A stretch of DNA of 45,285 bases, from assembly GCF_003003775.1 (NCBI RefSeq), contig NZ_PVWJ01000029.1:1-45285 (forward strand), written 5' to 3'. This stretch comes from Merismopedia glauca CCAP 1448/3. Lineage in GTDB: Bacteria; Cyanobacteriota; Cyanobacteriia; Cyanobacteriales; CCAP-1448. The notes beneath the pieces are model-generated. The model did not search any database, had not been told where the DNA came from, and saw only the letters and a program-made list of their open reading frames with translations. Below, piece after piece: positions 1-45,285 of this stretch (the first letter of the stretch is position 1; every line of letters begins with the position of its first letter). Position numbers and translations under genes: made by a program.

Positions 1-69
1 AGTTATCAAAAATTCACCTCTTTTAGCCTGACATACTTCGTACTCATTTTTGTAATTAATTCTGTCTGG

Positions 70-1281
70 CTACTTAACTAATGCTCTTCCTGGTTGTAAT
101 AGACCAGCAGGATCAAACCATTGTGGTTGCTGAGGGGTTTGATCTTGACCAAATACAGCCGCACTCGGACTAGGTCTTCGACTTCTACTACCGTTAGGAT
201 TCGCCGTTGGACGGATTGGTAGTCCACCATCAACCCAAGCTGGACGACGATTCCGACGGAGCATTTTACTCACCATAGCTTTGTAAGTTGATGCTTGTCT
301 TCCTCCCAGTCGTTCCCTGGCAGATTCAGGTGGTTGCCAAGGCTCTTGGTTGCTAGTGACCCATTGGAAAAAGTCCCTTAGTGTCCAAATTACTGGATCG
401 TTACCATTCTGATCTGCGTGTTGCTCGTCGTCAAATTCTTCTAATAAAGTCTCAAATTCTTCACGAGAGTTAGTTTCATTAGGAGGATAGTACATTACTG
501 CTGCTAAAACTGCTGGATCGAATTCTGAAGCTGGAATAGCAATAGGAGTACCTTGAAAAGCCGTTGATTCATCACCCAAGTAGTAATAATCAGCATTAAC
601 TCCTTCAATCCAGGTTGTGTCTTGGTTTGTTTGACCATTCCCATTCAAAATGTCTATTGCATCCTGATTGGGTCTATCAATATGCTGATAATCAGGTTTA
701 TGATCGTAAACGATAGCCGCAAAATCCATTTGTAATGCGGCGCGGATGTAATTTGCACAAGAATTAGTTTTTCCGCTCCCGGTTGCACCTGCAATTAAGC
801 TTTGATAAAAAAGGGTTTGTGGCTTGATATAGATGCCAATATTTGAATCGATAATCTGTCCAATTCGATAGCGTTCATCCGCAGGGGGCAATTTTAAGTA
901 TCTGATGATCTCATTTTCTGTAGCCTGTCTCGCAATAGAGCCAATTTGAGGTCGGCGACGAACACTACTTGGTGGATCTTGGGTAATGTCTTTAATCAAG
1001 TTTACCTGATAAAAATAAACCTCTCGAACTACAACTTCACGAGCGTAGTTATTTTGCTCTAGCTGTTCAAAAGCATTTATTGTCGCGTTATCTTGTGGAC
1101 CAAGTGCCGAACGATTCAAGTTTGCTTGTGGACCAACTACTTGTCCAAAATAGTTCCTGTGGCTTGCGCCATCTTCAACGATTACAAAATCGTTGGCTGA
1201 TAATTCTGGTTCGTTAAAAGTGTAACCACAGATTAAACTTAAGTCGGAATTGATTGTGTCAGGAACTTGAATGAGTGTCAT
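70..1281 (-). CDS. HerA-like ATPase (DUF87 type), C-terminally truncated
   Basis: This is the N-terminal and first ATPase part of a HerA/FtsK-like DNA translocase. HerA hexamers pump DNA and work with the nuclease NurA in DNA-end processing; bacterial HerA partners also act in phage defence. A HAS-barrel-like N-terminus (about residues 10-110) precedes a Walker A motif GATGSGKT at 165-172 and a VYDHKPDY segment typical of the strand after it. The Walker B region and arginine finger, expected 200 or more residues after Walker A, are missing: the protein stops at 403 aa after PGRALVK, where relatives run on into a PGRVxVIDLS-like strand. The frame stays open past the TAG (72-70) to the window edge, but that sequence does not look like HerA. 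The ATG overlaps the nurA stop by 4 nt, so translation is probably coupled. The family is clear; activity is doubtful. Confidence 0.75.
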   Translation of the reverse strand: MTLIQVPDTINSDLSLICGYTFNEPELSANDFVIVEDGASHRNYFGQVVGPQANLNRSALGPQDNATINAFEQLEQNNYAREVVVREVYFYQVNLIKDITQDPPSSVRRRPQIGSIARQATENEIIRYLKLPPADERYRIGQIIDSNIGIYIKPQTLFYQSLIAGATGSGKTNSCANYIRAALQMDFAAIVYDHKPDYQHIDRPNQDAIDILNGNGQTNQDTTWIEGVNADYYYLGDESTAFQGTPIAIPASEFDPAVLAAVMYYPPNETNSREEFETLLEEFDDEQHADQNGNDPVIWTLRDFFQWVTSNQEPWQPPESARERLGGRQASTYKAMVSKMLRRNRRPAWVDGGLPIRPTANPNGSRSRRPSPSAAVFGQDQTPQQPQWFDPAGLLQPGRALVK

Positions 1282-2369
1282 CGGTAGTTACCTTCATTTG
1301 TAATATCTACTCCCATACGATAGTTATTGCGCTGGATTTCGCTAATAAAGGAGTGTTTAATTGCCTGGGAGTTGTTACTTCCTCTGAGATGCCAATCAAC
1401 CGTTTCGAGCAAAAGCGGGATTTCGTGGTTAATTGTTGGACTAGCATCTTGCCGCAAGAAGCTGACTGCATATGATAAATCAGCTAGAGCGCATTCAAAG
1501 GCAAATGCTTTCTCCGCAGGACGATAAACAACCCGAACATACTGCCCAGATAAAGAGCCAATCCAATTATTAATACTTCTGTTATCTCCAAAGCGTCGTT
1601 GATATTGCTCTTGGATAGGACACAGGACAAATCCTTCTCCTCGCTCTAAACTCATGGCTGTCCACTTACTAATTGCCCATGAACTCCCCAAATCTTTGAT
1701 GACACCAATAAAACGCTTCCCTGTTTGCATCATCTCAGAATAAAGTTCTCGTCCCGAATGCTGAGTGATTAAGTTTTGAGTAAAAACAGGCCCATCTAAC
1801 AGCACGGTTTTTTGTTCGCAATTAATTGCTATCTCTCTCTCTTGATATTCCCGAAATGTAGTTGCCCAAGATCCCTTGGTCTGCCGAGCATTATCTAAGT
1901 CGTCGCATAAATTCCACAAGTTTTCATCATTTGCTGTAATTTCATCAGGTCTTGCATAGCGAGTGTTTGTAGTAGTCAAAACAACCTCTGGGGCATAGCG
2001 ATTCTGACTTGTAATACATCCAACTCCAACGGTATAAAAGGAAGTATTCATTAAGTCAGTAACAGGTAAAACATCTGTAGAGTCAATTGCTGCAATTCCT
2101 CCAAGACTTAAATCTGCTCTTACTTCTTCATCGCAATCATTACCGTATGTCTGGAAGTCAAATAAAAACTGAGTTGGACTCTTAGCATCTTCCATGAATT
2201 GGCGTATCCGACGCTGCACAGCTTCATCTGATTGGTGAAGATTCTGGGCAATTGTTTGGTCAGCAGAAAAATCAATGAAGAAGGTTTCTGATACTGGACG
2301 TTGATTTGCCAGAGCAGAGTCGAAGATACCCTCATCAGGCTGCGTATTTCTCTTTTCATCAAGCATCAT
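1278..2369 (-). CDS. nurA: NurA-family DNA end-processing nuclease
   Basis: This is a 363-aa NurA-domain protein. NurA is a Mn-dependent 5'-3' exonuclease/endonuclease that docks on a HerA hexamer and resects DNA ends. The sequence shows the NurA signatures in order: AIDSTDVLP near residue 94 (metal-binding Asp96), VLLDGPV near 189-195 (second acidic site, Asp192), FIGVIKDLGSS near 220-230 with a conserved Lys, and a C-terminal PLLLETVDWHLR helix. The stop overlaps the downstream herA-like ATG (ATGA), the usual arrangement of the pair. It is full length, with two ATGs at the start. It could be housekeeping repair or part of a defence cassette; the truncated partner leaves its present role open. 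Confidence 0.82.
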   Translation of the reverse strand: MMLDEKRNTQPDEGIFDSALANQRPVSETFFIDFSADQTIAQNLHQSDEAVQRRIRQFMEDAKSPTQFLFDFQTYGNDCDEEVRADLSLGGIAAIDSTDVLPVTDLMNTSFYTVGVGCITSQNRYAPEVVLTTTNTRYARPDEITANDENLWNLCDDLDNARQTKGSWATTFREYQEREIAINCEQKTVLLDGPVFTQNLITQHSGRELYSEMMQTGKRFIGVIKDLGSSWAISKWTAMSLERGEGFVLCPIQEQYQRRFGDNRSINNWIGSLSGQYVRVVYRPAEKAFAFECALADLSYAVSFLRQDASPTINHEIPLLLETVDWHLRGSNNSQAIKHSFISEIQRNNYRMGVDITNEGNYR

Positions 2370-2476
2370 TTACTACAAAAAATAAATTTTCTAATGATAC
2401 TTTAACGCCTAAATTTAACATAATTTAGTCATAAATAGTTAAACAATAGTATTTTTTCGCGGTCAAAATTACTTTT

Positions 2477-2527
2477 GATCGATACATTTATCTCTCACAG
2501 ATGATAAATGCGGTTTATGTATCAATC
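2477..2527 (-). terminator. Long imperfect hairpin downstream of tRNA-Pro / upstream of nurA
   Basis: Outer arms 2477-2487 and 2517-2527 match as an inverted repeat with one mismatch. Inside them CATTTATC (2485-2492) and GATAAATG (2503-2510) form a perfect 8-bp stem around a 10-nt loop. It begins 15 nt past the tRNA 3' end on the minus strand, so it could end the tRNA transcript. There is no clean T-run, and it also lies in the nurA promoter region, so an operator role is possible. Confidence 0.35.
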
Positions 2528-2541
2528 TTTATATTGGTCAA

Positions 2542-2615
2542 TCGGGATGACAGGATTTGAACCTGCGACCCCCTCGTCCCGAACGAGGTGCGCTACCAAG
2601 CTGCGCTACATCCCG
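2542..2615 (-). tRNA. tRNA-Pro (anticodon CGG)
   Basis: This is a complete 74-nt cloverleaf on the minus strand. The acceptor stem is CGGGATG/CATCCCG with discriminator A, the D-arm GCGC/GCGC, and the anticodon stem CCTCG/CGAGG closes the loop TTCGGGA, giving anticodon CGG. The T-arm carries GTTCAAAT. No CCA is encoded. Closely related sequence is typical of bacterial tRNA-Pro. A tRNA next to accessory genes (NurA-HerA, RT) is a common integration site, but I saw no repeated tRNA 3' end marking an att site in this window. Confidence 0.95.
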
Positions 2616-2782
2616 AAGCTATGAGGAATTATATTATTAGTTCTATACCAATTCAACCCTTTCGCCTCTTTGTCAGCTTTCGATGGTTTGACTGAGAGTT
2701 CAAATTGAATCTTAGTCATAATCTGGGGATAAATCTCCTCTAGGGCTTGAGTAAGTTTCGCAGGATGATAGTCGTTATCTAT
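2606..2782 (-). pseudogene. Startless coding relic running from a MITE edge into tRNA-Pro
   Basis: On the minus strand one frame stays open for 58 codons, from the inner edge of the MITE-like element at 2783 to a TAG inside the first bases of tRNA-Pro. The translation has coding character (for example LTQALEEIYPQIMTKIQFEL, then KADKEAKGLNWYRTNN) but has no start codon or ribosome binding site, and the frame has no recognisable continuation beyond the element. I do not recognise the family. It is best read as the 3' tail of a gene whose 5' part was deleted or displaced. Confidence 0.4.
2690..2717 (+). other. Stem-loop in the leader of the reverse transcriptase region
   Basis: GACTGAGA pairs with TCTTAGTC (one G-U), extended inward by TTC/GAA around a short AT loop with one bulged G. 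It lies about 310 nt upstream of the reverse transcriptase start, where retrons usually encode their msr-msd RNA. It also lies inside the minus-strand coding relic, so it may be accidental. Confidence 0.25.
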
Positions 2783-2892
2783 AGATCTCTTGCAAAAGTA
2801 TTTGAGAAATCGCTCCCTTCCTACTTCTTCCCTCTTCCTTCTTCCTTCTTCCTTAACTCAACTAACAATTCTAGTATTTATGCAAGAGGTCT
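2783..2892. mobile_element. MITE-like element with about 22-bp terminal inverted repeats
   Basis: The ends read AGATCTCTTGCAAAAGTATT (from 2783) and, reverse-complemented, AGACCTCTTGCATAAATACT (from 2892), matching at most positions over about 22 bp. The 110-bp interior is non-coding and holds a pyrimidine heptamer repeat (CTTCCTT-like, about 2824-2855). TAT flanks both ends (2780-2782 and 2893-2895), a possible target duplication. The AGACCTCTTGCA motif resembles interspersed elements I associate with cyanobacterial genomes, but this was not searched. Confidence 0.6.
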
Positions 2893-2951
2893 TATCAAGA
2901 TGGTGCCATATTTGACTTATGATTCACCTCTTTGTCAAAAACCTATCCCTG

Positions 2952-2991
2952 TCAGGCTAAACCCGTCCCTACAAATCCTAAATTTGCCTGA
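2952..2991 (+). other. Hairpin just upstream of the reverse transcriptase
   Basis: TCAGGCTAAA (2952-2961) and TTTGCCTGA (2983-2991) form a stem with one bulged T around a 21-nt loop, ending 36 nt before the RT start codon. Together with the 2690-2717 stem-loop and an 11-bp direct repeat CCTCTTTGTCA (2665-2675, 2927-2937), it marks this leader as a candidate retron RNA locus. No convincing a1/a2 pair was found. Confidence 0.3.
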
Positions 2992-3027
2992 TAATATAGA
3001 TCGCCGTTCCCATTTGGCTCACTCCTT

Positions 3028-4431
3028 ATGACTGAACAACCAAGAACTCGCCAAGAACTCTACGATCGCATTCGTCAAACTGGTAAAGAAGAGTTTATCT
3101 TACAAGAGATGATCCGTTATGGATTTTGGCCAGCGCAAGGAGAAATACCCCAAGATCCAGCCGATGAAATTCGGCGCTTAGGAGAGTTAAATAGAGAATT
3201 ACAGCAGCTACACCAGCAAAACCGCCAGCTACATAATGAAGCCGCACTACGCAAGCAACTGCTAAAAGAACGGTTAGCTGAGTCGAAGCGCAAACAGCAA
3301 GAAACTAAAGAACGCCGAGAAAGAGAACGAAAAGAACGCGCTGAGGCTTGGAAGGCGAGAAAAGAGCAAGATATTCTGTTTTTAGGTCAAGGTGTATCGG
3401 GAGGACTCGATCGCAGAGAACCTAATTTAGAGAGGCTGCAAAACCAAAAATTACCTGTTTTTACCACCCCTGAATCCCTAGCTTCAGCAATGGGAGTTAC
3501 TATTGGTCAATTACGCTTTTTAGCATTTCACCGTCAAGTAGCTAAAACCTGCCACTACATTCGATTTTATATTTCTAAGAAAACTGGAGGGCAAAGGTTA
3601 ATCAGCGCCCCTATGCCCCGTTTAAAGCAGTTACAGCACTGGATTTTGCGGTACATCCTCAATCCGATTGCAGTTAATGATGCCGCCCACGGATTTCGCC
3701 AAGGTCATTCGATTTTAACTAATGCTACACCCCATGTTGGGGCTGATGTGGTGGTTAATTTTGATTTAAAAGACTTTTTTCCTTCAATTAGCTATAAACG
3801 AGTCAAAGGCTTATTTCAAGCCTTGGGATACGGGGAAGCGATCGCAACCATTTTAGGTTTATTGTGTACCTATCCCGATGTAGAAGAAGTAGAACTAGAT
3901 GGTTCAACTTACTACGTGGCGACTGGAGACAGACACCTACCCCAAGGTTCCCCAGCTAGTCCAGCAATTAGCAATATTTTGTGTCGTCGTTTAGATAGGC
4001 GTTTGCTGCAAATGGCGCAAGAATTAGGCTTTACTTACACTCGCTATGCAGACGATCTAACTTTTTCGGCAAGTGGAGACAACTTACGCAATATATGTAA
4101 CCTTTTAAAACGGACAGAGGCGATCGCACTTCACGAAGGGTTTGCTCTCAATCCTAGCAAAACCAGAATCATGCGGAAAAACTCTCAGCAGGAAGTCACG
4201 GGAATTGTCGTCAATCAATTTCCCAATATCTCCAAATCTACTTTGAAACGCTTCCGCGCTACTTTGTTTCAAATCGAGAGAGATGGAATCGCTGGGAAAA
4301 AATGGGGCAATTCCACCGATACAATGGCTGCTATCCAAGGATTTGCCCATTTTGTAGCTATGGTCAATCCTGAAGTGGGCACTAAATTTGTGGAACAAGT
4401 TAAGCAGATTCAAGCACAAAATAGAAATTAG
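3028..4431 (+). CDS. Retron-type reverse transcriptase with charged coiled-coil N-terminal extension
   Basis: This is a 467-aa RNA-directed DNA polymerase. The RT domain (about 165-430) shows the RT motifs in order: basic RLISAP-like block near 190, HGF at 221, FDLKDFFPS at 245-253, QGSPASP at 306-312, the catalytic YADD at 340-343, NPSKTRIM near 375 and VTG at 390-392. The last is a hallmark of retron RTs rather than group II intron RTs, and no maturase or HNH domain follows. Residues 45-115 are an unusual E/K/R/Q-rich predicted coiled coil, and the first 45 residues resemble no domain I know. Retrons make msDNA from an upstream RNA and usually act in phage defence with an effector; no effector is evident here. 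The start ATG has no strong SD. An unknown-group (UG/Abi-like) RT is an alternative, but the VTG motif argues for a retron. Confidence 0.8.
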   Translation: MTEQPRTRQELYDRIRQTGKEEFILQEMIRYGFWPAQGEIPQDPADEIRRLGELNRELQQLHQQNRQLHNEAALRKQLLKERLAESKRKQQETKERRERERKERAEAWKARKEQDILFLGQGVSGGLDRREPNLERLQNQKLPVFTTPESLASAMGVTIGQLRFLAFHRQVAKTCHYIRFYISKKTGGQRLISAPMPRLKQLQHWILRYILNPIAVNDAAHGFRQGHSILTNATPHVGADVVVNFDLKDFFPSISYKRVKGLFQALGYGEAIATILGLLCTYPDVEEVELDGSTYYVATGDRHLPQGSPASPAISNILCRRLDRRLLQMAQELGFTYTRYADDLTFSASGDNLRNICNLLKRTEAIALHEGFALNPSKTRIMRKNSQQEVTGIVVNQFPNISKSTLKRFRATLFQIERDGIAGKKWGNSTDTMAAIQGFAHFVAMVNPEVGTKFVEQVKQIQAQNRN

Positions 4432-4459
4432 GTGGAAAGTAATACCATTTCGCCAAAAT

Positions 4460-4603
4460 GACCAGAGACTTGGTAGAATTAACCAAAAATATCGAATAGC
4501 GATCGCCGCAGGATTTTAGGAAAATCTGGCACAACCAGTTGAACCAAACGAACTAATTAATATCCTGATTCGCCTCAAACTTGATATTCAACTGCAAGGT
4601 TAA
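4460..4603 (+). pseudogene. Relic of a response-regulator receiver domain C-terminus
   Basis: One frame reads RIAIAAGF, then a TAG, then ENLAQPVEPNELINILIRL before its natural stop five bases ahead of the next gene. This matches the end of receiver domains in cyanobacterial hybrid kinases (AIAAGFQxxLxKPVEPxEL), with a CAG-to-TAG nonsense change and the conserved Lys changed to Gln. Nothing of the N-terminal half, including the phosphorylated Asp, is found before it, because the RT gene ends just upstream. It is a decayed 3' end, not a functional gene. Confidence 0.6.
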
Positions 4604-4607
4604 TCAG

Positions 4608-5729
4608 ATGAAAAAACTCTTAATAGTTACTACGATTTCTGAAACTCTAACCTCTTTTTTACTGCCATTTGCTCATCATTTTAAAGATCGGGGATGGCGG
4701 GTTGATGCTATGTCTCAAGGGGTTTCTCAAAGTCCTGAATGTTTAGCAGCTTTTGACCAGGTTTGGGAAATCAAGTGGTCTCGCAATCCTCTCGATCCAC
4801 GCAATTTAATTATTGCTCCTTCAGTTATTCAACAAGTAGTTAAACAAGAAGAATATGACTTAGTTCACGTTCACACTCCGGTAGCCGCTTTTGTGACTAG
4901 ATACGCTCTGAGAAACTTCCGAAAAAGTGGTAAACTAAGGGTTATTTATACGGCTCATGGATTCCATTTTTATCCTGGTGGTAATCCCTTCAAAAATCAA
5001 ATATTTTTGACTTTAGAAAAAATTGCTGGTAATTGGACTGACGATCTAGTAGTCATTAATCGAACCGATGAATCAGCAGCTAAGCATTATCAAATAATTG
5101 CTCCTAATTCTCTCCACTATATGCCAGGGATTGGGGTAGATTTACAATATTACAGTCAAGATAGTATTTCATCTGAAGCAGTAGATCGAGTTTATCAAGA
5201 ATTAGCCATTACCTCAGAGAATCCTTTATTTTTAGTAATTGCTGAATTTATTCCTCGTAAACATCATCAAGATGTACTGCAAGCTTTAGCTAAATTAGGC
5301 AGATCCCACGTCCATTTAGCTTTAGCGGGAGATGGTTCGTTACTACCACAAATGCAGTCGTTAGCTGTAGAGTTAGGCATTAAAAATCAAGTCCATTTTC
5401 TAGGTTATCGTCAAGATATTCCCACTTTAATTAAGGCAGCAACCGCTACAATTCTAGTTTCAGAACAAGAGGGATTACCGCGCAGTATTATGGAATCTTT
5501 GGCAATTGGAACTCCAGTAATTGGGAGTGATATTAGAGGAATTAAAGATTTATTAAAAGAGGGTTGTGGAATCTTGGTAAAAGTTGGAGATGTAGAGGAT
5601 TTGACTAAGGCAATAGCACGAATTATAGATCGTCCCTCTGAAACTAAAGCAATGAGTGAAAAGGGAATTAATTGCATTAGTAAATATGATTTGCAGCAAA
5701 TTATTCACTTACATGAAAAACTCTATTAG
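4608..5729 (+). CDS. Family 4 glycosyltransferase, GT-B fold
   Basis: This cytoplasmic or membrane-associated GT4 enzyme transfers a sugar from a nucleotide donor during polysaccharide or glycolipid assembly. The N-terminal Rossmann half begins MKKLLIVTTISETLTSF and holds HVHTPVAAFVTRYALR and YTAHGFHF, typical of EPS/CapM-like enzymes. The C-terminal donor domain has IAEFIPRKHHQD, LALAGDG, the FLGYRQDIP segment and SEQEGLPRSIMESLAIGTPV with the EX7E-like acidic pair. I chose the ATG at 4608; a longer TTG frame from 4581 runs into the upstream relic and lacks family similarity. At 373 aa it is full length. The substrate cannot be told. A heptamer repeat follows the stop directly. Confidence 0.85.
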   Translation: MKKLLIVTTISETLTSFLLPFAHHFKDRGWRVDAMSQGVSQSPECLAAFDQVWEIKWSRNPLDPRNLIIAPSVIQQVVKQEEYDLVHVHTPVAAFVTRYALRNFRKSGKLRVIYTAHGFHFYPGGNPFKNQIFLTLEKIAGNWTDDLVVINRTDESAAKHYQIIAPNSLHYMPGIGVDLQYYSQDSISSEAVDRVYQELAITSENPLFLVIAEFIPRKHHQDVLQALAKLGRSHVHLALAGDGSLLPQMQSLAVELGIKNQVHFLGYRQDIPTLIKAATATILVSEQEGLPRSIMESLAIGTPVIGSDIRGIKDLLKEGCGILVKVGDVEDLTKAIARIIDRPSETKAMSEKGINCISKYDLQQIIHLHEKLY

Positions 5730-5805
5730 AAGTCAGAAGTCAGAAGTCAGCGATTCCCAATTCCCAATTCCCAATTCCCAATTCCCGATTCCCGATTCCC
5801 AACAA
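5730..5805. repeat. Two adjoining short tandem repeats
   Basis: About three copies of AGAAGTC (5730-5749) are followed by about six copies of ATTCCCA / ATTCCCG (5752-5801). Such heptameric repeats are common between cyanobacterial genes. The array fills most of the gap between two convergent genes; no separate terminator is visible. Confidence 0.8.
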
Positions 5806-5808
5806 TTG

Positions 5809-7020
5809 CTAATTAAAAAACTTTTCTACACACCGCACAAACATTTCTACTCCCATTCCCAAAGCAGTTTCATCAAAGTCAAATCTGGGGTGATGGTGGG
5901 GATATGCTAAGTTTTTGTCAGGATTAGCGGAACCTAAAAAGAAGTAGCAACCTGGAACTTGTTGGAGAAAGAAAGACATATCTTCCCCACCCATAGTTTG
6001 ACACTCTGGAACCACACCTACAGGGGTTTCTACCACCTCTACAGCGACAGAACGGATTAGTTCTGCAATTTCAGCATTGTTAATTACTGGGGGATATAAA
6101 TGCCAGTAGTCTAACTCATAAGTAGCCCCATGACTTTGGCAAATTCCAGCGATGATTTGCTCAACTCGCTGACGGAAATATTCTGCATACTTGGGGTTAA
6201 AATACCTGACTGTACCGCTCAGTTTAGCAGTATCAGCAATTATATTATTGGCGGTTCCAGCGTGTAGTTTTCCTACAGTCACTACGGCTGATTCTAAAGG
6301 ATCGATGTTACGGGCGACAATAGTTTGTAAAGCGCTGACGATTTGAGCGCTAACTACAATTGCATCAATAGTTTGCTGGGGAATTGCACCATGACCGCCT
6401 TTACCCAATATTTTACATTTAAAGCTTTCCACCGCAGCCATTAAAGTGCCGCTACGGACTCCCACTGTGCCTAAAGGGAGGTTGTTCCATAAATGTAGAC
6501 CTATAATAGCATCAACATCAGGATTCTGGAGAACTCCCTCTTCAATCATCGGTTTTGCACCACCTGGTCCTTCTTCAGCAGGTTGAAAGATAATCTTTAC
6601 GGTTCCTCCAAAGTCTTGCCTATGTTGCCAAAGATAGTATGCTGTACCTAGGGCGATCGCTGTATGTCCATCATGTCCGCAAGCGTGCATCACTCCCTCG
6701 TGTTGAGAGCGATAAATTACGTCGCTGAGTTCCTGAATGGGTAAAGCATCCATATCAGCTCGGATTGCTAACACTTTACCGATCTTTCCTGCCTTAGTCC
6801 CCACAATTTTGGCAACTATTCCAGTTTTGGCAATTCCGGTTTGATGAGGTATCCCCCAAGTTTGAAGTTGTTGCGAGACAAATTCAGCCGTAAGAACTTC
6901 CCGAAAACCTAATTCTGGTCTTTGATGCAAGCGCCGTCGCCAAGTTACGATTTGAGGTTGTAACTGTTGAATATCGGGGCGAATACGGGACACATCTACA
7001 GATAATGGAGTAGATAACAT
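5809..7020 (-). CDS. M20 family amidohydrolase (N-acyl-amino-acid / IAA-amino-acid hydrolase-like)
   Basis: This is a 403-aa metallopeptidase-family amidohydrolase that cleaves the amide bond of N-acyl amino acids (hippurate, IAA conjugates and similar). The binuclear-metal motifs are present: IRADMDALP near 96, MHACGHDGHTA near 112, PAEEGPGG near 147 with the general-base Glu, LHLWNN near 175 and GGEDMSFF near 343. The dimerisation lid domain lies between about 185 and 300. Length is normal and the start MLSTPLSVDVSRIRPDI fits family members. It ends against the repeat array and is convergent with the glycosyltransferase. The physiological substrate is not predictable. Confidence 0.88.
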   Translation of the reverse strand: MLSTPLSVDVSRIRPDIQQLQPQIVTWRRRLHQRPELGFREVLTAEFVSQQLQTWGIPHQTGIAKTGIVAKIVGTKAGKIGKVLAIRADMDALPIQELSDVIYRSQHEGVMHACGHDGHTAIALGTAYYLWQHRQDFGGTVKIIFQPAEEGPGGAKPMIEEGVLQNPDVDAIIGLHLWNNLPLGTVGVRSGTLMAAVESFKCKILGKGGHGAIPQQTIDAIVVSAQIVSALQTIVARNIDPLESAVVTVGKLHAGTANNIIADTAKLSGTVRYFNPKYAEYFRQRVEQIIAGICQSHGATYELDYWHLYPPVINNAEIAELIRSVAVEVVETPVGVVPECQTMGGEDMSFFLQQVPGCYFFLGSANPDKNLAYPHHHPRFDFDETALGMGVEMFVRCVEKFFN

Positions 7021-7146
7021 TTTCGGCGTGACGGTTAGGGGAATCTAATTTAACTGCTCAAAAATCAAGATAATTAGTTAGGGTAGGGTGTAGGGAGGAT
7101 AATTTGCAATTTTTTGGCACAGTTACGTTTATTTATGGCAACCTAC

Positions 7147-7857
7147 TTATTTAACCAACGTTAGGGTTTTGATGGGGTGAGGTAGCAATATTTCTATATC
7201 TAAATCTGAAGCAACTTCAGCTAATTTTACTAAATCTTGGGGATCGGACAAATAAGGCATTACTCCCAAAACGGGGATATTGGTCAAAGATGCGATTAAA
7301 TTGGCTGGTGCTAGATTAGATATATCTTCATTTGTGGTTGGACGAATGCAGTTGAGGACAATTCCTTTGAGGCTAACTCCATATTGACGGGCTAAGGCGA
7401 CATTCGCTACAGCTTGAGCGATCGCCCCTAGTTTGACTGGAACTACCAAAACCGTTGGTAAAGCCCAATCTCTAGCCAGATCTGCAACGGTGAGTTCCCA
7501 AGTGACGGGAGTTCCCAATCCTCCGATGCCTTCTACCAAAACATAGTCTTTTTGTGCGGATAAACTTATTGAAGATTGCCAAACCTTACCTAAGTCTACC
7601 TCTTGACCTAAATTAGCCGCAGCTAAAGGTGGGGCGATCGGATCGGGGAAATGTAGGGGATTAATAGATTCTGGAGATTGATTGAGACTGAATAACTGGG
7701 TATAGAGTTCGCGATCGCCAATTCCTGATTGAATTAGTTTCATCACCCCCAAAGTATCTAAGGAACGGTAAGCTTGCCAATAAGCTGCTAGAGAAGTTGT
7801 TAAAACAGTCTTACCAACTTCTGTATCCGTTCCCGCAATCAACATTATATTCATCAA
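7147..7857 (-). CDS. bioD: ATP-dependent dethiobiotin synthetase
   Basis: BioD closes the ureido ring of dethiobiotin from DAPA, CO2 and ATP, the penultimate step of biotin synthesis, in the cytosol. The P-loop GTDTEVGKT at 9-17 is the family signature. LMKLIQSG-type substrate contacts follow near 38-45, then EGIGGLGTPV (about 108-117) and the VLNCIRP segment. At 236 aa the length is typical. The two leading Mets leave the exact start open by three codons. No other biotin gene is nearby. It lies 39 nt downstream of the truncated sugar-transferase gene on the same strand, separated by a short repeat. Confidence 0.9.
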   Translation of the reverse strand: MMNIMLIAGTDTEVGKTVLTTSLAAYWQAYRSLDTLGVMKLIQSGIGDRELYTQLFSLNQSPESINPLHFPDPIAPPLAAANLGQEVDLGKVWQSSISLSAQKDYVLVEGIGGLGTPVTWELTVADLARDWALPTVLVVPVKLGAIAQAVANVALARQYGVSLKGIVLNCIRPTTNEDISNLAPANLIASLTNIPVLGVMPYLSDPQDLVKLAEVASDLDIEILLPHPIKTLTLVK

Positions 7858-7861
7858 TTCT

Positions 7862-7900
7862 TCTTCCCCATACCCAATGCCCCATGCCCAATGCCCTAAT
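7862..7900. repeat. CCCAATG-type short tandem repeat between bioD and the sugar transferase
   Basis: Degenerate seven-to-eight base units (CCCATAC, CCAATGCC, CCATGCC, CAATGCCC) fill the gap and touch the 3' end of the sugar transferase gene, whose last codons lie at its border. Confidence 0.6.
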
Positions 7901-8930
7901 ACGCATTCGTTCCTTTAAACCAAACAAATACGGTTTTGAAGATAATTTCAAAATCCAAAGCCAAAGACCAGTTTTTCAGATACTCTAAATCGTAGTCTAC
8001 TCTCATTTTCATTTTATCAATTGTATCAGTTTCACCTCGCAATCCATTGACTTGTGCTAAACCAGTAATTCCTGGCTTCACTTTATGCCGCAGCATATAG
8101 CCATTAATTAATTTCCGATAATACTCATTATGAGCTACAGCATGGGGACGAGGACCAACGATACTCATTCTTCCCTGGATCACATTAAAGAATTGTGGGA
8201 GTTCATCTAACGAAGTACGGCGCAAAATTCTCCCAACTCTGGTAATGCGATCGTCTCCATCTTTAGTCGCTTGCGTTACTTTATCTCCATCTTCCATTAC
8301 CTTCATCGAACGAAACTTGTAAATAATAATTTCTTGACCATTAAATCCATAACGCCTTTGTTTGAAAATTACAGGTCCTGGAGAATCTATCATAATGGCA
8401 AGAGAAATAATCGCCATAATTGGTGCAAGTAGTACAAAAGCTACAACCCCAAAGATAATATCTACAGTCCTTTTAAGTAGATACTGAACTTCCGAAAATG
8501 GGACTTCCCAAAGAGCAATTACCGGAATACCCTTAATTTGGTAAGACCTGTAGTCCATAGCATTTAGATCTGCCATCCAAACATTAGGTACAAAGTAAAC
8601 ACAGGCAGTCGTATCTTGCAACTGTTCGATCAAGATTTTAATTTTATATTGGTCAGGAATTGAACTAGTAATATAGACAATATCAATGCTGTTTTGGCGG
8701 ACGTAATCAGGAATTTCTTTTAATTGACCAATTAATGTATTTCCTTGTGCACATCGAGGGGCTGGAGGAATGCGATCGTCAAAAAAACCAGATAATCTAA
8801 TTCCCAATTCAGGAGTTTGGGCTAATTGACGTGCTAAGTAATGACTAACTGGATTGAGTCCCACAATTATAGCAGAACGGCTATTTCTTCCAGATGCTCT
8901 TAGTTTTCTTAGAATCTGCCAAATCATCAA
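7896..8930 (-). CDS. Undecaprenyl-phosphate sugar phosphotransferase (WcaJ/CpsE-like), N-terminal membrane half missing
   Basis: The enzyme starts a polysaccharide repeat unit by moving a sugar-1-phosphate onto undecaprenyl phosphate. Seen here: a CoA-binding-like Rossmann part beginning SAIIVGLNPVSHYLARQLA, one hydrophobic helix (about 150-175), then the catalytic domain with GPVIFKQRRYGFNG, KFRSMKV, RRTSLDELPQFFNV and VGPRPHA, ending in the usual C-terminal KTVFVWFKGTNAY-like tail. Family members have about four N-terminal TM helices and 450-480 aa; this ORF has 344 aa. The same frame stays family-like upstream (SSEIFSSQILWSWVALF) to about 9010 and then hits TAG at 9047, with no TM-coding sequence beyond. 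The gene is therefore 5'-truncated. The catalytic half is intact and might still be made, since single-TM homologues exist, but no SD precedes the ATG. Confidence 0.8.
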   Translation of the reverse strand: MMIWQILRKLRASGRNSRSAIIVGLNPVSHYLARQLAQTPELGIRLSGFFDDRIPPAPRCAQGNTLIGQLKEIPDYVRQNSIDIVYITSSIPDQYKIKILIEQLQDTTACVYFVPNVWMADLNAMDYRSYQIKGIPVIALWEVPFSEVQYLLKRTVDIIFGVVAFVLLAPIMAIISLAIMIDSPGPVIFKQRRYGFNGQEIIIYKFRSMKVMEDGDKVTQATKDGDDRITRVGRILRRTSLDELPQFFNVIQGRMSIVGPRPHAVAHNEYYRKLINGYMLRHKVKPGITGLAQVNGLRGETDTIDKMKMRVDYDLEYLKNWSLALDFEIIFKTVFVWFKGTNAY

Positions 8931-9279
8931 ATGTAATGAGTAAGAAACTAGGGTAAATAATGCTACCCAAGACCAGAGAATTTGGCTAGAAAATATTTCT
9001 GAGCTTTTAGTTATATATCCTAAATTTAAATTTACCCAGCTTGACTATCTAAATCACTACCAACGTGCAAATTTTCTACGGTAATTTTCATCTTTATCAG
9101 CAAAATATGGGATTAAAGCAACTAAAAAAACGAACTTACTCGAATATTTTAGTCAAATATGACAAAACTTGAGATTAATCTAAGTTTAAATCGCTTAAGC
9201 TAAGTTTATATCTGCTTTAAGGTATATATCTTTATAAAACCCAGCGAGAGAACAATAATCAAACAGCTTTGAGTGTCAA
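8931..9279 (-). pseudogene. 5' remnant of the sugar transferase and AT-rich gap
   Basis: From 9044 down to 8931 the minus strand continues the sugar-transferase frame and ends one TM helix before the ORF's ATG. The frame closes at TAG (9047-9045). From there to 9279 I see only AT-rich sequence and no further WcaJ-like residues in any frame, so the membrane-domain coding region has been deleted, not merely frameshifted. Confidence 0.55.
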
Positions 9280-10578
9280 CTATAGGTCTTGTTGACGCAG
9301 GCGTTTTTCCCATTCAGCATCGATTTGATCTGAGCGCTCAATTTGTTGTTCAATGAGATCTTCTTCAGTAGTGTAGGCAATATTTCCGGTGCCTATGTAG
9401 TTTTGTTGAGCAAATTGACGAGCATAAGCAATTTTGTGTTGCAATTGGGAAGGGGCTTGATTCAAGTACACTGCTCGTGATTGGCGCTGTTGATTGCGAA
9501 CTTCAATTTGATTATTTTTCCACTTAATCCAAAAGTAGCGGATTAGAGGAATTGCCAAAAAACCGATCCCATAAACCATTAAAAGTCCTAAAATTCCGTT
9601 TACGAAACCAATTAACCCTCCAATCTTAATCGCTAATCCTCCTCTCAAAAGTACAAATAATACTAAAGCCCCAATAATATTTATAGCGCCTAGCCCAATC
9701 GCTAAAGTAATCTGACCTGATGTCGCATCGCTAAACCGCCAAAGCTTTTCCCGAAGGTAGGCACTGACTTGTGAGAGTTGTTGAGATACTGCTGTAGTTT
9801 GCAACTCTGGGAAGTGGTAGACAATTTCACCATCTGGACTAACTTCTGGCACTCCATTAAACTTGGTCAAGACGGGTAGCACATAGTCTTCGTATTCCTG
9901 GTTAGATTGGGAACCAATATCATCTAGGTAAGGAGATATTTGCTCTGCTACTATAGCGCCCTGGTGCTGGCGAATTTGGGTGGCAATTTGCAGCCAACGA
10001 CGCTTTTCTAACTCAGCATTTGGGTTACCGTCACCGAATAGGAAAGAAAAGATAGCCTCTAAAAAGTTTAACTTTCGGGGTTCGTGGCTTGAGGACGACT
10101 GGCGGCGTTCATAGGTATTGTAATCTGGGGTAAAAATCCAGAATAAATCAGGAAAATAGAAAAAACTGAAACCACTGGAACCACTACCACCAGAATTATT
10201 GTCATCATTATTGAAAACCGAGCTAAGTAAAATTAGAGTTATAGCTAGGTAAATCAGTCCGATAGAGGCAACTAAAACAATTCCAAAAGAAATCCTAATT
10301 AGGTAAAAGAGAATTTTCCAAATCTTTTCCCACCATTGCTGCAATTGCAGTCGCCAAAACTTATTACGCAGAACATTGCGAAAGTCTTGAGGAAATAGGT
10401 AGACAACTTCCCCCGTTTCTGAAACTTGCATATGTCCGCCAGCATCAGAGGCTAAGGCTAGTAATCCTTGCTGAGCCAGATCGATTTTAAGTCCAGCTTG
10501 ACTAGCAATATCCCCTACAGTGACTCGATAGCCCAACTGTTCTACTGCTTGCATAATGGCAGGGTTAGGAGGTGCCAT
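9280..10578 (-). CDS. Conserved membrane protein of unknown function
   Basis: This is a 432-aa protein with a repeated layout. A winged-helix-like N-terminal block (GYRVTVGDIASQAGL through GEVVYLFP, about 14-64) is followed by TM helices near 88-120, a G/S-rich then hydrophilic loop, and a second, shorter copy of the soluble block ending in PEVSPDGEIVYHFPEL (about 245-262). Two more TM helices (about 288-345) and a charged C-terminus rich in Q/E/R follow. I recall similar proteins in many cyanobacteria, but no function is known to me. The start ATG overlaps the upstream small ORF by 14 nt. The two modules resemble a DNA- or protein-binding fold tethered to the membrane. Confidence 0.7.
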   Translation of the reverse strand: MAPPNPAIMQAVEQLGYRVTVGDIASQAGLKIDLAQQGLLALASDAGGHMQVSETGEVVYLFPQDFRNVLRNKFWRLQLQQWWEKIWKILFYLIRISFGIVLVASIGLIYLAITLILLSSVFNNDDNNSGGSGSSGFSFFYFPDLFWIFTPDYNTYERRQSSSSHEPRKLNFLEAIFSFLFGDGNPNAELEKRRWLQIATQIRQHQGAIVAEQISPYLDDIGSQSNQEYEDYVLPVLTKFNGVPEVSPDGEIVYHFPELQTTAVSQQLSQVSAYLREKLWRFSDATSGQITLAIGLGAINIIGALVLFVLLRGGLAIKIGGLIGFVNGILGLLMVYGIGFLAIPLIRYFWIKWKNNQIEVRNQQRQSRAVYLNQAPSQLQHKIAYARQFAQQNYIGTGNIAYTTEEDLIEQQIERSDQIDAEWEKRLRQQDL

Positions 10579-10882
10579 GTCTTTCCCTCAAGAAACATCC
10601 TGTGCTACTCCCAGTATATATAGCAGAATTTAGAAGACGTAGTGGTGCTACATCTGTACAGGAGTTCGGAGTTAAACTTGAGCGACTTTTGTGTATATGC
10701 ATCCCATACGTTTTGAGTGTCTGGTTTTGTTGACGAATAGTAAAGGTTAATTGTTCCGTCTCCAAGTTCTCCTGGGCAGGGATTTGGGCAATTTGAGTCT
10801 GGTTTGGCAGTAGTAGGTTGAAGGGAATCACATAAATCGCAGTTAGTAATAGAATTGGATGACAACGGCTCAGAAAATTCAT
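10565..10882 (-). CDS. Small putative exported protein, possibly a broken gene
   Basis: The ORF has a good ribosome binding site (AAAGGAG seven bases before the ATG) and a signal-peptide-like start, MNFLSRCHPILLLTAIYVIP. The next 40 residues (ENLETEQLTFTIRQQNQTL) look natural, but the rest reads like random sequence. A second minus-strand frame is open over almost the same interval. The 3' part may be frameshifted or truncated. It overlaps the downstream membrane-protein start by 14 nt, so it may be translationally coupled. I do not recognise a family. Confidence 0.4.
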   Translation of the reverse strand: MNFLSRCHPILLLTAIYVIPFNLLLPNQTQIAQIPAQENLETEQLTFTIRQQNQTLKTYGMHIHKSRSSLTPNSCTDVAPLRLLNSAIYTGSSTGCFLRERHGTS

Positions 10883-11134
10883 ATGTAATCTCCTTTCAAG
10901 GTGTCTTTTGATGCCAATGTTATAAGTTTAGGAGATGCTAAAGGAACTTACAGCATGAAAAAGTCTGATTAAGTCTGCTATTACTAGAAAATTAAACTAA
11001 AACAAAATTATGTGGGAGTAAGAGAAGAAATAACTCTAGCCGTTAATCTGAAATTTAAATAGTTTTGAATTTCTCTGTGTTTTTATTGCTGCTCAAGCTA
11101 ATCTAAGTAACAGCGCCTACACATCAAAGCAACT

Positions 11135-11656
11135 ATGCCCAGAACTCAACGTAACGACAACTTTATCGACAAGAGTTTTACAGTTATGGCAGATATCATT
11201 CTCAAGATTCTGCCAGCCAATAAGAAAGCTAAAGCGGCTTTTGTCTACTATCGCGATGGAATGTCGGCTCAAGCTGAAGGTGAATATGCAGAAGCATTAG
11301 AAAACTATGAGGAAGCTTTGACTTTAGAGGAAGATCCTTACGATCGCAGTTACATCCTCTATAACATTGGTTTAATCCATGCTAGTAATGGCGAACACGA
11401 GCGAGCTTTAGATTATTATCATCAAGCCATAGAATATAATCCTCGTTTGCCCCAAGCTTTTAATAATGTGGCTGTAATTTATCATTATCAAGGGGAAAAA
11501 GCGATAGAATCTGGAGAGAAGGAGAAAGGAGAAGCTTTATTAGACAAAGCTGCTGAATACTGGAAACAGGCGATTCGTCTGGCTCCCAATAACTATATTG
11601 AAGCTCAGAACTGGTTGAAAACTAGTGGGCGATCGCAAATTGATGTCTTCTTTTAG
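11135..11656 (+). CDS. ycf3: Photosystem I assembly protein Ycf3
   Basis: Ycf3 is a thylakoid-associated TPR chaperone that interacts with PsaA/PsaD during photosystem I assembly. The 173-aa protein starts with the family-typical [20 protein letters not shown] and has three TPR units (about 35-68, 72-105 and 120-153, with [11 protein letters not shown] in the third), ending QIDVFF. The length is that of plastid and cyanobacterial Ycf3. gatC begins 11 nt after the stop, so the two are probably co-transcribed. Confidence 0.97.
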
Positions 11657-11667
11657 CTGATTAACCC

Positions 11668-11958
11668 ATGATAGACCGCGAACAAGTTCGTAAAGTAGCT
11701 CTTTTGGCTCGTTTGAATCTAACTGAAGCCGAAGAAGCACAATTAACTGTGCAAATTGGCAACATTCTCGAATATGTCGAGCATTTGAGCGAATTAGATG
11801 TAACTGGCGTGGAGCCAACCACTAGAGCAATTGATGCTAGCAATGTGACTCGCTCAGATGAGTTGCGAGTCTATCCAGATAGAGAAGCTCTTTTAGCGGA
11901 AGCACCCCAACCGGAAGGTGATTTCTTTAGAGTGCCTCAAATTATGGCTCCCGATTAA
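11668..11958 (+). CDS. gatC: Asp-tRNA(Asn)/Glu-tRNA(Gln) amidotransferase subunit C
   Basis: GatC is the small stabilising subunit of GatCAB, which amidates mischarged Glu-tRNA(Gln) and Asp-tRNA(Asn). The 96-aa sequence matches the family from VRKVALLARLNLTEAEEA through NILEYVEHLSELDVTGVEPT to the C-terminal FFRVPQIM. Complete, with typical length. gatA and gatB are not in this window, as is common in cyanobacteria. Confidence 0.96.
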   Translation: MIDREQVRKVALLARLNLTEAEEAQLTVQIGNILEYVEHLSELDVTGVEPTTRAIDASNVTRSDELRVYPDREALLAEAPQPEGDFFRVPQIMAPD

Positions 11959-12043
11959 CGCTACTCAAGTTAGGGAAAGAATCTAACTCTTCTCTAAGCT
12001 ACACTGAAACTAAAAACAGACATAGCACTATGAGGTTTCAACC

Positions 12044-12334
12044 GTGTTAAGTGGTATTAAACAACAGGTAATTGTTGGTAAGGAAGGCAAAATTGAGATT
12101 GAAACTTCTGAGCTAGCAGAAGGAACTGTTGTTGAAGTTATTATCTTAGTCAAACCAGATGGTGTTGAGACGAAAGCAAGCCAATTTACACCGCAAGATG
12201 CGACAGAGTATTTGCTGTCTACTCAAGCCAATCGCCAACTCTTAATGGCTGCTATTCAAAACATCGAAACCAGAACTAACTTGGTCAGTTTTACTCCAGA
12301 GCAATGGAATGAAGAATATAACATTCGCTCTTGA
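12044..12334 (+). CDS. Antitoxin of a RelB/YefM-like type paired with YoeB-like toxin
   Basis: This is a 96-aa protein with a short N-terminal region (IKQQVIVGKEGKIEIETSEL, as in small beta-barrel DNA-binding domains), a middle helix (TEYLLSTQANRQLLMAAIQN) and a C-terminal NLVSFTPEQWNEEYN. The last motif is shared by antitoxins that neutralise YoeB. It starts at GTG with a weak AGGT 10 nt upstream. The last 26 nt overlap the toxin start in another frame, so translation is tightly coupled. Known biology: the antitoxin binds the toxin and autorepresses the operon. The fold assignment is inferred. Confidence 0.75.
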   Translation: MLSGIKQQVIVGKEGKIEIETSELAEGTVVEVIILVKPDGVETKASQFTPQDATEYLLSTQANRQLLMAAIQNIETRTNLVSFTPEQWNEEYNIRS

Positions 12335-12572
12335 GGCATTTGAACAATTCAACGACTGGGCGGTAGAAGATAAGAAAATTCATCGCAAGATAGTTACCTT
12401 GATTAACGATATTCTGCGTGAACCATTTACCGGACTTGGGAAACCCGAACCTCTAAAGCATGAACTGAGCGGGTATTGGTCGCGACGGATTACGGACGAA
12501 CACCGTTTAGTGTATGAAGTGACTGAAACTGAAATCATCATTTTGAGTTGTCGATTTCACTATGATGATTGA
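12309..12572 (+). CDS. yoeB: YoeB-like ribosome-dependent mRNA interferase toxin
   Basis: This is an 87-aa RelE-superfamily toxin that cleaves mRNA in the ribosomal A site. Catalytic residues of E. coli YoeB have counterparts shifted by one: Glu47, Arg66, His84 and Tyr85, in the contexts KPEPLKHELSGYWSRRI, EHRLVYEV and SCRFHYDD. It is full length and apparently intact, so its antitoxin must be functional. It begins inside the antitoxin gene. Confidence 0.92.
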   Translation: MKNITFALEAFEQFNDWAVEDKKIHRKIVTLINDILREPFTGLGKPEPLKHELSGYWSRRITDEHRLVYEVTETEIIILSCRFHYDD

Positions 12573-12847
12573 AACACTTGATGATCGCAGGCTATCTCGA
12601 TCCTCACGCGATCGGCTTTGTCGATTGCAAACCCGATCGCCAAGCTTGAAATTGTTTGCCGATCGCTCAAGCGATCGCCCCTACAGAACCAGATTGAGGA
12701 TGATAGGCACAATATATCGGTTAAACCAGAACTTGAAACTAAATTATTTCTGTAAATTGGTATTTTTCCCTATCTTTTCCCGATAAGATACATGAAGGTA
12801 ATTTGGCTTGCCACCAGATAACTTCACCCATTGAGGAAAAATGAAGC
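12573..12847. other. Intergenic stretch dense in CGATCG / HIP1-like sites
   Basis: Between about 12580 and 12690 the core CGATCG or GATCGC occurs repeatedly (for example at ACGCGATCGG, CCCGATCGCC, GCCGATCGCT and AGCGATCGCC). The short ORF here has no coding character. The remainder to 12847 holds the promoter region and an SD (GAGGAAAA, 12833-12840) for the next gene. Confidence 0.5.
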
Positions 12848-14146
12848 ATGAAGATGAATTTAGTCCAGCGCTGGTCTTTAGGGGTAGCAGTAATTGGCAC
12901 TATAGGAGTCGGAAGCATCTGTAGTGCCCAAGCTTTCAACTTGTATACCATGACAGACTTAGGTACTCTCGGTGGTGACTTCAGTGAAGCTAATGACATC
13001 AACGAAGTTGGGCAAATAGTGGGTCGTTCTAATACCACAGATGGTAAGCAGCGTGGTTTCGTGTGGCAAAACGGGACAATGACTGACTTAGGCGACCTTG
13101 GTACCGGCTATAGTGATGCCTATAAAATTAATGAATCTGGGCAAATTGTGGGTAGTTCATACGATATCATAGGCGATCGCGGCGATCGTGGTTTCTTGTG
13201 GCAAAATGGGACAATGACTGACTTACGTACTCTCGGTGGTCAGGAAAGTAATCCAACTGATATAAACGAATCTGGTCAAATAGTAGGTTCTTCCAGAACC
13301 GCAGATGGTAATTACCATGCTTTTCTGTGGGAAAATGGAACAATAACAGATTTAAATACCTTGAGTGATGACATTAACTTTAGCTATCCCTCTGGCATTA
13401 ACAATGCTGGGCAAATAACAGTTAACACATATGAGTCTGGTTACCAGAGACGTCGTAGTTTCCTGTGGCAAAATGGGACAAGAACCTACTTGAGCAGTCT
13501 TGGTGATAATTCGACTCAGATCTCTGACATCAACGAATCTGGTCAAATAATAGGTGGTTCCAACGTCAATGGTAGCAATCGCGCTTTCCTGTGGCAAAAT
13601 GGGGAAAGTATCTATTTGGGTAGCGTTGGTGGTGATAGCGGTGTCTCTGACATCAACGATGCTGGGCAAATAATAGGTACTTCTAGAACCACAGACAGGC
13701 AGACTGTTTTCCTGTGGCAAAATGGAACAATGATTGATTTACTTGCCCTTCGTGGAATCTATGGCGAAGCCAAGCAAATTAATGAAGCGGGGCAAGTTTT
13801 GGGTAACTATGGCATTGAAATGCTGGATTCTAAACCTTTCCTCTGGGAAAAAGGCAAGGCTGTGGACTTACAAAATCTGATCGATCCCAATTCTGGGTGG
13901 GACTATCTCAGTGCCACCAAAATCAACAATAAAGGACAAATTATAGGAAGCGGATATTTTAACGGTGAATCTCGTGCTTTTTTGATGAATCCCACGGATA
14001 TAATCATCGATCCTGAAGCAATTCCCGAACCAATTCCCGAACCCTCTTCAATTATCGGTTCAATTTTAGGCATAGGAACCCTAGTGACTACTGCTCGTCG
14101 CCGTCAAAAGTCAAAAGTCAAACCTCTGCCTAAAGTCAGGAATTGA
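12848..14146 (+). CDS. HAF-repeat exported protein with PEP-CTERM sorting signal
   Basis: This is a 432-aa secreted protein. A signal peptide (about 1-29, ending CSAQA) is followed by about eight HAF repeats of about 40 residues, each built from INESGQIVG-type and FLWQNGTMTDLG-type segments and probably forming a beta-propeller. The C-terminus carries a PEP-CTERM signal: PEPSS, a hydrophobic stretch IIGSILGIGTLVTTA and an RRRQKSK basic tail. PEP-CTERM proteins are sorted by exosortase to the outer surface, often with exopolysaccharide. An SD GAGGAAAA stands eight bases before the ATG; a second in-frame ATG follows two codons later. A heptamer-like AAAAGTC repeat lies in the last codons. The repeat DNA is divergent enough to be old. 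Confidence 0.85.
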   Translation: MKMNLVQRWSLGVAVIGTIGVGSICSAQAFNLYTMTDLGTLGGDFSEANDINEVGQIVGRSNTTDGKQRGFVWQNGTMTDLGDLGTGYSDAYKINESGQIVGSSYDIIGDRGDRGFLWQNGTMTDLRTLGGQESNPTDINESGQIVGSSRTADGNYHAFLWENGTITDLNTLSDDINFSYPSGINNAGQITVNTYESGYQRRRSFLWQNGTRTYLSSLGDNSTQISDINESGQIIGGSNVNGSNRAFLWQNGESIYLGSVGGDSGVSDINDAGQIIGTSRTTDRQTVFLWQNGTMIDLLALRGIYGEAKQINEAGQVLGNYGIEMLDSKPFLWEKGKAVDLQNLIDPNSGWDYLSATKINNKGQIIGSGYFNGESRAFLMNPTDIIIDPEAIPEPIPEPSSIIGSILGIGTLVTTARRRQKSKVKPLPKVRN

Positions 14147-14163
14147 ACAAATGAACCGTTTTT

Positions 14164-14223
14164 CTTTTTCCTCGTTAATGAGGAGGTTTTAACCAAGTTT
14201 CTTTGGTAAAACAGAGGAAAAAG
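14164..14223. terminator. Bidirectional terminator between convergent genes
   Basis: CTTTTTCCTC (14164-14173) pairs with GAGGAAAAAG (14214-14223) outside an inner stem, GTTTTA-ACCAA / TTGGT-AAAAC (14186-14212). The structure lies exactly between the HAF-repeat gene (+) and the aminotransferase gene (-), as a shared terminator would. Confidence 0.6.
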
Positions 14224-14240
14224 GGATAAGGAATAACTAA

Positions 14241-15386
14241 CTACGTCTTTACTGCATTAACTCGTTTGATCGCTTGAATCACGCGCTTGAGATCGGCATC
14301 GCTCAAATTAGAGCCAGAAGGCAAACACAGACCATCTTGGAATAAGCCTTCTGCTACTTTGCCGCCAATGTATTCACAATCAGCAAATACGGGTTGTAAA
14401 TGCAAAGGCTTCCAGACGGGACGAGTTTCTATGTTTTGAGCAGCTAAAGCTAGGCGTACCTGTTCTCTGTCAGTGCCAAATTTTTCTGGATCGATAGTTA
14501 GGCAAGTCAACCAGCGAGTGGCTTTACCAAAGCTAGCTTCCGGCATAAACTCTATCCCTGGTAGATCTCCTAGAGTTTGTTGATAAATCTCAAAATTGCG
14601 CCGCCTAGCTGCAACTCGTTCGGCTAATACCCGCAACTGACCGCGCCCAATCCCTGCTAAAACGTTGCTTAAACGATAGTTGTAGCCAATTTGACTATGT
14701 TGGTAGTGAGGAGCCGGGTCGCGGGCTTGAGTGGCTAAAAAGCGGGCTTGGGAGACTAGTTCTGAGTCGTCTGAGACTAGCATCCCGCCGCCAGAGGTGG
14801 TAATGATTTTGTTACCGTTGAAAGAATATATCCCAACTCGCCCAAATGTCCCTGGATTTTGTCCTTTGTAAGTTGCTCCTAGGGCTTCGGCGGCATCTTC
14901 AACTAAAGGAATTTCATAGCGATCGCACGCGGCTAAAATAGGGTCGATATCGGCGCTTTGACCGTACAGATGGACTAGAAGCACGGCTTTAGGCAATTTT
15001 CCAATCTTGGCTCGTTGTGCCAAGGCAGTAGATAATAATTCTGGATCTAGGTTCCAAGAAATGCGATCGCTATCGATAAAAACGGGCTTGGCTCCTAAAA
15101 AAGTAATCGGGGTAGCCGAAGCAATAAAAGTTAGAGTCGAGCAAAAAACTTCATCTCCAGCCTGAATTCCAATCAAGCGCAACGCCAAGTGTAAAGCAGC
15201 AGTTCCAGAACTAACTGCTGCGCTATGACTTGTCCCCACTAACTGACAAAATTCCGTCTCAAAAGCATCTACATGAGGCCCTACAGGAGCAATCCAGTTA
15301 GTCGCAAATGCTTCTTTGACAAATTCTAGTTCCCAATCCCCCATGTGGGGTGTAGATAACAAAATTTTTCGCTCCATGTGCCCCAT
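14241..15386 (-). CDS. DegT/DnrJ/EryC1/StrS family PLP-dependent sugar aminotransferase
   Basis: The enzyme transaminates a keto-sugar nucleotide to an amino-sugar for surface glycans (as PglE, WecE and ArnB do). Seen: MGDWELEFVKEAFATNWIAP at the N-terminus, SSGTAALHLALRL (PLP phosphate binding), VEDAAEALGATY with the conserved Asp, SFNGNKIITTSGGG with the Schiff-base Lys at about 193, and NYRLSNVLAGIGRGQL. The full length is 381 aa. AGGGGA stands eight bases before the ATG at 15386; an in-frame ATG three codons on is an alternative. The TGA of a decayed acyltransferase lies one base upstream, so an amino-sugar acetylating pair (PglD-PglE like) once stood here. Confidence 0.88.
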   Translation of the reverse strand: MGHMERKILLSTPHMGDWELEFVKEAFATNWIAPVGPHVDAFETEFCQLVGTSHSAAVSSGTAALHLALRLIGIQAGDEVFCSTLTFIASATPITFLGAKPVFIDSDRISWNLDPELLSTALAQRAKIGKLPKAVLLVHLYGQSADIDPILAACDRYEIPLVEDAAEALGATYKGQNPGTFGRVGIYSFNGNKIITTSGGGMLVSDDSELVSQARFLATQARDPAPHYQHSQIGYNYRLSNVLAGIGRGQLRVLAERVAARRRNFEIYQQTLGDLPGIEFMPEASFGKATRWLTCLTIDPEKFGTDREQVRLALAAQNIETRPVWKPLHLQPVFADCEYIGGKVAEGLFQDGLCLPSGSNLSDADLKRVIQAIKRVNAVKT

Positions 15387-15387
15387 A

Positions 15388-15510
15388 TCAACTTTCCCCT
15401 GAGAGGTTTTGTACTATTTGGGCTGGAGGATCGTGAACCAGGCAATTATTTGCTCAAGAATTGACTAATACAGAACCAGCCCCGCAAATTGTACCATTAC
15501 CAATTTTGCC
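15388..15510 (-). pseudogene. 3' relic of a PglD-like hexapeptide acyltransferase
   Basis: One minus-strand frame reads GKIGNGTICGAGSVLVNS, a stop, then ANNCLVHDPPAQIVQNL and its terminal TGA, one base before the aminotransferase ATG. This matches the last left-handed beta-helix turn and the xGxPAxxI tail of PglD/LpxA-like sugar acyltransferases. A premature TGA (replacing the usual Asp/Pro region) and a stop just upstream of GKIG show it is dead. About 80% of the gene is gone. Confidence 0.6.
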
Positions 15511-15630
15511 TCACAGATGATTGTGAGATTTTTTGAAGGGCCATCTCTTCAGCGAAGATTAAGCAAAGATCGCAAGCTAAAACGCAGACTAGGCGAAGTA
15601 TCTAGCTGCACTCGGACTAAAATTATTTAA

Positions 15631-15704
15631 TGGCTCGGGGCGGATTTGAACCGCCGACCTTGGGCTTATGAGTCCCCTGCTCTAACCAACTGAGCTACCA
15701 AGCC
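15631..15704 (-). tRNA. tRNA with anticodon CAU, probably elongator tRNA-Met
   Basis: This is a 74-nt cloverleaf: acceptor GGCTTGG/CCGAGCC (one G-U), D-arm GCTC/GAGC, anticodon loop CTCATAA, T-arm GGCGG/CCGCC with TTCAAAT, and discriminator A. The anticodon stem has only three canonical pairs (GGGGA over GCCCA), weaker than usual. The initiator is excluded by the paired 1-72 position. A lysidine-modified tRNA-Ile(CAU) is the alternative. Confidence 0.9.
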
Positions 15705-15859
15705 GAACTGTGTTTTGCACCTTTACTAGTATAGCAAAACTAAAGTTAAAAACCTAGAGTTAGTGCAAAATTTTCCTCAACTTTATCCGACTAAAAAACG
15801 GTAGTCATGTACTGTCTAAGTAGCACAACCACCGCTCACTAGACTATATAGTTGCAAAT

Positions 15860-17668
15860 CTAAGCGCGACGTGGCAACAATGGCATAGGATTAACAGCCT
15901 GTTTACCGTCAGGACGAATTTCAAAGTGTACATGAGGCCCTGTTGAACGCCCAGTATTTCCTGACATAGAAATTACGTCGCCTTGCTGTACTTCTTGACC
16001 TACCTGCACTATCAATTGACTGTTATGACCATAACGGGTCACAGAGCCATTGGGATGTTTAATCTCTACTAGGTTTCCATAACCGCCAACCCATCCTGAC
16101 CGAATCACAATACCTGGAGCAGCAGCGCGAACTGGAGTACCAATTGCTGCCGCCAAATCGATTCCGGCATGGAGCCTACCCCAACGTTTTCCAAAACCAG
16201 AGGTAACTACAGCGTTAACTGGCCAAGTATAAGTAACATTGGCTGAAGGATTAAGAAACTGGTCTTTGAGTTGTTGTTGAGATGGAGAAGTTGGAATATT
16301 GGAATTATAGTCATCAGTACCCAGAGGAGCAGTGGCTAAATTTCTCCCCCTACGCTGATTTGGGACAAAGTTAGTGGCTGGTGCGGGGACAGGAATTTCA
16401 ATCGCTCCTGTTTCTAGTGGTAAGCTATCCCCTTGACGAATGGGTAGTGGTGTTGATGACTGAGTTTGGGTAGAAATTCTTCTAGTTTGGTTAGGTGAGG
16501 CTTGAATTTCTAAGCGTGATGAAGAAGTCGAACCCCAAGTTGGCTTAACAACTGTATAATTTTCTGGTTTTGGTACGGGGATTTCAATTGCTCCTGTAGT
16601 CGCAACTTCTGACTGATTATCAGTAGGTATTGCCGAACTAGGTTGCGTTGTAGCCACCGTATCTGGGTCTGGTACAGTAATTGGCACCGCTTCTGGAATA
16701 GCTTGAGCCACCAGAGTTTGCACCTCTGTCTCTTCTTTGAGGGTTTCTATTTCAGCTTGTAATTCGTTGGCATTTGGCTCTTCTGCGATGGAATCGCTGG
16801 GAATTGAGTTATTTGCCTGGGAATCTGGAACTACACTTTCTGGCTGGGAAGTCAGATTTTTCTCTGCTTCTGGCGCTTGGGCATCGACAGATGTATCTGA
16901 GGAAGGTACAATCAACCCTTGATTAGTTTGGAGAGATGCTTTTGTATCTAAACTATTCAATTTAGCCAACTGTGTGACTGAAGTATCATAACTTTGAGCA
17001 ATAGTTTCTAATGTATCTCCAGATTTGACTTGATAGATAACTTTAGGTGTTGATGTAGCTAATACTTCTGCTGCTGATGGCTGTGGAATTAGGTCAACTG
17101 GTTCTTTAATCAAACTTTTAGCTGGTAATTGGTTTCCAGAATCTGGATTAGTCAGATTCGCAACTACTTTTGGCTGTTTGACGCTTGTTACTACGACTGT
17201 CTCTGTAACTGAGTTTGATGTCTTGGATTCAACGGCTACTGGTGTAGGCTCCTGTACGGCTGCTGTTGGCACTGCTACTTCGCTTACATTGGTAGTGTCA
17301 ACTGATTGAGGCTTCAGGCTGTTGGTAGATGCTGCTGAAGAGATAGAGGCTTCGGATGTTACTGGCGTGTTAGTTGCAGAGGACTCTTTCTCTGTTGGAC
17401 TATTTTCCAGACTTGACAAGGCTTCAGTTTGATTGGCAATCCCGAATTCTTCGGCTGCCATGACTTTTTGTTCTTTCTGAGATAGCACCATTCCTGATGC
17501 TGCCATCGCTATAGCCAATCCAATTGTGGTGGCAGATGTACGTACCCGACGAGTTAGTTCTGGGTACAAGGCTTGGGGGTTATCTTTCGATTGGAAACTG
17601 CTAACCCCTTCGTTGTCTATGGCACAAGAAGGAACTGAGCCAATCTTTTGTGTGAATGCGCGTTTCAA
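15860..17668 (-). CDS. LysM-domain M23 peptidase (NlpD/murein hydrolase-like)
   Basis: This is a 602-aa envelope protein. A cytoplasmic N-terminus is followed by one TM/signal anchor (about 45-65, TTIGLAIAMAASGMVLS), a long S/T/P/Q-rich linker, one LysM (about 213-256, YQVKSGDTLETIAQSYD), another linker in which ATGAIEIPVPKP and ETGAIEIPVPAP are internal repeats, and a C-terminal M23 domain (about 485-595). The zinc ligands of lysostaphin-type enzymes are intact (HAGIDLA and GPHVHFEIR), so it should cleave peptidoglycan cross-bridges, unlike degenerate EnvC/NlpD activators. The start is TTG, fixed by a very strong SD AGGAGG six bases upstream. The likely role is cell division or cell-wall remodelling. 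Confidence 0.88.
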   Translation of the reverse strand: MKRAFTQKIGSVPSCAIDNEGVSSFQSKDNPQALYPELTRRVRTSATTIGLAIAMAASGMVLSQKEQKVMAAEEFGIANQTEALSSLENSPTEKESSATNTPVTSEASISSAASTNSLKPQSVDTTNVSEVAVPTAAVQEPTPVAVESKTSNSVTETVVVTSVKQPKVVANLTNPDSGNQLPAKSLIKEPVDLIPQPSAAEVLATSTPKVIYQVKSGDTLETIAQSYDTSVTQLAKLNSLDTKASLQTNQGLIVPSSDTSVDAQAPEAEKNLTSQPESVVPDSQANNSIPSDSIAEEPNANELQAEIETLKEETEVQTLVAQAIPEAVPITVPDPDTVATTQPSSAIPTDNQSEVATTGAIEIPVPKPENYTVVKPTWGSTSSSRLEIQASPNQTRRISTQTQSSTPLPIRQGDSLPLETGAIEIPVPAPATNFVPNQRRGRNLATAPLGTDDYNSNIPTSPSQQQLKDQFLNPSANVTYTWPVNAVVTSGFGKRWGRLHAGIDLAAAIGTPVRAAAPGIVIRSGWVGGYGNLVEIKHPNGSVTRYGHNSQLIVQVGQEVQQGDVISMSGNTGRSTGPHVHFEIRPDGKQAVNPMPLLPRRA

Positions 17669-18329
17669 GAACGACCTCCTACTACGTTATGACGAGCGCT
17701 TAGGTGTTGCTGGGAACTTACGTGTTTTACTGACCTTAGTCTCACGCAAACCACAAGTTCAACTCACCACCATCATCGGCTGTCAAATTCTTTAGCCAAT
17801 ATGGGCGCACCCGATTGGTTTACACAAGTTTACACGATCTTTGAACAATTTGGCTAATCTTAGTTACTTCTAGGTTAACCACAGCTAATAGTGATGGTAT
17901 CGATCATGAATTAAGTTGATAATCCCGACTATTTACCTGGTTTATTGTCCATAGTGTGCAAACTGAGGGTGATTTCACTAACTTCTTGGCTGTTGACCTC
18001 CAGAATTTGTTGTGTATTTTGATAACATTTGTACCTATGAAAACACTGTATTTGTCTCTTTGACTGACTAACAACCGTAGAACTACCGAGCATTGACCAT
18101 GCTATGGGCTAGAATTTAGGAAATTTTACTCAACTGGATCTTCCTTAGTTCCTTGTAATTCTACTGGTTGGGAGTTATTGCCAAGATGAATAGAATTTAC
18201 CAATTTATTTCCCAAATGATGTGGTTATTGTGATATGAATTTCTTATGTAAGTTATCTAGTTCCTAATAAAAGTAATCCTGATATATTTATCGGTTTATC
18301 TGCCTTAATTTCCCTTAAATTCAAGATTT
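17669..18329. other. Gene-free 660-bp intergenic region
   Basis: It contains the leader and promoter of the M23 peptidase gene (minus strand) and the sequence upstream of it as far as the trmL 3' end. I looked for a ydaO/c-di-AMP riboswitch, known before cell-wall hydrolases, and found no match to its conserved core. No coding-like frame, tRNA or clear inverted repeat was seen. Confidence 0.5.
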
Positions 18330-18806
18330 TTAAAAGGTTGAGAGCGATCCTAGATACCCTAATTGACGTTGAGCTTCAAATAGACCTACAGCCACACTGA
18401 CCGAAAGATTGAAGCTACGCACCCCCTTTTCTTGGATGGGGATATATACAGTCGCATCACAAGCATTAAGGACATCTGGAGGTAACCCTTGAGTTTCACT
18501 ACCAAATAATAGCCAATCGGTAGAGAGAAACTGAAACTCACTATAGTTGTATTTCCCTCCAGTACTAAAACCTATTTGTCTACCACCAAGTTGCTGACAG
18601 GTTTCTCTAAAATCTTCTATCGATTGGTGATGATGAAGTTTAACGTATGGCCAATAATCTAAACCTGCTCGTTTGAGATAGCGATCGCTGATTTCAAAAC
18701 CTAATGGTTCAACTAAGTGCAACTCCGTCGCAGTCGCCGCACAAGTACGGGCTATATTACCTGTATTTGGGGGAATCTGTGGATGAACCAACACCACTCT
18801 CGGCAT
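18330..18806 (-). CDS. trmL: tRNA (cytidine/uridine-34-2'-O)-methyltransferase TrmL
   Basis: This SPOUT-class enzyme 2'-O-methylates the wobble base of tRNA-Leu isoacceptors using SAM. The 158-aa sequence has HPQIPPNTGNIARTCAAT at the N-terminus, FGSETQGLP (the SAM-binding trefoil loop) and IPIQEKGVRSFNLSVSVAVGLFEA at the C-terminus, all family signatures. The length is typical of the minimal homodimeric TrmL. It is monocistronic as far as can be seen. Confidence 0.93.
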   Translation of the reverse strand: MPRVVLVHPQIPPNTGNIARTCAATATELHLVEPLGFEISDRYLKRAGLDYWPYVKLHHHQSIEDFRETCQQLGGRQIGFSTGGKYNYSEFQFLSTDWLLFGSETQGLPPDVLNACDATVYIPIQEKGVRSFNLSVSVAVGLFEAQRQLGYLGSLSTF

Positions 18807-19007
18807 GGATTTGCTGCCTTTACTTTATGTTTAGCTGTTTCGGGGAATATTATATATTTTTTTAATATGTTGATTGATTAGAAATACTTATTGTTTGCGT
18901 AAATTCATCATGATTTTGCTCGGTTCTGAGGGTATAAAATCGAGTTTTAAAGGTAAATTTAGGCTAATTTTAAGTAAATATGCACTTTAGTAAGTTTTTG
19001 AAGATTT

Positions 19008-20153
19008 CTAAGCTAAAGTAGCTAATCCCTGACAGAGTTTTCCCTCTAGTTCAGTTTCTTGGCGTTCTAAATCGGCGATCGCTAACTGGATAACGGTATC
19101 AGGATCTAGACCGCGATCGCAAGCTGAAAGCCATTGTTGGGCTGTATTACCCTCTCTGAGGATCTTTTGAAGTGGGGATAGGAAACAAGCGAAACCCTTA
19201 CTTAAAGCAATTGGTCTAACTTGCTCGTAAATTTCAGCAATCCAGTCTTTAGCTGATATAGTACGCCCATCTTGCCAATGCTGTAGCTGTGCATCTAGAC
19301 TGCTTTGAGCCGCTAAGGTTTCGTTAGTATCAGTTAATTCGACTAATTCTTCAGGAGTAAATTGGCTGCTGAGTAGAGGATCGAGTTCTGGTTGACAGAG
19401 TAATTGGTAAATTCTGGCTTCAATTAAAGCTGTGACAGCTAATAAAGAGATTGGATCGGCAACTAGGTCGCAAATCCTTAATTCTAAGCGATTGATATCG
19501 TAAGGGCGACGATTACCATTAGGGCGGACAGAAGACCATAAATGGCGGACGTTTTGCATGGTTTTAGCAGCTAGCTGCTCTTGCGTCCATTTAATAAAAT
19601 GGGAGTGACTGCTAAAAATGGGAACATGGGTAGGGGTTTTGGGAAATACCGCCCAACGGCTGGAATGGTAACCTGTAATTTTACCGTCTAGAAATGGGGA
19701 AGCTGCGCTCAAAGCTAAGTATAAGGGTGCTTCGACTCGCACTAGACGACAAGCGCGCAAAATTTGCTCTGGATCATCTAAACCAATATTAATATGGACG
19801 CTAGCTGTAACTACCTTAGTACCGTAAGTTTGCTCGATATATGTATGGTAAGGGTTAGATGGATCGGAACGCCAAAAGCGATCGCTCCCACCCAAAGATA
19901 GAGTACTTCCTGGGATTAAGGTATAATTGCCGATTTTTTGTAAATAAGCCCGTAAATTCCGTCTAGGTGTCAGTAAAGCACACAATAATTGGTCGTAAGA
20001 GTGGAGAGGAGCCGTGGTATATTCTACGTTGCGGCTGTCTGGTTCTGTGATAAAGCCATCTAGATCGGCAACAATGCGATCAGATAACCCAACGATATTT
20101 CCTTGGGGAGTACCTGTGTAAATCTCGATTTCAAAGCCTTTGGATAACAGCAC
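19008..20153 (-). CDS. gshA: Glutamate--cysteine ligase, cyanobacterial type
   Basis: It catalyses gamma-glutamylcysteine formation, the first step of glutathione synthesis. The sequence has the cyanobacterial GCL pattern: LLSKGFEIEIYTGTPQGNIVG, DLDGFITEPDSRNVEYTTAP (metal-binding Glu), TASVHINIG, PNGNRRPYDINRLELRICDL. I place the start at GTG 20153 (VLLSKGFEIEI), because CAGGAG stands six bases upstream and family members begin here. A longer frame to 20249 adds 32 residues encoded by a heptamer repeat and is an artefact. The final length is 381 aa, normal for the family. It lies downstream of an HDAC-family gene on the same strand. Confidence 0.88.
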   Translation of the reverse strand: MLLSKGFEIEIYTGTPQGNIVGLSDRIVADLDGFITEPDSRNVEYTTAPLHSYDQLLCALLTPRRNLRAYLQKIGNYTLIPGSTLSLGGSDRFWRSDPSNPYHTYIEQTYGTKVVTASVHINIGLDDPEQILRACRLVRVEAPLYLALSAASPFLDGKITGYHSSRWAVFPKTPTHVPIFSSHSHFIKWTQEQLAAKTMQNVRHLWSSVRPNGNRRPYDINRLELRICDLVADPISLLAVTALIEARIYQLLCQPELDPLLSSQFTPEELVELTDTNETLAAQSSLDAQLQHWQDGRTISAKDWIAEIYEQVRPIALSKGFACFLSPLQKILREGNTAQQWLSACDRGLDPDTVIQLAIADLERQETELEGKLCQGLATLA

Positions 20154-20162
20154 GTCAACTCC

Positions 20163-20213
20163 TGGGAGTAGGGAATCGGGAATCGGGAGTAGGGAATCGG
20201 GGATTGGGAGTCG
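20163..20213. repeat. GGGAATC heptamer repeat abutting the gshA ribosome binding site
   Basis: About seven units of GGGAATC / GGGAGTA lie immediately upstream of the gshA SD. The array has no stop in the gshA frame, so it creates an apparent N-terminal extension (PIPDSLLPIPDSLL). Confidence 0.8.
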
Positions 20214-20256
20214 TGGGGACAAGGGAGAAAGAGTTTTGACACTCAACACCCAACAC

Positions 20257-21180
20257 TCAACATAACTTATACAGTCGATAAACTTGAGTTGCGGCTCGGT
20301 GTAATAAAGAGTGGCGATACACTAGACTATCCATACAATCAGCATAGCCGCCGCCAATGACGCTAGCAACTGGGTATCCTGAAGCGAGACAAGTACTCAA
20401 AACCTGCATATCTCTGCGAAATATACCTGTATCTGTGAGGGCTAACTTACCCAAGCGATCGCCGATGTGGGGATCTACTCCTGCATCATAGAATACCAAA
20501 TCTGGTTGGACTTGGGATAGAAGATCGGGTAGATAGGTGTCTAGGGTTTGTAAGTAAGCATCATCTTCCATTCCTATAGGTAGAGGTACATCTAAATCGC
20601 TTTTTTGCTTGGTTCCAGGAAAATTCGCCTCACAGTGCATGGAGAAAGTAAATACGCTATCGTCATCTTGGAAGGTAAAAGCGGTTCCGTCTCCTTGATG
20701 GACATCTAGATCGATGATCAAGATTTTCTCTACTAAACCCAATTTTTGCACCACACGAGCAGCGATCGCCAAATCGTTAAAGATACAAAATCCCGAACCA
20801 TAGCTAGGAAAAGCATGATGGGTTCCTCCGGCTGTATTGCAAGCTAAACCACATTTAATAGCCAGTTGAGCCGCCAGAATCGTTCCTCCTACTGCAATCC
20901 AAGTCCGATTGGCTAAAGCTGAACTCCAGGGTAAACCAATTCGCCGTTGAGCCTTCAGATCTAGAGTACCTTGACAGTAAGCTCGAACGTAATCTGGCGT
21001 ATGGACTAATTCGATCCATTCTGTAGGAGGATGTGTGGGGATGGCAAATTGTTCTGGTTCCGCTACCCCATCACTAATTAGCAGTTCGTATAGTTTCCGA
21101 AATTTCACCATCGGAAACCGATGTCCTTCTGGTAAAGGTGCTACATAATCGGGATGGTAGACAATAGGTAAATCGGTCAT
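20257..21180 (-). CDS. Zn-dependent deacetylase of the histone deacetylase / acetylpolyamine amidohydrolase family
   Basis: This is a 307-aa arginase-fold hydrolase. The catalytic pieces are present: NTAGGTHHAFPSYGSGFC with the tandem His general acid-base pair, IDLDVHQGDGTAFTF with Zn ligands Asp and His, YDAGVDPHIGD with the third Zn ligand, and GGGYADCMDSL near the end, where the usual GGYG Tyr position reads GGYA. It resembles the HDAC11-like bacterial class. Bacterial members deacetylate polyamines, protein lysines or small molecules; the substrate here is unknown. It ends seven bases before the region leading to gshA, with which it may be co-transcribed. Confidence 0.9.
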   Translation of the reverse strand: MTDLPIVYHPDYVAPLPEGHRFPMVKFRKLYELLISDGVAEPEQFAIPTHPPTEWIELVHTPDYVRAYCQGTLDLKAQRRIGLPWSSALANRTWIAVGGTILAAQLAIKCGLACNTAGGTHHAFPSYGSGFCIFNDLAIAARVVQKLGLVEKILIIDLDVHQGDGTAFTFQDDDSVFTFSMHCEANFPGTKQKSDLDVPLPIGMEDDAYLQTLDTYLPDLLSQVQPDLVFYDAGVDPHIGDRLGKLALTDTGIFRRDMQVLSTCLASGYPVASVIGGGYADCMDSLVYRHSLLHRAATQVYRLYKLC

Positions 21181-21212
21181 GAACAGATCGTATCAGAGCT
21201 AAACTACTAGTT

Positions 21213-21641
21213 TTAGAATAGTTTCTGCTTCTTGACGGCTAGTTCAAAACCGTGATTATTTGTGTTAACGCAGCGTAATCGAGATCGACTCACGTTACAC
21301 GAGAAAGCGGCTTCTATCACCCATTTTTTTCCATAAGGTAAGACAGCGTAATCGCCGATAACGGTATCGCCAACGCACTTTCTATTGGCTTTACCGACAG
21401 CATTCATCTCAAAATAATTTCCCCAATCAAACTCACAATTTGCTGGTTTTGGAGGAATTTGGGCAGTATTTCGCTTCATGTCGCACCGCAAATTAACTTC
21501 ATTAGTAACACTGTTTTTGAAGGCTAGACAATGAATATTACCACTGGGGGTTTGAAATGCACCTATTGTTCCAAAATCTTGGGCAAATGCCGGAGCGGCA
21601 AGAGATAGAACCCAAAATACTAATGCAGTTTTAGTTTTCAT
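21213..21641 (-). CDS. Secreted cysteine-containing small protein (DUF6636-like)
   Basis: This is a 142-aa protein with a cleavable signal peptide ending APAFAQ (about 1-21). The mature part carries FQTPSGNIHC, LRCDM, NCEFDWGNYF, KCVGDTV, YGKKW, FSCNVSRSRLRCVNTNNHGFEL, a six-Cys pattern I associate with DUF6636 proteins. The cysteines probably form disulfides in the periplasm. The function is unknown. It is followed after a 32-nt gap by the deacetylase gene on the same strand. Confidence 0.75.
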   Translation of the reverse strand: MKTKTALVFWVLSLAAPAFAQDFGTIGAFQTPSGNIHCLAFKNSVTNEVNLRCDMKRNTAQIPPKPANCEFDWGNYFEMNAVGKANRKCVGDTVIGDYAVLPYGKKWVIEAAFSCNVSRSRLRCVNTNNHGFELAVKKQKLF

Positions 21642-21672
21642 GAATTTTCGCCTACTTGAGCTTTAAAAGGTT

Positions 21673-22449
21673 TTAAAAATTACTTTTTAGCCATAAATGA
21701 ACTATTTTCCGATCGGGATTCCAAATCAAGAATACATGAACGCCATCTTGTCCGCGATCTGCGAAAGGGAATTCTGAGGTTGCGTAAACCTGGGTTTTGG
21801 GAGAAAGGACGGGATGCCACCAGTAGGGAGATTGCTCGATAAAATCTTGTGGTAACTGGTTTTGAGGCAGTTTTATAGGTTGGACTCCCAGATTAGCTTT
21901 GAGGCGCAGAAAATCTTGAGGAGTAAGACTAGCTTGCCAAATATATTCCGAATCCAGAAAATGGGAAATGGTGTAGCTGTAACTATCCCTGACTGGGATT
22001 TGCGCCTGAGTCAGCGTTTCTTGGACAATAGATGGGGGTTTGTGGTTAAAGGCGGGGAAATCTCTAGAGCGTGCATACATGATGCTAATACCTGTGGCGA
22101 TCGCGATCCCTCCCGCCCATAAAATCTGTGGTATCTTAAGCTGACGCAGAACCCGTTTAACTCGATTGAGTTTTCCTTGGCGATCGAGCCAATTATAGAC
22201 AAAAATGGTAATTGCAGTCGTCAAAAAGGGGGATAATGCCCATGTCACAGGAGGTAACAGCAGGAATAATAAACTCCAAGGCTGAAAAATAATGCCCATA
22301 GCAGCGATAAGCGCTGGTACAGCAGCCATGATGGGATCGTCTCTAAAAATATAGATCGTAAAAGCGATCGCCCCACAAACACTCACCAAAATATTGAGCG
22401 CCAGAACAATAACGATGGAGAAAAGGCGCTGACGGAGTATTTTAGTCAT
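21673..22449 (-). CDS. Membrane protein of unknown function
   Basis: The start is placed at ATG 22449 (MTKILRQRLFSIVIV); an upstream TTG at 22491 gives an unlikely soluble 14-residue extension. The first about 100 residues hold three or four hydrophobic helices, a further helix lies near 115-135, and the last about 110 residues are a soluble domain rich in aromatic residues (DSEYIWQASLTPQDFLRL, YWWHPVL, FLIWNPDRKIVHLW). I do not recognise the family. The soluble tail resembles ligand-sensing or lipoprotein-like domains only superficially. Confidence 0.65.
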   Translation of the reverse strand: MTKILRQRLFSIVIVLALNILVSVCGAIAFTIYIFRDDPIMAAVPALIAAMGIIFQPWSLLFLLLPPVTWALSPFLTTAITIFVYNWLDRQGKLNRVKRVLRQLKIPQILWAGGIAIATGISIMYARSRDFPAFNHKPPSIVQETLTQAQIPVRDSYSYTISHFLDSEYIWQASLTPQDFLRLKANLGVQPIKLPQNQLPQDFIEQSPYWWHPVLSPKTQVYATSEFPFADRGQDGVHVFLIWNPDRKIVHLWLKSNF

Positions 22450-22551
22450 TTTTTTGGACGATCTATAGGTCAATCGACGATCTGAACCCAATTATAAGTG
22501 TCTGTACCCATCAAAATTGCATATTTCCCTTCTTCCTTCTTCCTTATCAAA

Positions 22552-25500
22552 TTATGGTTGAGCGCTAGTTTGTAACAGCACTTCTCCTTTCATCATCCTT
22601 TGAGCGGCTTCCAACAGAGCTTCTTCGAGATAGGGTTTGGTAAAATAACCTTTAGCTCCCAAATCTGCGGCTATTTGTCTGTGACGATCTGCGCCTCGCG
22701 AGGTGAGCATACCTACAGGTAAATGATTTAACGTCTCATCCTTTTGAATTCGCGATAAGAGTTCCAAACCGTCCATTCTCGGCATTTCTATATCGCAGAA
22801 AATTAGATCGCAAGGTAAACCAGAACGCAATTTATCCCAAGCTTCTTGACCATCTCTGGCTTGTTCGACTCGATAGCCAGCTTTATTAAAGGTCATCGAT
22901 AGCAGTTCGCGAACCGTAATCGAGTCATCGACAATTAAGACTAAGGCTTCGTGCTTATCTTCTTGAATAACTGGTGTAGTAGTTCGATTTGACCAAAGAT
23001 TAGTGTATTCTTTGCGAACTTCTCCTCGGAACAGGTCTATTAGCTCTAGGACATCGGCGATCGGCATGACTCGACCATCCCCTAAAACTGTAGCACCAGC
23101 AATTCCTAATGGTTTGGGTACGGGTGCTGATAGCTGCTTAATCACTATTTCTTGTTCCCCTAACACCCGATCTACTTGGAGTCCAATGTAAGTAGAGCCA
23201 GAACGGATGACAACGATAGATATGCTGTCATCTTCCTTAGTAATGCCATACAAGCTACCACGACTGATTTGGCGATTGTACTTGAGCAATTCGGATAGAG
23301 GACGGAACGGAAGTAGAGTATCGCGCCAAGGAACGCATTTTTCTCCTTCAGCATTAGTTTGCACAATACTTGGAGATAAGTTGAGAGTGTCTTCAACTCC
23401 ATCCATTGAGAAGGCAATACTAGTCTTTTCACTAACACAGCATAAGGCTTTGCAAATAGTTAAGGTTAATGGAAGACGAATCGTAAAAGTAGTACCTTTA
23501 CCCAAGCTAGATTCTACGGTGACGTTACCGCGAATTTCCGTCAAACTGGTTCTGACTACATCTAAACCTACACCTCGACCAGCTAATTCATCAGCTTGAT
23601 CTTTGGTGCTAAATCCAGGGTGGAATAGTAAGTCATAAACGTCAAGTTTAGACATTTCCTTAGCTTGTTCGGCATCGATTAAGCCAATTTTTAGAGCCTT
23701 AGCCTTAACCGTATCGATATTAATCCCCGCACCGTCATCGGAGATAGTAATTAAAGTTTGGTTTCCTTGGTAATTAGCATTAATTGTGACCTTACCGATA
23801 GGTGCTTTTCCAGCAGCTTGACGAGCAGCAGGGGTTTCTAAACCGTGAGCGATCGCGTTATTGAGGATATGATTTAAGGGGTCAGATAGATGCTCTAGCA
23901 GCACTTTGTCAATTAAAGTTTCTCGCCCTTCTACGACTAATTGGACTTGTTTGCCATTTTTCAAGGCATTATCTCTCACACCTCGCTGCAAGCGGTTAAC
24001 AGCTTGAGCAAAGGGCACCATTCGCGACCTGGTTAATCCTTCTTGCAGTTGGCTGGTGACTTGTCTGAGTCTTCTCGCCACATTATCATTTTCATCGACT
24101 ACATACTCAATGTCAGAAGCAGACTCTCGCACTCGCACGATTCTTTCGATCATCTCTTGAGAGATTAAATGGAACTTGGTAAATCTGTCCATTTCCAAGG
24201 GATCGTAATCCTCAGCGTCCGAGTCATTGTGGCTAGCAAAGTTGCTAGCAGATAAAGACTGACGGTTTTGACGGTTAGCGTTAAGAGCCATCTCTAAAAG
24301 CGATCGCTCATAGAGATCTTGCATCCTGCCTCCCAAAAAGCTGAGTTGCTGGATTTGATAGAGTAAATTATCTAATGATTGCCTAATTCTCTCTTGCTCT
24401 TGTTCTAGAGAGTTTCGGTTGACAACTAATTCCCCAACTAAGTTACTTAAACCATCTAGCTGTTTGACGGGAACCCGCATCGTTTGCTCGAAGACTTTGA
24501 CCCTAGGACGAGGTGAGGGATGTCCACTACCAGAGACAGAAGTTGGTGAACCACCTAAATTTTGGTCAGCTTTTTGCAATAAGGATTCTAGATCCGCAAA
24601 ATCATTATTAGCATCTTTCGCTGCGCTGGTTGATAGATCGGAAGCCAATAACATAGCTAATTCGTCTACTTCTGTGGCTTCAGCAGTGCTAGAACTAGAT
24701 TCATTTAATAACGCTTCTAATTCATCCCACCAATTACCTGCTCCGTGAGTTGACATTTGAATCAGCCATTGTTCTATGGCTTCTAACTCATCTACTGAGG
24801 GAGATGAGCGGCGAGTTGAATTTGAATGGGATGGGCGATCGATAACAGTGGCATCTATTGGCTCAAAATTGAGAAATGCGTCTTCTAATAAAGTTGATTC
24901 ATTATCGCTCACCTCTAATTGCGATGGCGATTTATCAATAACAGTGGCATCTATTGGCTCAAAATTGAGGAAAGCGTCTTCTAATAAAGTTGATTCATTA
25001 CTATTAAGCTCGGTTGTCGAATCTATTTTTGGATCTACATTTGATGTTTGGGTTGTTGTATCTATTTGTTCCAAGAAGCTAGTTAGATCGAAGTCATCTG
25101 TACTAGTTTCCTGTGCGTCTAAAAGTGTTTTGTCTTGATTTTCTCGGTCTGAAACTTCTAAATCGAAAGCCAGATCTGATTCTTGCCAAGCCTCGTTTCT
25201 ATCATTATTTTTACCATCAAATAATTCCGATAAAGAGTTTAGTTCATTGGTGCCAATTTCCAATCCTGTGGGGATAATAGAATCACCCTCTAAATGAGAT
25301 GAACCTTGACCTTTTTGTGCTAATGATAATAAAGATTTGCTAACTTTAATCTGTGCTTCTTTCCCTGATAAGAGCAGTTTTTGAGCTTGTTTGATATCTG
25401 TAATAATTGCTTGAGCTAGAGTTGGCAAAGAATTGCTATATTGAGATATGGCAGTAGCGGCCGTAGCGATTAATTCCTGCCATTTCGATAAATGGGACTC

Positions 25501-26079
25501 CATGCCCAAATTCATTAAGCGATCGCAGCTTTGTCTCAATCTTTGCCTAGTGTGGGGTCCATCTGGTTTTTTAAATAACTCCAGCATTCGACGTAGCTGT
25601 TCGTGAATTTGTTCGGCAAAAGCTGCCTGAATTTTCTGTTTTTGGGCACTTTCGAGAGGGTTAGCCTCTGTGACTAACTTTTGTAAGTACTCATTTAATT
25701 CTCCAAATATTGGTTCGACACCAGAAATCGTCATCATAGCCGCGTCTGCTGCGGGCATTTGGATTTGCTCTAAGAAGGTTTGCAGAGCATCAAATACCAT
25801 AAAAAACAGAGATTCGAGCTTTTGATCTGGCTTAATCGGAGACTCTTTTAAAACTTTGAAGCAATCTTCTAGCTTGTGAGCAGTTTTTTGCACTTTGGTC
25901 AAGCCTAACATTGCTGCTCCTCCTTTGATTGAGTGGGCAGCGCGGAATAATTCATTCATGGCTTCCGAGTTTTGAACCGTATTTGCTAAATTCAGCAAAC
26001 CTTGTTCAATTGTATTGAGGTGTTCTTTGGCTTCCTCAATAAAGTACGCCATGATCCGTTGTTGTTGTTCTGGCTCCAT
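22552..26079 (-). CDS. CheA-type hybrid histidine kinase with C-terminal receiver (PixL/HmpE/PilL-like)
   Basis: This is the central kinase of a chemosensory array controlling, in relatives, type IV pilus motility or phototaxis. Domains of the 1175-aa protein: Hpt (about 1-110, phospho-His49 in RAAHSIKGGAAML), a degenerate second Hpt-like helical region (about 150-245), a long acidic linker (about 250-540), a dimerisation domain (near 545-600, MRVPVKQLDGLSNLVGELVV), the ATPase (about 690-860, HILNNAIAHGLE, DDGAGI, GRGVGLDVV), a CheW-like domain (about 870-1015), and a REC domain (about 1045-1165) with phospho-Asp in FCDIEMPRMDG. The linker contains a 32-codon tandem duplication. It is the last gene of the operon, 59 nt after the MCP gene. 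Confidence 0.93.
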   Translation of the reverse strand: MEPEQQQRIMAYFIEEAKEHLNTIEQGLLNLANTVQNSEAMNELFRAAHSIKGGAAMLGLTKVQKTAHKLEDCFKVLKESPIKPDQKLESLFFMVFDALQTFLEQIQMPAADAAMMTISGVEPIFGELNEYLQKLVTEANPLESAQKQKIQAAFAEQIHEQLRRMLELFKKPDGPHTRQRLRQSCDRLMNLGMESHLSKWQELIATAATAISQYSNSLPTLAQAIITDIKQAQKLLLSGKEAQIKVSKSLLSLAQKGQGSSHLEGDSIIPTGLEIGTNELNSLSELFDGKNNDRNEAWQESDLAFDLEVSDRENQDKTLLDAQETSTDDFDLTSFLEQIDTTTQTSNVDPKIDSTTELNSNESTLLEDAFLNFEPIDATVIDKSPSQLEVSDNESTLLEDAFLNFEPIDATVIDRPSHSNSTRRSSPSVDELEAIEQWLIQMSTHGAGNWWDELEALLNESSSSTAEATEVDELAMLLASDLSTSAAKDANNDFADLESLLQKADQNLGGSPTSVSGSGHPSPRPRVKVFEQTMRVPVKQLDGLSNLVGELVVNRNSLEQEQERIRQSLDNLLYQIQQLSFLGGRMQDLYERSLLEMALNANRQNRQSLSASNFASHNDSDAEDYDPLEMDRFTKFHLISQEMIERIVRVRESASDIEYVVDENDNVARRLRQVTSQLQEGLTRSRMVPFAQAVNRLQRGVRDNALKNGKQVQLVVEGRETLIDKVLLEHLSDPLNHILNNAIAHGLETPAARQAAGKAPIGKVTINANYQGNQTLITISDDGAGINIDTVKAKALKIGLIDAEQAKEMSKLDVYDLLFHPGFSTKDQADELAGRGVGLDVVRTSLTEIRGNVTVESSLGKGTTFTIRLPLTLTICKALCCVSEKTSIAFSMDGVEDTLNLSPSIVQTNAEGEKCVPWRDTLLPFRPLSELLKYNRQISRGSLYGITKEDDSISIVVIRSGSTYIGLQVDRVLGEQEIVIKQLSAPVPKPLGIAGATVLGDGRVMPIADVLELIDLFRGEVRKEYTNLWSNRTTTPVIQEDKHEALVLIVDDSITVRELLSMTFNKAGYRVEQARDGQEAWDKLRSGLPCDLIFCDIEMPRMDGLELLSRIQKDETLNHLPVGMLTSRGADRHRQIAADLGAKGYFTKPYLEEALLEAAQRMMKGEVLLQTSAQP
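24842..25000. repeat. 96-bp-period tandem duplication inside the cheA-like gene
   Basis: Two 63-bp blocks (24842-24904 and 24938-25000) are identical except for two bases and lie 96 bp apart. They encode two copies of NESTLLEDAFLNFEPIDATV in the acidic linker. Because 96 is a multiple of three, the frame is kept. The near-identity implies a recent duplication or ongoing conversion. Confidence 0.9.
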
Positions 26080-26138
26080 AGGATTACTCGGAATGTTTTG
26101 CTAATGACCTGTTGGGCGTGCTAATTGACTGAAATATC

Positions 26139-28808
26139 TTAGTTATTTTCGACTCGGAAGCGTTCTACAGAGTTTAATAGATCTTGAGCCACACTAACTA
26201 AATTTTGTAGAGTTCCTGAAACTCGTTGAGCTTCTTGGGAAGTGGCTTGAGCCGTCATTTCGACGGATTGCATGACTTGAGCCACTGTTTGAGATGTTTC
26301 TGTCTGTTCGACAGTATCGGCGGTGATTGATTGTACTAGAGAGTCGATGCGGTTAGATACCTTAATGATATCTTCGAGCGATCGCTTGGCTTTTTCTGCC
26401 AATTTAGTCCCCTCAATTACCTGCTGAGTTCCTTCTTCCATCGCTGTCATCACTGAACCCGTATCGCTTTGGATTTGGCGCACGATTTGTTCGATTTCTT
26501 TTAATGCCTTCGCCGATCTATCTGCCAACTGTCTGACTTCATCTGCCACTATAGCAAACCCCCGTCCAGCTTCTCCGGCTCTTGCTGCTTCAATACTAGC
26601 ATTTAGCGCCAACATATTGGTTCGAGAGGCAATTTGAGAAATTACGGCGACAATCTTGGAAATTTCTTGGGATGATTCGGCTAACCTCTTGACTTTTCTG
26701 GTACTTTCGGCTACAGTTTCTCGAATTCCTAAAATCCCCTCCACAGTTTTTTCTACGGCATCTCCTCCCTTCAAAGCCGTCAAAGAGGCAGAACGGGCGA
26801 CATTTTCGGCTTCTTTAGCGCTATCTGCGACCCGTTTAATCGAGTCGGTGATGACTTGAACTGAGTTTAAAGTCACTGCTAATTCTTCAGCTTGACGCAA
26901 AGCATCTGCTGAAAGATTTCGAGCAAAAACTTCACTAGCTGTAGATTCTTGGTTCACCTGTTTAGCGGCTGTTTTCACTTGCTGGACGATTTCCCGCAAG
27001 TTTTCAATCGTGAGGTTAAACGAGTCAGCTACAGCCCCCAAAACATCGGCGGTAACTTCGGCTTGTACGGTTAAATCGCCTCTAGCGGCTCCTTCCACAT
27101 CATCTAGCAAACGAATCACTTGCCTTTGCAAGTCTTCTTTCTTCTGCTCTTCTTCTTGGGCTTTACGTTGAGCTTCACTAGTAATCGCCAGCATTACTCC
27201 TGCCATTTGGTTAAATCTAGTTGCCAATCGCCCAAATTCGTCTTCAGAAAAGACCACGGCTGTGGTGTTGAAATTGCCTTGAATTCCAGCTTCTAGCTTA
27301 CTTTCTAAGTCATCTGTAGATCGGCGAATCGTCCGAGACAATACCGTCATCAACCCTAATGTACTACCGAAACTAGCTATCCCTGCGCCCACGCTGAGTA
27401 AAGCATTATATTGCCAAATCGGCAAACGACCTTTGGTAGCTGCTGGAGCATTGCCAGATAAAGCCACACTAATCAGTCCTACAGCTATAGTAGAAGCAAT
27501 ACCCGATGCGATCGCTGTAATTAAAGATTTCTTCTTTAAAGGCGCATTCTCCAAAGGACGCAGCCAACCTTGGGTCACAGTCACTCGTGGTTCGATACTA
27601 GTTGGACCTAAATGACTAATCCGACTCACATTTCCTTCCGGTTTCCTACCAGAACTAGTACTAACAGTGAAACTTTCACTACTAGTAATAGTCGGAGTAG
27701 AAGCCATATAACTGTCAGTCAATTCTGGTGAGGGATTTTGAATGACTAAATTACCCGAAAAATCTTGCCAATTTGGATCTGGTCCGGCATTAATCAAGTT
27801 TTTATCCATCGGACGTGCTGCTGAATCCCCAAACTCACCAAACCCTTCCAGAAAAGCGGTTGAGTTATCAGATTGATAACTAGCAGAACTGTTTACTTCA
27901 CCCTCCGTGGTTTCAGATTTCCAATCTTCCATTAATTCAATTGATTCATGATTGTAGAGCCTATTTTCTTCACTATCTGCACTTTTTACTGGCAATGATG
28001 CTTGAGGCTGCAATGTTGAGGACGATCCCTGGTACTCATCACCTGAATAGTTAGATACTTCTGGTGTAACTAGCACCGCATCACCTGGATGAGCAACCCC
28101 CAAGAGCATAGTTTTCTGATGATTAAGAGATAAATTAGCTCCATTACCAGTAAAATCATCACTTTCAGCCCAATATGGGGTTCCTAATTCCGAAATATCG
28201 CTGTATAACATCGAATCTGATATTTCTGAGGGCTGACCATTGAGTTTGTAGGTTATTTCATCTAAAGACTGACTTGGTAGATCTGACGTATTTTCAAAAG
28301 GATTGACATAACCGTCATTGGCATTTTGGTTCAAGTAGCTATCTGGGGTTGGGTTCCAAGAGTAGTCAGAACTATTAACTTCTAGATATGGTTCTTCTGC
28401 CAAATATCCATCATTACCTGCATCCTCGGCTTGATATTGATAATATTCACCGTTAGCTGCATTTGTCTGTGGCGCAAACATTTGCGGGTCATCTGACTCA
28501 ACATCTATTTGGTTGTCAGAGGAAGAACTTAAGTGTTGAGCATAGCCCATCTCTTCTAAACTATTTTGAGCATATTCTTTCACCTCTGCATCAGCAGACA
28601 TTTGCAATACAGATTCATATTCTGATTGAGCAAGTGCATAATCTTGCAACCGATGATATACATGACCCCGCAACAGGTGAACTTTAGCATTCTCTGAGTC
28701 TACCAGTACTAAGCTATCGATTATTTCTGCCGCTTGTTGATAATTTCCTTGAATGTAAGCCGCTTCCGCTTGTTGATAATTTTGGTTGTGATTGTTACCT
28801 GATGCCAT
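26139..28808 (-). CDS. Methyl-accepting chemotaxis protein with TPR N-terminus (PilJ/PixJ/HmpD-like)
   Basis: This is an 889-aa chemoreceptor feeding the adjacent CheA. TPR-like helices (about 1-100, [20 protein letters not shown]) are followed by a very acidic, Ser/Asn-rich disordered region (about 110-400), two TM helices (about 426-449 and 467-490) separated by only about 17 residues, a HAMP domain, a second HAMP-like unit (about 570-625), and the signalling domain (about 650-885) with the hairpin tip [23 protein letters not shown]. There is no periplasmic ligand domain and no GAF domain, so the signal is probably sensed in the cytoplasm or via the TPR. No C-terminal CheR-tethering pentapeptide is visible. 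Confidence 0.92.
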
Positions 28809-29016
28809 TTGCTTGTCCTTACTCGTGCCAATAGTAGTCAGTGTTTTTAGGTAATTATGCCTGCCGATCTCAGAACCGATAGTTATAAATGTTTTTAAAT
28901 AACTCTCTAAATTTTATTATCATTAATAATTTGAGCTAATCTGTCTGGAAAAAACTCAAATCTAATTTTCAAAAATAGCTATACGTAATTCACTTAAATT
29001 GAACCAGAGTTGTCTT

Positions 29017-29547
29017 TTAAGTTGCCCACCGTGCCGAGCGAACAATGGCTAATTGATCCAAAAGTCGCAAAAAATGGTTTTTTTCTGGATTTAGCACCCA
29101 TTCACCTTTTAATAAAGGAGCCATACTATCTGGCACATTACGAGGTTGGCGAATTAGTTCTGGTGATAACCAATCCATACCCACAATTTGGTCTACAGCT
29201 AAACCAATAATTGTCTCTTGATCTTCAATCACAATGATGGGAATTTCTGGTCTATTTGTATTGAATGGCATTATCTCTCCCAAGAACTCTCCTAAATCGG
29301 CAACCCAAATTACTTGTCCTCGCCAATTTAGTGTGCCCAATAATAAAGGAGAAGTATTCGGAATACAAGTAATTCTTTCTGGGGAAGCTGAAATTACTTC
29401 CCTGATTCCACTAGCAGCTAGAGCAAATTCATTTCCTGAAGGTACATAAAATCTCAAATGTAAATCTCCTTCTGGACTTACCAGTGTCTGCATTTCAGGT
29501 GGTTCGTTGAAGGAAGGGGAAGCTAATAAGTTAAAATCGCTGTTCAT
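29017..29547 (-). CDS. CheW-like chemotaxis adaptor (PixI/HmpC-like)
   Basis: This 176-aa single CheW domain couples the MCP to the CheA kinase. Typical segments: RFYVPSGNEFALAASGIREV, RITCIPNTSPLLLGTLNWRG, VIWVADLGEFL, and PIIVIEDQETIIGLAVDQI followed by GEWVLNPEKNHFLRLLD. It is second in the operon, 35 nt after the CheY-like gene. A 208-nt gap separates it from the MCP gene. Confidence 0.9.
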   Translation of the reverse strand: MNSDFNLLASPSFNEPPEMQTLVSPEGDLHLRFYVPSGNEFALAASGIREVISASPERITCIPNTSPLLLGTLNWRGQVIWVADLGEFLGEIMPFNTNRPEIPIIVIEDQETIIGLAVDQIVGMDWLSPELIRQPRNVPDSMAPLLKGEWVLNPEKNHFLRLLDQLAIVRSARWAT

Positions 29548-29582
29548 TTTTGTCCTGTTAGGAATGGTAATTGTGGCAATTT

Positions 29583-29954
29583 TTAGTTTTTGAGTAGTTT
29601 TTTAATTGTTCCCAGTAAATCCTGTGGTGTAAAAGGTTTGGCAATATAAGCGTCTGCTCCCTGCTTCATACCCCAGTAGCGATCGAAATCTTCAGATTTA
29701 GAAGAACAAAGTACTACTGGTACTGTTTGAGTTTTGGGATCGGATTTGAGACGGCGACAAACTTCATAACCATTCATTTTTGGCATGACTATATCAAGGA
29801 TGACTAAATCTGGCGGTGAGTCAATTATTTTCTCCCAAGCTTCGGCTCCATCTGTAGCTTCAGTGACAATCCAACCACTTGCTTTGAGTAAATCTTTGAT
29901 TACCTGCCTTTGGGAATTACTGTCTTCTACTACTAAAACTGTATTCATAATCAT
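29583..29954 (-). CDS. CheY-like single-domain response regulator (PixH/HmpB/PilH-like)
   Basis: This is a 123-aa receiver domain. It has the acidic pair in VVEDSNSQR, phospho-acceptor Asp54 in VILDIVMPKMNGYE, Thr/Ser in VVLCSSKSE, and the conserved Lys in YIAKPF. It is the first gene of the chemosensory operon seen here. In related cyanobacterial operons a PatA/PixG-type regulator precedes it, but here the upstream 560 bp are non-coding and the next gene points away. Start at Met1 or Met3. Confidence 0.92.
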   Translation of the reverse strand: MIMNTVLVVEDSNSQRQVIKDLLKASGWIVTEATDGAEAWEKIIDSPPDLVILDIVMPKMNGYEVCRRLKSDPKTQTVPVVLCSSKSEDFDRYWGMKQGADAYIAKPFTPQDLLGTIKKLLKN

Positions 29955-30519
29955 TGATTGACCTAATCTTAAATTATTCGTTTTGATGAGGGTAAAACAC
30001 TAATATGGGTGGTGGTTTTAATATTAATCTCAATTATTATCTAGTTTTTTGGCTCATAATGACCATTTATACTGAAAAAAAGGCAAGCCAGCCAGCTTTT
30101 AACTACAGGACAGGTACTCATTTAGATAAGGTGACGGTATAGTATTCTGTCTCACTAAAGTTTCCCCAGCTAAAAAAACCTAACAAACAGCCTAATCTTT
30201 AAAGTCCATGTTTATTTTGCCCATTTTTTTGTCCCTTCGATCTACTTTCTTTACCGATATAAAACTTTACAAATAATGTTGAGAGTTGAATAACTAAATA
30301 TTGAGCTATGACGGAGATAGGAGGATTATCAGTGTGGAAGAAAGTGATTGATGACTAAGAACCCCACAAATTTCCTAACTGGCAATCTCCCACCTAACCC
30401 TAAAAAATTTGGGTAATATCCCCTAACTAAAATGGGGATATTTGCTCCTCCTAGAGAACCAACTCCGAGATCAGAATTAAGGAGTAAAGAAGCAACTATT
30501 AATTTGAGACGATCGCCCA
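29955..30519. other. Divergent intergenic region with two adjacent hairpins
   Basis: No gene is seen. A perfect 9-bp stem AATATCCCC/GGGGATATT (30415-30423, 30434-30442) with a 10-nt loop is preceded directly by an ACCC...GGGT stem (about 30397-30413). Both lie 75-120 bp upstream of the plus-strand gene at 30520, in what should be its promoter or 5' UTR. The left part should hold the chemosensory operon promoter on the minus strand. Confidence 0.5.
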
Positions 30520-30918
30520 ATGAATGGCACGGAATACACTTACTTTCTGACAAATGCTAGTCTAGCTCTACGAGTGATGGAGTATTTACAGAAGCAAACT
30601 CTGCTTGGTGTCAAGTTCGTCACGGCAATCCATCAAATAGATGGTTGGGCGATTAAAATCAAACTAGCAGCAGCCCTCGATCGGCAGCAAGATGGTAATT
30701 TACGAGCTTTCTTAATCGAGTTAGGCATACCTTACCAACCAGATACTAGAATGGCAATGGCTCTTTGGAGTTTGGAACTCGGAGCATCACCTCTAGACGT
30801 AATGCGGCGTTACCAAGTAGCTGTGGTTTCTCATGGGACTCCAGAGAAGAAAGATATTGAGGCTTTTCGGCAACAATTCACTAAGGGTTTAGGGTATTGC
30901 CCCGAAACATTGGCTTGA
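30520..30918 (+). CDS. Conserved-looking hypothetical protein
   Basis: This is a 132-aa soluble protein with no signal peptide or TM helix. It looks helical and coding (LRVMEYLQKQTLLGVKFV, DIEAFRQQFTKGLGYCPETL). The segment LGIPYQPDTRMAMALWSLEL is compact and unusually rich in Met. I cannot assign a family. The ATG at 30520 has no clear SD. It stands alone between the chemosensory operon (divergent) and priA (convergent). Confidence 0.6.
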   Translation: MNGTEYTYFLTNASLALRVMEYLQKQTLLGVKFVTAIHQIDGWAIKIKLAAALDRQQDGNLRAFLIELGIPYQPDTRMAMALWSLELGASPLDVMRRYQVAVVSHGTPEKKDIEAFRQQFTKGLGYCPETLA

Positions 30919-30968
30919 TTTCACTGGTGACGAGCTTAGGTAGCTGAACAGTGTAGAAGCTAGCTAAG

Positions 30969-32186
30969 TCACATCAGATTCAGAGGATCGACATCAACTG
31001 TGAGACTCACAGATGGAGGGCAAAGCGATCGCCACTCTTCTATTTGTTCTAAACTTATTTTTACTTCCTCTGTCAACTTCAGTAGAATTTGCCAGCGATA
31101 GCGATTGGCTACTCTCATAATATTAGCTGGTGCAGGTCCCAAGACTTCTGAGGTAGAACCAAGTTCTAGGCTATTGAGTTTTTCTGCAACTCGTTCGGCT
31201 GTACTTTCCACAGCTTGAGAATTTAAGCTGCTGAATTTGAGCAAAATCAGCTTTCCATAGGGAGGATAATTCAGATCTGCCCGTTGCTCTAACTCAGTTT
31301 TAATGAAACTACTATATTCATGCTGCTGTACCGCCAAAATTACGGGATGTTCTGGAGTATAGGTTTGAATAACAACTTTTCCTGGTTCTTCCCCTCTTCC
31401 GGCTCTTCCTGCTACTTGAGTTAAGGTTTGAAAAGCTCTCTCTGCGGCTCGATAATCTGCCAAATACAATAACCCATCGGCAGCAACTACGCCCACAAAT
31501 GTAACTTGAGGCAAATCCAAACCTTTAGCCAGCATCTGCGTACCCACCAATAAATCGGCTTCACCACGGGCAAATTTGGTCAGCAAGTGCCCATGAGCGC
31601 CTTTGGTACGGGTGGTATCGCTATCGAAGCGCAAGCACCTTAATTGAGGAAATTCTTTGCCAATCTCTTCGACAATTTTTTGGGTTCCGCTACCAAAGAA
31701 CTTGAGGTAAGGAGAACTACATTCAGGGCAAGATTTAGGGTGAGAGCGAGTAAAGTTACAGTAATGACAGCGTAATAACTCTGGGGCATGAATTCCAGTG
31801 TGATGATACGACAAAGACACATCACAATGAGGACATTCAATTACATAACCACAACTGCGACAAGAAACAAAAGTACTGTGTCCCCGCCGATGGATGAATA
31901 AAATCCCTTGCTGTTGCATATTTTGCAGGTTTGTCAAAGCTGAATGCAAGGAACGGCTAAATATAGACCTATTTCCGCATTCTAACTCCCGACGCATATC
32001 TACCACTTCAATTGGCGGTAATGGGCGAGAATAGATTCTTTCGGGTAGAGAGAGATAGTATTTAACGACTTTTTGGCTGTCTAATATCGTTGTTTTTGGC
32101 GAAAAACTATCTAAACTCTGCTCCTGCGCTCCTCCGCTCCTCTGCCCCTCCGCTCTTCTGCCCCTCTGCTCCCTATCCCATCTTCA
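30969..32186 (-). CDS. priA: Primosomal protein N' (PriA), C-terminal part in a shifted frame
   Basis: This is the second half of the PriA replication-restart helicase. The frame is open from 32186. It contains the repeat, then family-typical SLPERIYSRPLPPIEVVDMR, helicase motif IV, the eight-Cys zinc module (CRSCGYVIECPHCDVSL, LRCHYC, CPEC), motif V (VGTQMLAKGLDLPQVTFV), motif VI (LTQVAGRAGRGEEPG) and the C-terminal domain ending VDVDPLNLM. The first in-frame GTG is at 32006, inside conserved sequence, so it is not a true start. It follows on from the upstream ORF in another frame, the change falling in a tandem repeat. Together the two ORFs make a complete PriA of normal domain order. Confidence 0.85.
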
Positions 32187-33610
32187 TAAAAATCAGCCCA
32201 AGTTTCCACCCCAGGAGTTGCAGAACCCAAAATCAGGGGACAGTTTTCTAATTCGGCACGCCAACGAGCTACTAGGCGAGCGTGGTAGGTAGGAGATGGT
32301 CTATCTTGTTTAAAGCTAGAATCGTGTTCTTCATCGAGGATAATCAATCCTATTTGGGGTAATGGCGCAAATACAGCGCTACGAGTGCCAATGACTACTT
32401 GAGGTTCGCCGTTCAGCATTTGTCGCCAGGTGTCATAGCGTTCTCCATCTCCTAAAGCGCTATGGTAAACGGAGACGCTAGAACCAAAGCGGGAGCGAAA
32501 TCTGGCTGTTAGTTGAGGAGTTAAGCCAATTTCTGGGACTAAAATCAAAGCTGACTTACCTTGAGCTAAAATAGGTGCGATCGCCTGTAAGTAAACTTCA
32601 GTTTTCCCGGAACCTGTCACCCCATGTAATAAGATTTTTGCGTAGTTCTCTAAACCGTTAATTACTTCTAAGGCTTGGGTTTGAGCTACAGTTAGATTGG
32701 TAAGAGTTCCCCCTAGCCAACCAGTTGGACTAGTTTCTAGGTTTTCTGCGGTTCCTAGTCTTAAAATTTCTCGTTCTTGGATGACTAGATAGCCTTTTTG
32801 AGCTAAAGCTTTGACTGTACTAGAACTAGTGTGACAAGCTGCGATTAACTCTGTCAGCCACATTTCTCCTCCCCGTCGCTTCAGCATCTGCAAAACTTCG
32901 GTTTGGCGAGAAGTTAGATCTAATGGCAAAGTATCTGTCACTAAAGTAGCAGATTGTTTCAGTTTGGGGCGAATTGGCTTGGGATGTTCTAAATAGCTAA
33001 TTACCCATCCCCGACGGGTTAAATCTCTGATTCCTGAAGCGATATTTTTGACTTGACGCTGTAAGTAGTTATAGCTGTAATCGGCTTCCGGTTTAGCTTG
33101 CAAAATCTCCAGGATTTTTCTAGCAGTAGGATTGAGGAAGGTATCTGCTCCTGTTGGTAGGGTAATATCTGGATTCAAACGAATTCTTCGTTGAGATTTA
33201 TCTAGCAATCCTGGTGGCAATGCAACTCTGACGACTGAAACTAGGGAACTACAGTAATAAGCAGCGACTTTTTCTAAAACTTGCCAATAAGATGCCGAAA
33301 ATAGACCACCACAGACGACATCTTCAATAGATTTAATGCGATCGCCCTCCAAATGAGGTGGTAGTGTGGAAACTAGACGAATGGCGATCGCCCCCACTAT
33401 CGCTGCACCAAAAGGAACGCTCAAAATATCGCCTGGTTGCACAGAAATATCAGCAGGAACGCTGTAAGTATACAATTCTCCTTCAACTCTGGGACAATCG
33501 ACCAATACCTCTACCCATTGCCCTACCAAAGCTGTTTCTATGTGATAAGCTGCATCAGGTTCTGCAACTACAGCCGCGCGATCGCACTTCCTGTTTTCCA
33601 TAATTTTCAT
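32111..33610 (-). CDS. priA: Primosomal protein N' (PriA), N-terminal part
   Basis: PriA reloads the replisome at stalled forks. This ORF carries the 3'-DNA-end-binding domain (about 25-130, VEVLVDCPRVEGELYTYSVP), the winged helix (about 160-290) and the first helicase lobe: Walker A LLHGVTGSGKTEVYLQA, Walker B LIILDEEHDSSFKQ, motif III LILGSATPG. After GVETWADFYEDGIG it enters the repeat, reads EERRGRGAEERR and stops at TAG 32113-32111. The rest of PriA lies just downstream in another frame. The gene is either inactive, rescued by frameshifting, or mis-assembled at the repeat. Confidence 0.85.
   Translation of the reverse strand: MKIMENRKCDRAAVVAEPDAAYHIETALVGQWVEVLVDCPRVEGELYTYSVPADISVQPGDILSVPFGAAIVGAIAIRLVSTLPPHLEGDRIKSIEDVVCGGLFSASYWQVLEKVAAYYCSSLVSVVRVALPPGLLDKSQRRIRLNPDITLPTGADTFLNPTARKILEILQAKPEADYSYNYLQRQVKNIASGIRDLTRRGWVISYLEHPKPIRPKLKQSATLVTDTLPLDLTSRQTEVLQMLKRRGGEMWLTELIAACHTSSSTVKALAQKGYLVIQEREILRLGTAENLETSPTGWLGGTLTNLTVAQTQALEVINGLENYAKILLHGVTGSGKTEVYLQAIAPILAQGKSALILVPEIGLTPQLTARFRSRFGSSVSVYHSALGDGERYDTWRQMLNGEPQVVIGTRSAVFAPLPQIGLIILDEEHDSSFKQDRPSPTYHARLVARWRAELENCPLILGSATPGVETWADFYEDGIGSRGAEERRGRGAEERRSRV
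32119..32172. repeat. G/A/C-rich tandem repeat that breaks the priA frame
   Basis: On the minus strand, units close to GGAGCAGAGG, GGAGCGGAGG and GGGGCAGAAG repeat about five times. Both priA half-frames are open across it, so the frame change must fall within it. It sits between motif III and the start of the second helicase lobe, where relatives have a short variable linker. Confidence 0.8.
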
Positions 33611-34279
33611 TTGCCAGATGCCTGCATCCTACCAAATATATGTAGGGCAAAGCATTCGTTAATAAGTCTATATCAATCCCCATAAACTTTACCAAAGTTT
33701 ACAAATAACCTGTATAAAACTGCACCCAAAAAACAGAATAAGAGATAAGAAGGATAAAACGACACAAACAAAGTTCAATCCTTCATTCACCAGTAAATAT
33801 ATCTAATCTCTAGAAGCTTAGTAAGTGCTAAGTATTACAAGTGTAAAAGATATATTAAGGGCGATCGCATTCAATACCACTTCTTAGAAAATCCATCATG
33901 AAACTTTATTCACTACATCATTTAAAAATATCTAGACATCGAACTCAACAGAACAGAAATGTCAGATCTATAAAAATCTAGAATTTATGACAAGAGTTGT
34001 CAAATCTTAACTGCACTAGGCAGCGCAGATATTACCTTAACCAATCTGAATTTTTCCAATCTACGAGTTAATTATCCAACACAGAATCATCTTTTTTGAA
34101 GTGTTGGTAAATATTGATTAGTGATGATTAGCACACAGCAAAACTGCGGAAAAATCAACCATTCAAGAGCAACTCAAGTGACCAATACTACATATTCCTC
34201 TCATGAGGAACTAAGCTCAATTAGTTTACTGATTGACGATTCTTAGCATCCCTATTTTGTAATAGTGAACGAACTTCAA
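33611..34279. other. Long AT-rich intergenic region before the exported-protein cassette
   Basis: About 670 bp between divergent genes. It contains one GCGATCGC octamer near 33863. A plus-strand frame of about 40 codons (about 33980-34100, containing SADITLTNLNFSNLRV) has some coding character but no start. No tRNA or strong inverted repeat was seen. It should contain the cassette promoter. Confidence 0.4.
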
Positions 34280-34894
34280 ATGTTTAGAAAATCCCTAGTA
34301 CTATTCACTAATCATTCCCTACTATGTCTACTAGCAATAGTCAGCATAAATGCAGAAGTCCAAGCCCAAACTGTAACCAACAGTAACTCCTCAAATTCTA
34401 ACCCCAATCAGAACCAAACTCTAGATAATCAACAGCGCAACTCTGCTGCGGTGAATCAAACCGGAGTTTACAACATTGGTGAATCTGCTACTTACAAAAT
34501 TCAAGGAGTAGCTGGAATCCAAGTAGTTTGTCCTAGACCATCTTTAATAGTAGGAACTTCTGCGAGTTCTTACAACGGAATTAGTTTATCTGATAACTCG
34601 TCTTACGCGGTGAATGCTGCTCTAATTATCCCTATCGGTGGAAGCATCGGACGGACTTGTAAGAACATGGCTGAAACCATCGCGAAAAAGACTCTATATG
34701 ACGTAGAAATTATCAATGCTCGTGCTTGCGCTGAATTAAAAAGTGCTGGCATTCAACTCAACCCCGAAAGCTTTCCCACTATTTCTGTGGTTTGCAACGG
34801 AGTTTCTATAAACAGAACTAATACAAATGAACCTAACAAACCCATCAGGTTCCAGTCTCAACAATTACCCAAAAATGAGACTGAAGACAACTAA
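34280..34894 (+). CDS. Secreted protein of unknown function, first gene of exported cassette
   Basis: This is a 204-aa protein starting at ATG 34280; a GTG 15 bases earlier is possible. A signal peptide (FRKSLVLFTNHSLLCLLAIV through VQAQ) is followed by an Asn/Gln/Ser-rich stretch (about 30-60) and a compact domain with GVYNIGESATYKIQG, QVVCPRPSL, IPIGGSIGRTCKNMAE and RACAELKSAGI, holding four Cys that may form disulfides. The Asn/Gln-rich part recalls curlin-like or matrix proteins, but no repeat register is seen. I do not recognise the family. The stop lies 20 nt before the next exported gene, so an operon is likely. Confidence 0.7.
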   Translation: MFRKSLVLFTNHSLLCLLAIVSINAEVQAQTVTNSNSSNSNPNQNQTLDNQQRNSAAVNQTGVYNIGESATYKIQGVAGIQVVCPRPSLIVGTSASSYNGISLSDNSSYAVNAALIIPIGGSIGRTCKNMAETIAKKTLYDVEIINARACAELKSAGIQLNPESFPTISVVCNGVSINRTNTNEPNKPIRFQSQQLPKNETEDN

Positions 34895-34914
34895 CTCACA
34901 ACAAGGATAGTATC

Positions 34915-35376
34915 ATGAAAAAAGCTTTTGGTATAGCTATTCTCGCTAGCTTATTTGCCACCCCTGCATTTGCTGGTGAAACCTTTGTTGACAATACAGA
35001 CCACTGGAGCAATAGTACCACGAATACTAATTTACATCTCGATTCTTACACTAATTCAATTCGAGATGAAAAATACAATTCTTGGGCTGATAAGGATTAC
35101 AAGGAGGCTAAACGCACTGATGGCTCAACTTATAGTTTTAATGAGAATTATGATGGGAGTAGCTCATGCAAGTCGTATCAATGTGAATTTTCATCTGAAT
35201 TTTCAATAGCAAGTACACAAGAAGCGTTCGACAAGTTTGGATATTCGCATAATACCGCAGGCGCTGACCTTAATGGGACCTATAAGGAAACTAATAACAC
35301 TCGTGTTTACGGGACTATCGATACTGTAACTAATGCATATACCGATGGTCACACAACCAGCGCAGGCGTTCGCTAA
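34915..35376 (+). CDS. Small exported protein with SAGxR C-terminus, paralogue A
   Basis: This is a 153-aa protein: signal peptide MKKAFGIAILASLFATPAFAG, then a highly polar mature chain rich in Asn, Thr, Ser, Asp and Tyr with two Cys (SCKSYQCEF), and a C-terminal block NGTYKETNNTRVYG...TNAYTDG...SAGVR. The last 34 residues match paralogue B at about 16 positions. A leader CACAACAAGGATAGTATCATGAAA with SD AAGGA is shared with B. No family is recognised. The composition suggests an extracellular or outer-membrane beta structure. A stem-loop follows the stop. Confidence 0.7.
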   Translation: MKKAFGIAILASLFATPAFAGETFVDNTDHWSNSTTNTNLHLDSYTNSIRDEKYNSWADKDYKEAKRTDGSTYSFNENYDGSSSCKSYQCEFSSEFSIASTQEAFDKFGYSHNTAGADLNGTYKETNNTRVYGTIDTVTNAYTDGHTTSAGVR

Positions 35377-35408
35377 TCCTACTTTTACGTGAGCGTACTA
35401 AAAAAAGA

Positions 35409-35437
35409 TTTCTAGGGTGCTGATTCCACCCTAGAAA
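35409..35437. terminator. Stem-loop between paralogues A and B
   Basis: TTTCTAGGGTG (35409-35419) pairs perfectly with CACCCTAGAAA (35427-35437) around a seven-base loop. There is no T-run on the plus strand (CTCTTC follows), so attenuation or mRNA stabilisation between the two paralogue genes is as likely as full termination. Confidence 0.55.
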
Positions 35438-35504
35438 CTCTTCAAGTTCCTTTCACAGAATTAGCATCTCCCATCAAGATCGCTAATTCACAACAAGGAA
35501 AATC

Positions 35505-35834
35505 ATGAAAAAAATTCTCATTTTAGCGATTTTGACTACTCTGTTTGCTGCCCCTGCTTTTGCGGGTGACCTTTTTGTGTTCGGTCAATGGACGCTTAAG
35601 CACGAGAGAACTGAAGAGGATACCGATATTGACTATACCACAACTTCAAACCGCAGAGAAGATTATAGTTCTTCGTCTAACAGCATCTACTTCAAAGGTA
35701 ACACTGTTCATCGTGCCGGTTCTGAACTGATTGGTACTTTCCACGAAGAAAATAAGACTAGAGTATGGGGTAAGAGCAATACGATTACCAATTCATACGA
35801 AAGGACCCAAGAAAGCAGTGCAGGTATTCGTTAG
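35505..35834 (+). CDS. Small exported protein with SAGxR C-terminus, paralogue B
   Basis: This is a 109-aa protein: signal peptide MKKILILAILTTLFAAPAFAG, then a Cys-free polar chain rich in Thr, Ser, Glu and Arg, ending IGTFHEENKTRVWG...TNSYERT...SAGIR, the same C-terminal block as paralogue A. The leader CACAACAAGGAAAATCATGAAA is nearly identical to that of A, so the pair arose by tandem duplication including the ribosome binding site. The function is unknown. Confidence 0.7.
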   Translation: MKKILILAILTTLFAAPAFAGDLFVFGQWTLKHERTEEDTDIDYTTTSNRREDYSSSSNSIYFKGNTVHRAGSELIGTFHEENKTRVWGKSNTITNSYERTQESSAGIR

Positions 35835-35870
35835 TAGTCAGCCATTTTGTTATCGTGAAACCAAGATTGT

Positions 35871-35889
35871 AGGGTGGTTAATCCACCCT
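35871..35889. terminator. AGGGTGG/CCACCCT stem-loop after paralogue B
   Basis: A perfect seven-base stem (35871-35877, 35883-35889) with loop TTAAT, followed by TTGTCTTA. It shares the AGGGTG/CACCCT core with the stem-loop after paralogue A. The next ATG is seven bases after the stem. Confidence 0.55.
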
Positions 35890-35896
35890 TTGTCTT

Positions 35897-36349
35897 ATGA
35901 AATATTTAGTTTTGTTATCTATTTCTCTATTAGCATGGATTGTTTCTCTTTTTTCTCACAGAGTTTTGGTGATGAATCGAAAGCCTACTTTGTTAATGAA
36001 TTCTATGTTTAATATCTTTCCTCAAAATCCCCAAGACAATCTCAGAATTGAGCCGAGAAATTCACAATCTGAAATCACGCAAGATATATATAACTCTATA
36101 TCTACGGGAATGTCTTATGATGAAGTTCTTGCCATTATTGGTTGGGAGGGAATCTTGATTTATGAACGTGACATAGGTAGTGCTGGTGGACGAATTCGCG
36201 AAAAGATTTACCAGTGGAATGACCAAGATGTTTATTTTACCGACTACAGATCTCAAAAAGTAGGTCAGATTAATCCTTACTGGATTGTGACACTTCAATT
36301 CCAAAATGATATTTTGATTAATAAATCTGCCTTGAATTTACAACGTTAG
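35897..36349 (+). CDS. Small membrane-anchored protein with BamE-like domain
   Basis: This is a 150-aa protein. A hydrophobic N-terminus (MKYLVLLSISLLAWIVSLFS) serves as a signal anchor without a lipobox Cys. After a linker comes a domain with ISTGMSYDEVLAIIGWEGIL, then YQWNDQDVYFTDY and WIVTLQFQNDILINK, the pattern of SmpA/BamE-like (DUF3862-type) beta-alpha-beta domains. It may be part of the exported-protein cassette, though it is separated by a stem-loop and lacks an SD. The function is unknown; BamE-like folds often act as envelope assembly or inhibitor proteins. Confidence 0.65.
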   Translation: MKYLVLLSISLLAWIVSLFSHRVLVMNRKPTLLMNSMFNIFPQNPQDNLRIEPRNSQSEITQDIYNSISTGMSYDEVLAIIGWEGILIYERDIGSAGGRIREKIYQWNDQDVYFTDYRSQKVGQINPYWIVTLQFQNDILINKSALNLQR

Positions 36350-36440
36350 GCGAAGCTTGCTGTAGGTATTGGGCAATGGGATGGGCTTCCTCACCGCCTT
36401 TTGGTGAAAATTTGGCTGCTTGGGCAATCTTGCCGATTGA
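36318..36440 (-). pseudogene. Possible coding relic on the minus strand
   Basis: A 40-codon startless frame reads SIGKIAQAAKFSPKGGEEAH, PIAQYLQQAS and so on to a TAA inside the convergent gene's 3' end. The composition is protein-like, but there is no start, RBS or recognised family. It may be the eroded tail of a lost gene. Confidence 0.25.
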
Positions 36441-36475
36441 CTAACTAAACTTAGTTTACAGACTTAGTTTAGTAC

Positions 36476-36544
36476 GGGCGCAAGGCGTTGCGCCCCTACG
36501 ACTTTTATAGAGACGTAGCACTGAGCGAAGTCGAAGTGCTACGT
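36476..36544. repeat. Two adjacent palindromic intergenic repeats
   Basis: GGGCGCAA-GGCG-TTGCGCCC (36476-36495) is a perfect eight-base stem with a four-base loop. ACGTAGCACT (36513-36522) and AGTGCTACGT (36535-36544) form a perfect ten-base stem around GAGCGAAGTCGA. Both resemble dispersed cyanobacterial palindromes. They sit between the exported cassette and the sigma-factor gene and could terminate transcription. Confidence 0.65.
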
Positions 36545-36809
36545 TTCTACTATGATGTTAAAATATTTAGTAATTTTACCTAAAATTTAGTTAAATCCCG
36601 TATTATAGCTAACAACAATCATAAATAAATTTAAGTAGAATATTGATTAGATTTAGAAAATTAAATATCAACTGAGAAATTATGGATTCTTGGAGTTTCT
36701 GTTAGCTGTAACAGCAAAAGACATGGAAATGCCAAGCAATTGAGGCTGTGGAGGTTAAAAGTTTTTGAAAGCCATAACGGATATCTAACTTAGCCACTCA
36801 GGGTAAATT

Positions 36810-37916
36810 ATGAATAATCCCCAAATCCATGACTTAAACCTATTTAAATCCAGTAAAATTAACGAAAGCGATCGCGAATTATTACCTCTGGATTTAGAAG
36901 ATGCAGACATAGAAAACGTAGAATTACAATTAACTCCGGCAGCTATATGGGAAGACACTAAAGGCTATTCGGAAGATACAGTAGGAGCTTTTTTCAAGGA
37001 GATGGCGCGCTATCCCTTGCTTAAGCCCGACGAAGAAATTGAATTGGGTCATCAAATCAGATTTCTAGTCAAGTTAGAGGAAATACAATCAGAACTAAAT
37101 GCTCAGCTAAATCGGGAACCAAGCAAAATAGAAGTAGCTGAGATTTTAGGGTTAACTGAGAGTAAATTAGAAAGGCAAATCTATAAAGCTCATCTAGCTA
37201 AACGGAAAATGATTCGTTCTAATCTCCGTTTGGTAGTGTCCATCGCAAAACGCTATATCAATCGAGGTGTTGCCTTTTTAGATTTAATTCAAGAAGGAGC
37301 AATTGGTTTAAATCGGGCTGTCGAAAAGTTTGAACCGGAAAGAGGCTATAAATTTTCGACTTATGCTTATTGGTGGATTCGTCAAGCCATCACCCGCACA
37401 ATTGCTAACGATGCTCGTACCATCCGGTTACCAATTCATATTGTTGAAAAACTCAACAAACTAAAAAAGATTCAACGCATTCTCAAGCAGCAACTAGATC
37501 GCCAACCAACAGAATTAGAAATAGCTAATGCTCTGGAAATATCCCTAGAGAACTTACATTATCTCTTGCAATGGCGACGGCGATCGCTTTCATTAAACCA
37601 TCGGGTTGGGAAAGAAGAAGAAACCGAACTGTTAGATCTTCTAGAAGATAGTGACAACCTTTCCCCAGAAGAAGAGATGAATGACTCAATGATGCGTCAA
37701 GAAATCTCGGAAGTTCTAGATGAAGTCTTAACCGCTAGGGAAAAAGATGTCATCTCTTTGCGTTACGGCTTAGCCAGTCAGGAACCTTGTACTCTAGAAG
37801 AAGTGGGAGGATTATTTAACCTGTCGCGAGAACGAGTCAGACAAATACAAACCAAAGCCATGCGTAAACTCAGACGCCCGCAAATTGCTAGGCGGTTGAA
37901 AAGTTGGCTCAGTTAA
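36810..37916 (+). CDS. Group 2 sigma-70 family RNA polymerase sigma factor
   Basis: This is a 368-aa non-essential-type sigma factor. Region 1.2 (SEDTVGAFFKEMARYPLL) is followed by region 2 (LRLVVSIAKRYINRGVAFLDLIQEGAIGL through KFSTYAYWWIRQAITRTIAN), region 3 (RLPIHIVEKLNKLKKIQR) and region 4 (LTAREKDVISLRYGL, CTLEEVGGLFNLSRERVRQIQTKAMRKL). The long acidic region 1.1 of the housekeeping SigA is absent, which fits group 2 (SigB-E). The subgroup cannot be told. It ends with a 4-nt tail-to-tail overlap with tspO. About 460 bp upstream carry only palindromic repeats and the promoter. Confidence 0.93.
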   Translation: MNNPQIHDLNLFKSSKINESDRELLPLDLEDADIENVELQLTPAAIWEDTKGYSEDTVGAFFKEMARYPLLKPDEEIELGHQIRFLVKLEEIQSELNAQLNREPSKIEVAEILGLTESKLERQIYKAHLAKRKMIRSNLRLVVSIAKRYINRGVAFLDLIQEGAIGLNRAVEKFEPERGYKFSTYAYWWIRQAITRTIANDARTIRLPIHIVEKLNKLKKIQRILKQQLDRQPTELEIANALEISLENLHYLLQWRRRSLSLNHRVGKEEETELLDLLEDSDNLSPEEEMNDSMMRQEISEVLDEVLTAREKDVISLRYGLASQEPCTLEEVGGLFNLSRERVRQIQTKAMRKLRRPQIARRLKSWLS

Positions 37917-38392
37917 CCATTTTCAACTTGAGAATTGATTTTATCCATCACCCAGGTAGTATAAGTCCCGATCGGACTCCAGAGCAGATATGGTAACAGT
38001 AACGCTGTTGCCCATCTAGACACTGACCAAACTAATACAGCCAGGATTAAGGCTAAAATAGCTCCCAATCCCCCTGTAATAGTTCCAGCTTTGAGATTTT
38101 GCGACCAGAAAGTAACTGGGGTATAAGCGATCGTCACCACTTCTAGCAGTAAATAAAAACCCATCAAAAACCAAGTATTGGAATTACCTGGATTAGCCTC
38201 CCAGACAATATAAGCAGACCACGCCCCGCAGATAAAAATAACCGTCCAAATCACGGGAATTAGAGATTCAAAAGTTAACCATTGCGGTCTTCGCAATCGC
38301 TTAAACCACTTTACATCTGCTGGTCTAATTATATTAGCCCCTAAAGCCACAACAAAGGCGATCGCCCCAATTACCATCCAAGAGGAAAACAT
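37913..38392 (-). CDS. tspO: TspO/MBR (translocator protein) family membrane protein
   Basis: TspO binds tetrapyrroles and related ligands; in cyanobacteria it has been linked to stress and tetrapyrrole metabolism. The protein has five TM helices, with the family motif RRPQWLTFESLIPVIWTVIF (the usual PPxW region reads RRPQWL), WSAYIVWE in helix 2 and LLLPYLLWSPIGTYTTW in helix 5. I place the start at ATG 38392 (MFSSWMVIGA), because AAAGGA stands six bases upstream; the 14-residue upstream extension lacks family character. Final length 159 aa. Confidence 0.88.
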   Translation of the reverse strand: MFSSWMVIGAIAFVVALGANIIRPADVKWFKRLRRPQWLTFESLIPVIWTVIFICGAWSAYIVWEANPGNSNTWFLMGFYLLLEVVTIAYTPVTFWSQNLKAGTITGGLGAILALILAVLVWSVSRWATALLLPYLLWSPIGTYTTWVMDKINSQVENG

Positions 38393-38548
38393 GGTAAATC
38401 CTTTTACAGTAGTTTTCAATTGATTGAAGCACACTACTTACCACTGTCTACTCCCTCACAAGGCTAGACTTTTTAGAGAGGAAAGAGGGAATTAGGGGGA
38501 GTGCTTACTCAACTCTTGACTAAAACCTATGTAGGCGTTGCTGATTTT

Positions 38549-38662
38549 AAGTATGAATTGTTGATTGTTGATTGTTAATTGTTGATTGGTAATTAAATTT
38601 TCCTCTCCGTGTCCCCGTGTCCCCCAATCCCTAATCCCCAATCCCTAATCCCTAATCCCTAA
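38549..38662. repeat. Two heptamer arrays, the second running into the comB stop
   Basis: TTGATTG-type units (about 38549-38588) and CAATCCC/TAATCCC units (about 38623-38662) lie in the gap between tspO and comB. The second array encodes the last residues of ComB (LGIRD) and its stop codon. Confidence 0.8.
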
Positions 38663-39382
38663 AACACCAGGTTCTTTTTGCATGGGTAAAACCGCAGAAA
38701 TATCGATTTGAGAGCAGTACTTCAAATCTTCGTGACAATTTAACCTGAGTAAACGTTGTCCGTGACTGGCGTGATGAAACAATTGTAATAAATTATTTTG
38801 CCACTGACGGTAAAGGCTAACTGCACTAATTACTTCATCGTTCCCTGCAAGTTCTTCTAAAGTGCAATTGAGCTTATCTAGTAATAGATCGACTATAGCA
38901 CCAGCACAAACAGTATCTTCTAGTGAAAAACTTCCTTCCCAACCAGAACCCACCATCCATACAGTTTCAGGAGATTGGGAAACCAGATACTCGACAACCG
39001 CAGCACGGTTAATCATCGCCGCAGCTAGTACCATAGGCGCAGCTTCAATTCTTTGTAAAGCACGAGTACCGTTAGTTGTAGTAATAAATAAGCGTTTACC
39101 CTTAACTACTTCAGGGGTACAATCTAAAGGAGAGTTGCCTAGGTCGCACCCAGCTACCATCGCCCCGCCACGTTCTCCAGCGCGCAACCGTTTTTCTGCT
39201 GGCCAATCTTCACTGACTAGCATCAACTTATCTAGATCGCTAAAGACTTGGATGGCTTCTGCGCCAGCACCCAAAGCCGTTACCATAGTGGTTGTAGCCC
39301 GCAAAACATCGATTGCGATCGCACAATCGGGGACTGAACTTATGGGAGTGAGTTCGGGGGTATGATATACAAATAGCTTCAC
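38645..39382 (-). CDS. comB: Probable 2-phosphosulfolactate phosphatase, ComB family
   Basis: This is a 245-aa Mg-dependent phosphatase-fold protein. It has [10 protein letters not shown] at the N-terminus, [53 protein letters not shown] and [21 protein letters not shown], the family signatures. In archaea it makes sulfolactate for coenzyme M; cyanobacteria lack coenzyme M, so the role here is uncertain (sulfonate metabolism). The C-terminal residues are encoded by a heptamer repeat, so the natural end may have been replaced. Confidence 0.9.
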
Positions 39383-39485
39383 TTTTTGGCTTAACCTATT
39401 AATTTCCAGATAAATTCCGTTGTTCTAGAGAGTAGCATTCCATTGGCGATCGGAGTACAATCCGACAACTCATTCAAAAAATACT

Positions 39486-39584
39486 ATGCAAGGAGAACGG
39501 CTACTAGTTAATATTTTATGCATTTTTGGAGCCGCAAACTTGAAAGATGCAGCAGAAAAACTTCGGGTAGGTATTGTTAATTAA
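39486..39584 (+). CDS. Possible 32-residue small ORF
   Basis: ATG at 39486 opens a 32-codon frame (MQGERLLVNILCIFGAANLK, then DAAEKLRVGIVN). The end looks like a natural helix, but no SD is present and there is no known family. It could be a small protein, the stub of a decayed gene, or chance. Confidence 0.2.
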   Translation: MQGERLLVNILCIFGAANLKDAAEKLRVGIVN

Positions 39585-39639
39585 CTATGGTTAATTTCAC
39601 AAGTAAGCTCCTCTAAAAATAAAAATTACATATTTGATT

Positions 39640-39672
39640 TCCCTTCTTCCCTCTTCCTTCTTCCTTCTTCCC
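39640..39672. repeat. CTTCTTCC pyrimidine heptamer repeat
   Basis: CTTCTTCC/CTCTTCC units lie just before the 3' end of the aspartyl protease gene. The same motif occurs inside the element at 2783-2892 and at 22527-22549, so it is dispersed through the window. Confidence 0.7.
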
Positions 39673-39678
39673 AACTAA

Positions 39679-40215
39679 TTATCTAGGTTGTAATTCGATC
39701 GCATTTTCCAAAATTCTGACATTGTATTTCCCAAAGAAGTCATGACCTAGAAGCCCAAGATTACCACCTTTGGCGATCGCAACTTCTACATTATTCACTA
39801 CTGCGCCATTGACGGAAATAGAACGTACCACACTAGTCGCAAATTTTACCTGGCTACCATCAGCAATTTCTGCCGTAATTTGACCTGTAGGCTTAAGCTT
39901 TAATAAGTTTGCCATCTCCTGAGTAATCACGGTTCCGCTAGCACCGGTATCTAAAATCATCTCAAAAGTGTAGCGGTTGTTAAAAGTGACCTCAATTACT
40001 GGAGTTTTCGAGCTACGACGCTTGATAGGAATCCGAAACAAGTTAGCTTGAGGCGGTTTAGCACCGCAAATCGAGCCAAGATTAATACGTTGTCCAGATG
40101 CTGTAATCATATAACAGTTTTGTGCCTCTACCGATCCAGGATACAAGCTACTCGTTAAAGCTATGCCTAAACCTAATAAAACGAACTTTTGGCGATTTCG
40201 ATGACTAATACCCAT
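39679..40215 (-). CDS. Retropepsin-like aspartic protease, exported
   Basis: This is a 178-aa single-domain protein of the clan AA (gag-asp, TIGR02281-like) type. A signal peptide (about 1-31, ending VEAQ) is followed by a short Cys-containing region and the retropepsin fold: FEMILDTGASGTVI with catalytic Asp89, ATSVVRSISVNGAVVNNVEV, and the second psi-loop GLLGHDFFGKY. As in retroviral proteases it must dimerise to build the active site. It probably works in the periplasm; the substrate is unknown. Confidence 0.85.
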   Translation of the reverse strand: MGISHRNRQKFVLLGLGIALTSSLYPGSVEAQNCYMITASGQRINLGSICGAKPPQANLFRIPIKRRSSKTPVIEVTFNNRYTFEMILDTGASGTVITQEMANLLKLKPTGQITAEIADGSQVKFATSVVRSISVNGAVVNNVEVAIAKGGNLGLLGHDFFGKYNVRILENAIELQPR

Positions 40216-40550
40216 ATCTGGCAGTAATTTTGATAACCCTTATTTTTTAGATTACCCATAACTAGCTAGTAAGTTAGGTTATCTTAGCTAAAAATAAAAG
40301 TTGGTTACCTGATTTTTGGCTACCCTAGATGCAGAACGTTATAATGCGATCGCCACTAGTTACCCATCCACTCTAAACTAACTTATCCCAATTCGTTTTT
40401 CAAAGGCAGCATATTTCGGGTGGGGTGGATAGCTATGTGTCCCTATCAACAACTAATATGTAAGATTTATTTAGGAAATTGGTATTATAGTTAGAGTTAA
40501 CAAGCATTTTTCAGGAATAGTTTACTGGGTCTATGATTCACCTTTAATTT

Positions 40551-41627
40551 ATGAAAAATACACTATTAAAAGCAACATTAATTAGTTTAATATCGGGAGT
40601 GGGAATCGATTCTTTAATCTCTCCGGTCACTGCTCAAAGCTATCGGCTACAATCTTCTGAATCTGCAATATTAATTGCACAATCAACTCCAGATACACCT
40701 CCTCAACCTCCATTAGTTACACCAAACAATTCTATTTCACCTTCATTACTAACACCCCAAATTGAAATCAGTAAAATTGAAATTGAAATGTTGAGTGAGG
40801 GTGATGAACCGAAACAAAAACTACGATTCAAAGTCCCTATTAATAGCAAAGAAACAGCTATTCTAGTCATGAAGATGGATAGCAATAATACTTTAGCGGG
40901 TAATCCAATTCCTCAAGTTAAATTACCAATTAATGTAGTGGAAATGGAGATGCAAGTTACTAAAGTGGATGCGAATGGAGATATGCACGTTAAATTCACA
41001 TATCCCAATGTCCAAGTAGTTGTCACTGACGAGCAAGTATCTCCAGAAGTAGTCAGACTAATGCGGACTTTGATGCCCAAATTAAGCAGTGTTCAAGGTG
41101 AATTTGTAATTGATGAACGGGGACAAACTAAAGTTAGTAAATTCTCTTTACCTTCAGAAAACGATCCACTTTCTCAACAATTATCGAGTCAACTCACCAA
41201 TTCTTTTAATCAATTATCTTCACCAATTCCCGAACTAGCAATTGGTAAAGGCGCAAAATGGCGCACGAATAATTACGTCAAAGTCAATGGAATTAGTATT
41301 AAGCAAATTGCCAATTACCACCTCACAGATATAAGAAACGGGGTAGCTACAATTGATATTAAAATTGAACAAAATGGAGAACCACAAGCTATCAATTTAC
41401 CTGGTTTACCACCAGAATTAGTTGTAAAATTAAGATCTTTTAAAACTCAAGGTCAAGGTAGAATGAAACTATCTTTTGAGCGCTTATTGCCTTTGAGTTC
41501 TACAGCTTTACTTACTTCTAGTGGAGAAATGAGTGTGAAAATCCCTGGCAGTGATAAAGAATTAACTACCCAAATTGACACTTCTATGAATATGTCAATT
41601 CGTTCTCAACCAGCTACTATTAAATAG
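40551..41627 (+). CDS. Exported hypothetical protein (DUF6263-like)
   Basis: This is a 358-aa protein with a signal peptide (MKNTLLKATLISLISGVGID...VTAQ), a Pro/Ser-rich linker (about 45-75) and one large beta-rich domain: PKQKLRFKVPINSKETAILV, VEMEMQVTKVDANGDMHVKF, PELAIGKGAKWRTNNYVKVN, YHLTDIRNGVATIDIKIEQN, LLTSSGEMSVKIPG. The pattern (glycine-turn GxxW followed by long strands) matches DUF6263-type proteins, whose function is unknown. The ferredoxin gene begins 26 nt after the stop, so co-transcription is possible. Confidence 0.7.
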   Translation: MKNTLLKATLISLISGVGIDSLISPVTAQSYRLQSSESAILIAQSTPDTPPQPPLVTPNNSISPSLLTPQIEISKIEIEMLSEGDEPKQKLRFKVPINSKETAILVMKMDSNNTLAGNPIPQVKLPINVVEMEMQVTKVDANGDMHVKFTYPNVQVVVTDEQVSPEVVRLMRTLMPKLSSVQGEFVIDERGQTKVSKFSLPSENDPLSQQLSSQLTNSFNQLSSPIPELAIGKGAKWRTNNYVKVNGISIKQIANYHLTDIRNGVATIDIKIEQNGEPQAINLPGLPPELVVKLRSFKTQGQGRMKLSFERLLPLSSTALLTSSGEMSVKIPGSDKELTTQIDTSMNMSIRSQPATIK

Positions 41628-41653
41628 ATTATTAATCGTTTTACTAAGTATCT

Positions 41654-41977
41654 ATGGCAGTATATCAAGTAAAATTGCTCAACCAAAATATTGGTTTGGA
41701 TCGGACAATTACTGTTCCAGAAGATCAATATATTCTGGATATAGCCGAAGAATTGGGGATACGCTTGCCCTCTGGTTGTAAGTTAGGAGAATGTTCTGCC
41801 TGTATTGCTAAGATTGTTCGCGGTACAGTCAATCAAAGCGAGCAAAAATTTCTCAAACCGACTGAAGTTGCAGCAGGATATACAGTAACTTGTGTGGCAT
41901 ATCCTACTTCTGATTGTGTTTTAGAAACTCATCAGGAACAGGTGCTTTATCAAGCTTCTTTATATTTTAAGGAATAA
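41654..41977 (+). CDS. Plant-type 2Fe-2S ferredoxin
   Basis: This is a 107-aa electron carrier. The four cluster ligands are Cys42, Cys47, Cys50 and Cys80, in GCKLGECSACIAK and TVTCVAYP. SGCKLGE replaces the usual YSCRAGA of PetF, and the protein is slightly longer with a C-terminal VLYQASLYFKE tail, so it is a minor (PetF-like paralogue) ferredoxin rather than the main photosynthetic one. Its partner is unknown. It directly follows the exported hypothetical gene. Confidence 0.92.
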   Translation: MAVYQVKLLNQNIGLDRTITVPEDQYILDIAEELGIRLPSGCKLGECSACIAKIVRGTVNQSEQKFLKPTEVAAGYTVTCVAYPTSDCVLETHQEQVLYQASLYFKE

Positions 41978-42198
41978 GAAAAAGGTAAGCTGCTAGTCAT
42001 TTAAATCCATATTTTATTTTAAATATTTCCACACCCCATTCTAAATAAGCTGTTCACTATTTAAATTGCGATATGAGTCTGACACGGGGACGCGGAGATC
42101 GAGATTAACAAATTTAGATGCGTCTTAGCTTAGCCGATTAAATGTGTGACAGCTTATGAATAGATTGATTACCTAAATACTTGGGCAACGAGAGGTCT

Positions 42199-42371
42199 AA
42201 CCCACATTCCGCAGGTAGCTCAAGAAAGGAGATAATATTTACGGCAAGGGGCACCGAAGAATTGAAGAATCCACAATCGCTCCGGCGTAAGATTGGTAAC
42301 GTGCTTAACTGCCTCAACTGTCACCAAATCAATCGACATGAAACATTGAAACACCCACCGGAATGCGGGTT
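42199..42371. mobile_element. MITE or deleted IS with 17-bp terminal inverted repeats
   Basis: The left end AACCCACATTCCGCAGG (42199-42215) and the reverse-complemented right end AACCCGCATTCCGGTGG (42371-42355) match at 14 of 17 positions. The 173-bp element has a CT (or CTA) flank on both sides. A minus-strand frame inside (VEAVKHVTNLTPERLWILQF) looks like a transposase remnant, which would make this an internal-deletion derivative of a full IS. The family is not recognised. Confidence 0.6.
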
Positions 42372-42389
42372 CTAGTAAACCATAAAAGC

Positions 42390-42416
42390 AAAAAAAAGCA
42401 GGGCGCAAGCCCTACT
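42390..42416 (-). terminator. Rho-independent terminator of the porin gene
   Basis: On the minus strand AGTAGGGC-TTGC-GCCCTGCT (one internal mismatch) is followed directly by a run of eight T. It lies 45 bases past the porin stop. Confidence 0.85.
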
Positions 42417-42460
42417 TTAAACCTCAAGGAAAGCAGCTAAATTGTGTCGAGCTACATTAA

Positions 42461-44164
42461 TTAAAAACTAAATGTAGTTCTGATGGTGCCAATAATAGCA
42501 TCATCGTTATTACTGTTTTGACCTGGGCTGCTTAGCCAGATCACACCAGGAGTAATAGAGATATTATCAGTCAATTGGTACTTATAAAACCCTTCAATGT
42601 GGTAGGCATTATCTCTACCACCAACAACATTTTGGGCGTTACCATTGGCGGTGAACCCTTTTAAGGTTGGTTCTACCCCTACGTAGATACCCAATAAGTT
42701 ACCTTCTTTACCGAAGTCAGGTAAAGCTAGTCCAACCCCATAACTCCAAACTTCCCCTTCGTAGTCAACACCACCAACATCAGCATTAGCATCAGTGAAG
42801 CTGACAAAACCACTTAAAGATATCTTGTTCGAGGGGCTAAAATTAGCAGCAATACCGTAAGAATTAGTGTTAAAGTCAGTGACTCCCAGCACTCCTTGGT
42901 TAGCAAATGGGTTATTGGCTTGTCCAGTTCCGATTAGCTCATCAAATATTGCATCATCTCCAGCATGATTGCCACGGACATAGGTTAATCCTAGCCCAAA
43001 GCGATCGCTCAACTTTAACTCTAACTGAGCTAAAGCAGCATAATCTCCATTAAACAAACCCCCAGCGTTAGGATCGTTAGCAGTTCCGCTTAAGTAACCC
43101 AAACTAATACCTATTTTATTCAGATCGAAGTGAACACTAGCACCAGCACCACTACCAATCCGATAGATAGAACTTTCGCTAGCAAAAGTAGATAAAGCTC
43201 CATTACCAGCGTCAAAGTCCTGAAAATAGGGATTGAAGGTTTCAGCATAGTCACTGTGAACTGCACCTGCTGCCGCAATCTGAAATTTGGCATTACCTAC
43301 AGGGAAGGTATAATATAGTACGCCTAGCACCAGATCATTGGCAGTGTCATAAGTATCGGGAACTTGCTTCCCTTCAAAAGTATTAGGAATAATGTTGTAA
43401 TAGTTATTAATCGGGCTACTTATGTTACCGGCATCTAACTCGGCGTATAACAAGTCTTGCCCATTAAAGCTGGTATTAAGTCCTAAATAGAGACCATAGC
43501 CAAATATACCTGGCGTAGCTTTATTATCTAAACTATCAGCATAGGAAAAAATAGCTTGACCAGTCAGTTTAGTCGTAGTCGAAAACTGATGTTCTTCTAA
43601 GAAAGTAGTGCGTCCTTCTAAATTATCTACTCGACTGCCTAATGTAGCTAGTTCAGTGCGGAATTCTTCTACTAAGCGTTGTAAGGCTTCAAAGTCTTCT
43701 TTAAGAACGTAATTTTGTCCCTTGGCTTCAATTAAAGCTTCAATTTGCCGCAAACAAGCATTCAATCCCGCCGCAAATTCGTAGCGAGATAAGGCGCGTT
43801 TACCCCGATACGTACCATCTGGATAACCTTGTAAGCAACCATATTTTTCGACTACACGGGATAAGGCTTCATAAGCCCAATCGGTAGATTGTACGTCGCT
43901 AAATTGAGAGACGTTGGTAACTTGGGGCAGAGAGTTGTTACCTTCATCGTTATAGCGCTGGATTTGCTCTAATTTTTGGGTATTAACATCTCCTGTGGGA
44001 GTAGTTTGAGCGATTTGAAATTGGGAGCTAGGCTCTATCTGCAAATCGGTAGTTTCTGCGGCTAAGACATTTCCAGAGACACCCAAGATACTAGCTGCCA
44101 AAATAGCTGGATAGGCAATTAGGGAATGCCAAAACAATTGAGATTTATTATTCACAACCCTCAC
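42461..44164 (-). CDS. SLH-domain outer-membrane porin, iron-uptake porin type
   Basis: This is a 567-aa cyanobacterial porin. A signal peptide (about 1-35, ending VLAAE) is followed by one SLH domain (about 87-145, FSDVQSTDWAYEALSRVVEKY, GYPDGTYRGKRALSRYEFAAG) that binds peptidoglycan, a coiled coil (about 155-190) and a C-terminal OprB-like beta-barrel ending in Phe (TFSF). The family (Som/Slr1841, Slr1908 type) forms the main outer-membrane channels and is linked to inorganic-ion and iron passage. A Fur-like palindrome stands 105 bp upstream of the start and a strong terminator follows. Length and C-terminal Phe are normal. Confidence 0.92.
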   Translation of the reverse strand: MRVVNNKSQLFWHSLIAYPAILAASILGVSGNVLAAETTDLQIEPSSQFQIAQTTPTGDVNTQKLEQIQRYNDEGNNSLPQVTNVSQFSDVQSTDWAYEALSRVVEKYGCLQGYPDGTYRGKRALSRYEFAAGLNACLRQIEALIEAKGQNYVLKEDFEALQRLVEEFRTELATLGSRVDNLEGRTTFLEEHQFSTTTKLTGQAIFSYADSLDNKATPGIFGYGLYLGLNTSFNGQDLLYAELDAGNISSPINNYYNIIPNTFEGKQVPDTYDTANDLVLGVLYYTFPVGNAKFQIAAAGAVHSDYAETFNPYFQDFDAGNGALSTFASESSIYRIGSGAGASVHFDLNKIGISLGYLSGTANDPNAGGLFNGDYAALAQLELKLSDRFGLGLTYVRGNHAGDDAIFDELIGTGQANNPFANQGVLGVTDFNTNSYGIAANFSPSNKISLSGFVSFTDANADVGGVDYEGEVWSYGVGLALPDFGKEGNLLGIYVGVEPTLKGFTANGNAQNVVGGRDNAYHIEGFYKYQLTDNISITPGVIWLSSPGQNSNNDDAIIGTIRTTFSF

Positions 44165-44268
44165 ACCTTAAATACAAATAACGAGCCATTCTCAACTTCA
44201 GTTAATTTGATGTACTGATTTATACAAGGCTTATTTGCCTAATAACCAGGCGATCGCCCTTAACTAAA

Positions 44269-44285
44269 GTGAGAATAATTCTCAC
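44269..44285. promoter_or_regulatory. Perfect palindrome resembling a Fur-family box
   Basis: GTGAGAAT-A-ATTCTCAC is a perfect 8-1-8 inverted repeat. Its core TGAGAATAATTCTCA matches the 7-1-7 Fur consensus TGATAATnATTATCA at all but the symmetric fourth positions. It lies between the divergent porin (minus, 105 bp) and dapB (plus, 150 bp) genes. Fur control would suit an iron-uptake porin; Zur or PerR are alternatives. Confidence 0.55.
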
Positions 44286-44434
44286 ATCAAACATCAGTTA
44301 TGATATCAGACTATTGATATTGAATATTAATAATTGCTAGATTTCACTAGATGCTTGATAGAGCTACTTTAATTCAAGCTACCTAGAAGCGTAAAGTGAC
44401 TTATAGTCATAGAATGTGCTAAAAAAACTTCAAT

Positions 44435-45262
44435 ATGGCAAATCAAAGCTCTATCCCTGTAGTAGTCAACGGTGCGGCGGGAAAAATGGGTCGTGAAGTG
44501 GTGAAAGCGATCGCCTCTACACCAGACCTCAATCTAGTAGCAGCAGTAGACTTGAACCCGAATGTGTTGGGTAAAGATGCTGGAGAAGTAGCAGGATGCG
44601 GAACCTTAGAAGTCCCGATCCTCAACGATTTGCAAAGTAGCTTGTTATTGGCGACTCAAGAAAAGCAACTGGGAGTGATGGTAGATTTTACCCACCCAGA
44701 CAAGATTTATGATAATGTGCGAAGTGCGATCGCCTATGGCATTCGTCCAGTAGTGGGGACAACAGGCTTAAGCCCAGAGCAAATCCAAGATTTAGCCGCA
44801 TTTGCCGATAAAGCTAGTGTAGGCTGTCTCATTATCCCAAATTTCTCTATAGGAATGGTTTTACTCCAACAAGCCGCCATTCAAGCTTCTAAATACTTCG
44901 ATCACGTCGAAATTATCGAACTACACCACAATCAAAAAGCTGATGCGCCTAGCGGTACAGCAATTCAGACGGCTGAGCTATTATCAGAACTAGGGAAAAA
45001 CTTTAATCCCCCCAGCGTCACCGAAACCGAACACCTAGCCGGTGCTAGAGGTAGCTTAACCAGTGAAGGAATTCGGATTCATAGCATCCGCCTCCCTGGA
45101 TTAATCGCCCATCAGGAAGTGATTTTTGGCGCACCTGGGCAAATTTACACCTTACGCCACGATACCAGCGATCGCTCTTGCTATATGCCTGGAGTAATCC
45201 TATCAGTGCGAAAAGTCTTGGAACTGCAATCTTTAGTCTATGGTTTGGAAAAAATTCTCTAA
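44435..45262 (+). CDS. dapB: 4-hydroxy-tetrahydrodipicolinate reductase
   Basis: DapB reduces 4-hydroxy-tetrahydrodipicolinate with NAD(P)H in lysine and diaminopimelate synthesis, in the cytosol. The 275-aa protein has the nucleotide-binding [10 protein letters not shown] near 13-22, [30 protein letters not shown], and the catalytic [15 protein letters not shown] with the His pair and Lys, then [17 protein letters not shown]. Complete within the window, with typical length. It is divergent from the porin gene and followed by a G-rich repeat at the window edge. Confidence 0.96.
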
Positions 45263-45285
45263 TTTGGGGATGGGGAGATGGGGGG

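Follow-up and report, generated by a model that had tools for sequence, protein, structure and literature searches.

A reading-frame break at a tandem repeat in priA of Merismopedia glauca and the repeat-bearing PriA loop of related cyanobacteria

Why should a gene for replication restart be written in two reading frames in a nearly complete cyanobacterial genome? The question is raised by the stretch of DNA analysed here (45,285 nt of Merismopedia glauca CCAP 1448/3; hereafter the window), in which a first-pass annotation had proposed that priA is split at a tandem repeat. This proposal is borne out by complementary matches of the two halves to PriA models, with the array in between (Table 1). 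The upstream half covers positions 1-422 of NF004066 (788 positions) and positions 1-149 of TIGR00595 (509 positions), and the downstream half, taken as 30969-32168, covers positions 415-788 and 150-509, respectively, so that together the halves span the whole of both models. The downstream half alone scores above the TIGR00595 cut-off and the upstream half alone below it; both remain below the cut-off of NF004066. No single continuous priA frame is present, as the frame differs by one across 32111-32186. These boundaries had been placed accurately, the two frames overlapping there on the array. The frame break is thus real in the assembled sequence. We take the N-terminal half to comprise the DNA-binding region and helicase lobe 1, and the C-terminal half the zinc region, helicase lobe 2 and the C-terminal region.

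Table 1. Features of the split priA locus, in window coordinates
Feature	Position	Strand	Basis and details
priA N-terminal half, ending in LGSATPGVETW, repeat-coded residues and a stop	32111..33610	-	ORF of 499 aa; NF004066, TIGR00595
priA C-terminal half, in the other frame (one frame apart), open between 32183 and its stop, which ends at 30969	30969..32183	-	open frame; ORF 30969..32006 from GTG; NF004066
Inter-lobe linker, 101 nt, length mod 3 = 2	32091..32191	-	extracted from tblastn matches
G-rich tandem array, 8-nt unit of the GGAGCAGA type	32116-32172 (57 nt)	-	TRF

In TRF the array has a period of 8, with 7.1 copies, 75% matches and 0% indels, and is scored also with periods of 16 and 24. 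The 8-nt unit places a non-triplet repeat at the frame transition, but the 24-nt reading scores best and is a multiple of three, and the non-triplet argument for the window therefore rests on the 8-nt reading. The half-frames had also been described as both open across the repeat. They are, but the composition of the array alone accounts for it: the units contain no T on the coding strand, stop codons are therefore impossible within them, and the array carries no stop in any of the three minus-strand frames. With all frames open, the overlap reflects the make-up of the repeat and gives no hint of a designed frameshift. The array is no chance formation, nor is its unit confined to priA. The motif GGRGCRGAGGRGCRGAGGRGC has 44 matches (overlapping ones counted) on 15 contigs of the genome and its reversed control pattern none, as in a dispersed short tandem unit of the STRR (short tandemly repeated repetitive sequence) kind. 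The motif occurs on 14 other contigs; on the eight of these that were examined, four arrays lie outside any ORF of at least 120 aa and four overlap one, three of them near the 5' end of the ORF and the fourth inside a 149-aa ORF. The window itself holds further heptamer arrays at 5753-5802, 20164-20213, 38622-38662 and 39639-39672.

A second priA was not found among the 254 contigs of the source genome, a 5.2 Mb draft rated 99.97% complete. The next TIGR00595 matches score 53.5, 40.7 and 33.8 bits, where the cut-off lies at 230, and the open frames that contain them (1172, 822 and 676 aa) are presumably Mfd, RecG and UvrB. The downstream frame of priA offers no ATG, GTG or TTG before 32006, some 105 nt beyond the stop of the upstream ORF. 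As written, the allele would encode an N-terminal half protein only, and it is most likely inactive in replication restart, judging from its sequence. As the two halves are intact in all other respects, the break in the window is probably recent.

Two readings would nevertheless give a working protein from the broken gene. In one, each frame yields its own polypeptide and the pair assembles into a split but functional PriA. The inter-lobe loop would be a sensible place for such a split, but a start at 32006 would lose the segment YYLSLPERIYSRPLPPIEV, in which several residues are invariant among eight aligned relatives, and we regard this reading as very improbable. Re-initiation of the downstream frame was considered as a candidate and set aside, as its first start codon comes only at 32006. 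In the other reading, which had been put forward as a possible rescue, programmed or repeat-stimulated ribosomal frameshifting yields full-length PriA. The array is open in all three frames, and its G-rich units resemble ribosome-binding sequences, which also counts in favour of frameshifting. However, no slippery heptamer, whether of the canonical X_XXY_YYZ type or relaxed, occurs in 32111-32210, and a programmed -1 frameshift was rejected on this ground. Moreover, the linkers of the five genomes with such a break described below have lengths of 2, 1, 2, 1 and 1 modulo 3, which speaks against one programmed frameshift: the broken genomes would need different frame changes and their in-frame relatives none. 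A frame change is accordingly not conserved, since 368 of the 402 genomes surveyed keep one frame and the five broken ones differ among themselves. The rescue proposal finds no footing in these data, and frameshifting in any form seems hardly probable.

What kind of site has been broken becomes apparent from comparison with other PriA proteins. The break lies between LGSATP..ETW and YYLSLPER, where the loop in a solved PriA structure (4nl4) is six residues shorter than in a relative with a short linker (L022; G, L and C numbers are our own for genomes, loci and contigs). In an AlphaFold model of the PriA from locus L069, residues 486-513, between a helix at 479-490 and a strand at 515-520, have pLDDT values below 50, in a model of modest quality overall (mean pLDDT 64.4) in which the zinc region is low too. 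The C-terminal half is the best-conserved part of PriA in the alignment of eight relatives. In a first extraction of linkers the length was a multiple of three in 29 others with both halves (G001 counted twice, as L005 and L014); G001, the sole family relative of the window genome, thus has priA in frame. In a set of 80 loci, which partly overlaps the 402-genome survey and is not independent of it, 70 have both halves and all 70 are in frame across the linker, and the remaining 10 start within the linker or next to it. As this comparison shows, PriA in this cyanobacterial order possesses an inter-lobe surface loop that tolerates widely varied sequence and length.

This loop is frequently filled with repeats. 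Of 116 loci entered into a repeat count, 103 had both halves, and 93 linkers, the window included, were left after removal of duplicates; they share ancestry and are not independent observations. Two contigs of Mastigocoleus testarum BC008 carry priA with the same linker (L118 and L120), either a duplicate or an assembly overlap. The 93 linkers measure 27 to 321 nt (median 87), and TRF reports an array in 54 of them, compared with 7/93 and 3/93 in equal-length flanking coding controls and 10/93 in shuffled linkers. Ninety-one are in frame, the exceptions being the window and G023. The unit of the best array is not divisible by three in 40 of the 54, and the frame is kept in 39 of these; it is divisible by three in the other 14, of which 13 are in frame, the exception being the window, which is counted here because its 24-nt reading scores best. 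In some linkers, L221, L225 and L226 for instance, small palindromic pieces accompany or replace the arrays, and the linker of G284 (L152) consists of long in-frame repeats, 825 nt in frame within an open frame of 1115 aa. Purines prevail in the 5' half and pyrimidines in the 3' half of 71 of the 80 linkers that are at least 45 nt long (mean purine content 0.69 vs 0.42), among them L084, L086, L104 and L113. Predicted RNA hairpin folding reaches z < -2 in 19/80 linkers vs 5/80 coding controls, with mean z values of -1.21 and -0.46, respectively.

The break itself recurs. Our survey covered 402 genomes of the order (291 plus 111 more from one family), which were sorted by open-frame values, with short frames checked on fetched DNA. 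One frame crosses the linker in 368 genomes (a count obtained by subtraction). In five (the window genome G000, G023, G340, G351 and G380) the frame is broken in the linker but each half is open; in 16 a contig stops within the linker or directly next to it; in seven the PriA match is fragmentary for other reasons; and in four (G141, G274, G215 and G283) PriA was not found. The five are linker breaks only; matches that are split or bear stops inside the halves were listed too (for example G115, G175, G258, G270, G092 and G048). Kept apart from the five are G354, whose linker has stops and no array, G030 (61% complete), in which the frame breaks just past the linker, and G179, with several frame changes. 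In-frame congeners with other linker lengths and other repeats are available for three of the broken genomes, namely G316 for G351, G304 and G364 for G340, and G299, G337 and G363 for G380. The break in G380 lies in a contig of 7,782,641 bases, and in the surrounding 20 kb the ORFs are as long as in two controls. The linkers of G340 and G380 contain runs of seven C and five G, and a sequencing error is plausible there.

Could the linker of the window truly be in frame, with the number of array units or a nearby base wrong in the draft? Contig ends cluster at the linker, which indicates that repeats trouble short-read assembly and thereby also feeds this explanation. In the set of 80 loci, 10 of the 17 contig ends that lie at most 4 kb upstream of the C-terminal half fall within 171 nt (binomial, 3e-10), whereas none of 11 comes that close on the downstream side, and to these may be added the 16 of 402 genomes whose contig stops at this point. 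The source genome, too, is a draft in 254 contigs, and arrays of GGRGCRGAGGRGCRGAGGRGC lie within about 170 nt of the first base of the contigs C33, C43 and C132. Against an error, the array in the window, at 57 nt, would fit within a read of ordinary length, and its longest run of a single base is four. Further, similar breaks are found in four other genomes, once amid ORFs as long as in the controls. Breaks in five lineages at the same site, one of them within a 7.8 Mb contig, make it less probable that an assembly error is the only cause. Among the window proteins scanned no further gene in two parts was noticed, neither among 20 proteins compared with Pfam (4/20 without a match at 1e-6) nor among 10 compared with NCBIfam (5/10 without a match, several shared with the Pfam set), a scan that amounts to a rough check and not to a frameshift census. 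On balance, we consider an assembly error a serious possibility, if a somewhat unlikely one.

Other genes of the window merit brief mention in their own right. At 7896-8930 lies a gene for a WcaJ-like sugar transferase whose match to the model begins only at position 114 of 453; upstream of the gene there are stops in all frames, and it is possibly truncated at the N-terminus. A retron-type reverse transcriptase is encoded at 3028-4431, its best match, below cut-off, being to the retron Ec67 family, and a small ORF (2747-3031) lies upstream of it. An ORF for a HerA-like ATPase and an adjoining ORF without a family match (70-2369) may form a defence pair.

Alternatively, the loss could be fixed, with a strain that lives without PriA and a priA that is a young pseudogene. 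The first-pass annotation had considered a clean knock-out unexpected, and the one frame kept across the linker in 368/402 genomes agrees with that expectation; yet in four of the 402 no PriA was found. One of these, G141, is a single contig judged 99% complete, and G285 of the same genus has PriA. A syntenic priA site was not found in G141, where the flanks of the G285 gene gave four short matches of 69-73% identity. PriA is also described as absent from some bacteria in the portion of PMC1193525 available to us, which counts for a fixed loss. In the window, however, both halves are otherwise open and match PriA models, and together with the frame kept by most of the order this renders a fixed loss rather unlikely. 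A search of open-licence literature gave nothing pertinent on the essentiality of priA in cyanobacteria.

A third possibility is a phase-variable or mixed locus, in which gain and loss of units toggles PriA and off-alleles exist beside on-alleles among the chromosome copies or in the population. Many cyanobacteria are polyploid. Non-triplet units suit such a locus, and 8-nt units fit, as do the fast turnover of linkers in length and repeat type between congeners and the recurrence of singleton breaks with intact halves. The array in the window is degenerate, however, at 75% matches, and slippage should therefore be slower. Moreover, the genes that usually vary in phase are those for surface or modification functions and not those for core replication, according to the accessible part of PMC3711429. 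We thus hold a phase-variable or mixed locus to be unlikely. Bolder still is the proposal that the inter-lobe loop is a natural contingency site, at which gain or loss of repeat units toggles replication restart and off-alleles are sheltered by many chromosome copies, so that the window and the four other genomes would represent the off state; this we regard as distinctly doubtful.

We favour, as the probable explanation, a permissive loop that traps repeats within a gene under selection, of which the window allele would be in an out-of-frame length state. The loop, the repeats in it, the conserved frame and the recurrent breaks are directly apparent from the sequence comparisons, and the steps that connect them may be envisaged as follows. 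Short repeats dispersed in the genome, mostly tandem arrays of 7- to 9-nt units and sometimes small palindromic pieces, would settle in the PriA loop and there change in length by slippage; the presence and diversity of the arrays are observed, and insertion and slippage are what we infer from them. As most units are not multiples of three, gain or loss of a single one would break the frame of priA. Selection for a working PriA would then purge out-of-frame alleles, as the conservation of frame across relatives suggests.

Several components of this explanation are familiar from other systems. Dispersed G-rich repeats, in-frame insertions of small repeats and repeat-based phase variation are already known, from the parts of PMC4692102, PMC10969869 and PMC3711429 that were accessible. 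In Nostoc, short G-rich heptamer repeats are dispersed through the genome, about two thirds of them between genes, and the cyanobacterial STRR, which lie mostly between genes, resemble the repeats described here in their dispersed G-rich units of 7-9 nt and their variable copy number (PMC4692102, as far as available). The window differs from them in its 8-nt unit and in an array amid a core replication gene, and the repeats at the priA site vary from species to species. Rickettsia palindromic elements likewise are small repeats in frame inside protein-coding genes; these elements of about 150 bp integrate in many different genes (available text of PMC10969869), whereas priA has mostly tandem arrays that recur in one loop of one gene. 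With slipped-strand phase-variable genes, as treated in the accessible text of PMC3711429, the locus shares a non-triplet repeat at a frame transition. PriA, however, is not a surface or modification protein, and relatives use different repeats. Compared with PriA as represented by TIGR00595, NF004066 and 4nl4, the two window halves jointly cover the whole models; the cyanobacterial inter-lobe loop is longer and often filled with repeats, and in the window it is out of frame. No paper on repeats in the cyanobacterial PriA loop was found among the open-licence literature matches listed; in the available text the words PriA and primosom are absent from PMC3711429, and primosom and helicase from PMC4692102.

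The finding calls for caution, as one assembly is too little for calling such a priA dead, and the repeat-filled loop accounts for one kind of broken priA gene, and of contig end, in sequence databases. For the biology of these cyanobacteria, it means that many species of an order have a core restart helicase with repeats in one loop that can break the frame, and that the frame appears to have been lost there repeatedly. The priA loop offers a natural test of how a gene is kept up, be it by purifying selection, by the shelter of chromosome copies or by switching.
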